DNA of 64,000 nt from NCBI GenBank assembly GCA_013151235.1, contig JAADIO010000005.1, positions 62,001 to 126,000 on the forward strand, read 5' to 3'. Below the pieces are notes generated by a model, which worked only from the letters and a program-made list of their open reading frames with translations, ran no database searches and was not told the origin of the DNA. Origin of the DNA: Deltaproteobacteria bacterium. Lineage in GTDB: Bacteria > CG2-30-53-67. The position numbers were made by a program, and so were the translations under genes. Below, in pieces: positions 1 to 64,000 of this stretch. Numbering within the stretch: position 1 is the stretch's first letter; each line of letters opens with the position of its first letter.

Positions 1-2422
1 CCGCTCGCATGCCTATGTCCGCGACTACCGGGGGGCCCAAGTGATTCAGCATTTTCTTCCCTTTCCCCGCTTCGGATGGACCCTGGTGGCGGAGATGGAA
101 ACCGCCGAGGCCTTCCGGGAAATTAATGTCCAACTACATCGGACCCTTCTCATCGGCTTGGGCCTTTTTTCCCTTCTGATCTTCGCCGCTTTACTTATTA
201 CCCGGAACCTGACCCGCCCGATTCACGCCCTCGTCGATGCGGCGCGGCGTGTGGGGGGAGGGGATCTGAATTTCCAGGTTGCAGACACTTCCGATGACGA
301 GCTGGCCGAGCTGGCCTATGAATTCAATCGGATGACGGATAACCTGAAAGCATCCAAGAAAAAGATGGAAGAATGGAATGCAAGCATCCAGGAGGAAGTT
401 CATCACCGAACGCAGGAACTGATTAAGTCGGAAATGAAGTTTCACAAGCTGATCGAAAAGGCTAACGACGCCATCTTCATCTTTAATGCCGAGACCCGTC
501 TGTGTACTCTGGCCAACCTCAAGGCGGAGACTCTGACGGGGTTCAGCCAGAAGGAACTCCGGGAAACAACCTACACGGACCTTTTTCTGGTCGAAGACCG
601 GGAACGGGTCGAGGACAACTACACGGAAGCGCTGAAAGAGGGGGCATCGAACCTTTACAAAATCCCGTTGCGCAGAAAAGATGAACGATATGTCTTTGTC
701 GACATCAGCAACAGTCTGTTCGATTTTCAGAACCAGAAATTCATCAACGCCATTTTCCATGATGTTACGGAACAGCGCAAGATCGACCGGGAGCGGGAGG
801 TCGTCTTCGAGATCTCCGACACCATCGCCAAGTCTTCCGACCTGTCGCAGATTCTCAGCGGAGCACTGGAAAACATCCTCTACAACCTGGAGTTGGGAAT
901 GGCGGCAATATTTCTTTACGAAGCGGAAACGGAAGAGCTTGTCCTTGCCCGTGCGGCAGGTTTTTCGGAAACTTTCCAAAAGGATTTTGCCCGTCTCTCT
1001 CTTCAGGCCCCGGACAGTATTGCCACCACGGCAGCCCGTGCCCGTTCAATCCAGATCATCGACCACCCTTACCGCGATGCTATGAGCCGATATGTCGGAT
1101 CCCGCACCAACCCGGACGATCTGCAATCCGACTTCTGTCTCCCCCTGATCGCAGAGGGAACCTTGACCGGCGTACTGGAGCTGGTAACCAACCGGAAGCG
1201 GGGATTTTCCGGTGAAGACCTGATCCTTCTGGAAGCCCTTGCCAATCAACTCGCCGCCGGGATCTTCCGCATCCGGCTCGAGGCAGGAAAACATCAGGAT
1301 GACCAGTTTCTGGCCGGGATTCTCACCGATTCCGTTGACGGAATCATCAGCATGGACGCCGAAGATCGAATTACCACCTGGAACAGCGGCGCCGAAAAGA
1401 TCTTCCATTTCAGCAAAGAGGAAGTCCTGGGAACCCCCTTCCCCGCCCTGTTCCGGGAGGCGGGTCAGGTCTATCCGGACCCGGTCCGCCAGGAACTCCG
1501 GGAGAAGGGATTTATCCGGGATTACGAGATTAACAATATCACCCGTGAGGGACGGGAGGTTACCCTCCATATTTCCTTGACGGCGATCCGGGATCAGCGC
1601 CGGCAGATGATCGGGAGTTCCGCCGTCATTCGGGATATCACCGAACAGAAACAGATCCAGGAACAGATTCAGCGTTCCGAAAAACTGTCCAGCATCGGCC
1701 AGCTTGCCGCCGGCATTGCTCATGAGATCGGCACTCCTCTGAACATTATCTCCGGCAATGCAGAATACCTGATGATGGACATGGACCCGGACAATCCCCT
1801 CACGGAAGAACTTTCGATCATTCTTCAGCAAACCGACCGGATCACGCAACTGATTCAACAGTTGATGGATTTTGCCCGAGACAATCGGCCCCGTTTCGAA
1901 CCGACCGATATTAATGCCCTGGTTCTCCAGACCCTGAACCTGACCCGGCATCAGATGGAAAAAAATGCCATCATCCTGCTGGAAGATCTGGACGAAGAAG
2001 TTCCGCCGACCGTGGCCGATGCCCATCAGCTTCAGCAGGTCCTTCTGAACATCATCATCAACGCACTGCATGCCATGCCGGAGGGAGGAACGCTGCAAAT
2101 CCGGACGGCCCGGGATGAGGAACGGCAACAGGTGATCATCCGCATTCGTGATAACGGCTGCGGAATTCATCCCCAGGATTTGAAGAATATTTTTAACCCC
2201 TTCTTTACGACAAAAGAGGTCGGCCAGGGGACCGGTCTGGGACTGGCCGTCTGTCACCGAATCATGGAAAACCATCAGGGGCGGATCGAAGTGGAGAGCC
2301 GGCTCGGCGAAGGTTCGTGTTTTTCACTGCTCCTGCCTTTTCGGAGGACCGGGGAGGAAAACCCGGCCCGCGATGGAGCAATTGCTTCCCGGAAGAACCA
2401 AAAGAAATGGAGTCCGAAATGA
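1..2422 (+). CDS. Multi-domain sensor histidine kinase (5' truncated by window edge)
   Basis: Membrane sensor kinase that autophosphorylates a histidine and passes phosphate to a response regulator. The frame is open from base 2, and the residues before the GTG at 41 look like the C-terminal end of a dCache sensor domain, so the true start lies outside the window. Counted from base 41: one membrane helix at about 35-54, HAMP at 55-107, PAS at about 130-250, GAF at about 265-405, a second PAS at about 415-540, a HisKA H-box (HEIGTPLN, His561) and a HATPase domain with DNGCGI and GTGLGL motifs near the C-terminus. Its stop overlaps the start of the NtrC-type regulator downstream, so the two probably form a cognate pair. 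The signal is unknown. Confidence 0.93.
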   Translation, partial: RSHAYVRDYRGAQVIQHFLPFPRFGWTLVAEMETAEAFREINVQLHRTLLIGLGLFSLLIFAALLITRNLTRPIHALVDAARRVGGGDLNFQVADTSDDELAELAYEFNRMTDNLKASKKKMEEWNASIQEEVHHRTQELIKSEMKFHKLIEKANDAIFIFNAETRLCTLANLKAETLTGFSQKELRETTYTDLFLVEDRERVEDNYTEALKEGASNLYKIPLRRKDERYVFVDISNSLFDFQNQKFINAIFHDVTEQRKIDREREVVFEISDTIAKSSDLSQILSGALENILYNLELGMAAIFLYEAETEELVLARAAGFSETFQKDFARLSLQAPDSIATTAARARSIQIIDHPYRDAMSRYVGSRTNPDDLQSDFCLPLIAEGTLTGVLELVTNRKRGFSGEDLILLEALANQLAAGIFRIRLEAGKHQDDQFLAGILTDSVDGIISMDAEDRITTWNSGAEKIFHFSKEEVLGTPFPALFREAGQVYPDPVRQELREKGFIRDYEINNITREGREVTLHISLTAIRDQRRQMIGSSAVIRDITEQKQIQEQIQRSEKLSSIGQLAAGIAHEIGTPLNIISGNAEYLMMDMDPDNPLTEELSIILQQTDRITQLIQQLMDFARDNRPRFEPTDINALVLQTLNLTRHQMEKNAIILLEDLDEEVPPTVADAHQLQQVLLNIIINALHAMPEGGTLQIRTARDEERQQVIIRIRDNGCGIHPQDLKNIFNPFFTTKEVGQGTGLGLAVCHRIMENHQGRIEVESRLGEGSCFSLLLPFRRTGEENPARDGAIASRKNQKKWSPK

Positions 2423-3768
2423 ATCCGTCGATATCAGTCCTGATTGTCGAAGACGAGGACAGGATGCGTGAACTGCTGCACAAAATCATCGCACGGGAAG
2501 GTTACGAGGTTGAAGAGGCGGCGAACGGCAGTACAGCCCTTGCCCGGATCGAGGATCATGTGTATGACATCGTTCTCACAGACATCAAGATGCCCGGCCT
2601 CAACGGCATCGAACTACTGAAAGAAATCAAGAAAATCTCTCCCCGGACCTACGTCATCATCATGACGGCTTTCGGAACAATCAATTCCGCCGTGGAGGCC
2701 ATGAAGCAGGGAGCCTACGATTACATTTCGAAGCCTTTTAAACTGGACGAGATCCAGATCCTGATCCGGAAGATTATCGAAGAAAGGGCCCTGCGCCAGG
2801 AGGTGGATCATCTTCGCAAGGAGGTCCGCCGACGTTACCAATTCAACAACATCATCGGAAAGAGCAAAAAGATGCAGGAACTCTTCGACCTGATCGAGAA
2901 GATCGCCCGTGGAAAAAGTACCATACTCATCCATGGAAAAAGCGGAACGGGAAAAGAGTTGGTAGCCAAGGCGATTCACTACAACAGCCCCCGGAAGAAC
3001 AAACCCTTTGTTCCCGTCAACTGCAGTGCCATTCCGGAAACCCTTCTGGAAAGTGAACTCTTCGGCCACATCAAAGGGGCCTTCACGGGCGCCGTGGCCA
3101 GTCATGCAGGACTTTTTGAGGAGGCGGACGGGGGAACCCTCTTTTTGGACGAGGTCGGAGAACTCTCCACGGCCATCCAGGTAAAATTGCTGCGGGTACT
3201 CCAGGAACGGGAGATCAAACCGGTAGGCGGAACGGAAAATCGGAAGATTGATCTCCGGCTGATCACGGCAACCAACCAGGATCTCCACCGGATGGTGGAG
3301 GAAGGGACCTTCCGTGAAGACCTCTATTACCGGCTGAACGTGATCCCGATCTACCTCCCGCCGCTCAAAATCCGGACGGAGGACATTCCCCTGCTGGTCC
3401 GCCACTTTCTCGCTCACTTCGGTGAAGAAAATCAGCGGCCGGACATTACAATCTCGCGGGAGGCACTCCAAATCCTGATGAATTACTCCTGGCCGGGCAA
3501 TGTCCGAGAACTTGAGAACATCCTGGAACGGGCGGTCATCCTCTGTAGGGGCATTGAGATTACCGCCGACGATCTCCCCCCCCATCTCATTAAGGAAAGT
3601 ACGGAAAAACGCCGGAACACCGACTTGCTTCATCTTCCCCTGCGGGAGGTCGAGATGGCACATATCAAGCGGGTTCTTGAAAGCGTGGGCGGACACAAGT
3701 TAAAGGCAGCCGAAATCCTCCAGATCGACCGTCGGACGCTTTACCGAAAATTGCAGAACAGCGACTGA
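2419..3768 (+). CDS. NtrC-family sigma54-dependent response regulator
   Basis: Response regulator expected to activate sigma54 promoters when phosphorylated. A receiver domain (about 1-120; Asp12 acidic pocket, Asp55 phosphoacceptor) precedes an AAA+ domain with Walker A GKSGTGKE at 173-180, an intact GAFTGA loop at 220-225 and Walker B GGTLFLDE, then a C-terminal Fis-type helix-turn-helix (LKAAEILQIDRRTLYRK). The ATG at 2419 was chosen because it overlaps the kinase stop (ATGA) and has GGAG at 2409-2412. An upstream in-frame ATG at 2407 would add only four residues. All sigma54-activator motifs are present, unlike the two related proteins at 38448-40848. Length 449 aa. Confidence 0.95.
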   Translation: MNPSISVLIVEDEDRMRELLHKIIAREGYEVEEAANGSTALARIEDHVYDIVLTDIKMPGLNGIELLKEIKKISPRTYVIIMTAFGTINSAVEAMKQGAYDYISKPFKLDEIQILIRKIIEERALRQEVDHLRKEVRRRYQFNNIIGKSKKMQELFDLIEKIARGKSTILIHGKSGTGKELVAKAIHYNSPRKNKPFVPVNCSAIPETLLESELFGHIKGAFTGAVASHAGLFEEADGGTLFLDEVGELSTAIQVKLLRVLQEREIKPVGGTENRKIDLRLITATNQDLHRMVEEGTFREDLYYRLNVIPIYLPPLKIRTEDIPLLVRHFLAHFGEENQRPDITISREALQILMNYSWPGNVRELENILERAVILCRGIEITADDLPPHLIKESTEKRRNTDLLHLPLREVEMAHIKRVLESVGGHKLKAAEILQIDRRTLYRKLQNSD

Positions 3769-3848
3769 AAAAACATTTACTTTCCGGCAACAATCCGATA
3801 AAATATAATTTTCTTCCCAACAGTCAACCCGACAAAGGAGAATCCCTC

Positions 3849-4316
3849 ATGAAAGCCCATAAAATCATGAACCCGGCTCCGATCACGATCCAGGTGGATG
3901 CACCGCTTCATGAACTGATCAAGCTTTTCAATGCCCGCAAAATTGATGCTGCCTGCGTAATCGACAGAGAGAAACGGCTTGTCGGCATTGTCACGATCTA
4001 CGAACTCTTTCAGGCCTACCTCCCGGATTACGTCATGATGAAAGAGGAACTTGCTCATCTGATGCCGGAAGGATACTTTGAAGGGGTCTGCAAAAAGATC
4101 AAGGACCACCCGGTCAGTGCAATCATGCGAACGGACTTCATCACCGTTGATGAGGACGACAGCCTCATCAGCGTCCTTGCCGATCTTGTCAAATACCGGT
4201 TACAGGTCACCCCGGTCACCCGGAATGGAATCCTGATCGGGACAATTCACAGGAAGGGCCTTCTGAGCTACACGAGCAGAATCTGCCTGGCGGATACTCC
4301 CACATCCAACGACTAA
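3849..4316 (+). CDS. Tandem CBS-domain protein
   Basis: Protein of 155 aa made almost entirely of two CBS motifs (about 1-60 and 95-150). CBS pairs bind adenine nucleotides or SAM and usually act as small regulatory modules. No catalytic domain is attached. An AAAGGAG ribosome-binding site precedes the ATG. The gene lies 28 bp upstream of an ArsB/NhaD-type transporter in the same direction, so a role in sensing energy state or ionic strength for that transporter is possible, but this is inferred from position only. Confidence 0.85.
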   Translation: MKAHKIMNPAPITIQVDAPLHELIKLFNARKIDAACVIDREKRLVGIVTIYELFQAYLPDYVMMKEELAHLMPEGYFEGVCKKIKDHPVSAIMRTDFITVDEDDSLISVLADLVKYRLQVTPVTRNGILIGTIHRKGLLSYTSRICLADTPTSND

Positions 4317-4344
4317 ACCAACACCGAAGGAGGAACTTGCCATC

Positions 4345-5694
4345 ATGGATCCGTTCTGGACTGGAACTCTGATTTTTATCCTGGCTTATGCCGTGATCGT
4401 TTCCGAAAAAATTCACAAGACCAAGGTTGCTCTGATCGGTGCAACCCTCATGCTTGTTCTGAAGATTCTGACACAGAGCGAGGCCTTCCACAGCGAAGAA
4501 TTCGGAATCGACTACAACGTCATCTTTCTTCTCATCGGGATGATGATTATCATCGGGATCATGAAGAAGACCGGTGCCTTTGAATACGTGGCCATAAAAT
4601 CGGCCAAGTTAGGCCGCGGGGAACCTTTCCGGATACTGACGATCTTCGCCATCATAACTGCAATCGCATCGGCGCTGCTCGACAACGTTACAACCGTCCT
4701 GCTTCTGGCGCCGGTCACCCTGCTGATCGCCGACGAACTGGATATCGATCCGATCCCGTTTCTCATCTCCGAAGCACTGGCCTCCAACATCGGAGGGACC
4801 GCCACCCTGATCGGAGACCCTCCCAACATCATGATTGCCAGCAAGGCCCGGCTCACTTTCATGGACTTCATCATTCACCTGACGCCGGTCATCATCATTA
4901 TTATGATCGTCTTTCTTTTTACGTTGAAACTGATCTTTAAAAAGAAGCTCCGGACCAGTGAGAAGCTGAAAGAGCGGATCATGAACATGAACGAGAGGGA
5001 AATGATCAAGGACGCCCCCCTGCTGAAGAAATGTCTGGTCGTCCTTTCCCTGACCGTTCTAGGTTTCGTACTCCACGGGACCCTGCATCTCGAACCGGCC
5101 ACCATCGCCCTGACCGGTGCTGCCGTCCTCTTCCTGATCTCGGGAGAGGACCCTCACACGGTTTTCATGGAGGTGGAGTGGCCGACGATCTTCTTCTTCA
5201 TAGGACTTTTCATCATTGTGGGAGGTGTGGTCAAAGTAGGACTCATCGACAAACTAAGTCAGTTTATGATCGAAATCACGCACCCGACCAAGACAAGTAT
5301 GTTCAACACCTCCATGGTCATGCTCTGGTTCTCGGCCTTTACCTCGGCCATCGTTGACAACATCCCTTTTGTAGCGACCATGAACCCTCTCATCCTCGAT
5401 ATGGCGAACACCATTTACCATGGCGGTAGTGCCGTCGCCCACGCCTTGCCGCCGGAGACAATCCATAATTCCGTACTCATGCCGGTCTGGTGGTCCCTTG
5501 CCCTCGGAGCCTGCCTGGGCGGGAACGGCACCGCCATCGGTGCCTCGGCAAACGTGATCATTGTCGGCATGGCGGAAAAATCAAAACGGCCGATCTCTTT
5601 CCTGAGATTTATGGCCTACGGATTCCCGATCATGGTGGAAACCCTCATTATCGCCATGATCTATGTTTGGGTACGGTATTACCTGCTGGCTTAG
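4345..5694 (+). CDS. ArsB/NhaD-type ion transporter (IT superfamily)
   Basis: Integral membrane transporter of 449 aa with about 11-12 hydrophobic segments. The pattern (SALLDNVTTVLLLAPVT, then ASNIGGTATLIGDPPNI, and a second half with AIVDNIPFVATMNP and GGNGTAIGASANV) is the duplicated signature of the ArsB/NhaD/P-protein family. Members move Na+/H+, arsenite or organic anions, and substrate cannot be assigned from sequence alone. A strong AGGAGG lies upstream of the ATG. It directly follows the CBS-domain gene and is probably cotranscribed with it. No ars genes are nearby, which makes arsenite less likely than Na+/H+ exchange. Confidence 0.85.
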   Translation: MDPFWTGTLIFILAYAVIVSEKIHKTKVALIGATLMLVLKILTQSEAFHSEEFGIDYNVIFLLIGMMIIIGIMKKTGAFEYVAIKSAKLGRGEPFRILTIFAIITAIASALLDNVTTVLLLAPVTLLIADELDIDPIPFLISEALASNIGGTATLIGDPPNIMIASKARLTFMDFIIHLTPVIIIIMIVFLFTLKLIFKKKLRTSEKLKERIMNMNEREMIKDAPLLKKCLVVLSLTVLGFVLHGTLHLEPATIALTGAAVLFLISGEDPHTVFMEVEWPTIFFFIGLFIIVGGVVKVGLIDKLSQFMIEITHPTKTSMFNTSMVMLWFSAFTSAIVDNIPFVATMNPLILDMANTIYHGGSAVAHALPPETIHNSVLMPVWWSLALGACLGGNGTAIGASANVIIVGMAEKSKRPISFLRFMAYGFPIMVETLIIAMIYVWVRYYLLA

Positions 5695-5860
5695 TTATTT
5701 ATACAGGAGGGGCAGAATTTAAGACAGGGCGCTACAACTCTTCCGGATTGGCAAAGTCGTTTCCCGAGAAGAAAGGAGTCGGAAAGAAGAACTTGCTTAT
5801 AATGGATAAAAAGGGAGGGGGGGGAATCCGGAACAGAAGGCGAACCATTCCGGGTGAACA

Positions 5861-6337
5861 CTACTTCAATGCCGTATCAAGGATCTTCTCCGCCTGTTGT
5901 TCGGAGATCCCCTTGGCCTTTGAAATTTCCGAGCTGATCAGGTGCCGGGTATCACAGAGCATCTTCTTCTCCCCGAAAGAGAGTTCCTTGTTTTTTGAAA
6001 GCAGGCTGAGATTTCGAAAAACAATGGCAATCTCATAGATGGAGCCGGTCTTGATCTTTTCCATGCTCTCACGATAGCGCTTGTTCCAGTTCGGAAGAAT
6101 ACTCTTCGGCTTCTCCTTCAGTACCTTGACGACCTCTTTTACTTCGTTCGGCTGAATTACCTCCCGGATTCCGACTTTGTCAACATTCCCACAGGGGATC
6201 ATGATCCGGGTGCCCTTCTCCATAATCTTGAGGACATAAAACTTCTGTTTGGTCCCCATTACATCTTTTTCTTCGATCGCTTCAATCACACCCAGACCAT
6301 GCGAAGGATAAACAACGGTTTTTCCAATCTTATACAT
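5861..6337 (-). CDS. CarD/CdnL-family transcriptional regulator
   Basis: RNA polymerase-binding regulator that stabilises open promoter complexes. The N-terminal Tudor-like domain begins YKIGKTVVYPSHGLGVIEAI and is followed by the helical CarD C-terminal domain. The start was placed at the ATG at 6337, giving 158 aa, because AAGGAG lies 6 nt upstream and family members start at this point. A further in-frame ATG at 6361 lacks a convincing ribosome-binding site. It is transcribed divergently from the aldolase gene, with its own TTGACA/TATTTT promoter candidate. Confidence 0.92.
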   Translation of the reverse strand: MYKIGKTVVYPSHGLGVIEAIEEKDVMGTKQKFYVLKIMEKGTRIMIPCGNVDKVGIREVIQPNEVKEVVKVLKEKPKSILPNWNKRYRESMEKIKTGSIYEIAIVFRNLSLLSKNKELSFGEKKMLCDTRHLISSEISKAKGISEQQAEKILDTALK

Positions 6338-6384
6338 CAAGATCTCCTTAGGCAGATTCATTCAGTCGACCTGGAAAGGTCTAT

Positions 6385-6413
6385 AAAATACATAAAATTA
6401 GAACCAATGTCAA
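6385..6413 (-). promoter_or_regulatory. Predicted sigma70 promoter of carD-like gene
   Basis: On the minus strand, TTGACA (6413-6408), a 17-nt spacer and TATTTT (6390-6385) lie about 50 nt upstream of the CarD-like start. The perfect -35 and ideal spacing make it a good candidate. Confidence 0.55.
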
Positions 6414-6450
6414 TAAAAATCTATCAAAATCGCAAAAGACCTGAATACAC

Positions 6451-6479
6451 TTGACAAAAACAGAATGTTTGATTAGCAT
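6451..6479 (+). promoter_or_regulatory. Predicted sigma70 promoter of fba
   Basis: TTGACA (6451-6456), a 17-nt spacer and TAGCAT (6474-6479) lie 70 nt upstream of the aldolase ATG. The element is back-to-back with the carD-like promoter, with 37 bp between the two -35 boxes. Confidence 0.55.
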
Positions 6480-6549
6480 CCGGAAAGATTCTTTCCCTGT
6501 AACATACTGATAATCCGAACAATTTCACCAGGAAGGAAAGGAGATCCGC

Positions 6550-7626
6550 ATGTCCAGGAGCCTATACGATTTCATCCCCGAAAATGCCCGAAAAAACCTC
6601 GGGTCGAACAGTAAGGTCTGTATCCTCAGTTCAAAGGATGTCTTCGATATCCTGAAACCGGAGAAGGTCATCGTCATGGCCTGCAACACCCGGATCCGGC
6701 ATGTCATCCCGGGAATCATGCGGGCAGCTCAGGAACTGGATGCCGTCGTCGCCTATGAACTGGCCAAATCCGAAGGGAACCTCAAAGGAGGCTACACCGG
6801 CATGACACCGGAGACTTTCTTCGAGACAGTCGTCGGTTATGCCGAGGAAATGAACTTCACCACCCCCTTCTTCCTGCATGGCGACCACGTCACCACCAAG
6901 AGCCCCGACCCTGAGGTCGTGGGAGATTCCCGGGAGTTGATAGAGGCGGAACTTGCCGCAGGATACACCTCCATCGCCATTGACGCATCTTTCAATGAAA
7001 ACCCGGACAACGTGAAGATCTCCACGGAACTGGGGAAAATCGTCCGTGAGGCGGGAGCGGGCCTCGAGGCCGAAGTGGGAGAGGTCTTGGGCACCGGTGT
7101 GGATGCACGGATCACTTCCGTGGAAGATGCCGTTGAATTCATTGAGGGAATGAATGCAAACGGGATCGTCCCCGATCTGCTGGCCATCAACAACGGTTCC
7201 AAACACGGCAACTACAAGCCGGGAGAAGATGTCCATATCGACCTGCAGAGAACCCAGGAGATCTACGACGCCGTCCGGAAATGGAACGTGGCCATTGCCC
7301 AGCACGGCATCACCGGAACTCCGGTCCATCTTTTAGGCCGGTTCGCCGATCACGGCATCCGGAAGGGTAACGTCGGGACCTTCTGGCAGAACGTCGCGCA
7401 CGAAGGATTGCCGCCGGAGTTGATGCAGCAGATGCGGGAGTGGGCGGAGAAAGAAAAAACCGACATCAAAAAAGCCACGGTCGTCTTCAAGAAGGAGATC
7501 GACAGTATCCCCGAGGAATACCGTATCAGGATCGCAGACCAAGCTTATGAAAACGCCAAGGAGTTCATCACGAACTTCCGGGCCGAAGGCACGGCATCAA
7601 AAGTCATCAACGGGCTTACCGGCTGA
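6550..7626 (+). CDS. fba: Class II fructose-bisphosphate aldolase
   Basis: Zinc-dependent aldolase that interconverts fructose 1,6-bisphosphate with DHAP and glyceraldehyde 3-phosphate. The TIM-barrel carries the metal motif HGDH (in FFLHGDHVTT), a second metal/phosphate region (LEAEVGEVLGTG) and the loop NNGSKHGNY, all expected for class II aldolases. At 358 aa it belongs to the longer class II variants. AAGGAG precedes the ATG. It is monocistronic: promoter at 6451-6479 and a strong terminator at 7651-7690 that lies inside the convergent nhaA gene. Some class II enzymes act on tagatose bisphosphate, which cannot be excluded. Confidence 0.85.
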   Translation: MSRSLYDFIPENARKNLGSNSKVCILSSKDVFDILKPEKVIVMACNTRIRHVIPGIMRAAQELDAVVAYELAKSEGNLKGGYTGMTPETFFETVVGYAEEMNFTTPFFLHGDHVTTKSPDPEVVGDSRELIEAELAAGYTSIAIDASFNENPDNVKISTELGKIVREAGAGLEAEVGEVLGTGVDARITSVEDAVEFIEGMNANGIVPDLLAINNGSKHGNYKPGEDVHIDLQRTQEIYDAVRKWNVAIAQHGITGTPVHLLGRFADHGIRKGNVGTFWQNVAHEGLPPELMQQMREWAEKEKTDIKKATVVFKKEIDSIPEEYRIRIADQAYENAKEFITNFRAEGTASKVINGLTG

Positions 7627-7634
7627 TCCTCATT

Positions 7635-9065
7635 TCAACGAACGGCCTGCCGCCCGGCGTCATCGTCTCGATGGACCGGGCGTTTTTTTTCATTCCCCGA
7701 AGACGACACCCAAAGGAGTCCGATCCCGCACGCCGCCGAGAGGAGCGACCCGGCAAAGATCCCGAACTTGGCGTAGGCGATCATGGCCGGGGTAAAAAAG
7801 GAGAGCATCGCGATGAAAAGGGACATGGTAAAACCGATCCCGCCCAGGAAACCGACCCCGGCCACATGACTCCATCGGACCCGCTCCGGCAACTCCGCCA
7901 GCCCTGACTTGACCGCCAGAAAAGAAAAAAGGGTAATCCCCAGGGGCTTTCCAAGAGTCAGCCCCGCTGCAATCCCGAGGGAAAGGGGGGCACGGAAGGC
8001 CCCGCCGAGATCGGTCCCGGCGAGGCTCAGGCCGCTGTTGACAAGGGCAAAGAGAGGGACAATGACGAATGCAACCCAGGGGGTCAGCCCATGCTCCATA
8101 CGCTGCAGGGGACTTTCCACATGGCGGCAGGCCAGTTCGATCGACTGTACCCGGTTCTGGTGCTCCTCGTTTTCAAGAATGGAAAAGCCGCACCTGCCGG
8201 AAGGACAGTCGAAACCCTCCATAAGGTAACCGACCTCCCGGACAAATTTGTCGGTACCATACGTCCCCCGGGCGGGGATGGAAAGGGCAATGATGATTCC
8301 GGCCAAAGTAGCGTGGATACCGGAACCGAGAAGAGCCAGCCAGAGACAAAACCCCAGGACCCCGTAGGGGAGCAGTCGACGCACCCCTAAACGGTTGAGT
8401 GCAACAAGAGCGGCGGTAAAGAGAAACACGAGGAGAAGAGCGGAGAAAACGATCTTTTCCGTATAAAAGAGGGCAATAACAATCACGGCACCGATATCAT
8501 CGGCAATGGCAAAGGCGGAAAGGAAGATCCTGAGCGTGGAAGGGACCCGTCTCCCCAGGACCGCGATAGCGCCGAGGGCGAAGGCGATGTCCGTGGCCAT
8601 CGGAATGCCCCACCCCTTGGCCGTGGCTGTTCCATAGTTGAAGGCAAGGAAGGTCAGAGCGGGAACGATCATCCCTCCGGCGGCCGCAGCGACGGGAAGA
8701 ACCGCCCGGCGGAAGGAGGCAAGCTCTCCCATCAGCATCTCCCGCTTGATCTCAAGCCCCACGATCAGGAAGAAGAGAACCATCAGGCCGTCGTTGATCC
8801 AGTGAAGCAGAGAGCGGGAGATCCCGAAGGGCCCCAAGGTGAGGCTCACCTCCGTATGGAGGAGATCCCGGTAGATCGCGGCAAAGGGTGAATTGGACCA
8901 GGCAAAAGCGAGCAGCGCCGCGCTGATCAGGAGGATGCTGCCGGCGGCCTCCTTCCGGAAAAATTGCTGGAAGGGCCGGATCAGGGGACCGGCAAAATCC
9001 CCCGGCGCAAGTAACACCTCTGCAACCTTCTCAAAACGGCCGGGACGCCCCCCCCTTTTTTGCAT
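7635..9065 (-). CDS. nhaA: Na+/H+ antiporter NhaA
   Basis: Electrogenic Na+/H+ exchanger of the inner membrane, here 476 aa with about 12 helices. The adjacent aspartates that carry ions in NhaA are seen in FAIADDIGAV, and conserved NhaA blocks include IVGLEIKREML, GWGIPMATDIAFALG and FLGGIGFTMSLF. A hydrophilic insert (about 60 residues containing DCPSGRCGF) separates the two halves, as in some environmental NhaA proteins. The ATG at 9065 was chosen over an upstream TTG because a GGGGG ribosome-binding site precedes it. Its last codons overlap the aldolase terminator on the opposite strand. Confidence 0.95.
   Translation of the reverse strand: MQKRGGRPGRFEKVAEVLLAPGDFAGPLIRPFQQFFRKEAAGSILLISAALLAFAWSNSPFAAIYRDLLHTEVSLTLGPFGISRSLLHWINDGLMVLFFLIVGLEIKREMLMGELASFRRAVLPVAAAAGGMIVPALTFLAFNYGTATAKGWGIPMATDIAFALGAIAVLGRRVPSTLRIFLSAFAIADDIGAVIVIALFYTEKIVFSALLLVFLFTAALVALNRLGVRRLLPYGVLGFCLWLALLGSGIHATLAGIIIALSIPARGTYGTDKFVREVGYLMEGFDCPSGRCGFSILENEEHQNRVQSIELACRHVESPLQRMEHGLTPWVAFVIVPLFALVNSGLSLAGTDLGGAFRAPLSLGIAAGLTLGKPLGITLFSFLAVKSGLAELPERVRWSHVAGVGFLGGIGFTMSLFIAMLSFFTPAMIAYAKFGIFAGSLLSAACGIGLLWVSSSGNEKKRPVHRDDDAGRQAVR
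7651..7690 (+). terminator. Rho-independent terminator of fba, inside nhaA
   Basis: CGCCCGG (7651-7657) pairs with CCGGGCG (7676-7682), with an inner CATCG/CGATG stem, followed by eight T. It starts 24 bp after the aldolase stop and lies within the 3' coding end of the convergent nhaA. Confidence 0.85.
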
Positions 9066-9413
9066 ATTCAGCCCCCTTCTCTTCCATCTCAAGAACAAGT
9101 CTCGGAATTTGTTTCAATATAACGTACAGGGCAAGGTTGCGCAACGGATACTAAAATTCTCGGATGATCCTTCCCCGGAATCGGCCAGATTCCGGGGATC
9201 TCACCATAAGACAAACCCATTTCCGAGGCTTACCCGTCCTTTTTCCCAATCCGTAGACAATCTGTAGGCTCACATGGGTTATTTTAAGAGGAATCATGTA
9301 CGGAACCGGACACCCCCGGGGGGGCAAACGGCATCTTCAATCTGTATATCCGGCGGACCGCCCGGGAATCGTCCTGATGCTCACATTTAACATTATTTAA
9401 TAGGAGGAAGGTA
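9066..9413. other. Intergenic region between nhaA and lipoprotein gene
   Basis: 348 bp with no credible gene. It contains a perfect 10-bp inverted repeat (CCCCGGAATC at 9173-9182 and its complement at 9188-9197, 5-nt loop) without a T-run on either side. This would fall in the nhaA 5' leader and could be a regulatory hairpin. The strong AGGAGG of the downstream lipoprotein lies at the right end. Confidence 0.5.
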
Positions 9414-10628
9414 ATGAAAAAAGGCAGGAAAAGGATGGCGGCGGCAGGAATGGCATTGCTGGTGACCTTCATGATCGGAGGCTGCCGAGTATGGGGAAGG
9501 AGTCACCATGATCATCACACCTACACCGTGGGCGGTACTGTAACCGGATTGGGTACGCCGGATACGGTGGTGCTCCAAGACAACAGCGGGGACGACCTCA
9601 GCGTCACGACGGACGGTACTTTCATCTTTGGTACGTCCATAGCGAATGGCAGCAGGTATGAGGTAACGGTCAAGACCCAGCCGACCGGTCAGACCTGCAC
9701 GGTTGCGAGCGGAAGCGGCACGGTCTCTGCGAAGAAGGTAACGGACGTGGCGGTAACCTGTGTGAACAATACCTACACTGTAGGCGGAACAGTGAGCGGG
9801 CTCTCCGGAACGGTGGTGCTGCAGGACAACGGCGGGGACGATCTCAGCGTCACGGCGAATAGCACCTTCACCTTTACCACCTCCGTCGCGCATGGAAACA
9901 CTTACGCGGTCACCGTCTCGGCCCAACCGAGCGGTCAGCTCTGCACCGTTGCAAGCGGAAGCGGCACGATGGGATCGGCCAATGTGACGGGCGTGGCCGT
10001 CACCTGTTCTTCCACCATTGCCGTCAGTGGAACGGTGGAAGATTCCGACAGCGGCAATCTCATTGCAAACGTCACGATCGCTGCAAGGGATGCTTCAGAC
10101 AACACCATGGCCACGGCTACCACGGACAGCTCCGGTGCCTTCTCCCTCAGCGTCCCGTCCGGGCAGGACTTCTACCTCCATGCCGACGGTGTATCGATCG
10201 GCAATACGACCTATGTCCCCGACAACAAGCAGATCGACAACCGCACATCGGACCTGACAGGGGTCAAGCTCTACCTGACGGACAGCATCATGGTCGCGAC
10301 CGTCGCCGGATTGATCGGCGCGGACTCAAATGCCGACGCGTTCTTCAACTGGGACGTGGAGGATACAAACGGCGCCATCGACGGCGTCACCGCCACCGCA
10401 TCCTCGCCGGAGGCTGTGATCCTCTACACGCAGACGGACGGTACCTATACCCAGACCGGACCGACCACGACCGGCGGCGGCGTAATCGGCTATCTCCCCA
10501 ATCCGGGGGAGAACAGTACCGTTACGTTCACCCAAACCCCGGATAAGGCAACCGCCGGTTACTCGGTCGATACGACCTTCAAACTACGGCTTATTCCGGG
10601 AGAGTTCAGTTCTCCTTACGAACCGTAG
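9414..10628 (+). CDS. Secreted lipoprotein with two Ig-like repeats and a carboxypeptidase-regulatory-like domain
   Basis: Surface or periplasmic lipoprotein of 404 aa, function unknown. The signal peptide ends in a lipobox (FMIGGC, lipidated Cys24), followed by a His/Asp patch (HHDHH). Two tandem repeats of about 80 residues (37-118 and 121-199) both start YTVGGTV and carry VVLQDN, GDDLSV and CTVASGSGT, so they come from internal duplication. A carboxypeptidase-regulatory-like beta-sandwich (about 201-290, SGTVEDSDSGN) and a beta-rich C-terminal region follow. AGGAGG precedes the ATG. It stands alone with a terminator downstream. Such proteins are often adhesive or cell-surface scaffolds, which is inference here. 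Confidence 0.8.
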   Translation: MKKGRKRMAAAGMALLVTFMIGGCRVWGRSHHDHHTYTVGGTVTGLGTPDTVVLQDNSGDDLSVTTDGTFIFGTSIANGSRYEVTVKTQPTGQTCTVASGSGTVSAKKVTDVAVTCVNNTYTVGGTVSGLSGTVVLQDNGGDDLSVTANSTFTFTTSVAHGNTYAVTVSAQPSGQLCTVASGSGTMGSANVTGVAVTCSSTIAVSGTVEDSDSGNLIANVTIAARDASDNTMATATTDSSGAFSLSVPSGQDFYLHADGVSIGNTTYVPDNKQIDNRTSDLTGVKLYLTDSIMVATVAGLIGADSNADAFFNWDVEDTNGAIDGVTATASSPEAVILYTQTDGTYTQTGPTTTGGGVIGYLPNPGENSTVTFTQTPDKATAGYSVDTTFKLRLIPGEFSSPYEP

Positions 10629-10645
10629 AAAATGTATCAAACATC

Positions 10646-10684
10646 AACAGGGAGCCGGACCTTCTTTTTTGCCGGCTCCCTGTT
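10646..10684. terminator. Bidirectional terminator
   Basis: Perfect 13-bp inverted repeat AACAGGGAGCCGG / CCGGCTCCCTGTT with a 13-nt loop, placed between the convergent lipoprotein and STAND-regulator genes. The T-rich tract is in the loop rather than after the stem, so efficiency is uncertain. Confidence 0.6.
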
Positions 10685-10710
10685 ATGACAGCACGCAACC
10701 TGCCCATCTC

Positions 10711-13700
10711 TCACATCCGGCCGATCATGTTGAAGCAACGGGAAATCTTCCGCCGGAACTCATTCTTTTCTCCTCCTGATTCAATCGCCGCGCGGTAAAA
10801 GGCGGCGGCTTTTCCCCATTCCTTCATCCGCTCATACTGCAACCCCAGAAAGGCTGCATAATGGGCATATGCCGCCCGGAGCCGGTCACGCCGAGACAAC
10901 ACCCATGCCCCCTGTTCACCCTGCAGGAATGACCCGCGGTAGAGGACCAAGGCCTGATCAATGAACGGACAGGCCGCGGCGGTTTTCCCCGCCCGGATCC
11001 GGGCATCCGCCTTCCGGATCAGTTTCATGAATGCCAGTGCATCGACCCGGCAATATCTACCGTCGAGAGTCAGCCTTCCGTCCTGGAATGATACGGTCTC
11101 CTTCCCGATCAACCTTCTCAGGCGGATGAGGGTCACCCCGAAAGATTTGTAGGCGGCATCCCCTTCGGCATCCGGCCAGAGGATGTCGCTGATTTCCGTC
11201 CAACTTACATTGGCCCCTCCCCGGGCAATACAGACTTTGAGCATCTCTATCGGTTTTTTCGGGACCTTTCCCGTGAAATGAAGAGGCACCCCCTCCAGGA
11301 CCAGCTCGAACCGGCCCAATGTACGGATCTCAACCGGCCAGGGCCAGGCTGTGCATTCCCCTTCCGACTCATCATAGGACAGGCGCCGCCGCCGGATGAG
11401 TCCTCGGACATAGTCCTCCTCGATCCCGGAGTTCAATGCCCGGCCGCAGAGGCGCGCCATCCATCCGGGACGCCACCAGGAGAAGTTCACGTATCCCTCT
11501 TCCCTCCCGACCGCCATCGCCCTGCGAAGTTCGGTCAAACCTGATTGATCCTCCCCCCGATCAAAGGAGAAGGCCGAACGGGTCAGAAGGCCGAGGTATT
11601 CTACGGACCGGCTCTTCATTCGCCGTCCGATCCTGCAACCCGTGTCGAGATGGACCTTCGCTTCTTGACTCCGGCCCGATTCGTGCAGCAATTGGGACAT
11701 GGCAATCCGGCTCTGCGCCTGTGCGTAATGAAGACCGGTCGCATCAGCGAATTTCAAAGCCTGTTCCTGCCGAACCAGCGCACGGGGAAGGTCTCCTTCG
11801 AGAAGCGCAAGCCAGGAGTTCTCGTAATTGTAATAAAAACGGTCGAGTTCCCGCCCTTTCTCCAGGACACCTGCCATCCGTCCCAGGAGTACACGTGCAT
11901 TCTCAAGATCCCCGTCGGCGAGAAATGCCGCCACCCCCTGGATCATGAGGAGGAAATCCCAGACACGCACCCCGCTTTCCGATGCGATCCGGAGCCCTTC
12001 GTTCATCGCCTCGATGGTTTTATCACACGAACCGGAAAGCCAGGCCCATGCCTCGGCCATGTGGAGAGTAATCCGGGCCAGCGGGGACGCCTTACCCGCA
12101 AGGGCAATCTCTCCGAGCCTCTCCAGAAAGTATTCCGACTCCTGATACTCGCCCATCCACACGGCCCCGGTGTAGAGATAGAAACCGGTCAATATACGCA
12201 GGGTGGGATCAACATTCGACTCCAGGAGCCTGACGGCCTTCTCTTTCCAGAACTCGAAATATCGGTGTCCCGGTCTGCGGACAAGAAGGGCCGCAAAGAT
12301 CCGCGGCGTAACCTGCGCGGAAACCTCGGGGGACGGAAAGCCCGGGTGGCGGTTCCAGAGCCGGTTCATGACGGCAATCCAATGGTCGAGGCGCTCCAGA
12401 GCGCCCATTCCGTGCAGGTAGGTTTCCACGATGCCGGCCCAGGCGAGCATGGCACCGGTTCGATCCTTGCCGCGTCGGAATCCCGTATAGGACCGCTCTA
12501 AGAACGAACGGCTTCCGGCCAGATCAAAGTACATCCGGCATACTCCCTCCCAATAGAGGATCTGCGGTGACGATTCACGCATCTCTTCCGGGAGGGCGGC
12601 AAGCCAGCCGAGGAGTGTGCAGCTACGTCCCTGCCCGAGGAGGGAAGGCGCATACCGGGCAATCAATACGGACAGGGAGTCCCACACCCCGTTCTCAAGA
12701 AAAAGTTGAGCTGCCTCCTCTATGGCACCTTCCTCTTCAAGACATGCGGCAGCAAGACTCCGGAGCCGGATCAAATCCTTTCTTTCGAACCGGTCATGTG
12801 CGGCTTTCACCAGGAAGGAACGGAAAAGCGGATGAAACCGGTATACCACAGGACGTAGCGCATGGCGTTCCGTAAAGCAGTTCTCCCGATACAGCCGGGA
12901 AAGGATCTTCCCTGCATCCGTTCGGCCGGAGACCACGGCCGCCGACCGGAGTGAAATTTCCTTCAGCAATGCCGTCCGGCACAAAAAGTCCCGAGTCGGT
13001 TCATTCATTCCCCGGAAGATCTCTTCTGCGAAGTAATCAAAGATTTCGTCCTCCGCCTGACTGTCCGGATGTTCCTTCCGGCCCGTCTCCGGTCCGCTCC
13101 CTTCCGACAGCAGAACCAGACCGGCGGCCCATCCCTTTGTAATGTGGCAAATCCGGCCGACTTCCTCGTTCCGGATACCGGGACGTCCTCTCAGTTTTAT
13201 GAACGAGCGGCTCTCCTCCTCCGTGAACCGGAGGTCTTGCCATCCCATCCTTTGCAGTACACGGTTGGCCCTCATGCGGGACAGAAGCGGTGGGGGGGCG
13301 TCCCGGCTCACCAGGATGATATGTATATCTGCGGGAAGAACGGAAAGGGCCTCGCGCACCACATCGTAAAAAGGGGAACCGGCAGGAACCTCATGGCAAT
13401 CGTCAAATACGATGACACACGGGGTTCCAAGGATTCCGTAAAGAGTCTCGAAATAACGGCGGGTGAAGGCCGGGATATCCATCAGGTATTCACTGCCCAG
13501 AACCGGGAGGGAAACCTGTCTGCGGGAAGACACTTTTTTTGCCGCCAACCCCATGTAATAAAAGAAGGTCGCAACGTCATGATCTCCTCTGTCCACCCTG
13601 TACCAGATCGGGAGCAACCCCCGAACATCGATGTAGTTCGAAACCATTGTGGTCTTGCCGGAGCCGGGAGGGGCGGATATCCATACTGCAGGACCGTGCA

Positions 13701-13785
13701 GAAGTGAATCCAGACGGTGCAACAGGCGCTCCCGCCGGAAGACATCTCCGTAAGCCGGAAGCGTGATTTTGGTAATTGAGCTCAT
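10711..13785 (-). CDS. Large MalT/LuxR-type STAND ATPase regulator with winged helix and BTAD domain
   Basis: Putative transcriptional activator of 1024 aa. The N-terminus is a STAND NTPase: Walker A APPGSGKTT near residue 38-46 and Walker B CVIVFDDCHE. The middle is helical TPR-like repeats (about 350-780). The C-terminus has an OmpR/SARP-type winged helix (IRTLGRFELVLEGVP, then a DILWPDAEGDAA block) followed by a bacterial transcriptional activator (BTAD) domain. The architecture resembles MalT, but the DNA-binding end is SARP-like rather than a LuxR helix-turn-helix. The start at 13785 is the first ATG before conserved sequence, and a GTG at 13863 would add 26 residues. Ligand and targets are unknown. 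Its convergent neighbour is the repeat lipoprotein. Confidence 0.85.
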   Translation of the reverse strand: MSSITKITLPAYGDVFRRERLLHRLDSLLHGPAVWISAPPGSGKTTMVSNYIDVRGLLPIWYRVDRGDHDVATFFYYMGLAAKKVSSRRQVSLPVLGSEYLMDIPAFTRRYFETLYGILGTPCVIVFDDCHEVPAGSPFYDVVREALSVLPADIHIILVSRDAPPPLLSRMRANRVLQRMGWQDLRFTEEESRSFIKLRGRPGIRNEEVGRICHITKGWAAGLVLLSEGSGPETGRKEHPDSQAEDEIFDYFAEEIFRGMNEPTRDFLCRTALLKEISLRSAAVVSGRTDAGKILSRLYRENCFTERHALRPVVYRFHPLFRSFLVKAAHDRFERKDLIRLRSLAAACLEEEGAIEEAAQLFLENGVWDSLSVLIARYAPSLLGQGRSCTLLGWLAALPEEMRESSPQILYWEGVCRMYFDLAGSRSFLERSYTGFRRGKDRTGAMLAWAGIVETYLHGMGALERLDHWIAVMNRLWNRHPGFPSPEVSAQVTPRIFAALLVRRPGHRYFEFWKEKAVRLLESNVDPTLRILTGFYLYTGAVWMGEYQESEYFLERLGEIALAGKASPLARITLHMAEAWAWLSGSCDKTIEAMNEGLRIASESGVRVWDFLLMIQGVAAFLADGDLENARVLLGRMAGVLEKGRELDRFYYNYENSWLALLEGDLPRALVRQEQALKFADATGLHYAQAQSRIAMSQLLHESGRSQEAKVHLDTGCRIGRRMKSRSVEYLGLLTRSAFSFDRGEDQSGLTELRRAMAVGREEGYVNFSWWRPGWMARLCGRALNSGIEEDYVRGLIRRRRLSYDESEGECTAWPWPVEIRTLGRFELVLEGVPLHFTGKVPKKPIEMLKVCIARGGANVSWTEISDILWPDAEGDAAYKSFGVTLIRLRRLIGKETVSFQDGRLTLDGRYCRVDALAFMKLIRKADARIRAGKTAAACPFIDQALVLYRGSFLQGEQGAWVLSRRDRLRAAYAHYAAFLGLQYERMKEWGKAAAFYRAAIESGGEKNEFRRKISRCFNMIGRM

Positions 13786-14087
13786 GTCATCATCGTCCCT
13801 GCGAACCACCCAAGGACAGCAGGAAACTGCATATTGCCCGGCTGGTTTACAAGTTGCAGGCACTGTATGTCAGAAACACGAAAAGTCGGAGAACGAATGA
13901 TCTGAGGAAAACTGTATCCGGCATCATGGTGCCCATTCTTTAGAGTAAAGTTTTGTGATAATATAGGGGAGTCTCTGCCTTGTCAATATTTTCTTCCGCG
14001 GCCCCCCCCGCAAAAGAGGTTGTCTTGCACCAACGGGACGGGTATAATATGATTCGTAAAATAAGAACAATAATGAGGATACACACA
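13786..14087. other. Intergenic region with divergent regulatory sequence
   Basis: 302 bp between divergent genes, with T/A-rich patches near 13935-13970 and a C-run at 14002-14009. The only confident element is the promoter at 14020-14048. No gene is supported. Confidence 0.5.
14020..14048 (+). promoter_or_regulatory. Predicted sigma70 promoter for zinc-ribbon gene and rlmN
   Basis: TTGTCT (14020-14025), a 17-nt spacer and a perfect TATAAT (14043-14048), 39 nt upstream of the ATG at 14088. Confidence 0.6.
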
Positions 14088-14399
14088 ATGGGAAACCAGA
14101 ACAGACTGCAGATTCAATGCCCTTCCTGTAATACGGAAATCATTATCGATCCGATCACGGGGCAGGTTCTCTATCATGAAGAAGCGAAGAGTGAAAAAGA
14201 ATCCCCTAAAGAAAAGTCGATGCAGGAGTTGTTACGGGAGTTAGAAGAAAAGAAGAAGAAGTCCGCCTCACGCTTTGAAGAGGAGAAGGAAGCGCTCAGG
14301 AATCGGCGTGCTCTCCTCGAAAAGAAGTTTAAAGAGATCAAAAAGCATGTGGATACCTCCGATCCCGGGCGGCCTCCCCATCCCTTTGATTACGACTGA
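14088..14399 (+). CDS. Small charged protein with a CxxC knuckle
   Basis: Protein of 103 aa, not recognised by name. It has one CPSC knuckle near the N-terminus (IQCPSCNTEIIIDPITG), then a strongly charged stretch rich in Lys and Glu (about 30-85) that is probably coiled-coil, and a Pro-rich end. The ATG at 14088 is preceded by GAGG. An upstream in-frame start at 13980 would overlap the promoter and is rejected. It lies 22 bp upstream of rlmN and is probably cotranscribed. A single CxxC is only half of a zinc site, so metal binding would need dimerisation. Confidence 0.7.
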   Translation: MGNQNRLQIQCPSCNTEIIIDPITGQVLYHEEAKSEKESPKEKSMQELLRELEEKKKKSASRFEEEKEALRNRRALLEKKFKEIKKHVDTSDPGRPPHPFDYD

Positions 14400-14421
14400 A
14401 CTCCCTCCAAAACCATTAACC

Positions 14422-15507
14422 ATGCCTGGAAAACAGGAAAAACCAAATCTCATCGGAAAGCCCCTGAAAGAACTGACGCGGAACCTGACCGGCATGGGAA
14501 TGTCTTCTTTCCGCGGTCGGCAGGTCTTCCAGTGGATCTACAAATACCGCAGTACCTCGTTCGATGAAATGACCAATCTCTCCAGGACGGACCGAAGCCT
14601 TCTGGAAAAGAATGCCCGGATTACACGCCCCACGATCACGGAATGTCTCCGGTCTGCGGATGGGACAGAAAAATTTCTCTATCGTCTGGAGGATGGCCAC
14701 ACCGTCGAAGGGGTCCTGATCCCGGAAACAAAACGGCAGACACTCTGCGTTTCGGCCCAGGTTGGATGTGCCATGAACTGCCGTTTCTGTGCAACCGGCC
14801 GAAACGGCCTGGTCCGTAACCTGACGGCGGCGGAGATCATCGGGGAAGTTCTGTCGGCACAGGACCGGGTCCAGCCGCGGACGCTGACACACCTGGTCTT
14901 CATGGGAATGGGGGAACCGTTGGCCAACTACGATGCCGTGGTGACGGCGCTGAAAATTCTCCTCGACCCAGCTGGATGTAATTTCTCCAACCGAAAGATC
15001 ACCCTCTCCACCAGCGGACTAGTCCCCGGGATTCGGCGCTTGGGAAGGGAAGGGCTCGGGATCAATCTCGCCATCTCACTGAACGCAACTACAGATACAA
15101 CGAGGGACCACCTCATGCCGGTCAACCGTCAATACCCTCTGGAACCTCTTTTCGAAAGTCTCCGGGATTTTCCCCTTCCGAAGCGGAGAAGAATCACCTT
15201 TGAGTATGTGTTACTCCGGGGAATCAATGACAGTTCTGAAGATGCCCGTCGGATGATCCAACTCCTGGAAGGGATCCCCGCCAAAATCAATCTCATTCCC
15301 TATAATGCAGGGACGGAATCAAACTTTGCCCCTCCGGACCGGGAGTCGATGGAGGACTTCCGGGGAATTCTCCTGCGTGCGAATTATACGGTATTCATCC
15401 GGGAAAGCCGGGGAGGAGAGATCGCCGCCGCCTGCGGCCAGTTGCGAGAACGAATGTCCGGGCACCAGTTTTCAATCGATGGAGAGCCAAAGCAGAACCG
15501 GCCATAA
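14422..15507 (+). CDS. rlmN: 23S rRNA (adenine2503-C2)/tRNA methyltransferase RlmN
   Basis: Radical-SAM enzyme that makes 2-methyladenosine at A2503 of 23S rRNA and in some tRNAs. The radical-SAM cysteines are C116, C120 and C123 (CAMNCRFC). Other RlmN blocks are present: VFMGMGEPLANYD, LSTSGLVPGI and LAISLNAT, and a conserved Cys near the end (AAACGQLRE) that carries the methyl intermediate. Length 361 aa is normal. The start at 14422 is inferred from family length and lacks a strong ribosome-binding site, which suggests coupling to the gene 22 bp upstream. A terminator follows at 15536-15569. Confidence 0.95.
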   Translation: MPGKQEKPNLIGKPLKELTRNLTGMGMSSFRGRQVFQWIYKYRSTSFDEMTNLSRTDRSLLEKNARITRPTITECLRSADGTEKFLYRLEDGHTVEGVLIPETKRQTLCVSAQVGCAMNCRFCATGRNGLVRNLTAAEIIGEVLSAQDRVQPRTLTHLVFMGMGEPLANYDAVVTALKILLDPAGCNFSNRKITLSTSGLVPGIRRLGREGLGINLAISLNATTDTTRDHLMPVNRQYPLEPLFESLRDFPLPKRRRITFEYVLLRGINDSSEDARRMIQLLEGIPAKINLIPYNAGTESNFAPPDRESMEDFRGILLRANYTVFIRESRGGEIAAACGQLRERMSGHQFSIDGEPKQNRP

Positions 15508-15535
15508 CAGGGCTCTCTTCTTCTCCGGCAAGAAA

Positions 15536-15569
15536 AAACGTCCCGGCGGATATACCCGTCGGGACGTTT
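15536..15569. terminator. Bidirectional rho-independent terminator
   Basis: AAACGTCCCG (15536-15545) pairs with CGGGACGTTT (15560-15569), flanked by an A-run on the left and a T-rich end on the right. It separates rlmN from the convergent DsbA-like selenoprotein gene. Confidence 0.75.
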
Positions 15570-15610
15570 CATGTTCTTCTCCCTGATTTTACTGAATGCC
15601 GACGATCGCC

Positions 15611-16471
15611 CTATTTCTTCTTTTTTAACTGCGCATCGATCACTCTCCTGAAGCCGGCAATGGACCGGTCTCGCAGTCGTACACCGTTGATAAAGATCGT
15701 CGGGGTCCCCGTCACACCGACGTCAGCGCCGTCCCGGATATTCTTTGCAATCATGGCTTGCAGCTGCGGGTCTTTCAGGCTCTTCCGGAAAGCATCCATA
15801 TCGAGCCCCAGTTCACGAGCGATCTCAAGATACTTCTGGTCTGAAAGAAACCGTTGATTCTGAAACAATTTGTCATTGAACTCCCAGAACTTCCCCTGTT
15901 CCCCGGCAGCCAGGGCAGCAATAGCCGCAGGCCTGGCATTTCGGTGCATCCGGAGGGGGAAGGACTTTTTAACAAGTTTTACCTGTGTGGGATACTGCTC
16001 CAGCACCTGCCGGAGTGTCGGCTCAAGCCGCGCACAGTAGGGTCATTGATAATCATCGAAGACGGCAATCACCACCGGCGCATCGGCCGGTCCCTTGAAG
16101 GGCACTCCCTTGGCATCAATATCGTAGACAAGGTTGACATTAACGACCGACAAGGTTTTTGTCTTCCCGTTGGAGGCAAAGAGTTGATTGCCCCGGGGAG
16201 AAATAGTAATCCGGTTGATGTCGGGATCAACGGAAATGCGGCCCGACAACTTCTGATTTCTCGCATTATAGACCAGCACTTCCCCCCTCGTCAGGACGAA
16301 GAGAAGTTTCCCATCGACCGTCGCCGTCATATCGAGAACTCTCTTCCCGATATGCAGTGTCTTTACAAGAGACGACTCCACCGCCGCCTGGGTCGTGATA
16401 ACGCCCGAAGGCAACAGCAAAAAAGAGACGATCCAGAAGATCCGGAGTAGCCTTTTGCACCCTTTCGTCAT
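15611..16471 (-). CDS. Exported DsbA-like thioredoxin-fold selenoprotein (in-frame UGA as Sec143)
   Basis: Predicted periplasmic thiol/selenol oxidoreductase of 286 aa. A signal peptide (about 1-30) leads into a beta-propeller-like segment (about 40-115) and a DsbA/DsbG-type thioredoxin fold. The frame is interrupted only by TGA at 16043-16045, exactly where the first active-site Cys of a CPYC motif belongs: FDDYQ-UGA-PYC (U143, C146). The frame then continues through the DsbA helical domain to the cis-Pro loop VTGTPTIFING (Pro257) and stops at 15611. A hairpin with an AGGU loop lies downstream of the UGA (15998-16015). GGAGG precedes two adjacent ATGs (16474, 16471), and 16471 has the better spacing. 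An automatic caller would split this into two genes. Selenocysteine is inferred. DsbA/DsbG-like selenoproteins are known in deltaproteobacteria. Confidence 0.85.
15998..16015 (-). promoter_or_regulatory. Candidate bacterial SECIS hairpin of DsbA-like gene
   Basis: In the mRNA, CUCCGGC pairs with GCUGGAG (seven pairs, one G-U) around the loop AGGU. The loop begins 35 nt after the UGA at 16045-16043, near the far end of the range reported for bacterial SECIS elements. An alternative shorter hairpin (CGGC-UUGA-GCCG) lies nearer the UGA. Confidence 0.5.
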
Positions 16472-16522
16472 CATTGCACCTCCGTTTTTGTGAATTTTTA
16501 CAGCCTCTTTACGCATTTTTTT

Positions 16523-16745
16523 GTAACTGCTCAGGTTGCTTCTATGTTTCCCGCAGAACAAGGCGTGAGGAGCGCAAAACCGGAGGCGTATTTTTCATAC
16601 GTTGAGGATTTGAGCACCGCAACACCCCAAGATACCTTATTCATCAGAGCCGCTGAAAGCGGCAAAGATAAATCTAAAGCGGGGCACGCCGAAGGCGTAA
16701 CCCGTCATGCGGGAAAAGAAAAAGAGGGGTGACCTGAGTAGTTAC
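16523..16745. repeat. Short inverted-repeat element, family A copy 1
   Basis: 223 bp flanked by imperfect terminal inverted repeats (GTAACTGCTCAGGT on the left, complement of GTAACTACTCAGGT on the right). The left part and the extreme right end match the complement of the element at 63644-63786. This copy carries about 80 extra bp in the middle. No transposase gene is present. MITE-like. Confidence 0.75.
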
Positions 16746-16791
16746 ATTTTTTTACTCTATCCCGGTCACAATCCCTTCGTCAAGAAGAAAT

Positions 16792-17775
16792 TCATTCTTC
16801 CGCGGCGGGTTCCACATGCCCGCCGAATTTGTAGCGCATGGCCGACAGAAGTTTCTCTCCGAAAGTATGCTCCCGCCTCGACCGGAACCGCGCATGAAGC
16901 GCTGCGGAAAGGACATCGGCCGGAACGGCCTCTTCGATAGCCGCCATCATCGTCCAGCGTCCTTCACCGGAATCCTCAACAAACCCGGAATACCGATCGA
17001 GGTGCGGATCCTCCAGGAGGGCCATGGCCGTCAGGTCCAGAAGCCAGGAGCCGATCACACTCCCCCGCCGCCAGACCTCGGCGATCTCGGCGAAGTCAAG
17101 TTCGTAGCGACGCTCTTTCGGCACTGACTCGGAGGCTGCATTCCGAAGAATGTCAAACCCCTCGGCATAGGCCTGCATCAGGCCGTATTCAATGCCGTTG
17201 TGGACCATCTTAACGAAATGTCCTGCCCCGCTCGGACCGCAGTAGAGGTACCCCTCTTCCGCCGTCCCTCCCTCGCCTTCACGACCGGGCGTCCGGGAGA
17301 TATCCCCCCGGCCGGGCGCAAGCGTTCTGAAGATCGGGTCAAGCGCCTCAACGGTCTTCCGGTCCCCTCCGATCATCATGCAATATCCCCGGTCAACACC
17401 CCAGACTCCCCCGCTGGTCCCCACATCAAGATAATAAATACCTTTTTCCTTTAACATCGCCGCACGACGCAGATCATCCTTGAAATAACTGTTCCCCCCG
17501 TCGATCACACGGTCGTCCGGCTCCAATTCCCCGGCCAGCATCTGTACGGTCGACTCCGTGGGATTGCCCGCCGGGACCATGATCCAGACGGACCGGGGCG
17601 GCGTCAGCGCCGCAACAAATTCCTTCAGGCTCCCCGCACCGCTTGCCCCTTCCGCAGCCAAAGCCTTTACATTCTCCGGATTCAGATCAAAGACGACACA
17701 CTCATGGCCGTCACGCATCAGGCGCCGAACGATATTGGCGCCCATCCTTCCCAGACCGATCATTCCTAATTGCAT
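16792..17775 (-). CDS. gnd: 6-phosphogluconate dehydrogenase (decarboxylating), short YqeC/Gnd type
   Basis: Oxidises 6-phosphogluconate to ribulose 5-phosphate in the pentose phosphate pathway. The Rossmann motif [10 protein letters not shown] is at the N-terminus, followed by VDGGNSYF-type sequence ([11 protein letters not shown]), [11 protein letters not shown] and the catalytic region [19 protein letters not shown]. At 327 aa it matches the short, often NAD-preferring form rather than the 470-aa form. An AAAGGAG precedes the ATG, and that site lies inside the 3' end of the upstream fmdE-like gene, so the two overlap by 65 bp. It is the last gene of the ferredoxin/MoeA-like/FmdE/gnd run. 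Confidence 0.92.
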
Positions 17776-18373
17776 CGGATGACTCCTTTCTTTCTTTCTC
17801 GAAATAGCCCCCTAACCCGCAGGGTCGGCACAATACCCGGCCGTTCACCTTCACTTCTTTCATATCCTGAACCCATTCGCCGCAGGACTCGCAACGCACC
17901 CGCTGCACGGGCCGGCCCGGCATATCCTGTACGGGGATCGTGACGCGGACCTCGGTGATCTCGAACAATTCCTCTTCCGGCATCACCTTGTAGGCCTCGC
18001 TTTGGCGGAGATATTTCTCTTCCACGTCCGGTGCATACCGGACGGCAAGCGCCCGTGAAGACTCCCTGGCACGAACCCGGACGGCCCGGCCGGTTTCCAG
18101 ATTGACAAATGTCGCAGCCATGATCCCGTAATCCATGATCTTCAGGGTCCGTTTCCCGATCCGGCATCCGGTGACCGCCATCACAGCGTCGGCGGCACAC
18201 CGGTCCATTTCAACATAGACGATGATTTTCTTCCGTTCCCCTTCGGAACGGGGATGCTCCAGCCCGATTTCACGACAGCCGATCATGGCCATTCGCGTTC
18301 CGATCACCTGGCCGGGGCACTCCTCCCCGTGAAAGGATACGGCTTCCCGCAGAGACTCCTCGAATGATTTCAC
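17711..18373 (-). CDS. FmdE family protein with C-terminal zinc ribbon
   Basis: Protein of 220 aa related to subunit E of formylmethanofuran dehydrogenase. The FmdE core (about 10-150) has the [12 protein letters not shown] motif, a Cys/Asp pair in [19 protein letters not shown], and a C-terminal treble-clef/zinc ribbon with two CxxC pairs (CESCGEW and CRPCG). The GTG at 18373 was chosen because AGAGAGG lies 5 nt upstream; longer in-frame extensions run into the MoeA-like gene. Homologues occur beside molybdenum/tungsten enzymes, and here it lies between a MoeA-like protein and gnd. Biochemical role unknown. A second FmdE is at 48587-49183. Confidence 0.82.
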
Positions 18374-18395
18374 TGAGACCTCTCTTTCCTGCAAT

Positions 18396-19421
18396 CTATT
18401 TTCCAAAGGGACAGACCGGGAAACGGCATTCCGGACAGTTGATGCAGAACCCGCCGTGGCCGAGAGCTGCAATCTGCTCCCGGCCGATACGTTCTCCGGC
18501 AAGAATCCGGGGGAAGAGCAGATCGAAAAGGGTGATGGAGTGGAACATGGCGCAGGCGGGGATTCCGATCACGGGAACCTCCCCGATGTAGGCGACCATC
18601 AGCATCGCCCCAGGGAGGACCGACGCCCCGTAGATGACCGGATCGGCCCCGGCATCCTCTATCGCGTGACAAGTCACGTCGTCGGGATCAACGGACATCC
18701 CGCCGGTCGCCAGGATCAGGTCCGCCCCCTGATCCAGAAGGTCCCGGACCGACTGTGCAATGGCCTCTCTTCTGTCGGGCACGTAGCGGACATCGACAAC
18801 CTCAGAACCGAGCTCCTCCACCTTCCCTTCCACAACGGGACGGAACCGATCCCGGATCCTTCCGGAATAGACCTCATTGCCCGTGATGACAACTCCCACA
18901 TGGGCCTTTCGCAGCGGCAACACTTTCAGAATACCGCCGGCCCCCCGGCAGATCGATTCGGCCTGTTCCACCCGGCCCAGCGGGATCACGAGAGAAATCG
19001 CCCGGGTCCCCGCCACCCGGTCGCCTTTCTTAACCACCGTGTTGTCGTGCCGGGTGGCGCACATGACATCGCCTAAAAGATTAAACCGGTAGAGGGCCGC
19101 CACATCAATCTTCAAAAGTCCGTTATCGGCCGCCCGCAGCTCCACCTTCCCCTCTTTCGGAGAACAGTCGTGTTCAATGCCATCTCCCGCGAGGGCAGAG
19201 GCCAGGCGGAGGGCCGCTTCGTCCTCATGCAGTTCAATGTCGCTGATCTTGAGAACATAGAGGTGTTCCTTCCCGAGATCGCGGAGATGATCAATATCCG
19301 CCCGGGTCACCACATGACCTTTTCTGAAGGCGCGGCCTTTGAAGCGGCCCGGCACAATCTCCGTAATGTCATGGGCCAGAACGGTCCCGATCGCCGCCTG
19401 TAAGGGTAAGACATGAACCAT
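18396..19421 (-). CDS. MoeA-like molybdopterin-binding protein with Cys-rich tail
   Basis: Molybdopterin-binding (MoCF_biosynth fold) protein of 341 aa. The C-terminal half has the family motifs VVITGNEVYSGRI and LILATGGMSVDPDD, and a GIPACAMFH-type segment. The N-terminus differs from canonical MoeA. The last 18 residues form an unusual cysteine-rich end (CINCPECRFPVCPFGK) that could hold a metal or Fe-S cluster. The ATG at 19421 has GGGGAGGAG 7 nt upstream and is preferred over a TTG at 19439. It sits upstream of an FmdE gene and downstream of a multi-cluster ferredoxin, which suggests maturation or sensing of a Mo/W enzyme (inference). Confidence 0.85.
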   Translation of the reverse strand: MVHVLPLQAAIGTVLAHDITEIVPGRFKGRAFRKGHVVTRADIDHLRDLGKEHLYVLKISDIELHEDEAALRLASALAGDGIEHDCSPKEGKVELRAADNGLLKIDVAALYRFNLLGDVMCATRHDNTVVKKGDRVAGTRAISLVIPLGRVEQAESICRGAGGILKVLPLRKAHVGVVITGNEVYSGRIRDRFRPVVEGKVEELGSEVVDVRYVPDRREAIAQSVRDLLDQGADLILATGGMSVDPDDVTCHAIEDAGADPVIYGASVLPGAMLMVAYIGEVPVIGIPACAMFHSITLFDLLFPRILAGERIGREQIAALGHGGFCINCPECRFPVCPFGK

Positions 19422-19512
19422 AATGGTTCTCCTCCCCAATGTTCCCCGGCTTCCTCATGATCAACCATTTCGTGAAAAGACACTGTTCCCTTCCCGGCAA
19501 GGCCGGTCGATT

Positions 19513-20634
19513 TTAACCGGACTTCAGCGAACCGATACACCGGGAACAGGTCTTTCCGGGAATCCCGATAAAAGGTTCCCCGCAAACGCTGCAATACCGC
19601 GCGGAAACCTCGGCAAGCAGGCGCTCCTTTCTCTGCAGCCAGGACGCCAAAGAGATCTGTTCCGAAAAGGTGATCGCCTTGGGGAGACAGGCCTCCCCGC
19701 AAATCCGGCAGCCGACGCAGCCGGAAGGGGTAAGATACAACCGGACGGAGTCCTCTTGCTCCTCCCGCCGGAGCGCCCCGGTCGGGCAGAGGGTCTCGCA
19801 GACATTACACCCGACACAGTTTTCCGAGATCTTCAGATCGAGCGTCGGAAGTATTCCGCCCGGAATCGGTCCCTCCCGCACGGTCCCTAACTGCGCCAAG
19901 AGGGTGAGGAGGAAGAGACGTCGGGGATCTCCTTTTCCTTCCCAGCGCACCTTCCGCGCTTCCCCGACGGTGTCGGGGAACAGGTTCAAGGCGGTCTCCA
20001 TCGTCCGCCTGCGAAAGAGGCCGAAGAACTCTCTCCGCCCCATTCCTTCCGTAACCACGGGGCGAGACTCCCTCTCTGCAAACTTCACAAAGGATTCGAC
20101 CTCAACGATCTCCCCGCCCCAATCCGGAAACCGGGAAAGAAGTTGACACACCTGTTGCAGGGTTTGTCGATACTGTGCCATGGCCGGTTCCAAAGGACAT
20201 TCCCGGCAGTCGATCCGTTTGATCTCGACCCGCCCGCTCCCCCAGACAAAGGGCGCAACCAGAAAGGACGGAGGAAGCCCCGCCAGACAGGGAAGCACCT
20301 GTACCCCTTCGCCGTTCTTCTGCAGATCCATGGCACAGGTGAACCGTACTGATGGACGTCCCGCTGCCTGTTGCTGCAGCAAGGTCCGACGCTTCCGCTC
20401 CCGAACGGAAGAGCATGAAAAAACTCCCGTGGGACAGGCAACCAGGCAGGCCTCGCAACCGGCACAATTCTCCCGGAGAATCACCCGATCCCCCTGAACA
20501 TCCACGGCCTGAACGGGGCAGATGTCGGCACAGACACGGCACTCGCCCCGGGGATAACGGGCACGGATACAACGATGGGACTCCACCCGGAGATCTTGTG
20601 CCGCAACCAGTTTTTCAAACATACGATGGATCAT
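19513..20634 (-). CDS. Multi-cluster ferredoxin-type Fe-S protein with C-terminal zinc ribbon
   Basis: Cytoplasmic electron-transfer or scaffold protein of 373 aa. Cysteine motifs suggest about four [4Fe-4S] clusters: an N-terminal pair (CRVCADICP and CAGCEACLVACP) and a second pair at about 275-330 (CVGCNVCETLCP and CVGCRICGEAC). A Cys-poor middle domain lies between, containing CRECPLEPAM. A final CSVCGEPF...CSRC looks like a zinc ribbon. The start is uncertain, since two ATGs (20634 and 20622) lack a clear ribosome-binding site. It heads the MoeA-like/FmdE/gnd run. The layout suggests a partner for a molybdenum or tungsten oxidoreductase, but no such enzyme is in the window. Confidence 0.8.
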   Translation of the reverse strand: MIHRMFEKLVAAQDLRVESHRCIRARYPRGECRVCADICPVQAVDVQGDRVILRENCAGCEACLVACPTGVFSCSSVRERKRRTLLQQQAAGRPSVRFTCAMDLQKNGEGVQVLPCLAGLPPSFLVAPFVWGSGRVEIKRIDCRECPLEPAMAQYRQTLQQVCQLLSRFPDWGGEIVEVESFVKFAERESRPVVTEGMGRREFFGLFRRRTMETALNLFPDTVGEARKVRWEGKGDPRRLFLLTLLAQLGTVREGPIPGGILPTLDLKISENCVGCNVCETLCPTGALRREEQEDSVRLYLTPSGCVGCRICGEACLPKAITFSEQISLASWLQRKERLLAEVSARYCSVCGEPFIGIPGKTCSRCIGSLKSG

Positions 20635-20838
20635 CTTATATCAGACCATGGCCGGAGATAGACAATCGATGAAAAATCAACCGCCGAATTCCCGATCAAA
20701 GTGTAGACAAAGGGAAAGAAAATTGCAAGTCCTCTTCCGAGTCCTGGAATAAGGATAGGAGGGGCCACTCCACAGATTGCGGTATGGGGCAAATCCCTTG
20801 CAACAGGCTTACGACGCCCGAAAGAGATGAAGACCTGC

Positions 20839-22896
20839 TCAGCCTCTCTCCGGACCGTCCGGAATCGGCTGGTAGAGATACATGCGGTTCTTCCCGTTTT
20901 CCTTCGAACGGTAGAGTGCCTGATCGGCTGCATGGATCAGGGCTTTCACCTTTCGGGCATCCTCGGGATAGGTAGCAAGACCGATGCTGATCGTGAATTT
21001 CCCGAGCGGCTGATTCTCTTCGTAAGGGAAATAAAATTTCTCGACTTCCATTAACAGGCGCTCTCCGATGACAACCGCTTCCCGTTTGGAGGTCTGGGGG
21101 AGAACCACCGTAAACTCTTCCCCTCCGTAACGGGCGACGAAGTCTATATTCCGGATGGTATCCCGCAGCAGGGCCGCTACACTTTTCAAGGCATCATCCC
21201 CGGCAAGGTGCCCATTCTGATCGTTATACCACTTGAAGTCATCCACATCAATCATCATCAGAGACAGCGGATAGCTGTGGCGCTCGGCCCGGGTGATCTC
21301 CTCGGTCACCCGTTCAAAAAAATAGCGCCGGTTGAGAAGGCCCGTCAGATGGTCCGTAATGAGGACCTGTTCCATTTCCTTGGAACGTTCATAGAGTTTC
21401 GTCCGTTCAAGGGCAATCACCGCCTGGGAGGCAAAGATCTTGATGATTTTCAGATCGTCTTCATTGAAAACCTCGCCGCTGATCTTGTCGGTAATATTCA
21501 AGACGCCGATCGGCTCATCCTTCAGGACCAGGGGAATGCTGATAAACGACTTCGTCTTGTAACGCATCTTCTTATGCAGCCCGAGCCTCGGATCCTTTTC
21601 AATGTCCGTCACCAGCAACGGCACGGCCTTTTCCAGCACTTTTCCGGCCACACCCTCCCCTTTTTTGAGATGCAGCGTGCGCGTAAGATATTCGGGGACC
21701 CCCTTGCTCGCCTTGATCGTCAGTTCTTTGGTGACCTCATCGAGGATCATGAGCGAAGCCTGTTCCGCTTTGACCATCTCCGTAGAACGGTTCAGAATCA
21801 GTTGGAACAGGCCGTCCAGTTCCCGGGTCTTCCCCACCTCACGAGTCATCAAACCAAGATTGCTGATTTCCAGGACCCGATTGTCCAGATTCTTGCGAAG
21901 GTCTACATTCTGGATCGCCATCACGGCCAGGTTGCAGAAGGCACGGATCATCGGGATCTCATCTTCGGAAAGGGACGAATTATAAATATTGATCACCCCC
22001 CCGATCTTCCGGCCAAAATGGAGGGGAAAGGTATAGACCTGTTCAATCTTCTCATTAAATCCCGAGCGGGCAATCTGGAAACGATCCCGGGTATAGACAG
22101 GCTTGTGCTCGCGGAAGGCCCGGGCGATAATCCCCTGATCGATGGGCGTGCGGAAATGGGGAAGGTCCCAGGATTCCGGGCCGAAAAAAGACTGCGTCAC
22201 AAGCGACGCCTCCTGTGAGCCGAGAAGCATCAGCGAACACCCCTTCAGATCAAAAAGAATAGAAAGCGAGTTGATGATCAGGCCATAGAGTTCCTGACTG
22301 TCCCGGACCAGGTTCAGATCGTTTCCCAAATGGAAGAGAGTGAGCAGGCGGGAGACATTCCGTCCGAACCGGCGCATCCGGACCGCCGGGGCAATCAGTG
22401 CCTCTCCGAGTAAGGCAAGATATTTCATCGCCTCCCTCAGTTCCTGCATCTTCCCGATTCGCAGCTCTCCGATCGCCTTGAACATCTCTGCATGATCAAG
22501 CTGAAAGGTGTCGGCCATCTTTACGTAACGGGAAATCACCGGCGCATCGGTCAGGATCTTGCCGCCGAAGATCGCTCCGATCACTTCTCCCTGCCGTTTG
22601 AGCGGAACGGAAAAACAGTACAGACCGGCATAACAGCTAAAAAGTTCCGTCCTTCCAGATCGCAGGGACCGGGCGATCCTGCGCCCACAGTGCGCCCGGC
22701 AGCGGGCCAACCCCTTTTGCGACCGGCGGATCAAACGGCAGAGATTCCGCTCCACCATCGGCGGGCCGATCAGCATCCCGTCCGCGCCGATACATTTGAC
22801 CGTCAATCCTGAAATGTGGGCAAACCCCTCGATTGATCTCCTCCAGCTTTCAGAGGTCATCCATTGCTGATAGGTTTTCAGGTTCCGGGAGTCCAT
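20839..22896 (-). CDS. PocR-GAF-GAF-GGDEF diguanylate cyclase
   Basis: Soluble signalling enzyme of 685 aa predicted to make cyclic di-GMP. The N-terminal PocR-type domain (about 10-175) carries several cysteines (CRAHC, FSCYAGLYCF) that may bind a metal or ligand. Two GAF domains follow (about 195-345 and 360-510), then a GGDEF domain (about 525-675) with an intact active site RYGGEEF. The second GAF has the VGEGVAGKV-like pattern (LKKGEGVAGKVLE) seen in many deltaproteobacterial cyclases. It is monocistronic. The GAF-GGDEF part resembles the cyclase at 30633-32069, so the two may share ancestry. Confidence 0.9.
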   Translation of the reverse strand: MDSRNLKTYQQWMTSESWRRSIEGFAHISGLTVKCIGADGMLIGPPMVERNLCRLIRRSQKGLARCRAHCGRRIARSLRSGRTELFSCYAGLYCFSVPLKRQGEVIGAIFGGKILTDAPVISRYVKMADTFQLDHAEMFKAIGELRIGKMQELREAMKYLALLGEALIAPAVRMRRFGRNVSRLLTLFHLGNDLNLVRDSQELYGLIINSLSILFDLKGCSLMLLGSQEASLVTQSFFGPESWDLPHFRTPIDQGIIARAFREHKPVYTRDRFQIARSGFNEKIEQVYTFPLHFGRKIGGVINIYNSSLSEDEIPMIRAFCNLAVMAIQNVDLRKNLDNRVLEISNLGLMTREVGKTRELDGLFQLILNRSTEMVKAEQASLMILDEVTKELTIKASKGVPEYLTRTLHLKKGEGVAGKVLEKAVPLLVTDIEKDPRLGLHKKMRYKTKSFISIPLVLKDEPIGVLNITDKISGEVFNEDDLKIIKIFASQAVIALERTKLYERSKEMEQVLITDHLTGLLNRRYFFERVTEEITRAERHSYPLSLMMIDVDDFKWYNDQNGHLAGDDALKSVAALLRDTIRNIDFVARYGGEEFTVVLPQTSKREAVVIGERLLMEVEKFYFPYEENQPLGKFTISIGLATYPEDARKVKALIHAADQALYRSKENGKNRMYLYQPIPDGPERG

Positions 22897-23268
22897 AAAA
22901 ATCCTTCATTCAACTTCTACACAGAAGAACACACTTGTTTTTTATGCAAATCTCATGCTAATTCAAGCTATTTTTTCGAAAAAGGCTCTATTTTACTTAT
23001 TGTATCGTAAGTTGTCGTTTTTCATACTGAAATCCATATCTTTGGCACAATATATTTGCGACACACAAAACCATTTTATCTGTCATTTGCAACAATGGAA
23101 AAATATTTCCTATAATATGTACTTTTTTTCCACAAAAGATACATTTTTTTCCCATTTCCGACCACTCCCTCATTGGCAAAGACCCAAAAAAAAACCCGCC
23201 AGAAGTATTCCTCTGTCGGGATTGATCCAACGGAATCCAGTACCGGGAAAAAGCCTGTCATGCCACCT
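22897..23268. other. AT-rich intergenic region
   Basis: 372 bp, clearly more AT-rich than its surroundings, with several T-runs and no convincing coding sequence. It holds the terminator of the DUF465 gene (23186-23220) and, on the left, the upstream region of the PocR-GGDEF gene. Confidence 0.5.
23186..23220 (-). terminator. Rho-independent terminator of DUF465 gene
   Basis: On the minus strand CCCG-a-CAGA pairs with TCTG-g-CGGG and is followed by nine T. It lies 48 bp after the stop of the small gene at 23269. Confidence 0.75.
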
Positions 23269-23481
23269 TCAAAACTTGTACAGAAGGAAATGAATCCGGT
23301 CTTTGGCAAAGAGTTTTTCCTTCTGCAATTTTTTCTTTGCAACTTCCTCTTCCACTGTCAGATATTTCAAGCGGTTTAACCCCTCCAGCTTGACCTCCAG
23401 TTCAGAATGTAGATCAACCCACTTTCTAAAATCCTGGTCGGTCCTTTTCAGGTGATCGAAGTGCCTTTCCTTGTCGAACAT
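23269..23481 (-). CDS. DUF465/YdcH-family small protein
   Basis: Helical protein of 70 aa matching the DUF465 pattern: FDKERHFDHLKRTDQDFRKW, a central helix and a charged C-terminal helix (VAKKKLQKEKLFAKDRIHF). Function of the family is unknown. The ATG at 23481 has GGAGGG 6 nt upstream. A longer reading frame to 23619 adds a hydrophobic stretch but lacks a ribosome-binding site, so the short form is preferred. It is followed by its own terminator, so it is a separate unit from rimI upstream or a distal member of that operon. Confidence 0.8.
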   Translation of the reverse strand: MFDKERHFDHLKRTDQDFRKWVDLHSELEVKLEGLNRLKYLTVEEEVAKKKLQKEKLFAKDRIHFLLYKF

Positions 23482-23625
23482 GGCAATCCCTCCATACGGA
23501 AAATATCCTTTCCCATGTGAAAGATGGGAACAGACCTCTGTTGTAATGGAAAGAAGAAAAACGGCAAGAACGACTACATCCATGTTTGTTGATATACCAT
23601 AAAACGGCGTCAAATTCAACTTTCG

Positions 23626-24102
23626 TCAATGTTCGGCCAGAGGCATCCGCATCACCAGTGCATCTTCACTCGTATCCGAATAGTAGCCTTTTCGGACGGA
23701 GACGGTAGAAAAATTCATTTTTTCATAAAGCCTTATCGCCGGTTCATTCCCTTTCCGAACCTCCAGAAAGAGTTGTTTCACCCCTTCGATTGAGGCCCTT
23801 TCTATAAGATTATTTAATAACATTTTCCCGACCCCCCTCCGGCGTCTCCGCTGAACCACAAAAAGATTGGTTAAACAGGCCTCGTCCAGAACCCGGAAGG
23901 CCGTAAGATAGCCGATCAGACCGGAACGATCCTCCGCAACCCGGTTGAGCCCCATCGGGTCCCGGAGCGCCTTCTCAAATGCCTCAAGAGACCAGGAGGT
24001 CAGGAAGGGGGAGCACTCCAACCGGCAAATCCTTCCCGGATCCCCTTGCTCCATCTTGCGGATCTTCAGAGTTTCTTCCTGCATAGCCACTTCCGGTTCC
24101 AT
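23626..24102 (-). CDS. rimI: Ribosomal-protein-alanine N-acetyltransferase RimI
   Basis: GNAT acetyltransferase that acetylates the N-terminus of ribosomal protein S18. It is 158 aa with the acetyl-CoA loop QRRRRRGVGKMLL and the GNAT end pattern ARLYEKMNF-like (AIRLYEKMNFSTVSVRKGYY). It overlaps the 3' end of tsaB, the usual tsaB-rimI pairing. The start may be the ATG at 24102 or the one at 24084; both overlap tsaB and neither has a clearly better ribosome-binding site. Confidence 0.9.
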   Translation of the reverse strand: MEPEVAMQEETLKIRKMEQGDPGRICRLECSPFLTSWSLEAFEKALRDPMGLNRVAEDRSGLIGYLTAFRVLDEACLTNLFVVQRRRRRGVGKMLLNNLIERASIEGVKQLFLEVRKGNEPAIRLYEKMNFSTVSVRKGYYSDTSEDALVMRMPLAEH

Positions 24103-24773
24103 TGCAGTTCCGCCTCGGAACGGCGAAGGTAGCGGGGTGTCAGCTCGGCCGGGGTCAGGGTCCTGCCTTCCCGAAATGCGGCGTAGCCGATCTCGGCAAT
24201 GGATGCCGCCGAGAGATGATTCAGGCTTCCTTCGACAAAAACTGCCTTTGAAACAAGGACCTCCTCCAAAAACGACCGATACCGCAGGGCTCCTTCGCCG
24301 ACGAAGAGTGTCTCTTCCCTCACTTCACGACAAAGATCCTCCGGACGGATCACCCGTTCCTCGGTTTCGGCATAGAGAACCCCATCCCGGTTACGAAAAC
24401 GGGCGGCATAAACCTCGCCTTTACGGGCATCCAGCAGGGCATAGAGGGGAAGTTTGACCGCCGGGAAATGATACGCCAACCCTTCCAGTGAAGAAACGGG
24501 GATCACCGGCTTCTCCCAGGCACGGACAAGACCCTTGGCAGTGGAGACCGCCACGCGCAGCCCGGTAAAAGAACCCGGCCCGACCGAAATCGCCACACCG
24601 GTCAGATCCTCCCCGGAGAGGTTTGTATCGCGAAGAATCGTCTCAATGGCAGGCAACAGTCGCTCACTGTGGGTCCGGCGCAAAACCAGGGAATACTCTG
24701 CAATCAACCCCTCCGAACCGAGGAGCGCAACACTGCTCACCGGGGTGGAGGCTTCAATTCCAAGGATCAACAT
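24066..24773 (-). CDS. tsaB: tRNA threonylcarbamoyladenosine biosynthesis protein TsaB
   Basis: Inactive ASKHA-fold partner of TsaD, needed for t6A37 in tRNA. The N-terminus ILGIEASTPVSSVAL, the HSERLLP segment and GPGSFTGLRVAVSTAKGL are diagnostic. Length 235 aa is typical. It overlaps rimI by 19-37 bp. A WaaP-like kinase gene lies 78 bp upstream on the same strand. Confidence 0.95.
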   Translation of the reverse strand: MLILGIEASTPVSSVALLGSEGLIAEYSLVLRRTHSERLLPAIETILRDTNLSGEDLTGVAISVGPGSFTGLRVAVSTAKGLVRAWEKPVIPVSSLEGLAYHFPAVKLPLYALLDARKGEVYAARFRNRDGVLYAETEERVIRPEDLCREVREETLFVGEGALRYRSFLEEVLVSKAVFVEGSLNHLSAASIAEIGYAAFREGRTLTPAELTPRYLRRSEAELQWNRKWLCRKKL

Positions 24774-24851
24774 CTGATGTTCCCTTCGGGAATTCCCGCA
24801 CTGGCTGTCTCCCGCATTCCCCTGCGAAATCGCTGCCTGTCATAGAACCAT

Positions 24852-25547
24852 TCATTTTTTTCGACGCCTCTTCCATCGGTGCTTCGGGGAGAAGAACCGG
24901 TAGATCGACTGATAGAGTGTACTGCACCGTTCCATGATATTCCGCCGTTCAAGGCTTTCAAGGTCTTCCGCATCGGGGTCTCCCCGGGAAAATCGACGCC
25001 GGATTTTTGAAACCGCCCTCCGATCGATCTCCAGAAACTGTCCGTAGAACCACCGATTGAGCAGGTTCCACCTCGGCCCCCGGATCAGTGAGGCACCGAA
25101 ATCGACCAGGTAGGGTTTGAAATCGGCAGTCACGAGGATATTCTTTTTGTGTTTCAAATCCGAGTGAACCACTCCCCGGACATGAATCTTTTCCACTAAT
25201 TCATTCAGCGTATTAAAAAATGAGGCCGGAAGAGGGGCGTTCCGGGCAAAGGAAGAGAGGGGCTCCCCTGCAATATATTCGCAGAGAAAACCGTCCCGGT
25301 CCAATTTTTTATAGAGGGCGGGAATTCCTTCAAGACCCTGAAGTTTGCGGTAGATCCGATACTCCCGTGCCAACATCCAGCGCCCAAGGAGTATGCGGTA
25401 GATCAGATTTCGTCCGGCAATATCCTTAATGACCGCCGTCTTTCCATTGACCCGGATTCGACGGACCGTCCCCTGATTCCCTCCCCCGATCCGGTCGGTC
25501 TGAAACTGACGGAGATTTCCCCGGTGGACCGAGCTAAAGGCATCCAT
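24852..25547 (-). CDS. WaaP/Kdo-type lipopolysaccharide kinase-like protein
   Basis: Kinase-fold protein of 231 aa. Visible parts are a glycine-rich loop (IGGGNQGTVRRI), an ATP-binding Lys (TAVIKDIAG), the catalytic loop HSDLKHKKNILV and the metal-binding DFG (YLVDFGASL). This pattern fits the WaaP/Kdo kinase group that phosphorylates LPS core sugars, though small RIO-like kinases look similar. The C-terminus is very basic (KHRWKRRRKK), suiting membrane contact. It lies 39 bp downstream of the MglA-like gene, probably in one operon. Confidence 0.72.
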   Translation of the reverse strand: MDAFSSVHRGNLRQFQTDRIGGGNQGTVRRIRVNGKTAVIKDIAGRNLIYRILLGRWMLAREYRIYRKLQGLEGIPALYKKLDRDGFLCEYIAGEPLSSFARNAPLPASFFNTLNELVEKIHVRGVVHSDLKHKKNILVTADFKPYLVDFGASLIRGPRWNLLNRWFYGQFLEIDRRAVSKIRRRFSRGDPDAEDLESLERRNIMERCSTLYQSIYRFFSPKHRWKRRRKK

Positions 25548-25586
25548 GATGTTTCGGCTCCAGGACGCAACGCTCCTTTCGATAGA

Positions 25587-26564
25587 TCATCGATTCCAGA
25601 AAAAACCTTTCTTTCTGCGCTTCTCTTCGAGGAGAATCGGCTCTTCAATCTCGACAGACGGCGCATGTTCCGCGAAGACCCCACCGAGTTTTTCCCGGAT
25701 TTCCAGAAGAAGATTTTCGACCGTTTCATCCCGGGATAACAGGCGATCAAGTTGGGCCTCCATTTTCTGGATCCGGTTCTCGATCTGCAGGACCGAAGCC
25801 GTCAGGGAGTCATCTCCCGCCGGCGGAGCAGCTCTGCCACCGGCTCCGGGGTTCTTCTCGTCCCAACCCACCGGCGAAACCGCCCCTGTACCGGAAGGAT
25901 CGGGAGCCGCTTGATCAACATCCCGCTGCACGGTCTCCATGGGCACGGGTTGTTGCTCCGCTGCCGTCCCGTCCACATCGTGTTTGGAACGAAGAGACTG
26001 CATCAGTTCCCGCGTCACCAGCTTGAACGTTTCCAGAACGCCTTCCCCGGTCAGGGCCACAGCCGTATGGGTCGGTACATTTCTGTTATTAAGCATATGA
26101 TCAAGCTCTTCCACCTCCATGACGTTTGCCAGATCCCGTTTGTTGTACTGAATAACCAGGGGAATCGTCTGAGGATCAAGGCCGTTGGCCAGCAGATTCT
26201 CGCTTAGGTTCTCCAGACTTTCTACATTTTTGTCCGCCATCTCTTTCTGAGAGTCGGCGACAAAGACCACGGCATCCGCCCCTTTCAGGACCAGCCGGCG
26301 CGTTGCATTATAATAGACCTGTCCCGGGACGGTGTAGAGCTGAAATCGGACATTGAACCCCCGGATCTTTCCAAGCTGCACCGGGAGAAAATCAAAAAAC
26401 AGGGTTCGGTCCGTCTCCGTAGCGAGAGAGAGGAGTTTACCGCGCGTATTGGGATTCATCTTGCTGTGGATGTACTGCAGGTTGGTCGTCTTCCCGCAGA
26501 GTCCCGGACCGTAAAAAACGACCTTGGCCGTGATCTCCTTCACCGCATAATTAAAGAGTACCAT
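25587..26564 (-). CDS. mglA: MglA-like small GTPase with C-terminal extension
   Basis: Ras-like bacterial GTPase of the MglA family that sets cell polarity and controls gliding or type IV pilus motility. The N-terminal 195 residues closely follow MglA: VVFYGPGLCGKTTNLQYIHS (Walker A, residues 19-27), the altered switch TVPGQVYYNATR in place of DxxG, and YNKRDL for base recognition. About 130 further residues not found in canonical MglA follow: a Pro/Gly/Ala-rich linker, a predicted coiled coil (about 255-300) and a basic end. A Roadblock protein (possible MglB role) is encoded at 36991. The gene is between a TPR lipoprotein and the WaaP-like kinase. Confidence 0.9.
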   Translation of the reverse strand: MVLFNYAVKEITAKVVFYGPGLCGKTTNLQYIHSKMNPNTRGKLLSLATETDRTLFFDFLPVQLGKIRGFNVRFQLYTVPGQVYYNATRRLVLKGADAVVFVADSQKEMADKNVESLENLSENLLANGLDPQTIPLVIQYNKRDLANVMEVEELDHMLNNRNVPTHTAVALTGEGVLETFKLVTRELMQSLRSKHDVDGTAAEQQPVPMETVQRDVDQAAPDPSGTGAVSPVGWDEKNPGAGGRAAPPAGDDSLTASVLQIENRIQKMEAQLDRLLSRDETVENLLLEIREKLGGVFAEHAPSVEIEEPILLEEKRRKKGFFWNR

Positions 26565-26579
26565 GATCTGCTCCTGTCC

Positions 26580-27404
26580 TTAATGGGTTTGCATCGCACG
26601 TTCCCGGCCCCCCTCCCGGATCAAGGCAACGGCTTCTTTTTCCCGACCCAGCCAGCGGTAAACGGAGACCAGATGGGACCGGATCTCCTCCTGTGCCGGC
26701 GCCCGGCCAAGCGCATTCTGCAACAGTTGAATGGAGCGGTCGAAAACACCCCGTTTGAAATAGATCCATCCCAGGGTATCGAGAAAGACAGGATTCCCCG
26801 GCTCCGCCTTCAGCGCCTCCTTCGCCATCTTCAGCGACTCATTCAGATATTCATTCGATTCCGCATAGGCGAAGGCAAGGTTGTTGTAAAAGAGGGGAAA
26901 GTCTCCCTGAATATCGATCGCCTTACGGAAATGATTCACCCCTTCCTTGATTCGTCCCTGCCTGAGTTCGCAGACCCCCAGCCCGTTCCGAATGTCCGCA
27001 TCATCCCGGTAGGCCTTCAAGATCTCCAGGAACTCCGCATAGGCCTCTTTCGTCTTCCTGCTCCTTAATAATAACACAGCCAGATTCACTCTGGCAATGA
27101 CATAGCCCGGGTTGAGCTCCAGCGCTTTCTCATAGGCACTTTGGGCGGCATCCGGGTCGCCTTCCTTCAGATAGACATTGCCTAAATTATTGAAGACCCT
27201 GGGATTTCGGGAAAACTTCTTCGATAATCGGAGGAGTCCTTCCCCCGCCGCCTTGTAGTTCCCATCGGCATAGAACCGGTTGGCCTCTGCAAAGAGCCGT
27301 GCCGGCTCTGATGCATCGGATACCCCGAAGGCACATCCGCCCAAAAGAACGCCCAGGAGAAGAAACAGGGCCAAACAGACTTTTTTTCCCGACATCCACA
27401 TCAT
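26580..27404 (-). CDS. TPR-repeat lipoprotein
   Basis: Outer-membrane or periplasmic lipoprotein of 274 aa. A signal peptide with lipobox LLGGC is followed by about six TPR units (for example VFNNLGNVYLKEGDPDAAQSAYEKAL and LFYNNLAFAYAESNEY). TPR lipoproteins of this type often assist type IV pilus assembly (PilF-like) or cell-envelope complexes. The ATG at 27404 begins just after the stop of the FecR gene, with GAGG upstream, so the two are coupled. The mglA gene starts 15 bp downstream. Confidence 0.85.
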   Translation of the reverse strand: MMWMSGKKVCLALFLLLGVLLGGCAFGVSDASEPARLFAEANRFYADGNYKAAGEGLLRLSKKFSRNPRVFNNLGNVYLKEGDPDAAQSAYEKALELNPGYVIARVNLAVLLLRSRKTKEAYAEFLEILKAYRDDADIRNGLGVCELRQGRIKEGVNHFRKAIDIQGDFPLFYNNLAFAYAESNEYLNESLKMAKEALKAEPGNPVFLDTLGWIYFKRGVFDRSIQLLQNALGRAPAQEEIRSHLVSVYRWLGREKEAVALIREGGRERAMQTH

Positions 27405-27405
27405 C

Positions 27406-28695
27406 CTACCGAACCTCAATTCTCTTCTTCAGGACTTTGCGGTTCCCCACTGAATCCTCGGCCACGATCCGAACGACAGCGTCCGGCTGTATTCCGGAGA
27501 GCATATATTTGAAACGCCCCATCTTATCGGGATGAACTCCGGTTCCGTTAATCGTGACCAGCGCCTTCGCCTCCGTTTCTCCACTGACCTGTGCCTTCAA
27601 CGTTCCCGCAACCTTCAGGAGGATGATGTCGTCCAACCGGATGAAGGGAGGAGTCTTGTCGATGGTCACCTTGAAAACCCGGTAATCCGAGAAGTCCCCT
27701 TCCCTTCCTTCGGAGGTAATCGTATTCACCCGCCAGTAATAGATCCCACTCTTTAATCCCTGAATGACGACACCCGGTTCGGACAATCCGGTCCTGACAA
27801 TCACAAAATCAGTAAAAAACGGATCCAGGGCCACCTGAAGCCGATACTTTACATTTTTGGGCACCGGACGCCATTTCAAAACGGTTTTCATACCATTCAA
27901 GCTCTTGAAAAAGAACTCCGCCAGGTTTTCCGGATGGTCCAGCACAGGCGGTGGCGGAAGGTCCTTGATCTCTTCCACCCGGCTGTCATGGCTGATAGTG
28001 ACCGATTGATTCTCCGTAATCTCCACCTTGTCCGTCCCTACCTGCAGGGCAACGGTTCCTTTGAAGACTTTCATCCGGCTCTCTTTCTCTTTGGTCACCC
28101 GGATGGCCACCTTGGCTTCCGAGATAGTTGCATGAGCTGTCGGGGTAACGATTACAAATTCCGAACCGGCCACCTTCGGTCGTCGGATCGTAGCTTCCAC
28201 GTCACTCTGCTGGAGATTAATGGAAGACTTCTTAATCTTCGTGAATCGATTCTGCTTCATGGCCCGTATCACCACATAAGAGTCCGGCTTGATCATCAGC
28301 CGGTTGCCGTCATCAAAGGTGACCTCGGCATAACCGCCCGAGTAGGTGCGGATACTGTCTCCTTCGTGGAGGATCCGCCCCCTTTTCGCCCGGCGGAAAC
28401 GGAGTTCCTGCTTGGACTTGACGGTAACATTCCCTTTGACGAAAATCAGTTTTGCCGATCTGGATTCAATCACACTTCCCTGCGAATCGTCGGAAACCTC
28501 CAAAGCGGAATGATAAATCCCGAGAATCCCGCCCACACGCGCCAGGAAGGGGACCTCGTCCGCCTTCAGCTTAACGGCAATGACCAACCCGGACAAAAGG
28601 GATACTACAATGAAGAGGACCAGCAGGAAGCGGACCCAGGCGCGCGGAATCCGGATCAATCGCCAGTCGAACAATTTTCGTCTTTCTTTCTGCAT
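27406..28695 (-). CDS. FecR-domain membrane protein
   Basis: Protein of 429 aa with one N-terminal membrane helix (FLLVLFIVVSLLSGLVIAV) and a periplasmic part. A FecR-type domain occupies about 80-230 (KGNVTVKSKQELRFRRA, a GDSIRTYSGGYAEVTFDDGN segment), followed by fibronectin-like beta-sandwich sequence (KWRPVPKNVKYRLQVA, YYWRVNTIT) and a bacterial Ig-like end. It is not next to a TonB receptor or ECF sigma factor, so it is not a classic FecIR system. Start at 28695 chosen for AGGA 6 nt upstream. Placement with TPR and MglA genes suggests an envelope or motility role (inference). Confidence 0.8.
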   Translation of the reverse strand: MQKERRKLFDWRLIRIPRAWVRFLLVLFIVVSLLSGLVIAVKLKADEVPFLARVGGILGIYHSALEVSDDSQGSVIESRSAKLIFVKGNVTVKSKQELRFRRAKRGRILHEGDSIRTYSGGYAEVTFDDGNRLMIKPDSYVVIRAMKQNRFTKIKKSSINLQQSDVEATIRRPKVAGSEFVIVTPTAHATISEAKVAIRVTKEKESRMKVFKGTVALQVGTDKVEITENQSVTISHDSRVEEIKDLPPPPVLDHPENLAEFFFKSLNGMKTVLKWRPVPKNVKYRLQVALDPFFTDFVIVRTGLSEPGVVIQGLKSGIYYWRVNTITSEGREGDFSDYRVFKVTIDKTPPFIRLDDIILLKVAGTLKAQVSGETEAKALVTINGTGVHPDKMGRFKYMLSGIQPDAVVRIVAEDSVGNRKVLKKRIEVR

Positions 28696-28835
28696 CAGCA
28701 TTCCTGTTTCTTCAATGGCTTTATTTATCAATATACAGAGCTGTCTTCGTACGGATGAACGTAAATGACCGACCATACGCACTGAAAGGAACCGGGACCC
28801 CTCACTGCCTCACAATAAATGCCATACAGGGCTCA

Positions 28836-30617
28836 TCAGGCTGAAGGTGTCTCCAGCTTCAGGACTTCGGCGGGAACCCGGTCCTCCATCGTCCGGCATT
28901 TCCATCCCTTGATCCGGCCCTTACTGTAGGCCCGGGCAAAGGCCTCGCAAACGACGGGGTCGTAGCGACTTCCGGCCCAGGATTTTAAATTTTCTACGAC
29001 CGACAACTCGGACTGGGCCGCCTGATAGGGCCGGTCGGAGGTCATGGCATCGAAGGTATCGGCTACGGAAATGATCCGGGCCGCCAAAGGTATATCATAT
29101 CCGCTCAGGCCGTCGGGATAGCCGGCACCGTCATAACGTTCATGATGGTGGCGCATGGCGGGAATGATCTTTTTCAACTGTTTGATGGGCGCCATGATAT
29201 TCGCTCCCTTCTCCGGATGTTCCTGGATCTGCCGGAACTCCTCGTCCGTCAGCTTTGCCGGTTTCCGCAAGACACTGTCGTCAATACCGATCTTGCCGAT
29301 ATCATGGAGCAGAGCCGCCAACTGGACCTCTTCTTTGACCTTCGGGTCGAGCCCCATCTCATCGGCAATCGCCATGCTGTACTCCGTCACCCGTTCCGAG
29401 TGTCCCCGGGTATAAGGATCCCGTTCATCAATAGCGGCCGCCAGGGAGGCAATGGCGCTCATGAAGAGGTCCCGCATATTCTGATCGTAAAGATCCAGTT
29501 GGTTCGCCATGAAATTGAAGGTTTCCGCCAACTGACCGATCTCGTTATTGGATCTGATTTTGATTTTCTCCTTGAAATTTCCCTGGGCGATCCGCAAGGC
29601 ACTCCGGGTAAAATCCATGATGGGAACACTGATTCTGCGGGCAAAGAAGAGACCGATGATTGAGACCAGAATCGAGGTCACCACCCCCCAGAAGATGATC
29701 TGCTCTTTCATCTCCGCCACGACACTGTAGGCATCCTTACGAGGCTCCTGGACCACCACCCCCCACCCTTCCAGGCTGAGGGGGGCATAGGCGCCGAGCA
29801 TTTCCCGCCCCCCCTTGTCGACAAAGGGCAGCGCCCCTCCGGTATTCCCCAGCGCCAGATATTTCCCGACAATCTCCTCACCTTTCATGCTTTCCTGACG
29901 AACGGCACGCTGACGATCCTTATGCGCGATGAGCCGCCCCTGCCGATCCACGAGATAGGCCTCGCCGGAACGGCGGATCGTAATCCGTCCGATGATCTTC
30001 CAGATCCGCTCCAGCGACATATCCGCCAGCAGGACCCCCCCCACGTGATTTCCTTCAATGATCGGAAGCCCAATCATCAAAAGAGAAGCATTTTTCTCCG
30101 GTATGCCCAAGGGATCCGACACATAGACTTTCCCCTCCATCGCCTCGGAAATCACCGATTTCCGGAGCGCTGCACGCTCTTTCCGGCGCACACTGCCGAG
30201 TCCCGGACGGATCACCTCGGCCTGCGTAGCTCCCTTCTCATCGAGAAGAGAAATACTGATCAGGTCTTTGTATTGCTCGAGAAAGAAAACCAGAAGCTGA
30301 TAGTTCTGCTGTTCGGAAAAGGACCGGGTCAACGGCTGCAAGCGGGCAACAATCTCCAGTTTTTCAATCGTGTTGTCCAGATAGGAGGAAACCTCCTCGG
30401 CCGTCTGACGGGCACGAGTGGCATGTGATCCCAACAGATCATTTTCCAGATATTCTTCATTGAGTTTCACCAGGTTGCTGTCGGAAATCACGAGAGGCGC
30501 CAACGAGATCAGCAGCATGATCAAGATCAACTGGAACATCAGGCGTCGCTTAGGGCGGACCTTTTTCACTTTTGTCTCCTCCGGAGGAGGACCCCCGCGA
30601 TCCATTCCGGCTTCCAA
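28836..30617 (-). CDS. dCache-HAMP-HD-GYP cyclic di-GMP phosphodiesterase
   Basis: Membrane receptor of 593 aa predicted to degrade cyclic di-GMP. Two membrane helices (about 27-45 and 308-328) bracket a periplasmic dCache sensor; a HAMP domain (about 330-380) links to the HD-GYP domain (about 395-570). Catalytic signature is complete: HSERV, LLHDIGKIG, and HHHERYDGAGYPDG with the GYP triad. It is followed 15 bp upstream by a diguanylate cyclase gene, so synthesis and breakdown enzymes are encoded together. Confidence 0.93.
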   Translation of the reverse strand: MEAGMDRGGPPPEETKVKKVRPKRRLMFQLILIMLLISLAPLVISDSNLVKLNEEYLENDLLGSHATRARQTAEEVSSYLDNTIEKLEIVARLQPLTRSFSEQQNYQLLVFFLEQYKDLISISLLDEKGATQAEVIRPGLGSVRRKERAALRKSVISEAMEGKVYVSDPLGIPEKNASLLMIGLPIIEGNHVGGVLLADMSLERIWKIIGRITIRRSGEAYLVDRQGRLIAHKDRQRAVRQESMKGEEIVGKYLALGNTGGALPFVDKGGREMLGAYAPLSLEGWGVVVQEPRKDAYSVVAEMKEQIIFWGVVTSILVSIIGLFFARRISVPIMDFTRSALRIAQGNFKEKIKIRSNNEIGQLAETFNFMANQLDLYDQNMRDLFMSAIASLAAAIDERDPYTRGHSERVTEYSMAIADEMGLDPKVKEEVQLAALLHDIGKIGIDDSVLRKPAKLTDEEFRQIQEHPEKGANIMAPIKQLKKIIPAMRHHHERYDGAGYPDGLSGYDIPLAARIISVADTFDAMTSDRPYQAAQSELSVVENLKSWAGSRYDPVVCEAFARAYSKGRIKGWKCRTMEDRVPAEVLKLETPSA

Positions 30618-30632
30618 GCACCGGCAGGGGGA

Positions 30633-32069
30633 TTACCCTTCCGGAAACTCCCGTGACAGGGAACTGCCTTCCTTCCCGATCATGAAGACGGCATTCCGCG
30701 TGGCATCCTTGGCCCGATACATCGACTGGTCCGCCAACTGGATCAGTTCATTTTTATCCTTCACATGGTTCGGATAGGCGGCAATCCCGAAGCTGGCCGT
30801 CAGATGAAAGGCCTCGCCCGTATCGGCATGGAAGGTATAACTCTCCACGGTTGTCCGGAGCCGCTCCGCCGTTCCGAAAGCCGATTGCGGACCTGTCTCC
30901 GGCAAGACGACAATAAACTCATCCCCGCCATACCGGCAGATCACATCCATCGGACGAAGACTCCGACGCAGGATATCCCCTACCTCCACCAGGGCCTGAC
31001 TCCCCACAAGGTGACCGAACCTGTCATTGACCTTTTTGAAGTAATCGAGATCCAGGAAGATGAGGGAAACCTCTGTTCGGTACCGGTTGGACCGGGAAAT
31101 CTCGACATCAAGTGCCTGGTGGAGATAGCGAAAATTGTAGAGCTGCGTCACTCCGTCGGTAATGGCCAGTTCCGTCGCCTTCCGATAGAGGAGGGAGTTC
31201 TCAATCGCAATGGATGCCTGATCAACAAGGGTGAGAACGAGATCAAGGTCCTTCTGGCCGAAAGATTTTCCATCAATGCGGTTGATCACTTCCAGTACCC
31301 CCAGAATTTTTCCTTTGCTTTTCAGGGGAATACAGAGAATGGACCGGGTCCGGAAATGTAGGGAATCATCAATCCGGTTACAGAAACGGGGATCCGTGGC
31401 TACATCTTCCACGATGATCGGTTCTCCATGCTGGGCAACCCATCCGGCGATTCCTTCCCCGACCTTAAGCCGGAAACGCTTCAGGTCATTCTTCTTTTCT
31501 CCCTCGGTCAGTTCAAAATAGAGTTCATGCGTCTCCTCATCAAGCAGAAGGACCGACCCCGCTTCGGCCTTGACCAACTCACTCGTCTTTTCCATGATGA
31601 TATTGAGGATGCTTCCGGTGTCAAGAGTGGAGGTCAGTGCCTTTCCGACATTGATAAAATAGGACAATTCCTCCGTGGTCTGGTCGAGTTCCCGGGTGGT
31701 GTGAAGCAGGCGCTCCACCTGCACCTTCCGGTCCACCGCCTTTTCCAACGCAAAGAGGAGACGTTTGGCATTGAGGGGGAGGATGAGATAATCATCAATA
31801 CGGGTCGTCGCCGAAGGCAGGAAGGAATCCAGATCTTTTTCCGTTAACGTGAGCAGGACCTGACAGGCGGGGTTCCCCCGACGCAGTGCTTCCACCTGCT
31901 CCGGGTTCCACGACTCTTTTCCCAGGATCAGAATCGGATCCGGTTCCGGCAGGGTCTCGCCCGGCGTACAACAGACCGGCTCAAAGGAAGTGCCGAGGAT
32001 CTGAGAACGGAACGCCTCCTGAACCTCCGATACCAGACCATATAGATAGATTCGTGTTACCGCGTCCAT
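30633..32069 (-). CDS. Receiver-like/GAF/GGDEF diguanylate cyclase
   Basis: Soluble protein of 478 aa. The N-terminal 115 residues resemble a degenerate receiver domain without clear phosphoacceptor geometry, then a GAF domain (about 135-295; LKVGEGIAGWVAQHGEPI, ILCIPLKSKGKILGVLEV) and a GGDEF domain (about 310-465) with intact RYGGDEF. No RxxD inhibitory site is obvious. It lies 10 bp downstream of thiE's direction of travel and 15 bp before the HD-GYP gene, in a continuous minus-strand transcription unit. Confidence 0.88.
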   Translation of the reverse strand: MDAVTRIYLYGLVSEVQEAFRSQILGTSFEPVCCTPGETLPEPDPILILGKESWNPEQVEALRRGNPACQVLLTLTEKDLDSFLPSATTRIDDYLILPLNAKRLLFALEKAVDRKVQVERLLHTTRELDQTTEELSYFINVGKALTSTLDTGSILNIIMEKTSELVKAEAGSVLLLDEETHELYFELTEGEKKNDLKRFRLKVGEGIAGWVAQHGEPIIVEDVATDPRFCNRIDDSLHFRTRSILCIPLKSKGKILGVLEVINRIDGKSFGQKDLDLVLTLVDQASIAIENSLLYRKATELAITDGVTQLYNFRYLHQALDVEISRSNRYRTEVSLIFLDLDYFKKVNDRFGHLVGSQALVEVGDILRRSLRPMDVICRYGGDEFIVVLPETGPQSAFGTAERLRTTVESYTFHADTGEAFHLTASFGIAAYPNHVKDKNELIQLADQSMYRAKDATRNAVFMIGKEGSSLSREFPEG

Positions 32070-32079
32070 GAACTCTCAC

Positions 32080-32741
32080 TCAAGATCCGGAAGCCTGCGG
32101 TCCCGAAGAAACGGCCTCTTCCATACGCCGAACAAGGTTCCGGCTTGCCGCTGCAGGATCCGCCGCCGCCGTCACGGCGGAAAGTACGGCCACACCCGCC
32201 GCGCCGCGGCGGCAGACGTCCGCCACATTATTTTCCGAAATCCCGCCGATCCCCAGGACCGGCAGGCTGCTGCCCCGGACAAATGATTCCAGCCGATCAA
32301 GCCCGACCACTGCGACACCCGCCTTGGTGGCACTTGGAAAGACCGCACCAAACCCGAGATAGTCCGCCCCGTCCGCCTCGGCCGCCTTCCCCTCCTCGGA
32401 CGTATGGGCCGTCGCACCGATCAGGATTCCGGCACCCAACATACGACGTACCGCCGGCAGTGGAAGGTCCGCTGTCCCGAGGTGGACCCCGTCGGCTCCG
32501 GAAAGCAACGCAATATCGGGCCGGTCATTGATCACGAGCGTCGCACCATGTTTCCGGGTGATCGCACGCAGTTCCCGTGCTTCCCGGAGCTGTACCGCCG
32601 AGGTTTTTCCCTTGCCCCGGTACTGGATGAACCGGGCACCGCCCTTGAGGGCGGCCCGGACGACCCCGGCAGGATTCTTTTCTCCACCGACAATCACACA
32701 GAGCCCAAGGTCCCGTTCTTCCGGGGAAGTGCGCAACGCCA

Positions 32742-32742
<1 letters not shown>
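32080..32742 (-). CDS. thiE: Thiamine-phosphate synthase
   Basis: Joins HMP-pyrophosphate and thiazole phosphate to make thiamine phosphate. Family motifs are present: FIQYRGKGKT (substrate binding), LVINDRPDIAL, GADGVHLG, IGATAHTSEE, FGAVFPSATK and VLGIGGIS. Length 220 aa is normal. Its start overlaps the accC stop (TAATG), so it is translated as the distal gene of an accBC operon. No TPP riboswitch is seen upstream, and the other thi genes must be elsewhere. Confidence 0.93.
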
Positions 32743-34079
<1,337 letters not shown>

Positions 34080-34081
34080 CT

Positions 34082-34561
34082 TTACACCACCGATTCCAGG
34101 ACAAAGAGCGGTTCACCGAACTCGACCGGGTCCTTGTCTTCTTTCAGTATCTGCACGATCCTGCCCTTCCGCTCCGCCTCGATCTCATTCATCAATTTCA
34201 TCGCCTCGATAATGCAGAGCGGCCGGCCCGGCTCCACCTCCGTTCCGACCTCGACGAAGGGCGGGGCCCCCTGAGACGGTGCACGATAGAAGGTCCCCAC
34301 CATGGGAGAGGTCACCAGGACCTGTCCGGGAGCCATTTCCGGCATACCTGGCTCGGCGGAAGACTCCTGAGACATTCGGACCGGTTCCCCTGCAACGGCA
34401 GACTCGACTTTCTCAACGGCAAAGGCCGGCCCTTCGGGACGAACGGATGTGGACGCCCCCCTCCGGATACGGGTCCGGAATCCCTCCCGCTCCACTTCAA
34501 TCTCCGAGATGTCCGTTCCCTGGATCATCTCGATCAGCTCCTTGATTTCCTTCAGGTTCAT
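34082..34561 (-). CDS. accB: Biotin carboxyl carrier protein of acetyl-CoA carboxylase
   Basis: Carries biotin between AccC and the carboxyltransferase. The C-terminal biotinyl domain holds the biotin lysine K122 in [13 protein letters not shown], preceded by [20 protein letters not shown]. An N-terminal helix ([12 protein letters not shown]) and an Ala/Pro/Glu-rich linker are typical. 159 aa. Its ATG overlaps the efp stop (ATGA), so translation is coupled. Confidence 0.97.
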
Positions 34562-35127
34562 TGATCCCCCTTGACCCGTTCAATAAACTCACCTGTTCTC
34601 GTGTCGATTTTGACCCGCTCTCCCTCGTTCATGTAGAAGGGAACCTTGACCACAATCCCCGTCTCCAGGGTGGCCGGTTTGGATCCGCCCGAGGCCGTAT
34701 CCCCCTTGAACCCCGGTTCGGTCTCGGCAACCTTCAGAATCACGAAGTTCGGCAATTCCATACCGATCGGCGTCCCATTGTGAAAGAGAACCTTTACCTT
34801 CACATTTTCCTGGAGATACCCTTCGGAATCACCCAGCATCTCCCGGGAGAGAAAGGTCTGCTCATAATTTTCGGAATCCATAAAACAATACTGTCCTTCC
34901 GAGACGTAGAGGTACTCCATCTCCCGTTCGTCCAGATCCGGTTTGTCCACCTTCTCTCCTGAACGGAAGGTCTTGTCGAGCACCGCTCCGGAACGGAGGC
35001 TTTTCAGCTTTGTCCGGACAAAAGCCCCCCCCTTACCCGGTTTTACGTGCTGAAACTCGACCATGATAAAAGGCTCCCCATTCATCTCAATCTTTAAACC
35101 GTTTCGAAAATCCGCTGTAGAATACAC
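34558..35127 (-). CDS. efp: Elongation factor P
   Basis: Ribosome-binding factor that rescues stalling at polyproline. Three-domain EF-P of 189 aa: KOW-like N-domain with the modifiable lysine K32 in VKPGKGGAFVRTKLK, then an OB domain, and the C-terminal signature VKVPFYMNEGERVKIDTRTGEFIERV. Start is GTG at 35127 with AGGAGG 6 nt upstream. Position between pepP and accB is the common deltaproteobacterial order. The lysine-modification genes are not visible here. Confidence 0.97.
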   Translation of the reverse strand: MYSTADFRNGLKIEMNGEPFIMVEFQHVKPGKGGAFVRTKLKSLRSGAVLDKTFRSGEKVDKPDLDEREMEYLYVSEGQYCFMDSENYEQTFLSREMLGDSEGYLQENVKVKVLFHNGTPIGMELPNFVILKVAETEPGFKGDTASGGSKPATLETGIVVKVPFYMNEGERVKIDTRTGEFIERVKGDQ

Positions 35128-35298
35128 CCGGTTCCTCCTGCAAAAAATATCAATCCATTCCCGCCAAAAGAGCTCTCAAATGATCGAAGACTTGAAATTA
35201 TCGAATTATATTTATTTTATAATGGAACGCAAGGAAATTCCAATACTTTCCCCCTCCCCCCAAGCGGATGAACTTGTAGACGGATTTTTCCGCGGACA

Positions 35299-36372
35299 TC
35301 AGATCTCCCACCCTCGGGGAAGCCCTGTCAGAAGACGGCATCCATCACCCGTGGCCAGAACCATATCCTCGATGCGGACCCCCCCCAACCCGGGAAGATA
35401 AATCCCCGGCTCAATGGTAAAAACCATCCCCTCCTGAACAATCTGTTCATTCTTCGGGGTCACCCCCGGCAATTCATGCACCTCCAACCCGATGCCGTGG
35501 CCCGTGCCATGGCCGAAGAAGGGGCCGTATCCCGCCTTCGCAATCCGATTCCGGGCGGCTTGATCAATCTCTCGGAAAGAAATGCCGGGACGGATGATAT
35601 CAATAGCCGACTGCTGTGCAGCCCGCACAACATCAAAAATCTCCCGTTTTTTTCCGGTGAGTCTCCGCCCCACATAGAAGGTACGGGTCATGTCCGAAAA
35701 ATAGCCGTTACATTCCGCTCCGAAATCGACGATGACCAGATCTCCTGCGGCAATCTTCCTGAAAGAAGCAATCCCGTGCGGCATGGCGGAACGGACGCCG
35801 GAAGCAACAATGGTATCAAAGGCAACCTTTGCGGCACCCTGCTTCCGCATGGCATGTTCGAGGGCCAGCGCAATTTCATTTTCTCCGCTGCCGGGACGGA
35901 TCATCTTTTTCACTCGCTTAAAGGCCTGCTCCGCACGACGGACGGCCGTCTGCAATGCGTCCAGTTCCTGCACCGTTTTGATCATCCGTAGGGCTTCCAC
36001 ACCCGGACGAATCGGGACCCAAGAACAGAACCGCAGGGATTTTTTCAGTGCATGAAAAGCATCCACCCGAAGATCCCCGCTCTCAAACCCGACGCGACGA
36101 TAACGCCGGGTCCGGATCAGGCGGGCAATCCCTTCCACCATTTCTTCACCCCGCCGCAGGATCTGCACGGAAAAACCGTCCACTTCCTTCTCGGATTGCA
36201 CGGCATAACGGGAATCGGTCAGAACAACGCCCCCCCGTCTCGTCACCAGGAGTACCGCTGTCGAACCGGTAAACCCGGAAAGATACCGAACATTTTCCAT
36301 CCGGGTCACCAGAAAAGCATCGACCCGGTGCTGTTTCATCTGTGAATGGAGGATCGTACCGGTGGACTTCAT
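35299..36372 (-). CDS. pepP: Xaa-Pro aminopeptidase (M24 family)
   Basis: Metallopeptidase that removes the N-terminal residue before proline. The pita-bread fold with five metal ligands is visible: [20 protein letters not shown] (two Asp), [14 protein letters not shown] (His), a Glu in FTIEPGIY and a final Glu in [10 protein letters not shown]. The N-terminal creatinase domain (about 1-130) precedes it. 357 aa. Start overlaps the aroQ stop (ATGA). Confidence 0.93.
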
Positions 36373-36821
36373 GAGGAAGGTTCCGATCCGGCAGCGGCGA
36401 GAGATACGGCTGCCCGGAGGCCCAGCAGATAACTCTCCATCCCGAAACCGCTGATCTGCCCGGCGGCCACCGGAGCGATGAAGGAGTTTCGCCGAAACGA
36501 TTCCCGTGCATGGATATTCGACAGATGCACCTCAACAGTGGGAATCCCCGTCGCTGCGATGGCGTCCCGGATAGCAACACTGGTGTGGGTAAAGGCCGCC
36601 GGGTTGATCACCAGGGCAGCGAAGACACCGCACGCTTCATGAATCCAGTCGAGAATCTTTCCCTCTTCATGGGTCTGACGGCATTCCACCTCGACCTGAA
36701 GGGTTTTTGCCGTTGCGGCGATTTCCTGATTGATCCGGCCCAGGGTCAGCCGACCGTAGATCTCAGGTTCCCGCGTCCCTAAAAGATTCAGATTGGGACC
36801 GTGGATGACAAGAATCTTCAT
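36369..36821 (-). CDS. aroQ: Type II 3-dehydroquinate dehydratase
   Basis: Third step of the shikimate pathway. The 150-aa dodecameric type II enzyme is recognised by [19 protein letters not shown], the catalytic-loop region, [16 protein letters not shown] and [15 protein letters not shown]. The ATG at 36821 has AAAGGAG upstream, and an upstream in-frame start at 36875 is rejected. First gene of the aroQ-pepP-efp-accB-accC-thiE run. The rest of the aromatic pathway sits at 54752-59126 and elsewhere. Confidence 0.95.
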
Positions 36822-36990
36822 AGCCGACTCTCCTTTCGAAACCGCAGGATGTGGTCCGGTTCCAATCGGCACCACAATCGAAATATGATATTTGCAGGAT
36901 AAGAATTGTTGGAAAATTGTAATCTAAGAAGTGTTGATGGGGAGGGCCCGCCTTTCCCTCGGGTACGAACTCCTGCCCGCCCACCCGGCA

Positions 36991-37347
36991 CTATTCGAAT
37001 TCTCTGGAGATTCGGGGGACCATGACGCGCATCCGGAAGCGCCCCTTACCAAGGTTCCCGTTTCCATTCAACACCAGGACAAGAAAATATTCTTCATTGA
37101 TCTTGCGCACAAGAGTCGTCTTGTTTTCATTGACCATCAGAAACTCGCCGAGAGTACCGGTTTCCATCGATTGCGCGGCACGGTTCAGCTCTTTCAGAAT
37201 CGAGGAAACCTCGATCCCGATCAATTGCAGGTCTTCCTCGGGACGCACACAAAATTCATCAATCGGGATTCCATCCATCCCCATAAGGATCGATCCCACA
37301 GCCCCATCGACGGATTGCACCAGATCACTCAGGAATTCCTTAAACAT
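36991..37347 (-). CDS. Roadblock/LC7-domain protein (MglB-like)
   Basis: Protein of 118 aa formed by one Roadblock/LC7 domain, the fold of the MglB GTPase-activating proteins that partner MglA. Visible core: DLVQSVDGAVGSILMGMDG and the central helix KELNRAAQSMETGTLGEFL. ATG at 37347 has AAGGAG 5 nt upstream. It overlaps the 3' end of the TPR-containing acidic protein by 19 bp, so the two are coupled. Pairing with the MglA-like GTPase at 25587 is an inference; they are 10 kb apart. Confidence 0.8.
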   Translation of the reverse strand: MFKEFLSDLVQSVDGAVGSILMGMDGIPIDEFCVRPEEDLQLIGIEVSSILKELNRAAQSMETGTLGEFLMVNENKTTLVRKINEEYFLVLVLNGNGNLGKGRFRMRVMVPRISREFE

Positions 37348-38138
37348 CGCCTCTCCTTCTCGGCCTGGATCCGGGCCAGCCAGTTTTCCAGACGCCGGGT
37401 CGTCTCCGTCCCGGATTCTCCGGACAATTCCTCCCACTCCTCGATCCCGGCCGCCTCAGCCGGAAGTGTCGCTCCGGCGGTTCGTTCTTTCTCCCGCAAT
37501 CCTTCCAGCTCCGTTCGAATCTCCATATCTTCGGGATGGTCCCGGACGAGCCGGTCATAGATCTCGATCGCCTGAGCGTAATGCCCCTGATCGGCATAGA
37601 GACCCGCCAGCGTCCTCGTATTCAGAACCTCTTCGTCCCCTTTTTCTCCACCGGCCTCTTCCGTCGAAGAAGAAACCGCAACCTCGGGGGTGTTCGACCG
37701 GTCGCCCGTCCCTTCGTCCCCGGTCGGACCGCCCATCTCCCGTCCGATCAATTCCCCCAGGAAGAGTTCATCTTCCTGGACGAAGGCCTCCTCCGGTTCA
37801 ACCGGAGCCCCCTCCCGCCGAAGCGATTCCGTCTCGGCCGGCTCCCCGGCGGGAGGGGACGTCAGAGAGTCAACCTCCAACGGTTCACCTTCCGGCGGAA
37901 GGTAGTCCACCTCCTCCAGGAAGGCATCCTCCACTTCGGTCTCCATCGCATCCGGATCAATGACATCGACCACCACTTCAAATTCGTCGGCATCCGGAAG
38001 GGTCATGGAAGCTTCCCCCATGGATGAATCCGGTGCAGACGTCGTGTCGGCATCCGTCTCCCGGAATATTTCCCGATCGACCTTATCCTGGATCTCCTGG
38101 AAAAGATCCGAGCCTTCCTGTCCTTCATACTTTTCCAT
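37329..38138 (-). CDS. Acidic TPR-containing protein
   Basis: Protein of 269 aa with no recognised enzyme domain. Residues 1-170 are highly acidic and probably disordered (many Glu, Asp, Pro). One or two TPR units lie at about 170-215 (TRTLAGLYADQGHYAQAIEIYDRL). It is translationally coupled to the Roadblock gene. Similar acidic-TPR/Roadblock pairs occur in deltaproteobacteria; a scaffold role for polarity proteins is plausible but not shown. Confidence 0.75.
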   Translation of the reverse strand: MEKYEGQEGSDLFQEIQDKVDREIFRETDADTTSAPDSSMGEASMTLPDADEFEVVVDVIDPDAMETEVEDAFLEEVDYLPPEGEPLEVDSLTSPPAGEPAETESLRREGAPVEPEEAFVQEDELFLGELIGREMGGPTGDEGTGDRSNTPEVAVSSSTEEAGGEKGDEEVLNTRTLAGLYADQGHYAQAIEIYDRLVRDHPEDMEIRTELEGLREKERTAGATLPAEAAGIEEWEELSGESGTETTRRLENWLARIQAEKERRCLRNS

Positions 38139-38447
38139 CTCGCCGACTCCCGGAAGAATCCATCTCCGAACAAGATCTTCTCCGACAGACGAAAGAAAAA
38201 CCCTGTTCTTCCCGGAGGGAAAGAAACATCCGACAGGTTATTAGTCGCTTTCGTCGCATTTTTTGTATTTTTTCAACAAAAAAGCCGGATTACTGCTTGA
38301 ATATTTCGACCTAAGTAATTAAATTTTAACAAAAAACGGCCAAAAGTCAAGGTTAAATTTTTCCTTGATTTTCATCACACAGGGTGCTAATTTGTCATAA
38401 TATTGTTTCGTGAAAAACATCATTAAAGAGCCCATGGAGAGGAATCG
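38139..38447. other. AT-rich divergent intergenic region
   Basis: 309 bp between divergent genes; very AT-rich from 38240 to 38420. A weak promoter-like pair (TTGATT at 38365-38370, 17 nt, TAATTT at 38388-38393) faces the NtrC-like gene. No gene or stable hairpin terminator is seen. Confidence 0.45.
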
Positions 38448-39803
38448 ATGGAAACCCGAAAAATATTAGTGGCCGACGACGACCATATCGAAAAGGAATC
38501 GCTGGCAACGATCCTGCAACGGGAGGGATACGAAACCATCACCGCCGGGGACGGAAAGGAGGCTCTCGAAAAAATTGAATCCACTCTTCCGGACCTCGTC
38601 CTCACCGACCTGAAAATGCCCTACCTGAACGGATTGGAACTCTTGACGGAGATCAAGTCAAAATATCCCGACATCGAGGTGATCATTATCACAGGCTATG
38701 CCACGGTCGAGTCGGCCATCAATGCCATGAAGGTCGGAGCAATCGATTATATCTCCAAACCCTTTAACGTGGAAGAAGTCAAAATCATCATCCGGAAGAC
38801 CCTCGAGCAAAAGGGACTCCGTGAAGAAAATGCACAGCTCAAAAAACAGTTGAAAGAACATTACGAGTTCCGGAACATTATCGGCAGCAGCCACGAAATC
38901 CAGGAAATCATTCGGGTCCTGAAAAAGGTCGTGGGCGGAATGAGTTCCGTCATGATTACCGGAGAAGAGGGAACGGGGAAAGAGCTGCTGGCCAAGACCC
39001 TTCACTTCAACAGCCCCCGGAAAGACCGCCGTTTCGTGACCCTCAACTGCGGCGCTTTCGAGGCGGAACAATTAGACGAACAGATCTTCGGTTCTCCCCG
39101 CGTAAAAGGGGCGATGGAGCAGGCCAACCGGGGCACTCTCTTCATGGACGAGATTGAAAATCTTCCTCTCAGCATCCAGGTCAAACTGCTGAAATGCATC
39201 AAAGACAAGGAACTGAGAATCCCCTGGAAAAACAAGGTGGTTCCTCTGGACATCCGGTTCGTCACCGCCACCACGGAAGATCTCGGACGGGAAACGGAAA
39301 CGGGGCGATTTCGGGAAGACCTCTATTATCGATTAACGGTCATCCCGATCCATATCCCTCCCTTGCGGGAACGACTGGAGGATATTCCCCTTCTGGTCAA
39401 TCATTTCATTCATACCCTGAATGAAGAGCACGGGAAGAATATTCATTCATTCTCTTCCGAAGCCCTCGATTTTCTAATGAAATACAACTGGCAGGGGAAT
39501 ATTACGGAATTACATAATGTCATGGAGCGGGCCGTGATCCTGACGGAGGGGGATGAGATCACGATCGACGTCTTCCCGGTCAGGCTCAACGAGGTTCGGG
39601 AAGAAGAGATCCTTGCCATCCCGAAGATCCCCAATGCAGGGATTCATCTTAAGGAAGAGGTGGAGAAATTCGAAACCAAGTTGATCAATCACGCACTCAA
39701 GCGCACCAACGGGGTGATTACCCTGGCGGCTGAAATGCTGAAACTCAAGCGGACGACCCTTGTGGAAAAGACGAAGCGCCTGAAGGATGTGATCCGGGTT
39801 TGA
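38448..39803 (+). CDS. NtrC-like response regulator lacking the GAFTGA motif
   Basis: Response regulator of 451 aa. The receiver domain is intact (Asp11, phosphoacceptor Asp54, Lys in ISKPF). The AAA+ domain keeps Walker A GEEGTGKELLAK (about 172-183) and Walker B GTLFMDEIEN, but the segment that should contain GAFTGA reads QIFGSPRVKGAMEQ and is shortened, so the sigma54-contact loop is gone. A Fis-type HTH (TLAAEMLKLKRTTLVEKTKR) is at the end. Proteins of this type cannot drive sigma54 open-complex formation in the usual way and often act at sigma70 promoters. It is followed directly by a related shorter paralogue. Confidence 0.88.
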   Translation: METRKILVADDDHIEKESLATILQREGYETITAGDGKEALEKIESTLPDLVLTDLKMPYLNGLELLTEIKSKYPDIEVIIITGYATVESAINAMKVGAIDYISKPFNVEEVKIIIRKTLEQKGLREENAQLKKQLKEHYEFRNIIGSSHEIQEIIRVLKKVVGGMSSVMITGEEGTGKELLAKTLHFNSPRKDRRFVTLNCGAFEAEQLDEQIFGSPRVKGAMEQANRGTLFMDEIENLPLSIQVKLLKCIKDKELRIPWKNKVVPLDIRFVTATTEDLGRETETGRFREDLYYRLTVIPIHIPPLRERLEDIPLLVNHFIHTLNEEHGKNIHSFSSEALDFLMKYNWQGNITELHNVMERAVILTEGDEITIDVFPVRLNEVREEEILAIPKIPNAGIHLKEEVEKFETKLINHALKRTNGVITLAAEMLKLKRTTLVEKTKRLKDVIRV

Positions 39804-39834
39804 AAGTCCGTCATGATTTGGAAAGGATAAAACG

Positions 39835-40848
39835 GTGATGAAAGAACAATTCCAGATATCCGATATTATCGGAGAAACACGGGGAATCAAACTGGCCCGA
39901 CGGCTCGTCACCCAGGCGTCCAAAACGGAAACACCCGTGTTGCTCCAGGGAGAAAACGGGACGGGGAAGGGGCTGATCAGCAAGATCATTCACCACAACA
40001 GCAGCCGATCCAACAAACCTCTGGTGACACTGAACTGTGCCGGATGTAACGAGGAAACCCTACAGCAGGAACTTTTTTGTGAAGATGAGGAATTCAGGAA
40101 TGTTTTTCAACGGGCAGAAGGAGGCACCCTCTACCTGCAGGAAATCGATGCGATTCCCCTTTCCCTGCAGATTCAACTGTTGAACAGGATCAAAAAAGAC
40201 CCCTTCCGCAACAGCAGCAGTATCACCCGAATGATTCACCAGGCACGCCTGATCACCTCCACTGAGAAAGATCTGGAAAAACTGATCCGGAAGAAAAAAT
40301 TCCGGGAAGATCTCTATTATCAATTGAACGTCATCCAGATCTATCTTCCTCCGTTACGAAAACGGATCAAGGACTTTCCGATCCTGGCTGAGTATTTTCT
40401 CAACCAGGCCTGTGCCGGTCTCGGCAAAGCCCCTCCCAAAATCTCCGACGACCTTTATCCAACCCTCCGCTCCTATGAATGGATCGGCAACATTCAGGAG
40501 TTTGCCAATGCCATCGAGTTTGCAGCCAACATCGTCCCGGAAGGAGGAGAAATCACACCGGAGGACCTCCCGGAACATATTATTAATGCCAAGGGATATG
40601 ATATCGCCAACGAAATTCTCTTCCCCCAAAAAGGGATCGACCTGAAGAATGCCGTTAAAAAATTTGAACGGAACCTGATCCTCCAGGCCCTCGACCAAGC
40701 TGACGGGATCATCAGCAACGCCGCCGAGATTCTTCATGTCAAACGAACCACCCTGGTGGAAAAGATCAAAAGAGAAAAGATCAACTCCGAACGATTCAAG
40801 AAACGGCGCCGTCTTCGAAAGACCCTGAAAAAAAGGAAAATCTTCTGA
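39835..40848 (+). CDS. NtrC-like AAA+ protein without receiver domain or GAFTGA
   Basis: Protein of 337 aa similar to the gene just upstream but with no receiver domain. The AAA+ domain has a modified Walker A (QGENGTGKGLISK), no GAFTGA loop (QELFCEDEEFRNVF stands in its place) and a Walker B in which the catalytic Asp is replaced: GGTLYLQEID. A C-terminal Fis-type HTH (SNAAEILHVKRTTLVEKIKR) and a basic tail (KKRRRLRKTLKKRK) follow. Loss of the Walker B Asp suggests weak or absent ATP hydrolysis, so it may be a DNA-binding partner or antagonist of its neighbour. Start is GTG 39835 or ATG 39838, with AAAGGA upstream. Confidence 0.8.
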   Translation: MMKEQFQISDIIGETRGIKLARRLVTQASKTETPVLLQGENGTGKGLISKIIHHNSSRSNKPLVTLNCAGCNEETLQQELFCEDEEFRNVFQRAEGGTLYLQEIDAIPLSLQIQLLNRIKKDPFRNSSSITRMIHQARLITSTEKDLEKLIRKKKFREDLYYQLNVIQIYLPPLRKRIKDFPILAEYFLNQACAGLGKAPPKISDDLYPTLRSYEWIGNIQEFANAIEFAANIVPEGGEITPEDLPEHIINAKGYDIANEILFPQKGIDLKNAVKKFERNLILQALDQADGIISNAAEILHVKRTTLVEKIKREKINSERFKKRRRLRKTLKKRKIF

Positions 40849-40861
40849 TGGGGATCAAGAA

Positions 40862-41061
40862 GATGGTGTCGTAAAAAGTCACGAAGCCCTTCGGCTGGCT
40901 CAGGACCGGCCCTTCGACATACTCAGGAGAGCCGTGCTCAGGGCGAACGATGTAAGTTGTTGATATTCCGTTCGTGTGTTTCGGAAAGTTTAATGGACCG
41001 TTCGTGGTGAGCCTGTCGAACCATGAACGGAATTCGGAAAACGACTTTTTACGACTTCATC
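40862..41061. repeat. Short inverted-repeat element, family B copy 1
   Basis: 200 bp. Terminal inverted repeats GATGgtGTCGTAAAAAGTC and the complement of GATGaaGTCGTAAAAAGTC. The interior is rich in inverted TTCGACA/TTCGTGGTGAGC motifs of the kind common in environmental proteobacteria. Related to 47354-47485. Flanks carry a near-direct repeat (CAAGAA/AAAGAA). No coding gene. Confidence 0.75.
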
Positions 41062-41096
41062 AAAGAAGGCCCCCGAAATAGTCAGGAACCTTCTTT
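41062..41096 (-). terminator. Possible terminator of MBL/selenoprotein operon
   Basis: On the minus strand AAAGAAGG pairs with CCTTCTTT (8 bp) around a 19-nt loop, 64 bp after the stop at 41160. The T-tract is short, so this is a moderate call. Confidence 0.4.
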
Positions 41097-41159
41097 CGCT
41101 TCCCTACATCTCAACTTCCTTCCAGTCCACACTGGGTAGCTAAACAGCAGTCCGGTGCT

Positions 41160-41456
41160 TCAAACCGCTCTATGATTTCGTTCCAGAATACGGGCGATTG
41201 CATCCTCCTCACTCGATGCGGAGACGATTCCCATCTCACGGATCTTTGCAGAGCAACCCGGACGCTGCTGCCCGTCAAGCACCCATTGCGGAACAACCTT
41301 GCCCCGATCGGTCAGTTTCTTTTCCAGAAGCCGGAGGACCTCCGGCGAATGGCGAAAACCTCAACCGGAGAAATTCTGTTGCATGCTCCGGGCAAGGATG
41401 AAATAAACACCGCCGTAGAGAAGACCGACAGCAAGAATGATATAGAGCAATAACAT
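41160..41456 (-). CDS. Small membrane protein, candidate novel selenoprotein (in-frame UGA as Sec32)
   Basis: Gene of 98 codons, not recognised as a known family. ATG at 41456 lies 3 nt after the MBL-hydrolase stop and has GGAGG 8 nt upstream. Residues 2-22 form one membrane helix (LLLYIILAVGLLYGGVYFILA). The frame then meets TGA at 41361-41363 (codon 32; ...NFSG-UGA-GFRHS...) and stays open for 66 more codons with codon choice like neighbouring genes, ending at 41160. The downstream part is amphipathic and charged (EVLRLLEKKLTDRGK, SSEEDAIARILERNH) with one Cys. A GGU-loop hairpin lies at the expected distance for a SECIS (41330-41346). Alternatives: a true stop giving a 31-aa peptide, or a point mutation from a Cys or Trp codon. 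Confidence 0.6.
41330..41346 (-). promoter_or_regulatory. Candidate bacterial SECIS hairpin of small membrane protein
   Basis: In the mRNA, GCCGGA pairs with UCCGGC (six pairs; a seventh G-C can close) around the loop GGUCC. The loop starts 21 nt after the UGA, about the same spacing as in the E. coli formate dehydrogenase H element, whose loop also carries GGUC. Confidence 0.6.
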
Positions 41457-41459
41457 GAT

Positions 41460-42149
41460 TCAGACCTCCATGGTTTCTCCGAATGTCAGGGAGCGGACCG
41501 TGATTCCCACGGACTCGGCCTCCCTCCGAAACAGGTCGGAATTCTCCGTCAGGACCGGAAAGGTCCCGTAATGCATGGGAATCACCAGCCCCGCTTTCAG
41601 AAAGCGGGCGGCATGGAGGGCATCCTCCTCTCCCATCGTATAATTTCCGCCGATCGGCAGCAGAGCCACATCGATCCGGTTCAGCTCTCCCAGGAGTTTC
41701 ATCTCCATCGAAAGCCCGGTATCCCCGGCATGATAAATCGTCTTTCCCTCCATTTCGATCAGGAACCCGCAGGGATTCCCGGTGTAGATCATCCCTTTGG
41801 AATCCGGAAAGCCCGACCCGTGAAGAGCGGACGTCAGTTTCACCAACCCGAAGGGGAAATTGAAACTCCCGCCGATATGCATCGTATGGACCTGCTCCGC
41901 ACCCTGCCGTTCACAGAAGAGCCCCAATTCAAAGGGGGCGATGATCGTCGCCCGGTTCCGGGCGGCAATCTCCACGGCATCCCCCAAGTGATCGGGGTGC
42001 CCGTGGGTGACCAGGACAAAATCGACCTTAACCGCCTCCGGAGCGATCGGCGCATTCGGATTGTCCCGCAGAAAGGGATCGACAATCAGTCGGGAGCCGC
42101 CCCCTTCAATGAGGAAACAGGAATGGGAAAGATAGGTCAATTGAATCAT
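41460..42149 (-). CDS. UPF0173-type metallo-beta-lactamase-fold hydrolase
   Basis: Predicted metal-dependent hydrolase of 229 aa (UPF0173/UlaG-like). The metal motif THGHPDHLGD is intact, with further ligands in YHAGDTGL and the final IPMHYGTFP. Substrate unknown. The gene is followed 3 nt later by the small UGA-containing membrane protein and preceded by an uncharacterised gene 15 bp upstream, so all three probably share a transcript. Confidence 0.88.
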   Translation of the reverse strand: MIQLTYLSHSCFLIEGGGSRLIVDPFLRDNPNAPIAPEAVKVDFVLVTHGHPDHLGDAVEIAARNRATIIAPFELGLFCERQGAEQVHTMHIGGSFNFPFGLVKLTSALHGSGFPDSKGMIYTGNPCGFLIEMEGKTIYHAGDTGLSMEMKLLGELNRIDVALLPIGGNYTMGEEDALHAARFLKAGLVIPMHYGTFPVLTENSDLFRREAESVGITVRSLTFGETMEV

Positions 42150-42164
42150 CGTCCACCTTTCGGA

Positions 42165-42653
42165 TTACGCCGTTGCCGTCAGAGTCAGAATCTGGTGAAG
42201 GGCATCCCGAGATCTCAGTTTTCCCTCCGATCGATTTTCAATCAATCCCGAAAGTTTCTGAACCATGGAAACCGTGGGTGACCAGGTGAACTCGTTCTGG
42301 AAACGCCGTTCCTTGAACCGCTTCGCCGCATCAATGACGTTTTCCTTCTCCTCACCCGGCAGAGGACGGACGGACGCCAGTTCAGCCGTCAATTGTTTTC
42401 GCTTCTCCCGAAATTTCGGATCGAGAGATCCCTGCGGTGTCAACTGACAACGTCGGAATTCGATGGCACGCACCTTCTCCGGCCTGGCTTTCCGAAAATG
42501 CAGATGGACAATCGCAATCCGGATGATCCGTCCTCCCAACTCCGGGAAGGCCTTCGAATCTTCTTCAGACAGAAACCGTTCATAAGTGTCGGCATCTACC
42601 TCGGAAAAAAGTCCTTCTTCATTCAACCGGAAAACCCATTTTCTGTTTTTCAT
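42165..42653 (-). CDS. Conserved-looking protein of unknown function
   Basis: Protein of 162 aa, not recognised. N-terminus MKNRKWVFRLNEEGLFSEVD, a central beta segment (GRIIRIAIVHLHFRKARPEKV) and a helical charged C-terminal half (about 80-160). No signal peptide, cysteine cluster or membrane helix. Likely cytoplasmic. It is the first gene of the run leading to the MBL hydrolase and the candidate selenoprotein. Confidence 0.7.
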   Translation of the reverse strand: MKNRKWVFRLNEEGLFSEVDADTYERFLSEEDSKAFPELGGRIIRIAIVHLHFRKARPEKVRAIEFRRCQLTPQGSLDPKFREKRKQLTAELASVRPLPGEEKENVIDAAKRFKERRFQNEFTWSPTVSMVQKLSGLIENRSEGKLRSRDALHQILTLTATA

Positions 42654-42837
42654 TCATTCCTCCCGCCGCATAATCGCCATTATACCTTTTTCAGCAATAA
42701 GATCAAGTCAGCTTTTGGGTTGCCATTAATTCGGGAAATGCCTATGCTGTCAACAACGGTTTCACGGGGTCAAGAACGCTCCTGGACCGGAAAACTTGTA
42801 ACGACCGGGGAATCATTTAATGAAGAGAGGAGTTTAG

Positions 42838-44046
42838 ATGTTGCTTCCCGTCGGAGACACCCCCAACCCCAGGGGAACCCCCTACGTCAATTATCTCCTC
42901 ATCGGTATCAATATCGCCGTCTACCTTCTGGTGACCCTTCCCCTTTCAGCGGCCCGCCCGAACCCGACCGACCCGGTCCTGCTGGAATACGTCCGTGCCA
43001 TTCCCCAATACTGGAATCTCCCGGTGTCGGAACTGCTCCGCCACATCTCCTCCTATGATCTTTTCATCTTCACCCATGGTTTCAAACCGGCAGATCCCTC
43101 GGTGATGGATCTCTTCGGTTCCATGTTTCTCCATGCCGGATTTTTCCACTTGGCCGGAAACATGCTCTTTCTCTGGATCTACGGCGATAACGTGGAACAT
43201 CGCCTCGGGTCCCTCAATTATCTCTTTGTTTACCTCGCCACCGGGATGGCCGCTACCCTCTTCTTCATGCTGTTTCAACTCAGATCGACAACCCCCATGA
43301 TCGGGGCCTCCGGCGCCATCTCGGGGGTGCTGGGTCTCTACTTCCTCTGGTTCCCGAGAAATAAGGTCCGCGTCTTCGCCCTCCTCTTTCCCTTTTTCAT
43401 GGATATCATCCTCCTCCCCGCCCGGTGGGTACTGGGCTTTTTTCTCATCATTGACAACCTCCTCCCCTTTCTTTTTGCCTCCGGCGGGGGCAGCGGGGTC
43501 GCACACGGCGCCCACATCGGCGGTTTCCTGGCCGGTCTCGGAATCGCCTATACACTGGACCGATTCCCGGACATTCTGCGCCGTTCGAAACGGCGGTCCG
43601 GGCGTGCCCCGGCAGCGGAGCGCCCGGACCCCGGTGGTGAAGAAGAACTCTCACCGGAAGAACGGATCCATACAGCCCTCCTGCAGAATGACCGGAAAGG
43701 TGCGGCTTCCCTTTACCTGTCAATTCGGAACCGTGTCCAGCACAAAGAGATCGATCCTGCCGATCGTCTGGAGATCGGCCGTTACCTCTTGCGTGAAGGG
43801 AACTATCCGGCAGCCCTCTCCGTGTTCCGACAGTATATCTCGGACTTCCAGAACGGCCCGGACCTGGATCAGGCCTGCCTCGGCGCCGGGATTGCTCTCT
43901 ACCAAGCAGAGGGACAAATGACGGCATCTTACCAGTATTTCCTGATGGTTCTCGACGTCACGACCTCCCCGGCCATCGAAGCTGAGGCACGGCGTTACTT
44001 GCAGACCATCGAGACCATGCAGAAGACACGAATCAAAAAGGAATAA
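42838..44046 (+). CDS. Rhomboid-family intramembrane serine protease with TPR-like C-terminus
   Basis: Membrane protease of 402 aa. Six to seven membrane helices with rhomboid landmarks: the loop-1 segment FHLAGNMLFLWIYGDNVE, catalytic Ser158 in MIGASGAISG and catalytic His226 in AHGAHIGG. After about residue 250 a soluble helical region with TPR-like repeats follows (RLEIGRYLLREGNYPAALSVF, YQYFLMVLDV). Substrates unknown. GAGGAG lies 5 nt upstream of the ATG. A strong terminator at 44044-44080 follows. Confidence 0.9.
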   Translation: MLLPVGDTPNPRGTPYVNYLLIGINIAVYLLVTLPLSAARPNPTDPVLLEYVRAIPQYWNLPVSELLRHISSYDLFIFTHGFKPADPSVMDLFGSMFLHAGFFHLAGNMLFLWIYGDNVEHRLGSLNYLFVYLATGMAATLFFMLFQLRSTTPMIGASGAISGVLGLYFLWFPRNKVRVFALLFPFFMDIILLPARWVLGFFLIIDNLLPFLFASGGGSGVAHGAHIGGFLAGLGIAYTLDRFPDILRRSKRRSGRAPAAERPDPGGEEELSPEERIHTALLQNDRKGAASLYLSIRNRVQHKEIDPADRLEIGRYLLREGNYPAALSVFRQYISDFQNGPDLDQACLGAGIALYQAEGQMTASYQYFLMVLDVTTSPAIEAEARRYLQTIETMQKTRIKKE

Positions 44047-44080
44047 GGCTCCTGCGGAAAAATTGCAGGAGCCTTATTTT
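44044..44080. terminator. Rho-independent terminator of rhomboid gene
   Basis: Perfect 12-bp stem TAAGGCTCCTGC / GCAGGAGCCTTA, 9-nt loop, then TTTT. It includes the last bases of the rhomboid stop codon and sits next to the convergent zinc-protein stop at 44080. Confidence 0.85.
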
Positions 44081-44298
44081 TACTGGTTGCCGAAATTCCG
44101 GATCGCCCCGCAATCCGGACAGGTCCAAGTGATCTGGTTGCAGCTCATCCCCCAGAGGTTCTCCCGCATACAGTCAGGACACATGGCAAAACCGCACGCG
44201 CAGTTCCAGCAGAAGGCAAAAGTCCGCCGGCAGGCGACACATGTATATTCCTGCTTGCCCCTTCTCCGTCGTTGTCTTTTTCGTTTTACATCCGTCAT
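44080..44298 (-). CDS. Small cysteine-rich zinc-ribbon protein
   Basis: Protein of 72 aa with a very basic N-terminus (VKRKRQRRRRGKQ) and ten cysteines arranged in pairs: CVAC, CWNCAC, CPDC, then a lone Cys and CPDCG. This fits two or more zinc knuckles and nucleic-acid binding. Not recognised by name. Convergent with the rhomboid gene and sharing its terminator. Confidence 0.65.
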   Translation of the reverse strand: MTDVKRKRQRRRRGKQEYTCVACRRTFAFCWNCACGFAMCPDCMRENLWGMSCNQITWTCPDCGAIRNFGNQ

Positions 44299-44475
44299 GA
44301 CGGCTTTGTTCCCTCGATTCCTTCCTTAACGATAGCAAAACCTCACTTCATGTCAAGCAATTCGCCAAACCCCTGAAGCGGTCGGAACAATAGCGGACTT
44401 TCAAAAAGCATGCTATAGTTGAGTCGTTGATCCGTGATCAGCTGAGGGGGGGAGATTTGTGGAAGGTCAAAAATC

Positions 44476-44709
44476 ATGATTATCGACGGAAGAGGAATGG
44501 ACGATTCCATTCCCTATGGGAAGCTCGAGTCCCTTCTGACGAAGGAGGGGTGCATATTGGAGGATGAGATTGGGGTCCGCGTAGACCGGAAGAAGTCCGC
44601 GGAACGAATCAGAATCCTGGCCACACTGATCGGTTATGAAACCGTTCTGGAGGAAGAGGAAAAAGGTTGGCTCCTGAAAGTCGACACTCGCAAACGGCGG
44701 TGTCCGTAA
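44476..44709 (+). CDS. Small protein of unknown function
   Basis: Acidic protein of 77 aa with alternating strands and helices (GRGMDDSIPYGKLESLL, KSAERIRILATLIGYETVLEE). Shape is reminiscent of small TusA/SirA-like folds, but the family Cys motif is absent and no assignment is made. It is 39 bp upstream of the PilZ gene and probably in the same transcript. Confidence 0.5.
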   Translation: MIIDGRGMDDSIPYGKLESLLTKEGCILEDEIGVRVDRKKSAERIRILATLIGYETVLEEEEKGWLLKVDTRKRRCP

Positions 44710-44748
44710 AGAGCGGATTCGGAATTTACTCAACGAGGGGAGGGTGGA

Positions 44749-45039
44749 ATGGAAAAACGGCAAGGCACACGAAGAAAGTCCTGTTTCAGAATGCAATATC
44801 TTCCACTTGATGCGGAAGGCAACTTCCGGCCAAAGGATGCCACGATAGTCGATCTCAGCATCGGCGGTGTCCGTTGCGAATCAGCGGAAAAGCTCCACGT
44901 CGGCACTCGGCTCGAACTGCACTTCCCCGATGCCCCAGCGGAAAACCGGAAGTCTCTAAAGGACGTCGGCATCGTCGTCTGGTGCATCCAGCCAACCCCA
45001 CAAGACCCGCTCTACCGGATGGGAATCAAATACCTTTAA
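44749..45039 (+). CDS. PilZ-domain cyclic di-GMP receptor
   Basis: Single-domain protein of 96 aa. Both cyclic di-GMP motifs of PilZ are visible: the N-terminal RxxxR (RQGTRR) and DLSIGGVR matching [D/N]xSxxG. It would act as an effector for the cyclic di-GMP made by the GGDEF proteins in this window. AGGGTGG-type ribosome-binding sequence lies upstream of the ATG. Confidence 0.85.
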   Translation: MEKRQGTRRKSCFRMQYLPLDAEGNFRPKDATIVDLSIGGVRCESAEKLHVGTRLELHFPDAPAENRKSLKDVGIVVWCIQPTPQDPLYRMGIKYL

Positions 45040-45061
45040 AAACCCTGAATCGCGCAAATGG

Positions 45062-45655
45062 CTAAAAGGAGTGTACTTCCAGGTTTCCACAACTCCGATC
45101 CCTCGCAAAAATACAGGGAAGAACCTCTCCCTGCACGGTGATCGCAATCTTGCCTTTCCAGCAGGTTCGAAGCACCGCAGTCGTCTGAAACAGATGCCAA
45201 GGAGTTACAGGCGCCATTTTCCGCATCCACTTCTCCATTCCGTCCAGGCTGTTTTGGTTTCTGCACATGAGAACCCCCGCAATACGGAATGAAACTCCTG
45301 TGCGATTCAACTTTTCAAGAGATGATTCCGTGACCCGAAAACTCCCCGGAACCCTGGTGATGGAATCGTAGATCTCCGCCCAGTCGGAATCAACCAACAC
45401 GGCAAGGTGAACACGGTTTTCCTGAAAGCACCGAATCTGATCTTTCCCGGCTAATGCCGCATTGGTGAAGACCTCGAGAAATTCATACCCGATCTCTCTT
45501 GCCTCCTGAATGAACCCGAAACGTAAGTGGAGATAAACACAATATATATGATTCCGGCAAGGAATGTATTCCGAATAGAATATATCCCCCCCATCGTACA
45601 ATAGTCCTTGGAATTCATCCCGATATGTGATAAAAAAGCAATAGACAAGGTTCAT
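45062..45655 (-). pseudogene. Truncated radical SAM/SPASM protein remnant
   Basis: Fragment of about 197 residues similar to the middle and SPASM start of peptide-modifying radical SAM enzymes: IQEAREIGYEFLEVFTNAAL, DSITRVPGSF, a GVSFRIAGVLM strand and CWKGKIAITVQGEVLPC. The radical-SAM CxxxCxxC is not intact (only CRNHIYC, wrong spacing) and the protein stops just after CGNL, so the Fe-S domain is incomplete. Lower GC than its neighbours and divergent overlap potential with the gene at 45671 support decay of a transferred gene. No precursor peptide is recognised nearby. Confidence 0.55.
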
Positions 45656-45670
45656 TTTACGGAGTTTCCG

Positions 45671-46324
45671 ATGCCGTTGCGCCCGCTGGAAAAACAGTTC
45701 GAGCTGAAAAAAGTTGAGGAGATCCGAAAACTGGCGGAAGAGTTCCATCAGCTCCGTGAACGGATGAAAGGAGAATCAGCCGGATACATGATTTCCGGGA
45801 TTCACCGCTGTCTGGAAACGGGCATCCTCTTGGGGGCATTGAGTATCTCCCTCTCCCTCCTCGACATGTTTGTTCACGACATGGTCATCCTCTATGAGAA
45901 AGAGAAGGACCGGGACGGAAACCACAGCAAGGACGCATTGCCCCCCCTCAAGACCGGTCATCCAAGACTCCCCTTTGAAGAGGAGATCGCCGGATTTATG
46001 GAGAACCGATGGATCGACCCGCAGGACGGCCGGACCCTTCTGAAGATGTACAGGAAAATCGGGATCCCCCTTCATCACGTGCTGTCACGACGCATCGGCC
46101 CATTTTCCAAGATGATGATTATGGGGGAAGATCGTCTTCTCGATCGTTTTCTGACGCGCAGCTTCGGAGATATCCACCACATCGAGGAGATGATCGAAGA
46201 CAATGCGACGGAATGTATGAAAGTGATCGTCTCTTTCCTGAGAAAATATCATATCCAGGAACCGGTCATGAGCCTGCAGGAGTCCGGAAACCTGCACGAC
46301 GATCTCCGGGAACTCGATTCTTAG
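45671..46324 (+). CDS. Helical protein of unknown function
   Basis: Predicted all-alpha protein of 217 aa, not recognised. Features: charged N-terminal helix (LEKQFELKKVEEIRKLAEEF), a more hydrophobic helix that could be buried or membrane-associated (ILLGALSISLSLLDMFVHDMV) and a C-terminal helical bundle. The ATG at 45671 has GGAG upstream. Its TAG stop straddles the left end of the inverted-repeat element at 46323, so the present C-terminus may have been altered by that insertion. Confidence 0.65.
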   Translation: MPLRPLEKQFELKKVEEIRKLAEEFHQLRERMKGESAGYMISGIHRCLETGILLGALSISLSLLDMFVHDMVILYEKEKDRDGNHSKDALPPLKTGHPRLPFEEEIAGFMENRWIDPQDGRTLLKMYRKIGIPLHHVLSRRIGPFSKMMIMGEDRLLDRFLTRSFGDIHHIEEMIEDNATECMKVIVSFLRKYHIQEPVMSLQESGNLHDDLRELDS

Positions 46325-46487
46325 TGGTCCTGTTCGTAAATACTGTGACGCACCGAGAGGGTTGCAGGGCGGTCTCATCAAGGCGCGCGATTGAGGCGTA
46401 CCCCTTGTGGTACGGCGCAGGGAGCGCAACGCAGAGGAGGCCGCTCTGCGGCACTCAAATGCCACCGTATTTACGAACAGGACCACT
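46323..46487. repeat. Short inverted-repeat element, family C
   Basis: 165 bp flanked by perfect 21-bp terminal inverted repeats (AGTGGTCCTGTTCGTAAATAC at 46323-46343 and its complement at 46467-46487). Interior has further small palindromes (GTACCCCTTGTGGTAC) and no gene. MITE-like; single copy in this window. Confidence 0.8.
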
Positions 46488-46529
46488 TAGGCTGCCCCAT
46501 CCGTACCTATCCGGTGCGCCATCACATAC

Positions 46530-47276
46530 CTATAATTCCAGACGTTTCACCGCCTTGCCCCCCAGGAAGAAAAGAATCCCTGCATAGAGGAGTAATATGA
46601 GAAGAGAGATCCGGGGGACTCCGTTTCCGGCGACAATGCTTCGAAGGGAAAGCGCCGCATGGGTCAGGGGATAGATCATGACGAGGCTGGAAAAGGGTTC
46701 GGGCAAGCGGTCGGGAGGGAAAAAGGTCCCCGAAAGAAAGGCCATGGGAAGGATCACGAAATTGGTAAAGTTGGTCATATCCTCGTGGGAGCGGGCCAGC
46801 ATGGCCGCCAGGACCCCGAGGGACGCGAAGACAAAACAGGTCAAAAACAGGATCAGGAAAAAGGTGGGCGTGTAGACAATCTTTACATGAAGATAGAGAC
46901 TGATGCCGATGAGCAACCCTGCGGAAAAAAGCCCCTTGAAACATCCCGCCAGCGCACGACCGAAGGCAATCGACCAAGGACCTACCGGAGAGACAAGGAT
47001 CTCCTCGATGGTCCGGTAGTAAAGTTTGCTGATATTGAGCGTGATGGCCACACCGGAGAAGCTGTTGTTCATCGCGGAAAGTGCAATGATTCCCGGAAGG
47101 ACAAAGATGAGGTAATCGAGGCCCTGGACATGCATTCCCCGCCCCAGTCCCCACCCGAAGGTCACCAGATAGAGCGCCGGCATGACCAGACTTCCGGCGA
47201 AAAATTTTATGAATTTTTTCCGGATGGAGAGCATCTCCCGCCAGAAGATCGTATAGAATCCGGGCACGCGGATCAT
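46530..47276 (-). CDS. ABC-2 type exporter permease
   Basis: Inner-membrane permease of 248 aa with six helices and the ABC-2 conserved C-terminal part (LPMAFLSGTFFPPDRLPEPFSSLVMIYPLTHAALSLR). The pattern resembles DrrB/NodJ-type exporters of drugs or glycans. The ATG at 47276 has AGGAGG 5 nt upstream; a longer frame to 47351 runs toward the repeat and is rejected. It is separated from its ATPase by a 132-bp inverted-repeat element. Confidence 0.85.
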   Translation of the reverse strand: MIRVPGFYTIFWREMLSIRKKFIKFFAGSLVMPALYLVTFGWGLGRGMHVQGLDYLIFVLPGIIALSAMNNSFSGVAITLNISKLYYRTIEEILVSPVGPWSIAFGRALAGCFKGLFSAGLLIGISLYLHVKIVYTPTFFLILFLTCFVFASLGVLAAMLARSHEDMTNFTNFVILPMAFLSGTFFPPDRLPEPFSSLVMIYPLTHAALSLRSIVAGNGVPRISLLILLLYAGILFFLGGKAVKRLEL

Positions 47277-47353
47277 CCCATCCTCCTGCCCGCAGAGAAC
47301 TCCAAAAATGATCCCGACGGATTGCTCCTCCAGAAAAATACAGCGCAACATTT

Positions 47354-47485
47354 GATGGTGTCGTAAAAAGTCACGAAGCCCTTCGACAAGCCCAGGACGA
47401 ACGGTGTAAGTGATTGATATTCCGTTCGTGGTGAGCTTGTCGAACCATGAACGAAATCCGGAAAACGACTTTTTACGACTTCATC
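47354..47485. repeat. Short inverted-repeat element, family B copy 2
   Basis: 132 bp with the same ends as 40862-41061 (GATGgtGTCGTAAAAAGTC and complement of GATGaaGTCGTAAAAAGTC). It is flanked by a direct 6-bp repeat ACATTT (47348-47353 and 47486-47491), consistent with a target-site duplication. It lies between the ABC ATPase and permease genes. Confidence 0.8.
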
Positions 47486-47489
47486 ACAT

Positions 47490-48329
47490 TTAGTCAAGAA
47501 TCTTTTCCCCCGTAAGGTTTAAAAAAACATCTTCCAGATTGGTATGGCGGATCGTGACATCGATCCGCAACCGACCGGCATAGGCGACGGCCTCCTCCCG
47601 GGTCCGGCAGAAATGGATTTCGCAGCCGTTTTTATTGTTGCATTCCACGACATAGGCCCCGACCTTCTCCTTCAGCCGGCCCGGAGAATCGAGGGCGATC
47701 ATCTTTCCTTTCCGCAGGATCCCGACCCGTTCACAGAGGGCTTCGGCCTCTTCAATGTAGTGCGTGGTGAGAAGGACGGTGATCCCCCGGCTCTTCAGCT
47801 CCTCGATGAGCCCCCAGATCTTCCGCCGGATCTGCGGATCGAGTCCAACCGTCGGCTCATCCAGAAAGAGAACACGGGGATCATGCATCAAGGCCCGTGC
47901 AATCAGGAGGCGCCGCTTCATCCCGCCGGAGAAGTGATCGACCTGTACTTTCGCTTTTGCCTCCAGATCGGAAAAATTCAACAACTCGGAGATCCGCCGC
48001 CGCCGTTCACGGCGTGGCATTTGATGAAGTCTCCCGTGGTATTCAAGATTCTCTTCCGCCGTCAATTCAATCTCCAGGTTCAACCCCTGCGGGGCCACTC
48101 CGATCAACCGCTTCACCCCGATCGGCTCTTGTGCGACGTCAAGGCCATCGATCACGGCCCGGCCTTCGGTAATCTTCGCAAGGGTCGTCAACATTCGAAT
48201 CGTTGTCGTTTTCCCGGCTCCGTTCGGCCCGAGAAGACCGAAGATTTCCCCTTTCGGAACGGAGAGGTTCAGCCGGTCTACGGCAGTCAGACGTCCAAAA
48301 CATTTCGTGAGATTCTCAGTCCGGATCAT
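47490..48329 (-). CDS. ABC-2 type exporter ATP-binding protein
   Basis: ATPase of 279 aa with Walker A GPNGAGKTTT, Q-loop (GVAPQGLNLE), signature HFSGGMKRRL, Walker B VLFLDEPTVGLDP and H-loop TTHYIEEAE. The C-terminal region resembles DrrA/NodI ATPases. It powers the permease encoded downstream at 46530; an inverted-repeat element has inserted between the two, within 2 bp of this gene's stop. Confidence 0.93.
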   Translation of the reverse strand: MIRTENLTKCFGRLTAVDRLNLSVPKGEIFGLLGPNGAGKTTTIRMLTTLAKITEGRAVIDGLDVAQEPIGVKRLIGVAPQGLNLEIELTAEENLEYHGRLHQMPRRERRRRISELLNFSDLEAKAKVQVDHFSGGMKRRLLIARALMHDPRVLFLDEPTVGLDPQIRRKIWGLIEELKSRGITVLLTTHYIEEAEALCERVGILRKGKMIALDSPGRLKEKVGAYVVECNNKNGCEIHFCRTREEAVAYAGRLRIDVTIRHTNLEDVFLNLTGEKILD

Positions 48330-48586
48330 TGAACAATTCAGGGTTGGTGAATGGCAGAAAAGTCATGAGATGATAACAACCGGCGGAAAAGGTGTCAAGA
48401 AAAACGACTGCAATTGCCCCGAACAGGGGGATATGCTATATTGAGGACACAAGAGAGGGAAGAATGAAGGCGGTATCGGTAAACTTCCGGCCACGAAGAA
48501 CACGAATAGACACCAATCATGTAATATTCCGGTTCGTGCATTATTTGTAAGATTCGCGGCAAAAGAGTTCCAAAGAAAGGAAACAG

Positions 48587-49183
48587 ATGAAATACAATGA
48601 AACCTTGCAGAAAGTAATAGAATTTCACGGCCATATCTGTCCCGGTCTTGCGTACGGGTATCGAACCGCCGCTGCAGCCCTTGCACACTTGGGGAAGCGG
48701 GCCGTGGACGAAGAGATCGTCGCCGTGGTGGAGAACAATTCCTGTGCTGTAGATGCTATACAGGTGATGACGGGCTGTACCTTTGGCAAAGGGAACCTGA
48801 TCTTTAACGACTACGGCAAACAGGTCTATACCTTCTTCAGCCGGGCCACCGGGGAAGGGTTCCGGGTTTCCGTTCATTTCGAGCGGCAGGAGTCTCCGGA
48901 AGAGAAAAAGGTATGGGAACAATCCCGCCGTGAAGAAAAAAACCCCGAAACGGACGAAACAGTCCGGGACATAAAAACCCGAAAAGTAGAGGCCATTCTG
49001 TCGGCCGATGAAGCGGACGTCCTGACGGTACAGGCCGTCACGCTCCCACTCCCGCCCCGGGCACAAATCTATCCGACTCTTCGATGCGACAAGTGCGGAG
49101 AGAAAACCATGGAACCCCGGATCATGGAAAAAGGGGGAATGCATCTCTGCATCCCCTGCGCTGAGGCGGAAAAGAAGAAATAG
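48587..49183 (+). CDS. FmdE family protein with C-terminal zinc ribbon (second copy)
   Basis: Protein of 198 aa with the FmdE core motif EFHGHICPGLAYGYRTA, NNSCAVDAIQVMTGCTFGKGN, and a C-terminal zinc ribbon (CDKCG and CIPC). Compared with the copy at 17711 it has the standard FHGH.CPG motif. AAAGGAAA precedes the ATG. It is not next to other molybdenum genes. FmdE proteins are frequent in anaerobes; function outside methanogenesis is unsettled. Confidence 0.85.
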   Translation: MKYNETLQKVIEFHGHICPGLAYGYRTAAAALAHLGKRAVDEEIVAVVENNSCAVDAIQVMTGCTFGKGNLIFNDYGKQVYTFFSRATGEGFRVSVHFERQESPEEKKVWEQSRREEKNPETDETVRDIKTRKVEAILSADEADVLTVQAVTLPLPPRAQIYPTLRCDKCGEKTMEPRIMEKGGMHLCIPCAEAEKKK

Positions 49184-49287
49184 AGCCTTCCCCTGCGGGA
49201 TGAGTTGAAAAAATCGGAAAGTGCGTTATAGTTCCATACAGGGCAACATAACCTTGAACCCCGACCGAGATTGCAAGGAGGTGTCCC

Positions 49288-49689
49288 ATGTTGGAACGCA
49301 TCAAGCAAAGTCTGGATGAGGCCTATCAAGGGATCCGGAAAAGAACGTCCAAGATTACCTTGCGGGCGGAAGAGAAGGCCAAGCTCACCCGAATCAGCAT
49401 GCAGGTGAAATCTCTGCAAAAAGAGTTGGACGGGATCTTAAGACGGCTCGGAAACCGCATCTACAATTTCCGGGAGGAACGGCGGGAAGGCGATCTCCTC
49501 CAGGACGCCATCATCCAGGAGATTCTCAAGGAGGCTGACCGGGTCCACGGTGACATGCTGCAATGCCGGATGGAAATGGACAAAATTCGTGAGGATTTTG
49601 AATCCAGAATCCAGGCCGTCACGCCCATCAAAACGAAGGAAGGGGAAGCAAAAGAGGCGGAAAAGACCGTCGAGGCCGGACGGAAATAA
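49288..49689 (+). CDS. Coiled-coil protein of unknown function
   Basis: Highly charged helical protein of 133 aa, probably coiled-coil over most of its length (KAKLTRISMQVKSLQKELDG, KEADRVHGDMLQCRMEMDKI). No signal peptide or known domain. AAGGAGGTG precedes the ATG. It lies between the FmdE and DoxX genes in the same direction. Confidence 0.7.
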   Translation: MLERIKQSLDEAYQGIRKRTSKITLRAEEKAKLTRISMQVKSLQKELDGILRRLGNRIYNFREERREGDLLQDAIIQEILKEADRVHGDMLQCRMEMDKIREDFESRIQAVTPIKTKEGEAKEAEKTVEAGRK

Positions 49690-49831
49690 CTCCTCTCCCG
49701 GACGACAGGGGAAAGAGCTGCATCCGTAGCGGAAGGGCTCTCAGAATCCTGCCCGCAAATGCTGTGGTGGCACACCGATGGATGCAGAGGACAGGACTGG
49801 ATACTCCGGTAAATTCTGAAAGGCGGACCTC

Positions 49832-50218
49832 ATGCATCGTTACAGGGACGGGGGAGTGTTGTTTTTGCGTCTCGGTTTGGGGATCGCCTTTCTCTTTCAC
49901 GGCATCCCGAAAATCACCGGAGGGCCGGAGAAGTGGGCCGAACTGGGCAGCGCCATGGGATCAATGGGGATCACTCTCTATCCCGTTCTCTGGGGCTTCT
50001 TAGCTGCCCTTTCCGAAACCGTGGGGGGAATGCTTCTCATTCTGGGTCTCTACTTCCGGACGGCCTGCCTCTTCCTGGCCATGACCATGGCCGTGGCCCT
50101 GCAGATGCATATCCGAAAAGGGGATCCCTTTGCCGTCTACTCCCATGCACTGGAAGATGGAATTGTTTTTCTGGCCCTGTTGTTGATCGGACCGGGGAAA
50201 TATGTTCTGAAGAAATGA
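49832..50218 (+). CDS. DoxX-family membrane protein
   Basis: Membrane protein of 128 aa with four helices. Starts FLRLGLGIAFLFHGIPKITGGPEKW, the usual DoxX N-terminal pattern, with ETVGGMLLILGLYFR in the centre. DoxX proteins are linked to quinone or thiosulfate metabolism and redox stress in some bacteria, but function here is not determinable. Convergent with sppA (28 bp apart). Confidence 0.85.
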   Translation: MHRYRDGGVLFLRLGLGIAFLFHGIPKITGGPEKWAELGSAMGSMGITLYPVLWGFLAALSETVGGMLLILGLYFRTACLFLAMTMAVALQMHIRKGDPFAVYSHALEDGIVFLALLLIGPGKYVLKK

Positions 50219-50245
50219 CTCCAGGCCCCGCCATGCAGGGTGAAC

Positions 50246-51151
50246 TCATTGCATAAGATAGAAGATCCCGTTAAAGGCTTCTCCCTTGACCAGCTGAAAA
50301 ACCTTTCGTAACGTCCCTTTGGCCACATAGTCCAGCCAGGAGGGACCGGCCTTTCTTTCATAAATTAACCGCGGCTTCCCCCGGATACCGGACATCCCGG
50401 CCAGAAGATCGACCGCATCCTGGAAGGACCCGAGCTTGTCAACAAGCCCAAGGCCCAGGGCCTGCCGGCCGGAGAAGATACTGCCGTCGGCAATTTTTTT
50501 CACCTTTGCAACATCCATCTTGCGACCGCTGGCTACATCCTCGACAAACTGCATATAAATATCATTGATCACACCCTGGATTAACCGATGCTCCCGTTCG
50601 GTCATCGGGCGTGTCATATTACCGATATCCTTGAATTCCCCGCTTTTAATCACATAACTGTCGATCCCGATCTTGTCGAGGAGTTCCCGGATGTTCGTCA
50701 TCTCCATGATCACACCGATACTGCCGGTCAGACTGCCCGGGTTCGCAACAATCCGATCCGCAGCGGATGCCACATAGTAGGCCCCCGAAGCCGCCACATT
50801 CCCGAAGGAGGCAACAACCTTCTTTTTGCCTTCCTTGTGGATCTTCCGAATCTCGTCATAGATCTCCTGGGACGGCGCCACAGCGCCGCCGGGGCTGTCA
50901 ATCCGGAGGAGGATCCCCTTCACGTTCCGGTCATCCACGTAACGATTCAGCGTTTTCAGGATATGTTCGGAGTTCAGGATCACCCCTTTGATTTCCACAA
51001 CACCGATCTTGTCCCCCCCCAGGGAGACGGAGCTTTCCCGATCACGGCCGAAGAATGAAGTCAGCAGATATACCGACAGAAAGGCAAAGAGAGCGAGACC
51101 GGTGAGAAATACGATAAACCTTGCAGGAGAGGAAGTTCGCAAATCAGGCAT
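50246..51151 (-). CDS. sppA: Signal peptide peptidase SppA
   Basis: Membrane-anchored serine protease of 301 aa that degrades cleaved signal peptides. One N-terminal membrane helix (about 10-33), the ClpP-like core with IDSPGGAVAPS, the nucleophile Ser121 in AASGAYYVASAADRIVANPGSLTGSIGV, and a catalytic Lys in YVIKSGEFKD. This is the short, single-domain form. The ATG at 51151 was chosen because AAAGGAGGT sits just upstream, inside the longer frame to 51169. It follows rpsA in the common deltaproteobacterial order. Confidence 0.95.
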   Translation of the reverse strand: MPDLRTSSPARFIVFLTGLALFAFLSVYLLTSFFGRDRESSVSLGGDKIGVVEIKGVILNSEHILKTLNRYVDDRNVKGILLRIDSPGGAVAPSQEIYDEIRKIHKEGKKKVVASFGNVAASGAYYVASAADRIVANPGSLTGSIGVIMEMTNIRELLDKIGIDSYVIKSGEFKDIGNMTRPMTEREHRLIQGVINDIYMQFVEDVASGRKMDVAKVKKIADGSIFSGRQALGLGLVDKLGSFQDAVDLLAGMSGIRGKPRLIYERKAGPSWLDYVAKGTLRKVFQLVKGEAFNGIFYLMQ

Positions 51152-51265
51152 CGTTGCACCTCCTTTCAAAGAGACGCAATCGCTTCAGAATATTCCCAAC
51201 AGAGGATGGGGGAGATGCTCAGGGAGCCGGGGGTGGATCCCTGAGCCACGGTTCTTGATTCCATA

Positions 51266-53095
51266 TTATGCAGATCCGTCAGGGTCCGTTCCTTCCGGCT
51301 CCGGATCGGATGTTTCATCGGCCGCAGGGGTCTCCTCGACAACGGGAGCGCCCGGCTGACCGGCAATCAGATCACCCATTTTCGTCCGCATCGATTCCTG
51401 CTCACTCAAATATTGATTCAGGTCCGCTTCTTCCAGACCTTCAAGATACTTCTTAATGGAGAGACCGATCTTTCGCTCTTCCTGATCGATCTTGGAGATT
51501 ACGGCCTTGACCTCACTATTGATGGCCAGCACATCTTCGATCTTCACGGAGGGATCCAGGGAAACCTCCGTCACATGAATCAAACCTTCAATCCCGTTTT
51601 CCAGAGCAACAAAGACGCCGAAATCCGTGATTTTGACCACCCGGCCGGTCACCACCGATCCCACTGGAAACTTTTCATGGATCCCGATCCAGGGATCTTC
51701 GTTCAACTGTTTCAGCCCCAGGGAGAGACGCTCTTTCCGTTTGTCGACATGAAGAACCACGGCTTCCACTTCGTCCCCTTTTTTGAGGATTTCCGACGGA
51801 TGTTTTATCCGGCGTGTCCACGACATATCCGAGATATGAACCAGACCGTCGATCCCCTCTTCCAGACCGATGAAGGCGCCGAAGTCGGTCAGGTTCCTGA
51901 CCACGCCCTTGATCCGGCTCCCGACGGGGTAGGTCTGCTCGACCAGATCCCAGGGGTTCGATTCCACCTGTTTCATTCCGAGGGAGATCCGCTTGTTGGA
52001 GACATCAAGGTTCAGGACGACCGCTTCAATGATATCGCCCACCGATACAATCTTGGCCGGATTCCGGACCTTCTGGGTCCAGGACATCTCCGACACATGA
52101 ACCAAGCCTTCCACCCCTTCTTCCAGTTCCACGAAGGCACCGTAATCGGTGAGACTCACGACCTTCCCTTGCACGCGGCTGCTGACGGGATATTTTTCTT
52201 CCGCCTTGTTCCAGGGGTTTTCCGTCTTCTGCTTATAGCCCAGTGAAACCCGTTCCCGTTCCCGGTCGAATTTCAGGACCACGACCTCCACCTCATCCCC
52301 GAAGGAAAAAAGCTCCGAGGGATGATGGACACGTCCCCAGGACATATCGGTGATATGGAGCAGGCCGTCGATGCCGCCGAGATCGATAAAGGCACCGTAC
52401 TCGGTAATATTCTTGACGATCCCCTTGAGGATCTTTCCTTCCTCCAGGTTCTGCAGGGTTTCCGCTTTCAGGAGTTTCCGCTCCTCTTCAAGAAGAATCC
52501 GCCGGGAAAGGACGATATTCCCCCGCTTCTGATTCATCTTGATGATCATCATCTCCAGCTTCTTCCCGATATACTTGTCGAGATTCCGTACCGGATGGAT
52601 ATCCACCTGGGAACCGGGAAGAAAGGCGCGGATTCCGATATCCACGGAGAGACCGCCCTTGATCCGGGAAACCACCACCCCTTCCACACTTCGTTCTTCC
52701 GCATAGGCCTTGGAAATCTCCTCCCAAACCCGGATACGGTCGGCCTTCTCCTTCGACAGGACCACCTGGCCTTCGCTGTCTTCCACCTGTTCCAGGAGCA
52801 CTTCCACCTCGTCTCCGGCCTGGATATTCAAATCTCCTTGGGTCCTGAATTCCTCCACAGGAATGACGCCCTCGGATTTAAAGCCGACATCAACGACGAC
52901 AAAATCCTTCGTCACCTTAAGGACCTTCCCCTTGATCACGGATCCTTCCTTGGCATTCTGGAAGGTCTCATCATAGAGCTGAGACATGGCTTCATGACTC
53001 AGCATCTCATCGTCCTGTACCTCCTCCGGCACATTCTGATTTTCCATGACCTCCTTCGTTTCCACCTGTTCTTCGTTCTGTTCATTCATAATCAA
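51266..53095 (-). CDS. rpsA: 30S ribosomal protein S1
   Basis: RNA-binding ribosomal protein with six S1 (OB-fold) domains. Repeats are visible as VKGVVRNLTDFGAFIGLEEG, GKVVSLTDYGAFVELEEG and TGRVVKITDFGVFVALENG, each with a GLVHVSEMSW- or GLLHITDMSW-type end. 609 aa, with an acidic N-terminus (about 1-35) and an acidic C-terminal tail. The start is either TTG at 53095 (AGGAGG 6 nt upstream, good spacing) or ATG at 53089 (12 nt). Position after cmk-ispH is conserved. Confidence 0.96.
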   Translation of the reverse strand: MIMNEQNEEQVETKEVMENQNVPEEVQDDEMLSHEAMSQLYDETFQNAKEGSVIKGKVLKVTKDFVVVDVGFKSEGVIPVEEFRTQGDLNIQAGDEVEVLLEQVEDSEGQVVLSKEKADRIRVWEEISKAYAEERSVEGVVVSRIKGGLSVDIGIRAFLPGSQVDIHPVRNLDKYIGKKLEMMIIKMNQKRGNIVLSRRILLEEERKLLKAETLQNLEEGKILKGIVKNITEYGAFIDLGGIDGLLHITDMSWGRVHHPSELFSFGDEVEVVVLKFDRERERVSLGYKQKTENPWNKAEEKYPVSSRVQGKVVSLTDYGAFVELEEGVEGLVHVSEMSWTQKVRNPAKIVSVGDIIEAVVLNLDVSNKRISLGMKQVESNPWDLVEQTYPVGSRIKGVVRNLTDFGAFIGLEEGIDGLVHISDMSWTRRIKHPSEILKKGDEVEAVVLHVDKRKERLSLGLKQLNEDPWIGIHEKFPVGSVVTGRVVKITDFGVFVALENGIEGLIHVTEVSLDPSVKIEDVLAINSEVKAVISKIDQEERKIGLSIKKYLEGLEEADLNQYLSEQESMRTKMGDLIAGQPGAPVVEETPAADETSDPEPEGTDPDGSA

Positions 53096-53211
53096 TCCAG
53101 ACCTCCTGAGTTTTTTTCGGATCCCGGCAGGCCTCCCGCTCGGGATTCACCGTCCGCGCAGTGCCGTCCGGTGCTGAACTTTGCAAGAATAGAATGATTG
53201 CGGCTGATTTG

Positions 53212-54072
53212 TCAATCTTTAATTTGGCCTTCTCCATCCGATAGATCATGGAGTTTGTCAACAACTTCCCGGATGATCCATTCCGGCGTCGAGGCGCCTG
53301 CCGTAATTCCGACCTTCTCCACCCCTGCGAGCCAGGCCGGATCCACCTCCTTCACCGTCTCCAGATGAAGCGTTCGTGTTCCCGTCTCCCGGCAGAGTTC
53401 GGCCAGACGTGTCGTATTTCCGCTGTTCCGCCCTCCCACAACCAGCATCAGGTCGACCTTTCGGGCAATGGACTGGGCCTCTTCCTGCCGGACCCGGGTG
53501 GCATCACAAATGGTATTGAAAACCTTGACCTCTCCGGCAATCTCCAGGCATCGGCCGACCACGCGCTGGAACCGCTCGAGGGGAATCGTCGTCTGGGCAA
53601 TCACACCGATTCGGCGGACCTTCCCCAGTCCCCGAAGGTCCTCTGCATCCACCGTCACAGAGGCCCGCTCCCCGGCATAGGCCATGATTCCCTGGACTTC
53701 GGGGTGATTCCGGTCGCCCACGATGACCACCCGGTAGCCTTCCTTGCGCAGCAGGCTTGCATAATCCTGAGCATTCTTGACGAAGGGACAAGTGGCATCG
53801 ACCAGACGGACCCCGGCCCCTTCCGCCTCTTCATACACGGAGGGAGGGACACCATGGGAACGAATGATCAGGGTCTCCCCCTGAAATTCCTTCACTCCTT
53901 CCACGGGATGGACCCCCATCTCCTCCAGACGGGCCACTACCTGGGGATTGTGAATCAGCGGACCGATCGTCCCCACCTCCCCATCGTTTTCCCGGGCCGT
54001 ATCATAGGTCATTTTGATGGCGCGTTTGACCCCGAAACAGAATCCGGCCTGCGCCGCAAGAAGGATCTCCAT
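53212..54072 (-). CDS. ispH: 4-hydroxy-3-methylbut-2-enyl diphosphate reductase
   Basis: Last enzyme of the MEP isoprenoid pathway, with a [4Fe-4S] cluster bound by three cysteines: Cys12 (AGFCFGVKRAI), the TCPFVKNAQ Cys and the TICDATRVRQEE Cys. 286 aa. Other blocks: TIGPLIHNPQVV, IIRSHGVPPSVYE and GGRNSGNTTRLAELC. Its ATG overlaps the cmk stop by 1 nt. Confidence 0.96.
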   Translation of the reverse strand: MEILLAAQAGFCFGVKRAIKMTYDTARENDGEVGTIGPLIHNPQVVARLEEMGVHPVEGVKEFQGETLIIRSHGVPPSVYEEAEGAGVRLVDATCPFVKNAQDYASLLRKEGYRVVIVGDRNHPEVQGIMAYAGERASVTVDAEDLRGLGKVRRIGVIAQTTIPLERFQRVVGRCLEIAGEVKVFNTICDATRVRQEEAQSIARKVDLMLVVGGRNSGNTTRLAELCRETGTRTLHLETVKEVDPAWLAGVEKVGITAGASTPEWIIREVVDKLHDLSDGEGQIKD

Positions 54073-54755
54073 TATCCGCCCTCCGCCCCCTTTTTCCGGA
54101 CGACCATCAATATCTGGTTGACCACTTCGTTAAGGGTCATGGAGGTGGTGTCGATCTCCAGTGCATCCTTCGCCTTTCGTAAAGGAGCCAGTTCACGGTC
54201 TCGGTCGTGGGCATCCCTGCGGGCGAGATCCTGCTGAATCACATTACAATCGACCTGCTCGCCCCGCAGCTTGAGTTCTTCGGTCCGGCGACGGGCCCGC
54301 TCTTGCAGGGAGGCGGTGAGAAAGATCTTGACCTCGGCATCCGGAAAGACCACCGTCCCCATGTCCCGCCCCTCCAGGACGGTTTTTCCTTCCGACCCCA
54401 GAGCCCGCTGAAGGGTGGAGAGCCATGTACGCACGGAACCGATCGCGGAGATATCGGAGGCAACCATCCCCATCTCCGCCGTCCGGATCCGGTCGGTCAG
54501 GTCACGACCGTTTACGATAAGAGCCGTCCGGCCGTCCCGCTCTTCAAAAGAAAGCCGCGCCGTCTCCAGAAGGGCCGTCAGTTCCGGTCCTTCCCGGAAG
54601 GGAACCTTCTGTTCCCGGGCCAGCCAGCCGATCCCCCGGTACATCGCTCCCGTATCAATATAGCGATATCCGAGCCGTTCCGACACGGTCCGGGCCACCG
54701 TACTCTTTCCCGAACCGGACGGACCGTCAATCGTCACAATCGGTCCTTTTTTCAT
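54072..54755 (-). CDS. cmk: Cytidylate kinase
   Basis: Phosphorylates CMP and dCMP. P-loop GPSGSGKSTVARTVSERL, then YIDTGAMYRGIGWLA, VLEGRDMGTVVFPDAEVKIF and the lid RARRRTEEL. 227 aa, normal length. Overlaps aroA by 4 bp (ATGA) and ispH by 1 bp; same operon. Confidence 0.96.
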   Translation of the reverse strand: MKKGPIVTIDGPSGSGKSTVARTVSERLGYRYIDTGAMYRGIGWLAREQKVPFREGPELTALLETARLSFEERDGRTALIVNGRDLTDRIRTAEMGMVASDISAIGSVRTWLSTLQRALGSEGKTVLEGRDMGTVVFPDAEVKIFLTASLQERARRRTEELKLRGEQVDCNVIQQDLARRDAHDRDRELAPLRKAKDALEIDTTSMTLNEVVNQILMVVRKKGAEGG

Positions 54756-56043
54756 CCCTGCTCCCGACTGACGGATTGCAGCATCTTCCAGAACCCGGGG
54801 AAAGACGTCTGAATGCAGGAGACATCTTCGATCGTTGTTCCCCGGTCACACCGCAGTCCCGCCACGGCCATGGCCATGGCCACCCTGTGATCACCGAAAC
54901 TGCTGCAAAGCCCCCCCCGTAATGTGTCCCGCCCCCGGACGGCAAGGCCATCATCATATTCTTCCACCTCCGCTCCGATGGTGCGAAGGTTCTCGACCAT
55001 CGCATGAATCCGGTCGGTCTCTTTCACCCGCAGTTCGGCGGCGCCGGTAATCTTCGTCTCCCCCCGGGCAAAGGCCGCAGCAACACAGAGGATGGGGAAC
55101 TCATCAATCGTGGAGGGAATCTCTTCCGGCCGGACGGTCGTCCCTTCAAGGTCCGCATCTTCCACGTACAGATCGGCGATCGGTTCTTCTCCCCCCGCCT
55201 TCTCTTCGACCCGGATCCGCGCGCCCATCCGCTTAAGGATCTTCAACAAACCCACGCGGGTCGGATTGATCCCCACATCACGCAGGACAATCTGCGACCC
55301 TCCGATCAGGGAGGCGGCTACCAGGAAAAAAGCCGCCGAAGAAAAATCGGAAGGAACATCAACCGTACAAGCGGAAAGCATCCCCCCCCCTGCACCGACA
55401 CCGTCGTCCCCTCCCGTTCCACGGCATAACCGAACTGTCGCAGCATCCGCTCCGTGTGATCCCTCGACAAGGTCGGTTCGGTAACCGACGTCCGGCCCGA
55501 GGCACTGAGCCCGGCAAAGAGAAGGGACGATTTCACCTGGGCGCTGGAAACGGGCGAGACATACTCCATGCCCTGTAGCCCTCCACCGCGAACGGCCAGC
55601 GGAGCCAGGCGGGCCTCCTCCCTTCCAAGGATGGAGGCGCCCATCATCCGGAGTGGACGGGTGACCCGCCCCATGGGACGCCGACAGAGATATTCATCCC
55701 CCGTCAGGACGGCAAAAAAATCCCGTCCCGCGAGCAAGCCGACTAAAAGACGCATCCCCGTTCCGGAGTTGCCCATATCGAGAACCCCTTCCGGTTCCTG
55801 CAACCCGGAAAGACCCTTACCCCGAAGGATGATCCGTTCCCCTTCGTCCCGGATGGCGACACCCATTTTCCGGAAGGCCCGCAGGGTATTCAGGGAATCC
55901 TCTCCCCGAAGCAACCCCCGGATTTCCGTCTCCCCTTCCGCGATCGACCCTAAGATGACGGCCCGGTGAGAGATCGATTTATCTCCCGGCACCCGGAGTT
56001 CTCCCTTTAATGAACCCGATTTTTTTACGACCTGTCGTTTCAT
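54752..56043 (-). CDS. aroA: 3-phosphoshikimate 1-carboxyvinyltransferase, with apparent frameshift
   Basis: EPSP synthase, sixth step of the shikimate pathway. The first part (56043 down to about 55390) has [38 protein letters not shown] and [13 protein letters not shown]. The second part (55380 down to 54752) has [39 protein letters not shown] and [12 protein letters not shown]. The two are in different frames. The switch falls in a run of nine G on the coding strand (plus-strand C at 55382-55390); one added G gives a continuous 430-aa protein, the normal length, reading [15 protein letters not shown]. Without it the enzyme is split. All flanking genes are intact. Possibilities: assembly error, slippage-dependent expression, or a recent mutation in an essential pathway. 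Confidence 0.85.
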
Positions 56044-56044
56044 A

Positions 56045-56914
56045 TCAGAGTTTCTTTCGAAGGTTCTTTGCTTCCTGAAAGGTCCGGCTCAACGTTTCAA
56101 AATGGTCCCCCCGGATCTGCAACTTGATCTTTTCCAGCACCGCCTCGTACTGTTCGATCATTTCCACGATTTTCTTCCGGTTCATCCGGCAGATGTCCCG
56201 CCACATCTCCGGATGACTCGCCGCAATGCGGGTCATATCCCGAAAACCGCCTGCCGCATAATCGGTAATATCGGGATAGTCCTCCGTCATTTCCATCAAT
56301 GTCCCGGCCAGGGCATAGGCAACCATATGAGGCAGATGGCTCACCGCGGCAAGAATCGTATCGTGTGCGTCGGCCTCCATCTCAACCACAAGGGAGCCGA
56401 CCGATTCCCACATTGCATGGACCCGGGCCAACGCCTCGGAATCCGTCCGCCGGGTCGGCGTCAGGATGGTCCGGCGATGCAGAAAGAGGTCCTCCCGTGC
56501 AGCGGAAGCCCCCGACGCTTCACTCCCGGCAATGGGGTGTCCCCCCACGAAACACACACCCGCCGGAAGGCCGGACTCCAGTTCCTTCACCAGCTCTTCT
56601 TTCACACTCCCCACATCGGTCAGGAGGGTCCCCTCCTCTAACAGGGGGGCGATTTCCTTCCCGATCGTCACGATACCCTGGACCGGTGTGGCCAGCACAA
56701 CAAGATCCGCGCCGGGCAGGGCTTTTCCAGGATCATGAAAGTATACATCGACAGCGCCCCGTTCCCGGGCCTGCTCCAGGTTCTCCCGGCCTCGTCCGAC
56801 ACCGACGACCTTACCGAAGATCCCTTTCGCTTTCCCGGCCAGGCCGAGGGACCCTCCGATCAGGCCGACGCCGATGATCACCACTTTTTCAAACCAACAC
56901 TTTTGCATCATCAA
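56045..56914 (-). CDS. tyrA: Prephenate dehydrogenase
   Basis: NAD-dependent enzyme in tyrosine synthesis. Rossmann motif [19 protein letters not shown], then [37 protein letters not shown] with the catalytic His, and [15 protein letters not shown]. 289 aa; no ACT domain visible. It starts 1 bp after the aroA start codon's end on the same strand, so they are coupled. Confidence 0.94.
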
Positions 56915-56963
56915 GGCTCCATGCCGGCACGCTTTTCAAATTTCTATGGCTACGGGGTCCTGT

Positions 56964-58043
56964 TCATCCGGCGGAAAGGACCTTCGTCAAGGCGGTCACC
57001 AGTCGTTGATTCTCTTCCGGAAGGCCGATGGTGATCCGCAGGTATCCTCCCCCCATGGGACGAACAATCACCCCTTCCCGCAGCAACGCCTCATGCAAAC
57101 CCCTTCCATCCCGTCCGGTGTCAATCCAGATGAAATTGGCCTCCGTCGGTGTAAAAGCAAGGCCGAGGCCCTTGAGTGCCCGGTAGAGAAAGTTCCTTCC
57201 TTCACGGTTGACGGCAAGGCTTTTGCCCACATGCGAATCATCTCCCAGCGCGGCGAGGGCCGCCGCCTGCGCCAGCGACCCCGTATTGAAAGGCTCCCGC
57301 ACCCGGTTTAAGGCATCGATGATTTCCGGATGGGCAAATCCGTAACCGATCCGGAGCCCGGCCAGACCGTAGATCTTGGAAAAGGTCCGAAGGACCATGA
57401 CATTCCGTCCCGCCTTCAAAAACTCCAGACCGTCGGGGTAATCGGGCGACTCCACGTATTCGAAGTAGGCCTCATCCATGACAACCAGTGTCTCCGCAGG
57501 GATCGCGGCAAAAAAACGGTCGAGGGCCTCCCGGGTGACGATCGTCCCCGTCGGGTTGTTGGGATTGGCGATAAAAACGCAGAGGGTCCGCTCATCCACC
57601 CGCTCCGCAAGGGCATCGAGATCATAGGTCTCCGCCTTCATCGGAGCGGCACGGTACTCCCCTCCCACCGCCTGCGTCACCAAGGGATAGACGACAAAGG
57701 ACTTTTCCGAGGAGACGGTATTCATCCCCGGTTGGTAGAAGGTCCTGACGATCAGTTCCAGCAGCTCATTCGACCCGTTACCGAGAATGATCTCCTGCGG
57801 CGTCACGTCAAACCGTTCGGCCAGGGTCCCTTTCAGATAATAGCCGTTTCCGTCGGGATAACGATGAAGATCATGCAGATGCCTCGACACGGCGTCGAGG
57901 GCTTTCGGTGAAGGGCCGAGAGGGTTTTCATTGGAGGCAAGCTTGACGGTCTTTTTCAGTCCGAGTTCCCGTTCTACCTCGTCGATCGGTTTCCCCGGCA
58001 CGTAGGGAGTCAGCTTGCGGATATGCTCCGGCACGCGGGTCAT
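56964..58043 (-). CDS. hisC: Histidinol-phosphate/aromatic aminotransferase
   Basis: PLP-dependent class I/II aminotransferase of 359 aa. Visible: LASNENPLGPSPKA, FIANPNNPTGTIV, DEAYFEYVE and the PLP lysine in RTFSKIYGLAGLRIGYG. HisC-family enzymes act on histidinol phosphate and often on aromatic 2-oxo acids; lying between pheA and tyrA, this copy is probably used for phenylalanine and tyrosine as well or instead (inference). Confidence 0.92.
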   Translation of the reverse strand: MTRVPEHIRKLTPYVPGKPIDEVERELGLKKTVKLASNENPLGPSPKALDAVSRHLHDLHRYPDGNGYYLKGTLAERFDVTPQEIILGNGSNELLELIVRTFYQPGMNTVSSEKSFVVYPLVTQAVGGEYRAAPMKAETYDLDALAERVDERTLCVFIANPNNPTGTIVTREALDRFFAAIPAETLVVMDEAYFEYVESPDYPDGLEFLKAGRNVMVLRTFSKIYGLAGLRIGYGFAHPEIIDALNRVREPFNTGSLAQAAALAALGDDSHVGKSLAVNREGRNFLYRALKGLGLAFTPTEANFIWIDTGRDGRGLHEALLREGVIVRPMGGGYLRITIGLPEENQRLVTALTKVLSAG

Positions 58044-58055
58044 CCCGTCTCCCCC

Positions 58056-59126
58056 CTACGCCCGGGCCCGGGGATAGGAACCAAGGACCTTCAGGAAGAA
58101 GGCGTCCTTTCCCAGCCGGTCCAGGGCTTTGCGTATCGGCGGGTCCTGCTCGTGACCTTCCAGATCGACGAAAAAGACATACTCCCAGGCCTTCTGGCCC
58201 GAAGGACGGGATTCAATCTTGGTCAGGTTGATCCCCTCCTCGGCAAAGGGCTGCAGGAACCGGAACAGGGCGCCCGGCTCATTCCTGAAGGCAAACACGA
58301 CCGAAGTCTTGTCATCACCGGTCGGCTGCGCCGGCTCTTTTGCAATCGTCAGGAAACGGGTAACGTTGTCGGTATTGTCTTCTATCCTTTTCTCGATCAC
58401 TTTCAATCCATAGTGCCGGGCCGCGGCATCGCCGGCAATGGCGGCCGCCTCGGGATCTTCCGAGGCCCGCTGTGCCGCTCCGGCCGTACTCTCCATATCG
58501 ATGATCGGCAGATGGGGGATATGCTGCTCGATCCAACGGCGGCACTGGGCCGTCGGTTGCGGAAACGAGTAGACCTTGCGGACCTTCTCCATCTCCCCGG
58601 AAAGGCTGAGGAGAGAATGAGAGATCGGAAGCAGGATCTCGGAGGTGATCTTGAGTTCAGACCTCATGAAGTTATCCAGGGCATTGTTGACCACCCCTTC
58701 GATCGAGTTTTCAATGGGAACCACACCATAGTGTACACGACCCCGTTCCACCTCATCGAAGACCTCGCTGAAACTGCGCACCGGGATCAGGCAGGCGGAA
58801 CTCCCGTAATTTTTCAGACAAGCCAGATGAGAGAAGGTCCCTTCCGGACCGAGATAGGCCACCTTGACCGGTTCCTCGAGCGCCAGGGATGCGGACATGA
58901 TCTCCCGGTAGATTGCCTCCAGAGCCTCGTTCGACAACGGCCCGGGATTCAACTTCCCGATTCGCTCCAGGACCGCCTTCTCGCGGGAAGGAGCATGAAA
59001 ATTCCGGTTCTCCCGGCTCTTCAACTCCCCGATCCGCCGGGCAATCGAAGCCCGTTCGTTCAGCCCTTTGAGGAGGGCCTCATCGATGGAATCGATTTTC
59101 CTGCGAAGGTCTTCCAATGAAGTCAT
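58056..59126 (-). CDS. pheA: Bifunctional chorismate mutase/prephenate dehydratase
   Basis: Makes phenylpyruvate from chorismate. The N-terminal AroQ-type chorismate mutase domain (about 1-85; LRRKIDSIDEALLKGLNERA) is followed by the prephenate dehydratase domain (about 90-270; VAYLGPEGTFSHLACLKNYG, YGVVPIENSIEGVV, a TRFL end) and a C-terminal ACT domain (about 275-350; KTSVVFAFRNEPGALFRFLQ, ESRPS) for feedback control. 356 aa. First gene of the pheA-hisC-tyrA-aroA-cmk-ispH-rpsA-sppA order. Confidence 0.95.
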   Translation of the reverse strand: MTSLEDLRRKIDSIDEALLKGLNERASIARRIGELKSRENRNFHAPSREKAVLERIGKLNPGPLSNEALEAIYREIMSASLALEEPVKVAYLGPEGTFSHLACLKNYGSSACLIPVRSFSEVFDEVERGRVHYGVVPIENSIEGVVNNALDNFMRSELKITSEILLPISHSLLSLSGEMEKVRKVYSFPQPTAQCRRWIEQHIPHLPIIDMESTAGAAQRASEDPEAAAIAGDAAARHYGLKVIEKRIEDNTDNVTRFLTIAKEPAQPTGDDKTSVVFAFRNEPGALFRFLQPFAEEGINLTKIESRPSGQKAWEYVFFVDLEGHEQDPPIRKALDRLGKDAFFLKVLGSYPRARA

Positions 59127-59260
59127 TGCGAAACAGTTTTCCTTTCCTGGGGCCGCACCAGAAAATCGGGTTCAGGAATTTGCAGTTTAACGGACTCTCC
59201 CGAACGAATCAATCAATTTCTGAAACAGGAGCAGAACTGCGGGAAGGGGCGGCGGGCCTT

Positions 59261-59707
59261 CTATTCGGGCGGACGCACGGTCAGGACCGGACAGGAGGCG
59301 CTTCGAACCAGTTTCTCCGTTGTACTCCCGAGCAGAAAACGGGAGAGTCCTTTGCGGCCATGGGTCCCCACCACGACAAGATCGACATGCTCCTCACGAA
59401 TCACCTCAAGCAGTTCATGAATCACATCGCCGATCTTCATAATTTTCTTGACGGAAACACCCTGGTTGATTATTTCAGCCGCATGTTGATCCAACGCCTT
59501 GGTCACCTGTTCCCGGATCAGCTCCTCCATCTGTGTCGCGGCATGGACCTCGCTGTAGGCATCATACATTTCATACCGGATATCGACGATGGAAACGAGA
59601 ACGACCTCCGCCTGAAGTGCCCGGCAAAGATTCACGGCATACTCAAGGGCATAATGAGAATATTCGGAACCATCCGTGGGAATCAGGATTCTTTTGATAA
59701 AGGACAT
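59261..59707 (-). CDS. Universal stress protein (UspA family)
   Basis: Cytoplasmic UspA-fold protein of 148 aa: RILIPTDGSEYSHYALEYAV at the N-terminus and the ATP-loop pattern VVVGTHGRKGLSRFLLGSTTEKLVRSA. It is likely an ATP-binding member. GGGAGGTG precedes the ATG. Confidence 0.92.
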   Translation of the reverse strand: MSFIKRILIPTDGSEYSHYALEYAVNLCRALQAEVVLVSIVDIRYEMYDAYSEVHAATQMEELIREQVTKALDQHAAEIINQGVSVKKIMKIGDVIHELLEVIREEHVDLVVVGTHGRKGLSRFLLGSTTEKLVRSASCPVLTVRPPE

Positions 59708-59744
59708 GGCTGCACCTCCCTCTCTAATTTACCGGACCGACGGC

Positions 59745-60266
59745 TTATTCCCCGCCGCATTCTCCTTCGTCCCCCCGGATCTTATCCAGGGCATGCGGAA
59801 GGGCGGGAAGGAGAACGGCAAGGTTTTCCCTGACCCCCCGGGGACTGCCGGGAAGATTCACGATCAACGTTTCCTTCCGGATCCCGCAGACGGCCCTCGA
59901 AATCATGGCATGGGGGGTCTTCTTCAGGGAGGCCGCCCGCATCGCTTCGGCCATCCCCGGCAGTTTCCGGTCGAGGACCCGCAGGGTTGCATCCGGTGTC
60001 ACATCCCGGGGAGAAACGCCGGTTCCTCCCGTGGTCAGAATCAGATCGACTTCTCTACTGTCCGACAACCGACGCAGAACCGCCTCAATCTCCGGCTGTT
60101 CATCGGGAAGAATCTCCTGGAACACCACCTTCGCGGAAAGGGAAAGAATCATCTCCCGCAGAACCCCGCCGCTGACATCCTCCCGTTCCCCCCGGGCCCC
60201 CTTGTCACTCAACGTCAGCAGAGCCACCCGGTAGAACCTGTTTCGTTCCTGCCCTTTTTCCACCAC
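59745..60266 (-). CDS. Molybdopterin adenylyltransferase-type protein (MogA/MoaB family)
   Basis: Molybdenum-cofactor enzyme of 173 aa. Core motifs: ALLTLSDKGARGERED, LILTTGGTGVSPRDVTPDAT (MPT binding) and LPGSPRGVRE. Start is the GTG at 60266, two nt after the MOSC stop with GGGGGAGG upstream; a longer frame to 60344 inside the MOSC gene is rejected. MogA activates molybdopterin for metal insertion, and MoaB-type relatives serve tungsten users. Next to a MOSC protein. Confidence 0.9.
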   Translation of the reverse strand: MVEKGQERNRFYRVALLTLSDKGARGEREDVSGGVLREMILSLSAKVVFQEILPDEQPEIEAVLRRLSDSREVDLILTTGGTGVSPRDVTPDATLRVLDRKLPGMAEAMRAASLKKTPHAMISRAVCGIRKETLIVNLPGSPRGVRENLAVLLPALPHALDKIRGDEGECGGE

Positions 60267-60267
60267 T

Positions 60268-60786
60268 TCAGCGGTCCTCCCCCGACTCCAGCACCGTAAG
60301 GAGATCTCCCGGCCGGACCACACCCCCGCGTAAGACCCGCACAAAAATCCCCTCCTTCGGCATCACGCAATCACCGGCCTGACGGTAGACGGCACAGCGA
60401 CTGCCGTGGCACTCCTTCCCGATCTGCGTCACCTCGATTTCAATCTCTTCCCCGATCGAAAGTTGTGTCCCCACCGGGAGACTCAGCAAGTCCATCCCCT
60501 CGGTCGTCAAATTCTCCGCAAAATCTCCGGGACCGACATCAAGTCCTTTCTCCTGCATTCCGGCGATACTCTCAATGGCCAGCAGGGAGATCTGCCGGTG
60601 CCACTTCCCGGCATGGGCATCCGATTCGATCCCGTAACCCGCTCTCACCTCGGCCGAGGGAACGCTCTTTTTCTTCTCTCCCTTTTCGGCGCTGACATTG
60701 ACGGAAACAATTCGTCCCAACTCTCTTTTCTCCTTCAGAGATCCAACGTCAAAAAAGGGCCCGGCAAACGGATGAGAGTCTCTCAA
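60268..60786 (-). CDS. MOSC-domain protein
   Basis: Protein of 172 aa with the MOSC (MoCo sulfurase C-terminal) fold: IVSVNVSAEKGEKKKSV, DAHAGKWHRQISLL, GDFAENLTTEGMDLLSLPVG, and a Cys-containing end (GKECHGSRCAVYRQAGDC). These free-standing MOSC proteins are linked to molybdopterin enzymes or sulfur carriage. The start may be at 60786, or a TTG at 60720 with AAGGAG upstream. Coupled to the MogA/MoaB gene. Confidence 0.88.
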   Translation of the reverse strand: MRDSHPFAGPFFDVGSLKEKRELGRIVSVNVSAEKGEKKKSVPSAEVRAGYGIESDAHAGKWHRQISLLAIESIAGMQEKGLDVGPGDFAENLTTEGMDLLSLPVGTQLSIGEEIEIEVTQIGKECHGSRCAVYRQAGDCVMPKEGIFVRVLRGGVVRPGDLLTVLESGEDR

Positions 60787-60854
60787 GATAAAACTTGGAA
60801 AGTACCGCGTTTGTCGGCGGTCCGCACGAGCGACTGGTTGGACCGTCCAGCTGC

Positions 60855-61151
60855 TTACACCGTTGCTTCCGCATGCAACTTCAAACCAAGCGCTTTCAAT
60901 ACCTTAAGGATCGTATCAAAATTAGGGGTTCTTTCACCGGAGAGCGCCTTGTAAAGACTTTCACGCGACAGGCCGGCATCACGAGCCACTTGCGACATAC
61001 CTTTGGCACGGGCAATATCACCTAAGGCTTTAGCAATGAATGCAGCATCACCATTTGCCTCTTCAAGACAAGCCTCAAAATAGGTGGCCATCTCTTCCGG
61101 AGTACGAAGATACTCGGCGACATCGTATCGGGTAGTGATGGTTTTCGCCAT
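60855..61151 (-). CDS. HigA-type antitoxin (addiction module antidote)
   Basis: Helix-turn-helix antitoxin of 98 aa of the putative addiction-module antidote family. N-terminal RYDVAEYLRTPEEMATYFEA and an HTH in GMSQVARDAGLSRESLYKAL, followed by NFDTILKVLKALGLKLHAEA. It is 9 bp downstream of the frameshifted toxin gene. Still intact, so it may remain as an orphan antitoxin and autorepressor. Confidence 0.88.
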   Translation of the reverse strand: MAKTITTRYDVAEYLRTPEEMATYFEACLEEANGDAAFIAKALGDIARAKGMSQVARDAGLSRESLYKALSGERTPNFDTILKVLKALGLKLHAEATV

Positions 61152-61160
61152 GATATACTC

Positions 61161-61450
61161 CTATAAATTTTGCGCCAGGCGCAAGGCAGTCCTGATATCT
61201 TCGGCCTGGCTGTTTTTGTCACCACCGGCCAGCAAAACAACCAAGGTCCTCCTGTGCTGTTTGTAATAAACCCGATAACCAAGTCCGTAGTCAATTTGCA
61301 CCTCTGAGATGCCTGCACTGACAGGCCTGGCATCTCCTGGATTTTGGCTGCCGACCGTTTAACTCGCACCAGAATACGAGCACGGGCCCGAATGTCCCTT
61401 AAACCGTTGAACCATTTTGCAAAAACCTCCGTCTTGCGAATCTCAACCAT
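61161..61450 (-). pseudogene. HigB/RelE-type toxin, frameshifted
   Basis: Toxin of the RelE/ParE fold, normally cotranscribed with the HigA-type antitoxin and an inhibitor of translation by mRNA cleavage. The N-terminal frame (MVEIRKTEVFAKWFNGLRD, RARARILVRVKR) and the C-terminal frame (ISEVQIDYGLGYRVYYKQH, LVVLLAGGDKNSQAEDI) are out of phase. One extra A in the short A-run near the centre (coding GCCAAAATCC) would join them into a 96-aa protein ending at 61161. So the toxin is broken, or the base is missing from the assembly. Promoter at 61457-61485. Confidence 0.75.
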
Positions 61451-61456
61451 GGCCAC

Positions 61457-61485
61457 ACTGTAGCCCAAAGGATACACAATGTCAA
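61457..61485 (-). promoter_or_regulatory. Predicted promoter of toxin-antitoxin module
   Basis: Minus strand: TTGACA (61485-61480), 17 nt, TACAGT (61462-61457), only 6 nt before the toxin ATG at 61450, so the transcript may be leaderless. A palindrome ACAATTGT at 61489-61496 just upstream could be the antitoxin operator. Confidence 0.5.
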
Positions 61486-61611
61486 TAGACAATTGTTAAT
61501 ACCATGGCAGGAGCTTGGGGTCATGCCCTCGAGAGCAGTCCTCTTGGGATCTTTAATCTTTTGGGGTCTTTAATTCTTGATGGTCTCGTAAAAAATCCAA
61601 GACCCTTTCAT

Positions 61612-61827
61612 CTATAGCGCATGCGGAGGTGGCGGGATCACTATCCCTTGACCTGGCGACGGTGGTGGAACCTGCCCCGGAGGTGGCGGAGGCGTTGTTT
61701 GCCCATATCCAGGGTCAGATGGCGTACCCAGCAAAGGTGTTTTGTCTTGTGCGTTTGCTATGGCCATTCCTTCCACCAACAGTAATGTTAGTACTAGCGG
61801 AACTACGATCAGTCGAAAATTAGTCAT
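61612..61827 (-). CDS. Small secreted proline-rich protein
   Basis: Protein of 71 aa: a signal peptide (TNFRLIVVPLVLTLLLVEG, cleaved after ANA) and a short proline-rich tail with PPPPP and PPPP blocks. AAGGAG precedes the ATG, whose first base overlaps the upstream lipoprotein stop (TAATG). Function unknown; may sit in the envelope as a spacer or binding peptide. The surrounding stretch is more AT-rich than the core genes. Confidence 0.6.
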   Translation of the reverse strand: MTNFRLIVVPLVLTLLLVEGMAIANAQDKTPLLGTPSDPGYGQTTPPPPPGQVPPPSPGQGIVIPPPPHAL

Positions 61828-62069
61828 TATAGTTCTCCTTTTGTTTTGTATTTTTTTATCTCTTTTTCCAATGCTCCAAGTCTGGCGCCCATAGCAACCA
61901 GCTCGTGCCAGACGAAATATCCAACAACGGAGATCAACACCCATGACAATATACCCGTGCCGCCTGGGCCAACTATGGGTGGCATTGGACCGACTAAAGC
62001 ACATCCGGACAATGACACAATGACCGTCGTCACGCTGATGAGGAAAACTAGTCTTGGTACATGTTTCAT
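61827..62069 (-). CDS. Small lipoprotein with one membrane helix
   Basis: Protein of 80 aa with a lipobox (IVSLSGC, Cys23), a Gly/Pro-rich segment, one hydrophobic helix (GILSWVLISVVGYFVWHELVA) and a charged tail (LEKEIKKYKTKG). AGAGGAAG precedes the ATG. Translationally coupled to the proline-rich protein downstream. Not recognised. Confidence 0.6.
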   Translation of the reverse strand: MKHVPRLVFLISVTTVIVSLSGCALVGPMPPIVGPGGTGILSWVLISVVGYFVWHELVAMGARLGALEKEIKKYKTKGEL

Positions 62070-62694
62070 GAAATCTTCCTCTTTTTATTTCTTACGTGTA
62101 ACGATTGAAAACATCGGCGCTAGACAGCACAGCTGTTTGGCGTCCGGGTGCCTTGATTGGTGAGCCAATTAGTAACACTTATAAAAAATCGTTTTACACA
62201 ATGACAAATAGGTCTGCTCGATACGGCGGCTGTAATGGCGGGAACGCAGGGCCTCCAATAACCCGGTCGAGACGTCTCGGCTTTTGGGGTCGTGGCCGCT
62301 GCATGGCAAAAACGCTAAGGGGGGAGGCACAAACGATCGGAGGAGAAATAGTATCCAACATTTTGCACCTATTTTTCAGGATGAATATACGTGATACTAT
62401 ATTTTGGACTTTCTTCTGTCAAGGCCTTTTTAGCGACATCCGCCGAGGGTAAACCCCGGCGCTGCAAGACTTTTGCTTTTGACCTTTCAAATTCCCCCAT
62501 CCCCCCTTTAGCTAAAAAGGGGGAGCACAAGGCCGTGGTCCATCGCTCTTGATCCTTGTCTTTTCCCCGTGACACCCCGTGTCCCCCGTGGTTAAATGCT
62601 TCCGACTTTGATCTTGCCCTTGCCTAAGCTCGATGATCTCCGCTTCACCTGTCTCCTGCAAAACCGGGGGAAGTCCCGGTGCGGAAGCCCGGTG
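62070..62694. other. Gene-poor region with a hairpin repeat
   Basis: 625 bp without a convincing gene; short frames here lack ribosome-binding sites and protein-like composition. At 62501-62523 a C-run and G-run flank TTTAGCTAAAA, an 8-bp hairpin of a type scattered in related genomes. The region follows the low-GC toxin/small-protein block and probably is accessory DNA. Confidence 0.5.
62502..62523. repeat. Palindromic hairpin
   Basis: CCCCCTTT pairs with AAAGGGGG around a 6-nt loop. It may be a terminator-like remnant or dispersed palindrome. Confidence 0.45.
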
Positions 62695-63582
62695 TCAGAG
62701 CAGTTGAGGATTCCGGAAGGTCCCCTGAATCCGGAAGGAATAATAACCCTTCGAATCCGGCGTTTTGTGAAAGAACCGAGCCACCCCCTTCAGGTTGATC
62801 GGATCATCCGCCTGCGCCTTGAGATGTGCCGTCAGGTTGAGTGGGCTCTCCCGTATATCCCGTGCATCAAGTCGGACTTCACCGTCGATTTCCGCCAGCA
62901 GGATGTCGCTGGCAACATGACATTTCCGAATCCTGAGAACCCCTTCCCTCAGGTCGGTCTTCACCTCGATGGCCTGGAAGTTGAAATCGGGAAGATCGAG
63001 CCCCTGAATCAGGATATTCCGGACACTCCCGTTCTTCAGGGATGCCGTAATTTTGCCCGTTGCCTTGAGATATCTCCCCTCCTCCGGCACCCGAATTGTC
63101 CCTTCACCGCTCAGTCGTCCATCAATTTTAAAGTCCCGCAGATAAAAGGGGGACAGCACATCCTCGATCCGGAGCTGCGCCACTTGGAGGAAATATTTCC
63201 CCGCCCCTGAAGAAAAGGGGCGCCGGATCCGGACGCTGCCGGAGAGTGTCCCGCCGTATCCTTTCCCCTGAAAATCCGCACGGACTCTGCCTCGGAACAG
63301 AGACCAGGGGGAGACCCGGAGGGAAAGCAAATTGCCCCGGTAGATCGGGATTTGTCCGTCCCCATTGGGCAGCAGAATCTCTACGGGCTGGAATGAACAA
63401 CGCAGCGGCAGGTGAAAATCGAAGTGATCATAACGCATTGTGATCTTTCGCTCTTCACTGAAGCGGTGGATCAGGCTTTCAGCCAAGCGGCCGTAAGGAA
63501 AGAAGATCAGCAGCAGAAGGCAGAACAAAAACAGTCCGTAGAGAACGTACAGGATCGAAAAACCTCCGTGATTCCCTTTCAT
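62695..63582 (-). CDS. GspN-like (AsmA-related) membrane protein
   Basis: Protein of 295 aa: one N-terminal membrane helix (GLFLFCLLLLIFFPYG) and a periplasmic beta-rich part. The start of the soluble part (YDHFDFHLPLRCSF) and layered beta pattern (RADFQGKGYGGTLSGSV, LDARDIRESPLNLTAHL) resemble the type II secretion protein GspN of deltaproteobacteria and Leptospira, which is AsmA-like. No other gsp gene is in view. RBS and start at 63582 are reasonable. Assignment is moderate. Confidence 0.65.
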   Translation of the reverse strand: MKGNHGGFSILYVLYGLFLFCLLLLIFFPYGRLAESLIHRFSEERKITMRYDHFDFHLPLRCSFQPVEILLPNGDGQIPIYRGNLLSLRVSPWSLFRGRVRADFQGKGYGGTLSGSVRIRRPFSSGAGKYFLQVAQLRIEDVLSPFYLRDFKIDGRLSGEGTIRVPEEGRYLKATGKITASLKNGSVRNILIQGLDLPDFNFQAIEVKTDLREGVLRIRKCHVASDILLAEIDGEVRLDARDIRESPLNLTAHLKAQADDPINLKGVARFFHKTPDSKGYYSFRIQGTFRNPQLL

Positions 63583-63643
63583 CGGTTCTCCCCGTGAATG
63601 AATAATTCTTGTCGAAAGCCTTTGTTTTTTGATAAGTTAAATG

Positions 63644-63786
63644 GTAACTACTCAGGTCACCTCTCTTTTTCCGTATGACTGCGTTGTTGCGGTGCTCAAA
63701 TCCTCAACGTATGAAAAATACGCCGAAGGTGTCCGCGCTCCTCACGCCTTGTCCTGCAGGAAAATAGAAGCAACCTGAGCAGTTAC
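63644..63786. repeat. Short inverted-repeat element, family A copy 2
   Basis: 143 bp in the opposite orientation to 16523-16745. Ends GTAACTACTCAGGT and complement of GTAACTGCTCAGGT. The shared inner block includes a match over GTTGCGGTGCTCAAATCCTC and GTATGAAAAATACGCC. No gene inside. Confidence 0.75.
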
Positions 63787-63821
63787 GTTAAGTGAATTAA
63801 CCTAACGAGGGAAGGAAAGCA

Positions 63822-64000
63822 ATGTCAAGAAGAAAGTTGGCGCTGGAATGTTCGCTGGTTACGCTTTTTCTCTTTCTCTTTGTGGCAGCGCTCCATCTTC
63901 TGCCCCTGCCCTCCGGGCTTCTCCGTTTCGGGAATGCGCTACTCACCCCCGGCTGGATCCTCCTCCCCTGGATTCTGCTGACCCTTCACGGAGAACCGTT
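63822..64000 (+). CDS. Membrane protein, truncated by window end
   Basis: Start of a gene running off the window. The ATG at 63822 has GAAGGAAAG just upstream and follows the family A repeat. The 59 visible codons encode a basic start (SRRKLALE) and two hydrophobic segments (SLVTLFLFLFVAALHLLPLP and TPGWILLPWILLTL), so an N-terminal membrane domain. Product unknown. Confidence 0.6.
   Translation, partial: MSRRKLALECSLVTLFLFLFVAALHLLPLPSGLLRFGNALLTPGWILLPWILLTLHGEP

Follow-up and report, generated by a model that had tools for sequence, protein, structure and literature searches.

A probable undescribed family of small membrane-anchored selenoproteins in Nitrospirota and one candidate phylum

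SelB-dependent selenoproteins of the formate dehydrogenase (FDH) type combine an in-frame UGA, an in-frame downstream hairpin whose apical loop has a GU at 18-21 nt, and a host genome that carries selB and tRNA-Sec. The gene described here shares these features with them, and differs in that its product is no molybdopterin enzyme, has one membrane helix and is without detected homology to known families. The eukaryotic proteins SELENOK and SELENOS have a similar design, being small single-pass membrane proteins with one selenocysteine (Sec) in the exposed part, near the C-terminus, and a eukaryotic-type SECIS; in the new family the Sec comes directly after the helix, and no sequence relation to the eukaryotic proteins was found or is claimed. 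Catalogues of bacterial selenoproteins hold mostly thioredoxin-like enzymes found via Sec/Cys homology, and a 2026 review lists 119 prokaryotic families (PMC13188914). Three domain-less families are reported from deep-Sep, in Desulfosediminicola and Desulfosarcina, with DG and DF found in Desulfosediminicola (PMC12013277). The families OS_HP3-5, GOS_B/C, DG, DW and DF (PMC13188914, PMC12013277) resemble the new one in combining Sec/Cys exchange and a SECIS with the lack of a known function, but no match to their profile families came from Pfam or NCBIfam release 20, and the Sec motifs given for them, such as GUxG for DG, are unlike its own.

The window, which is the whole stretch of 64,000 nucleotides that was analysed, contains on its minus strand a reading frame that starts with ATG at 41456, reaches an in-frame UGA as codon 32 after 31 codons, and then stays open for 66 codons to a TGA. 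The earlier note had given the correct positions for this gene, 41160-41456, and had left the minus strand unstated. The features of the locus are as follows.

41160..41456, minus strand: putative selenoprotein gene, 98 aa including Sec32, stop TGA at 41160-41162 (translation, homologues, dN/dS)
41361..41363, minus strand: UGA codon 32, probably read as selenocysteine (same-column UGA in 26 other genes, Cys in 9)
41330..41346, minus strand: putative SECIS hairpin GCCGGA-GGUCC-UCCGGC, loop 41336-41340, apical GU 41338-41339 (identical in three species)
41373..41453, minus strand: predicted transmembrane helix, residues 2-28 (AlphaFold2 helix, and a hydropathy peak at residues 2-20)
41253..41255, minus strand: codon of Cys68, which may pair with Sec32 (35/36 family members have Cys in this column)
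41465..41469, minus strand: GGAGG, likely ribosome-binding site (sequence)
41460..42149, minus strand: upstream metal-dependent hydrolase, UPF0173/PRK00685, metallo-beta-lactamase (MBL) fold (NF001911, 279.9 bits, cut-off 144)
42165..42653, minus strand: 162-aa gene beside the hydrolase, without Pfam or NCBIfam family, syntenic in G001 and G005
41104..41139, minus strand: remnant of a small gene, LPSVDWKEVEM* (comparison with the relatives' downstream gene)

Read from 41456 to 41160, the translation is MLLLYIILAVGLLYGGVYFILARSMQQNFSGUGFRHSPEVLRLLEKKLTDRGKVVPQWVLDGQQRPGCSAKIREMGIVSASSEEDAIARILERNHRAV*. The hydrolase ends with TGA at 41462-41460 and the ATG follows 3 nt past it, with GGAGG at 41469-41465, in agreement with the ribosome-binding site and start beside the hydrolase stop that had been proposed. 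The small gene left as a remnant encodes in full about 86-88 aa without known family and follows the selenoprotein gene in G001, G005 and G002; it is deleted here. Downstream of the remnant, at about 40873-41060 of the window, intergenic repeat-like palindromic sequence (CTTCGGCTGGCTCAGGACCGG.., GTTCGTGGTGAGCCTGTCGAACCATGAACG) was seen by eye.

The frame past the UGA carries a coding signal. In comparison with the nearest relative, L018, dN/dS is 0.19/0.90 before the UGA and 0.16/0.87 after it, and conservation starts at the codon right after the UGA, where there is no start codon. Silent changes are absent from the eight hairpin codons (dS ~0) vs a dS of 1.15 for codons 12-65 after the UGA in the same comparison. 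Because dN/dS is low and the silent sites of the hairpin are frozen, the sequence past the UGA is protein-coding with the hairpin additionally kept, and the description of the in-frame UGA followed by 66 coding-like codons stands.

Another 26 genomes, two from the host's candidate phylum and 24 from that of 'Nitrospirae' GWC2_57_9, have a homologue whose UGA falls in the same column. In all 27 UGA genes read the interrupting codon is UGA, never UAA or UAG. Nine genes are uninterrupted and have Cys exactly at the UGA column (9/9 non-UGA members), so that both kinds of homologue which the earlier note had proposed to look for at codon 32 exist; an early concern that all homologues had UGA and none Cys was lifted by a wider profile search. 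In the close relatives G001 (71% identity) and G005 (about 59%) the gene recurs with its UGA in the matching column and again follows the hydrolase. The member from 'Nitrospirae bacterium GWC2_57_9', which came from an alignment-based scan of genome contigs, has the UGA in a different gene neighbourhood, in a genome that contains selB. A sequencing error at 41361-41363 (TGC or TGG misread as TGA), named earlier as a possible refutation, is very unlikely because the same TGA recurs in independent genomes. The first search yielded 16 members in the GWC2_57_9 phylum among 396 genomes, and a 19-row family profile has matches in 36/312 sampled genomes of the Nitrospirota-type phylum; the family is thus not rare there. 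A single-sequence scan of genome contigs and an alignment scan of viral contigs gave no match, and L030, a ribulose-phosphate epimerase, and L071, a methyltransferase, matched weakly and were rejected as false. In a midpoint-rooted tree of 71 columns, the Cys forms fall on one branch (100/98) amid UGA forms, a placement consistent with a single Sec-to-Cys change.

The host genome (2.6 Mb) contains a single true selB (422.6 bits, cut-off 242) and a single true tRNA-Sec (73.3 bits, gathering 47), so that selB and selC, two of the four genes named in the earlier note's machinery check, are present; by eye, no obvious selA or selD adjoins selB or selC in this genome. All 8 genomes analysed from the host's small candidate phylum have tRNA-Sec. 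Across 396 genomes, with tRNA-Sec counted at E<=1e-11, it is present in 21/24 genomes with the UGA form vs 139/372 others (Fisher p=1.3e-6). Two of the three UGA-form genomes lacking a tRNA-Sec match have a full selB and the third has a partial selB where a contig ends, while genomes with the Cys form have tRNA-Sec in 7/9 cases and none in 2/9.

The hairpin GCCGGA/UCCGGC with loop GGUCC, which the earlier note had pointed out, is located at 41346-41330 and lies within published bacterial SECIS limits (PMC13188914). The apical GU comes 21 nt downstream of the UGA, and the energy of the hairpin, with the loop at 21 nt, is -12.9 kcal/mol, the published bacterial model having a limit of -7.5 kcal/mol (PMC13188914). 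As a null, downstream codons were recoded synonymously with local codon usage, which is a better hairpin test than dinucleotide shuffles; against the latter, plain fold energy gave an unconvincing z of -1.9 for this gene. The hairpin is stronger than expected under synonymous recoding in two tests (p=0.004 and p=0.013), and combined p-values, which count related sequences as independent, are 1e-7 for 19 UGA genes and 2e-4 for ten representatives, and 3.6e-8 for 27 UGA genes vs 0.33 for the 9 Cys genes. The best hairpin of each gene averages -7.2 kcal/mol among UGA genes vs -1.9 kcal/mol among Cys genes (Mann-Whitney p=0.001, again uncorrected for relatedness).

The GU at the apical loop position is invariant (19/19 aligned sequences) and stays in the loop as the stem register differs by clade, from GCCGGA/UCCGGC in this gene to CGCCGG/CUGGCG in L040 and CCCCUG/CAGGGG in L042. 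Compensatory changes occur at two pairs in one clade, where G-C becomes A-U in L037 and, at the other pair, the G-C of some members is reversed to C-G in L034; covariation in that one clade is modest, 29/500 shuffles being equally high. The energy limit of -7.5 kcal/mol is reached by 15/27 UGA members, with 12/27 falling short; L106, a UGA member, has no qualifying hairpin, and a 51-nt segment of L019 has a different fold at minimum energy. Given the modest covariation in one clade and the 12 members short of the energy limit, the case for the hairpin is clear in this gene and in the main clades, though not in each member. An Rfam scan of the window returned no RNA family.

The conserved UGA/Cys column, the host machinery and the conserved hairpin all support the selenocysteine reading of the UGA, as far as comparison of sequences can. 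If the UGA were an ordinary stop, the gene would encode a 31-residue membrane peptide, and the downstream frame would be a pseudogene or a gene with a start of its own. The 31 codons before the UGA do have a good ribosome-binding site, and G002 (L020, 1430-1686, plus strand) has the post-UGA part alone as an open frame, with the UGA and the membrane helix gone; that copy still has the hairpin GCCGGA-GGTTC-TCCGGC and is apparently a recent truncation. We consider a stop very improbable, as conservation without a start begins at the next codon with dN/dS of ~0.2, nine homologues read straight through with Cys, and every one of the 27 interruptions is UGA. Lineages that recode UGA occur among uncultured bacteria, and decoding as another amino acid (a Trp or Gly code) or general readthrough would also open the frame. 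Both the MBL gene and the selenoprotein gene itself end in TGA, however, selB and tRNA-Sec are present, and the residue that replaces UGA is Cys in 9/9 cases, which leaves such a code scarcely credible. The gene is most probably a true selenoprotein of an undescribed family, at a probability that we put at roughly 0.92 for the selenoprotein-family claim and not for function.

With strong comparative support, SelB carrying Sec-tRNA would bind the hairpin just past UGA-32 and selenocysteine would be inserted. The product would consist of a single N-terminal membrane helix, a Sec lying at the membrane surface, a short domain of helices that includes P56 and W58, and another Cys 36 residues further on. 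An AlphaFold2 model (mean pLDDT 76) is all helical, with helices at 2-28, 38-50, 57-64, 68-74 and 83-96 and a pLDDT of ~93 over residues 1-20; its first helix and the hydropathy peak agree on the N-terminal membrane helix that had been suggested. Across the 36 aligned members, position 32 is always U or C, P56 and W58 never vary, Y14 and G52 are each kept in 35/36, and the Cys at the C68 column lies 32-36 residues after the Sec/Cys (36 in this protein). No PDB fold matched the model at E<=0.001, a PDB sequence search gave no match, and the test for a thioredoxin fold found no CxxU or UxxC motif. Most UGA forms have more positive charge after the helix than before it, which by the positive-inside rule suggests that the Sec domain is cytosolic; for the Cys forms the charges are ambiguous.

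The gene neighbourhood gives partial clues to function. The proposed link to a metallo-hydrolase holds as adjacency and shared direction in three species of the candidate phylum, the hydrolase-selenoprotein order being the same in L018 and L019, but other neighbours stand in its place elsewhere and it is not a functional constant. MsrA (PF01625) lies directly upstream and ends within ~100 nt in L037, L038, L040 and L041, and L105 has an MsrA-MsrB fusion beside it in head-to-head orientation, giving MsrA adjacency at 5/36 loci (the PF01625 scans covered L037, L038 and L105, and the remaining two have nearly the same sequence). Since MsrA is usually one or two genes per ~3000, chance is an unlikely cause of its presence beside the gene in two or more unrelated clades, by our own estimate and not by computation. 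L044 has a CcdA-like gene before it and a DsbA-like gene after it, and the varying other neighbours include PmbA/TldD, PilZ-like, infC and MBL hydrolase genes. The MsrA and CcdA-like/DsbA neighbours (five loci and one, respectively) point to thiol redox or methionine-sulfoxide repair. The adjacency in five Nitrospirota genomes likewise suggests a process in common with the MsrA/MsrB repair systems; the new protein is itself not an Msr, having no PMSR or SelR domain. A direct partnership with MsrA is not straightforward, because the adjacent MsrAs have signal-peptide-like N-termini whereas the Sec domain is placed in the cytosol.

Sec32 and Cys68 could form a selenenylsulfide-type redox couple, the protein acting as a membrane-anchored thiol reductant. 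A role in oxidised-protein repair (methionine-sulfoxide reductase and related thiol relays) is the likeliest that we can name, and we offer it tentatively: Sec with its distal Cys may be a minimal membrane electron relay for methionine-sulfoxide or thiol repair in many uncultured Nitrospirota and the candidate phylum and, on one branch, in a Cys version. It is also quite possible that a real selenoprotein serves here outside redox repair, with Sec binding metal or selenide or having a structural or signalling part. Very small proteins with a single helix commonly belong to larger membrane complexes as subunits, and the diversity of neighbours, from PilZ-like and PmbA/TldD to infC and the MBL hydrolase, would suit such a role; a redox pair is the best fit for the Sec/Cys exchange and for another Cys at a constant distance, and the MsrA and CcdA/DsbA neighbours also speak against a non-redox role. 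That a selenoprotein family already named was overlooked by the profile searches is unlikely, even though short membrane proteins score weakly in profiles and DG and DF (PMC12013277) were judged through NCBIfam models only. The Sec and Cys forms gave no family above cut-off in Pfam, NCBIfam or PHROGs, and several subtypes gave no credible match up to E=10 in NCBIfam release 20 and Pfam. DG and DF (NF049953, NF049942) gave no match in NCBIfam release 20, within which those two models were not confirmed; DG and DF come from Desulfosediminicola (PMC12013277), whereas the new family is found in Nitrospirota and one candidate phylum. The catalogue of 119 prokaryotic families holds no recognisable match and describes none as a small single-helix membrane protein (PMC13188914). 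The earlier claim of novelty is supported as far as the comparison with Pfam, NCBIfam, PHROGs and PMC13188914 reaches, and an uncurated record elsewhere, outside these libraries and this catalogue, is possible.

Gene callers can easily miss a membrane-anchored family whose members have 65-100 residues, because the UGA splits the gene into two tiny frames. The family would provide a new minimal Sec...Cys membrane module whose chemistry is directly testable, and a natural set of Sec/Cys orthologs for asking what selenium brings.

A few profile matches span the N-terminal 28-37 positions only, and the three that were read (L121, L122 and L123) are shorter Cys relatives, membrane proteins of ~46-62 aa that share ..FYYGFKNWxPxCGGKS.. 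and have Cys in the column of the Sec; G410 has both this short form and the UGA form in one genome. Many UGA members, namely L035-L041, L047, L048, L104 and L105, have a TGA stop immediately after the conserved terminal Cys (..SC*), stops in the family being mixed TGA/TAA/TAG. After the selenoprotein gene, L047 and L120 encode a conserved small protein (NMTVEEL..ELKRLKDNLCD.E.MHSFTF.KTS.HIGSE).
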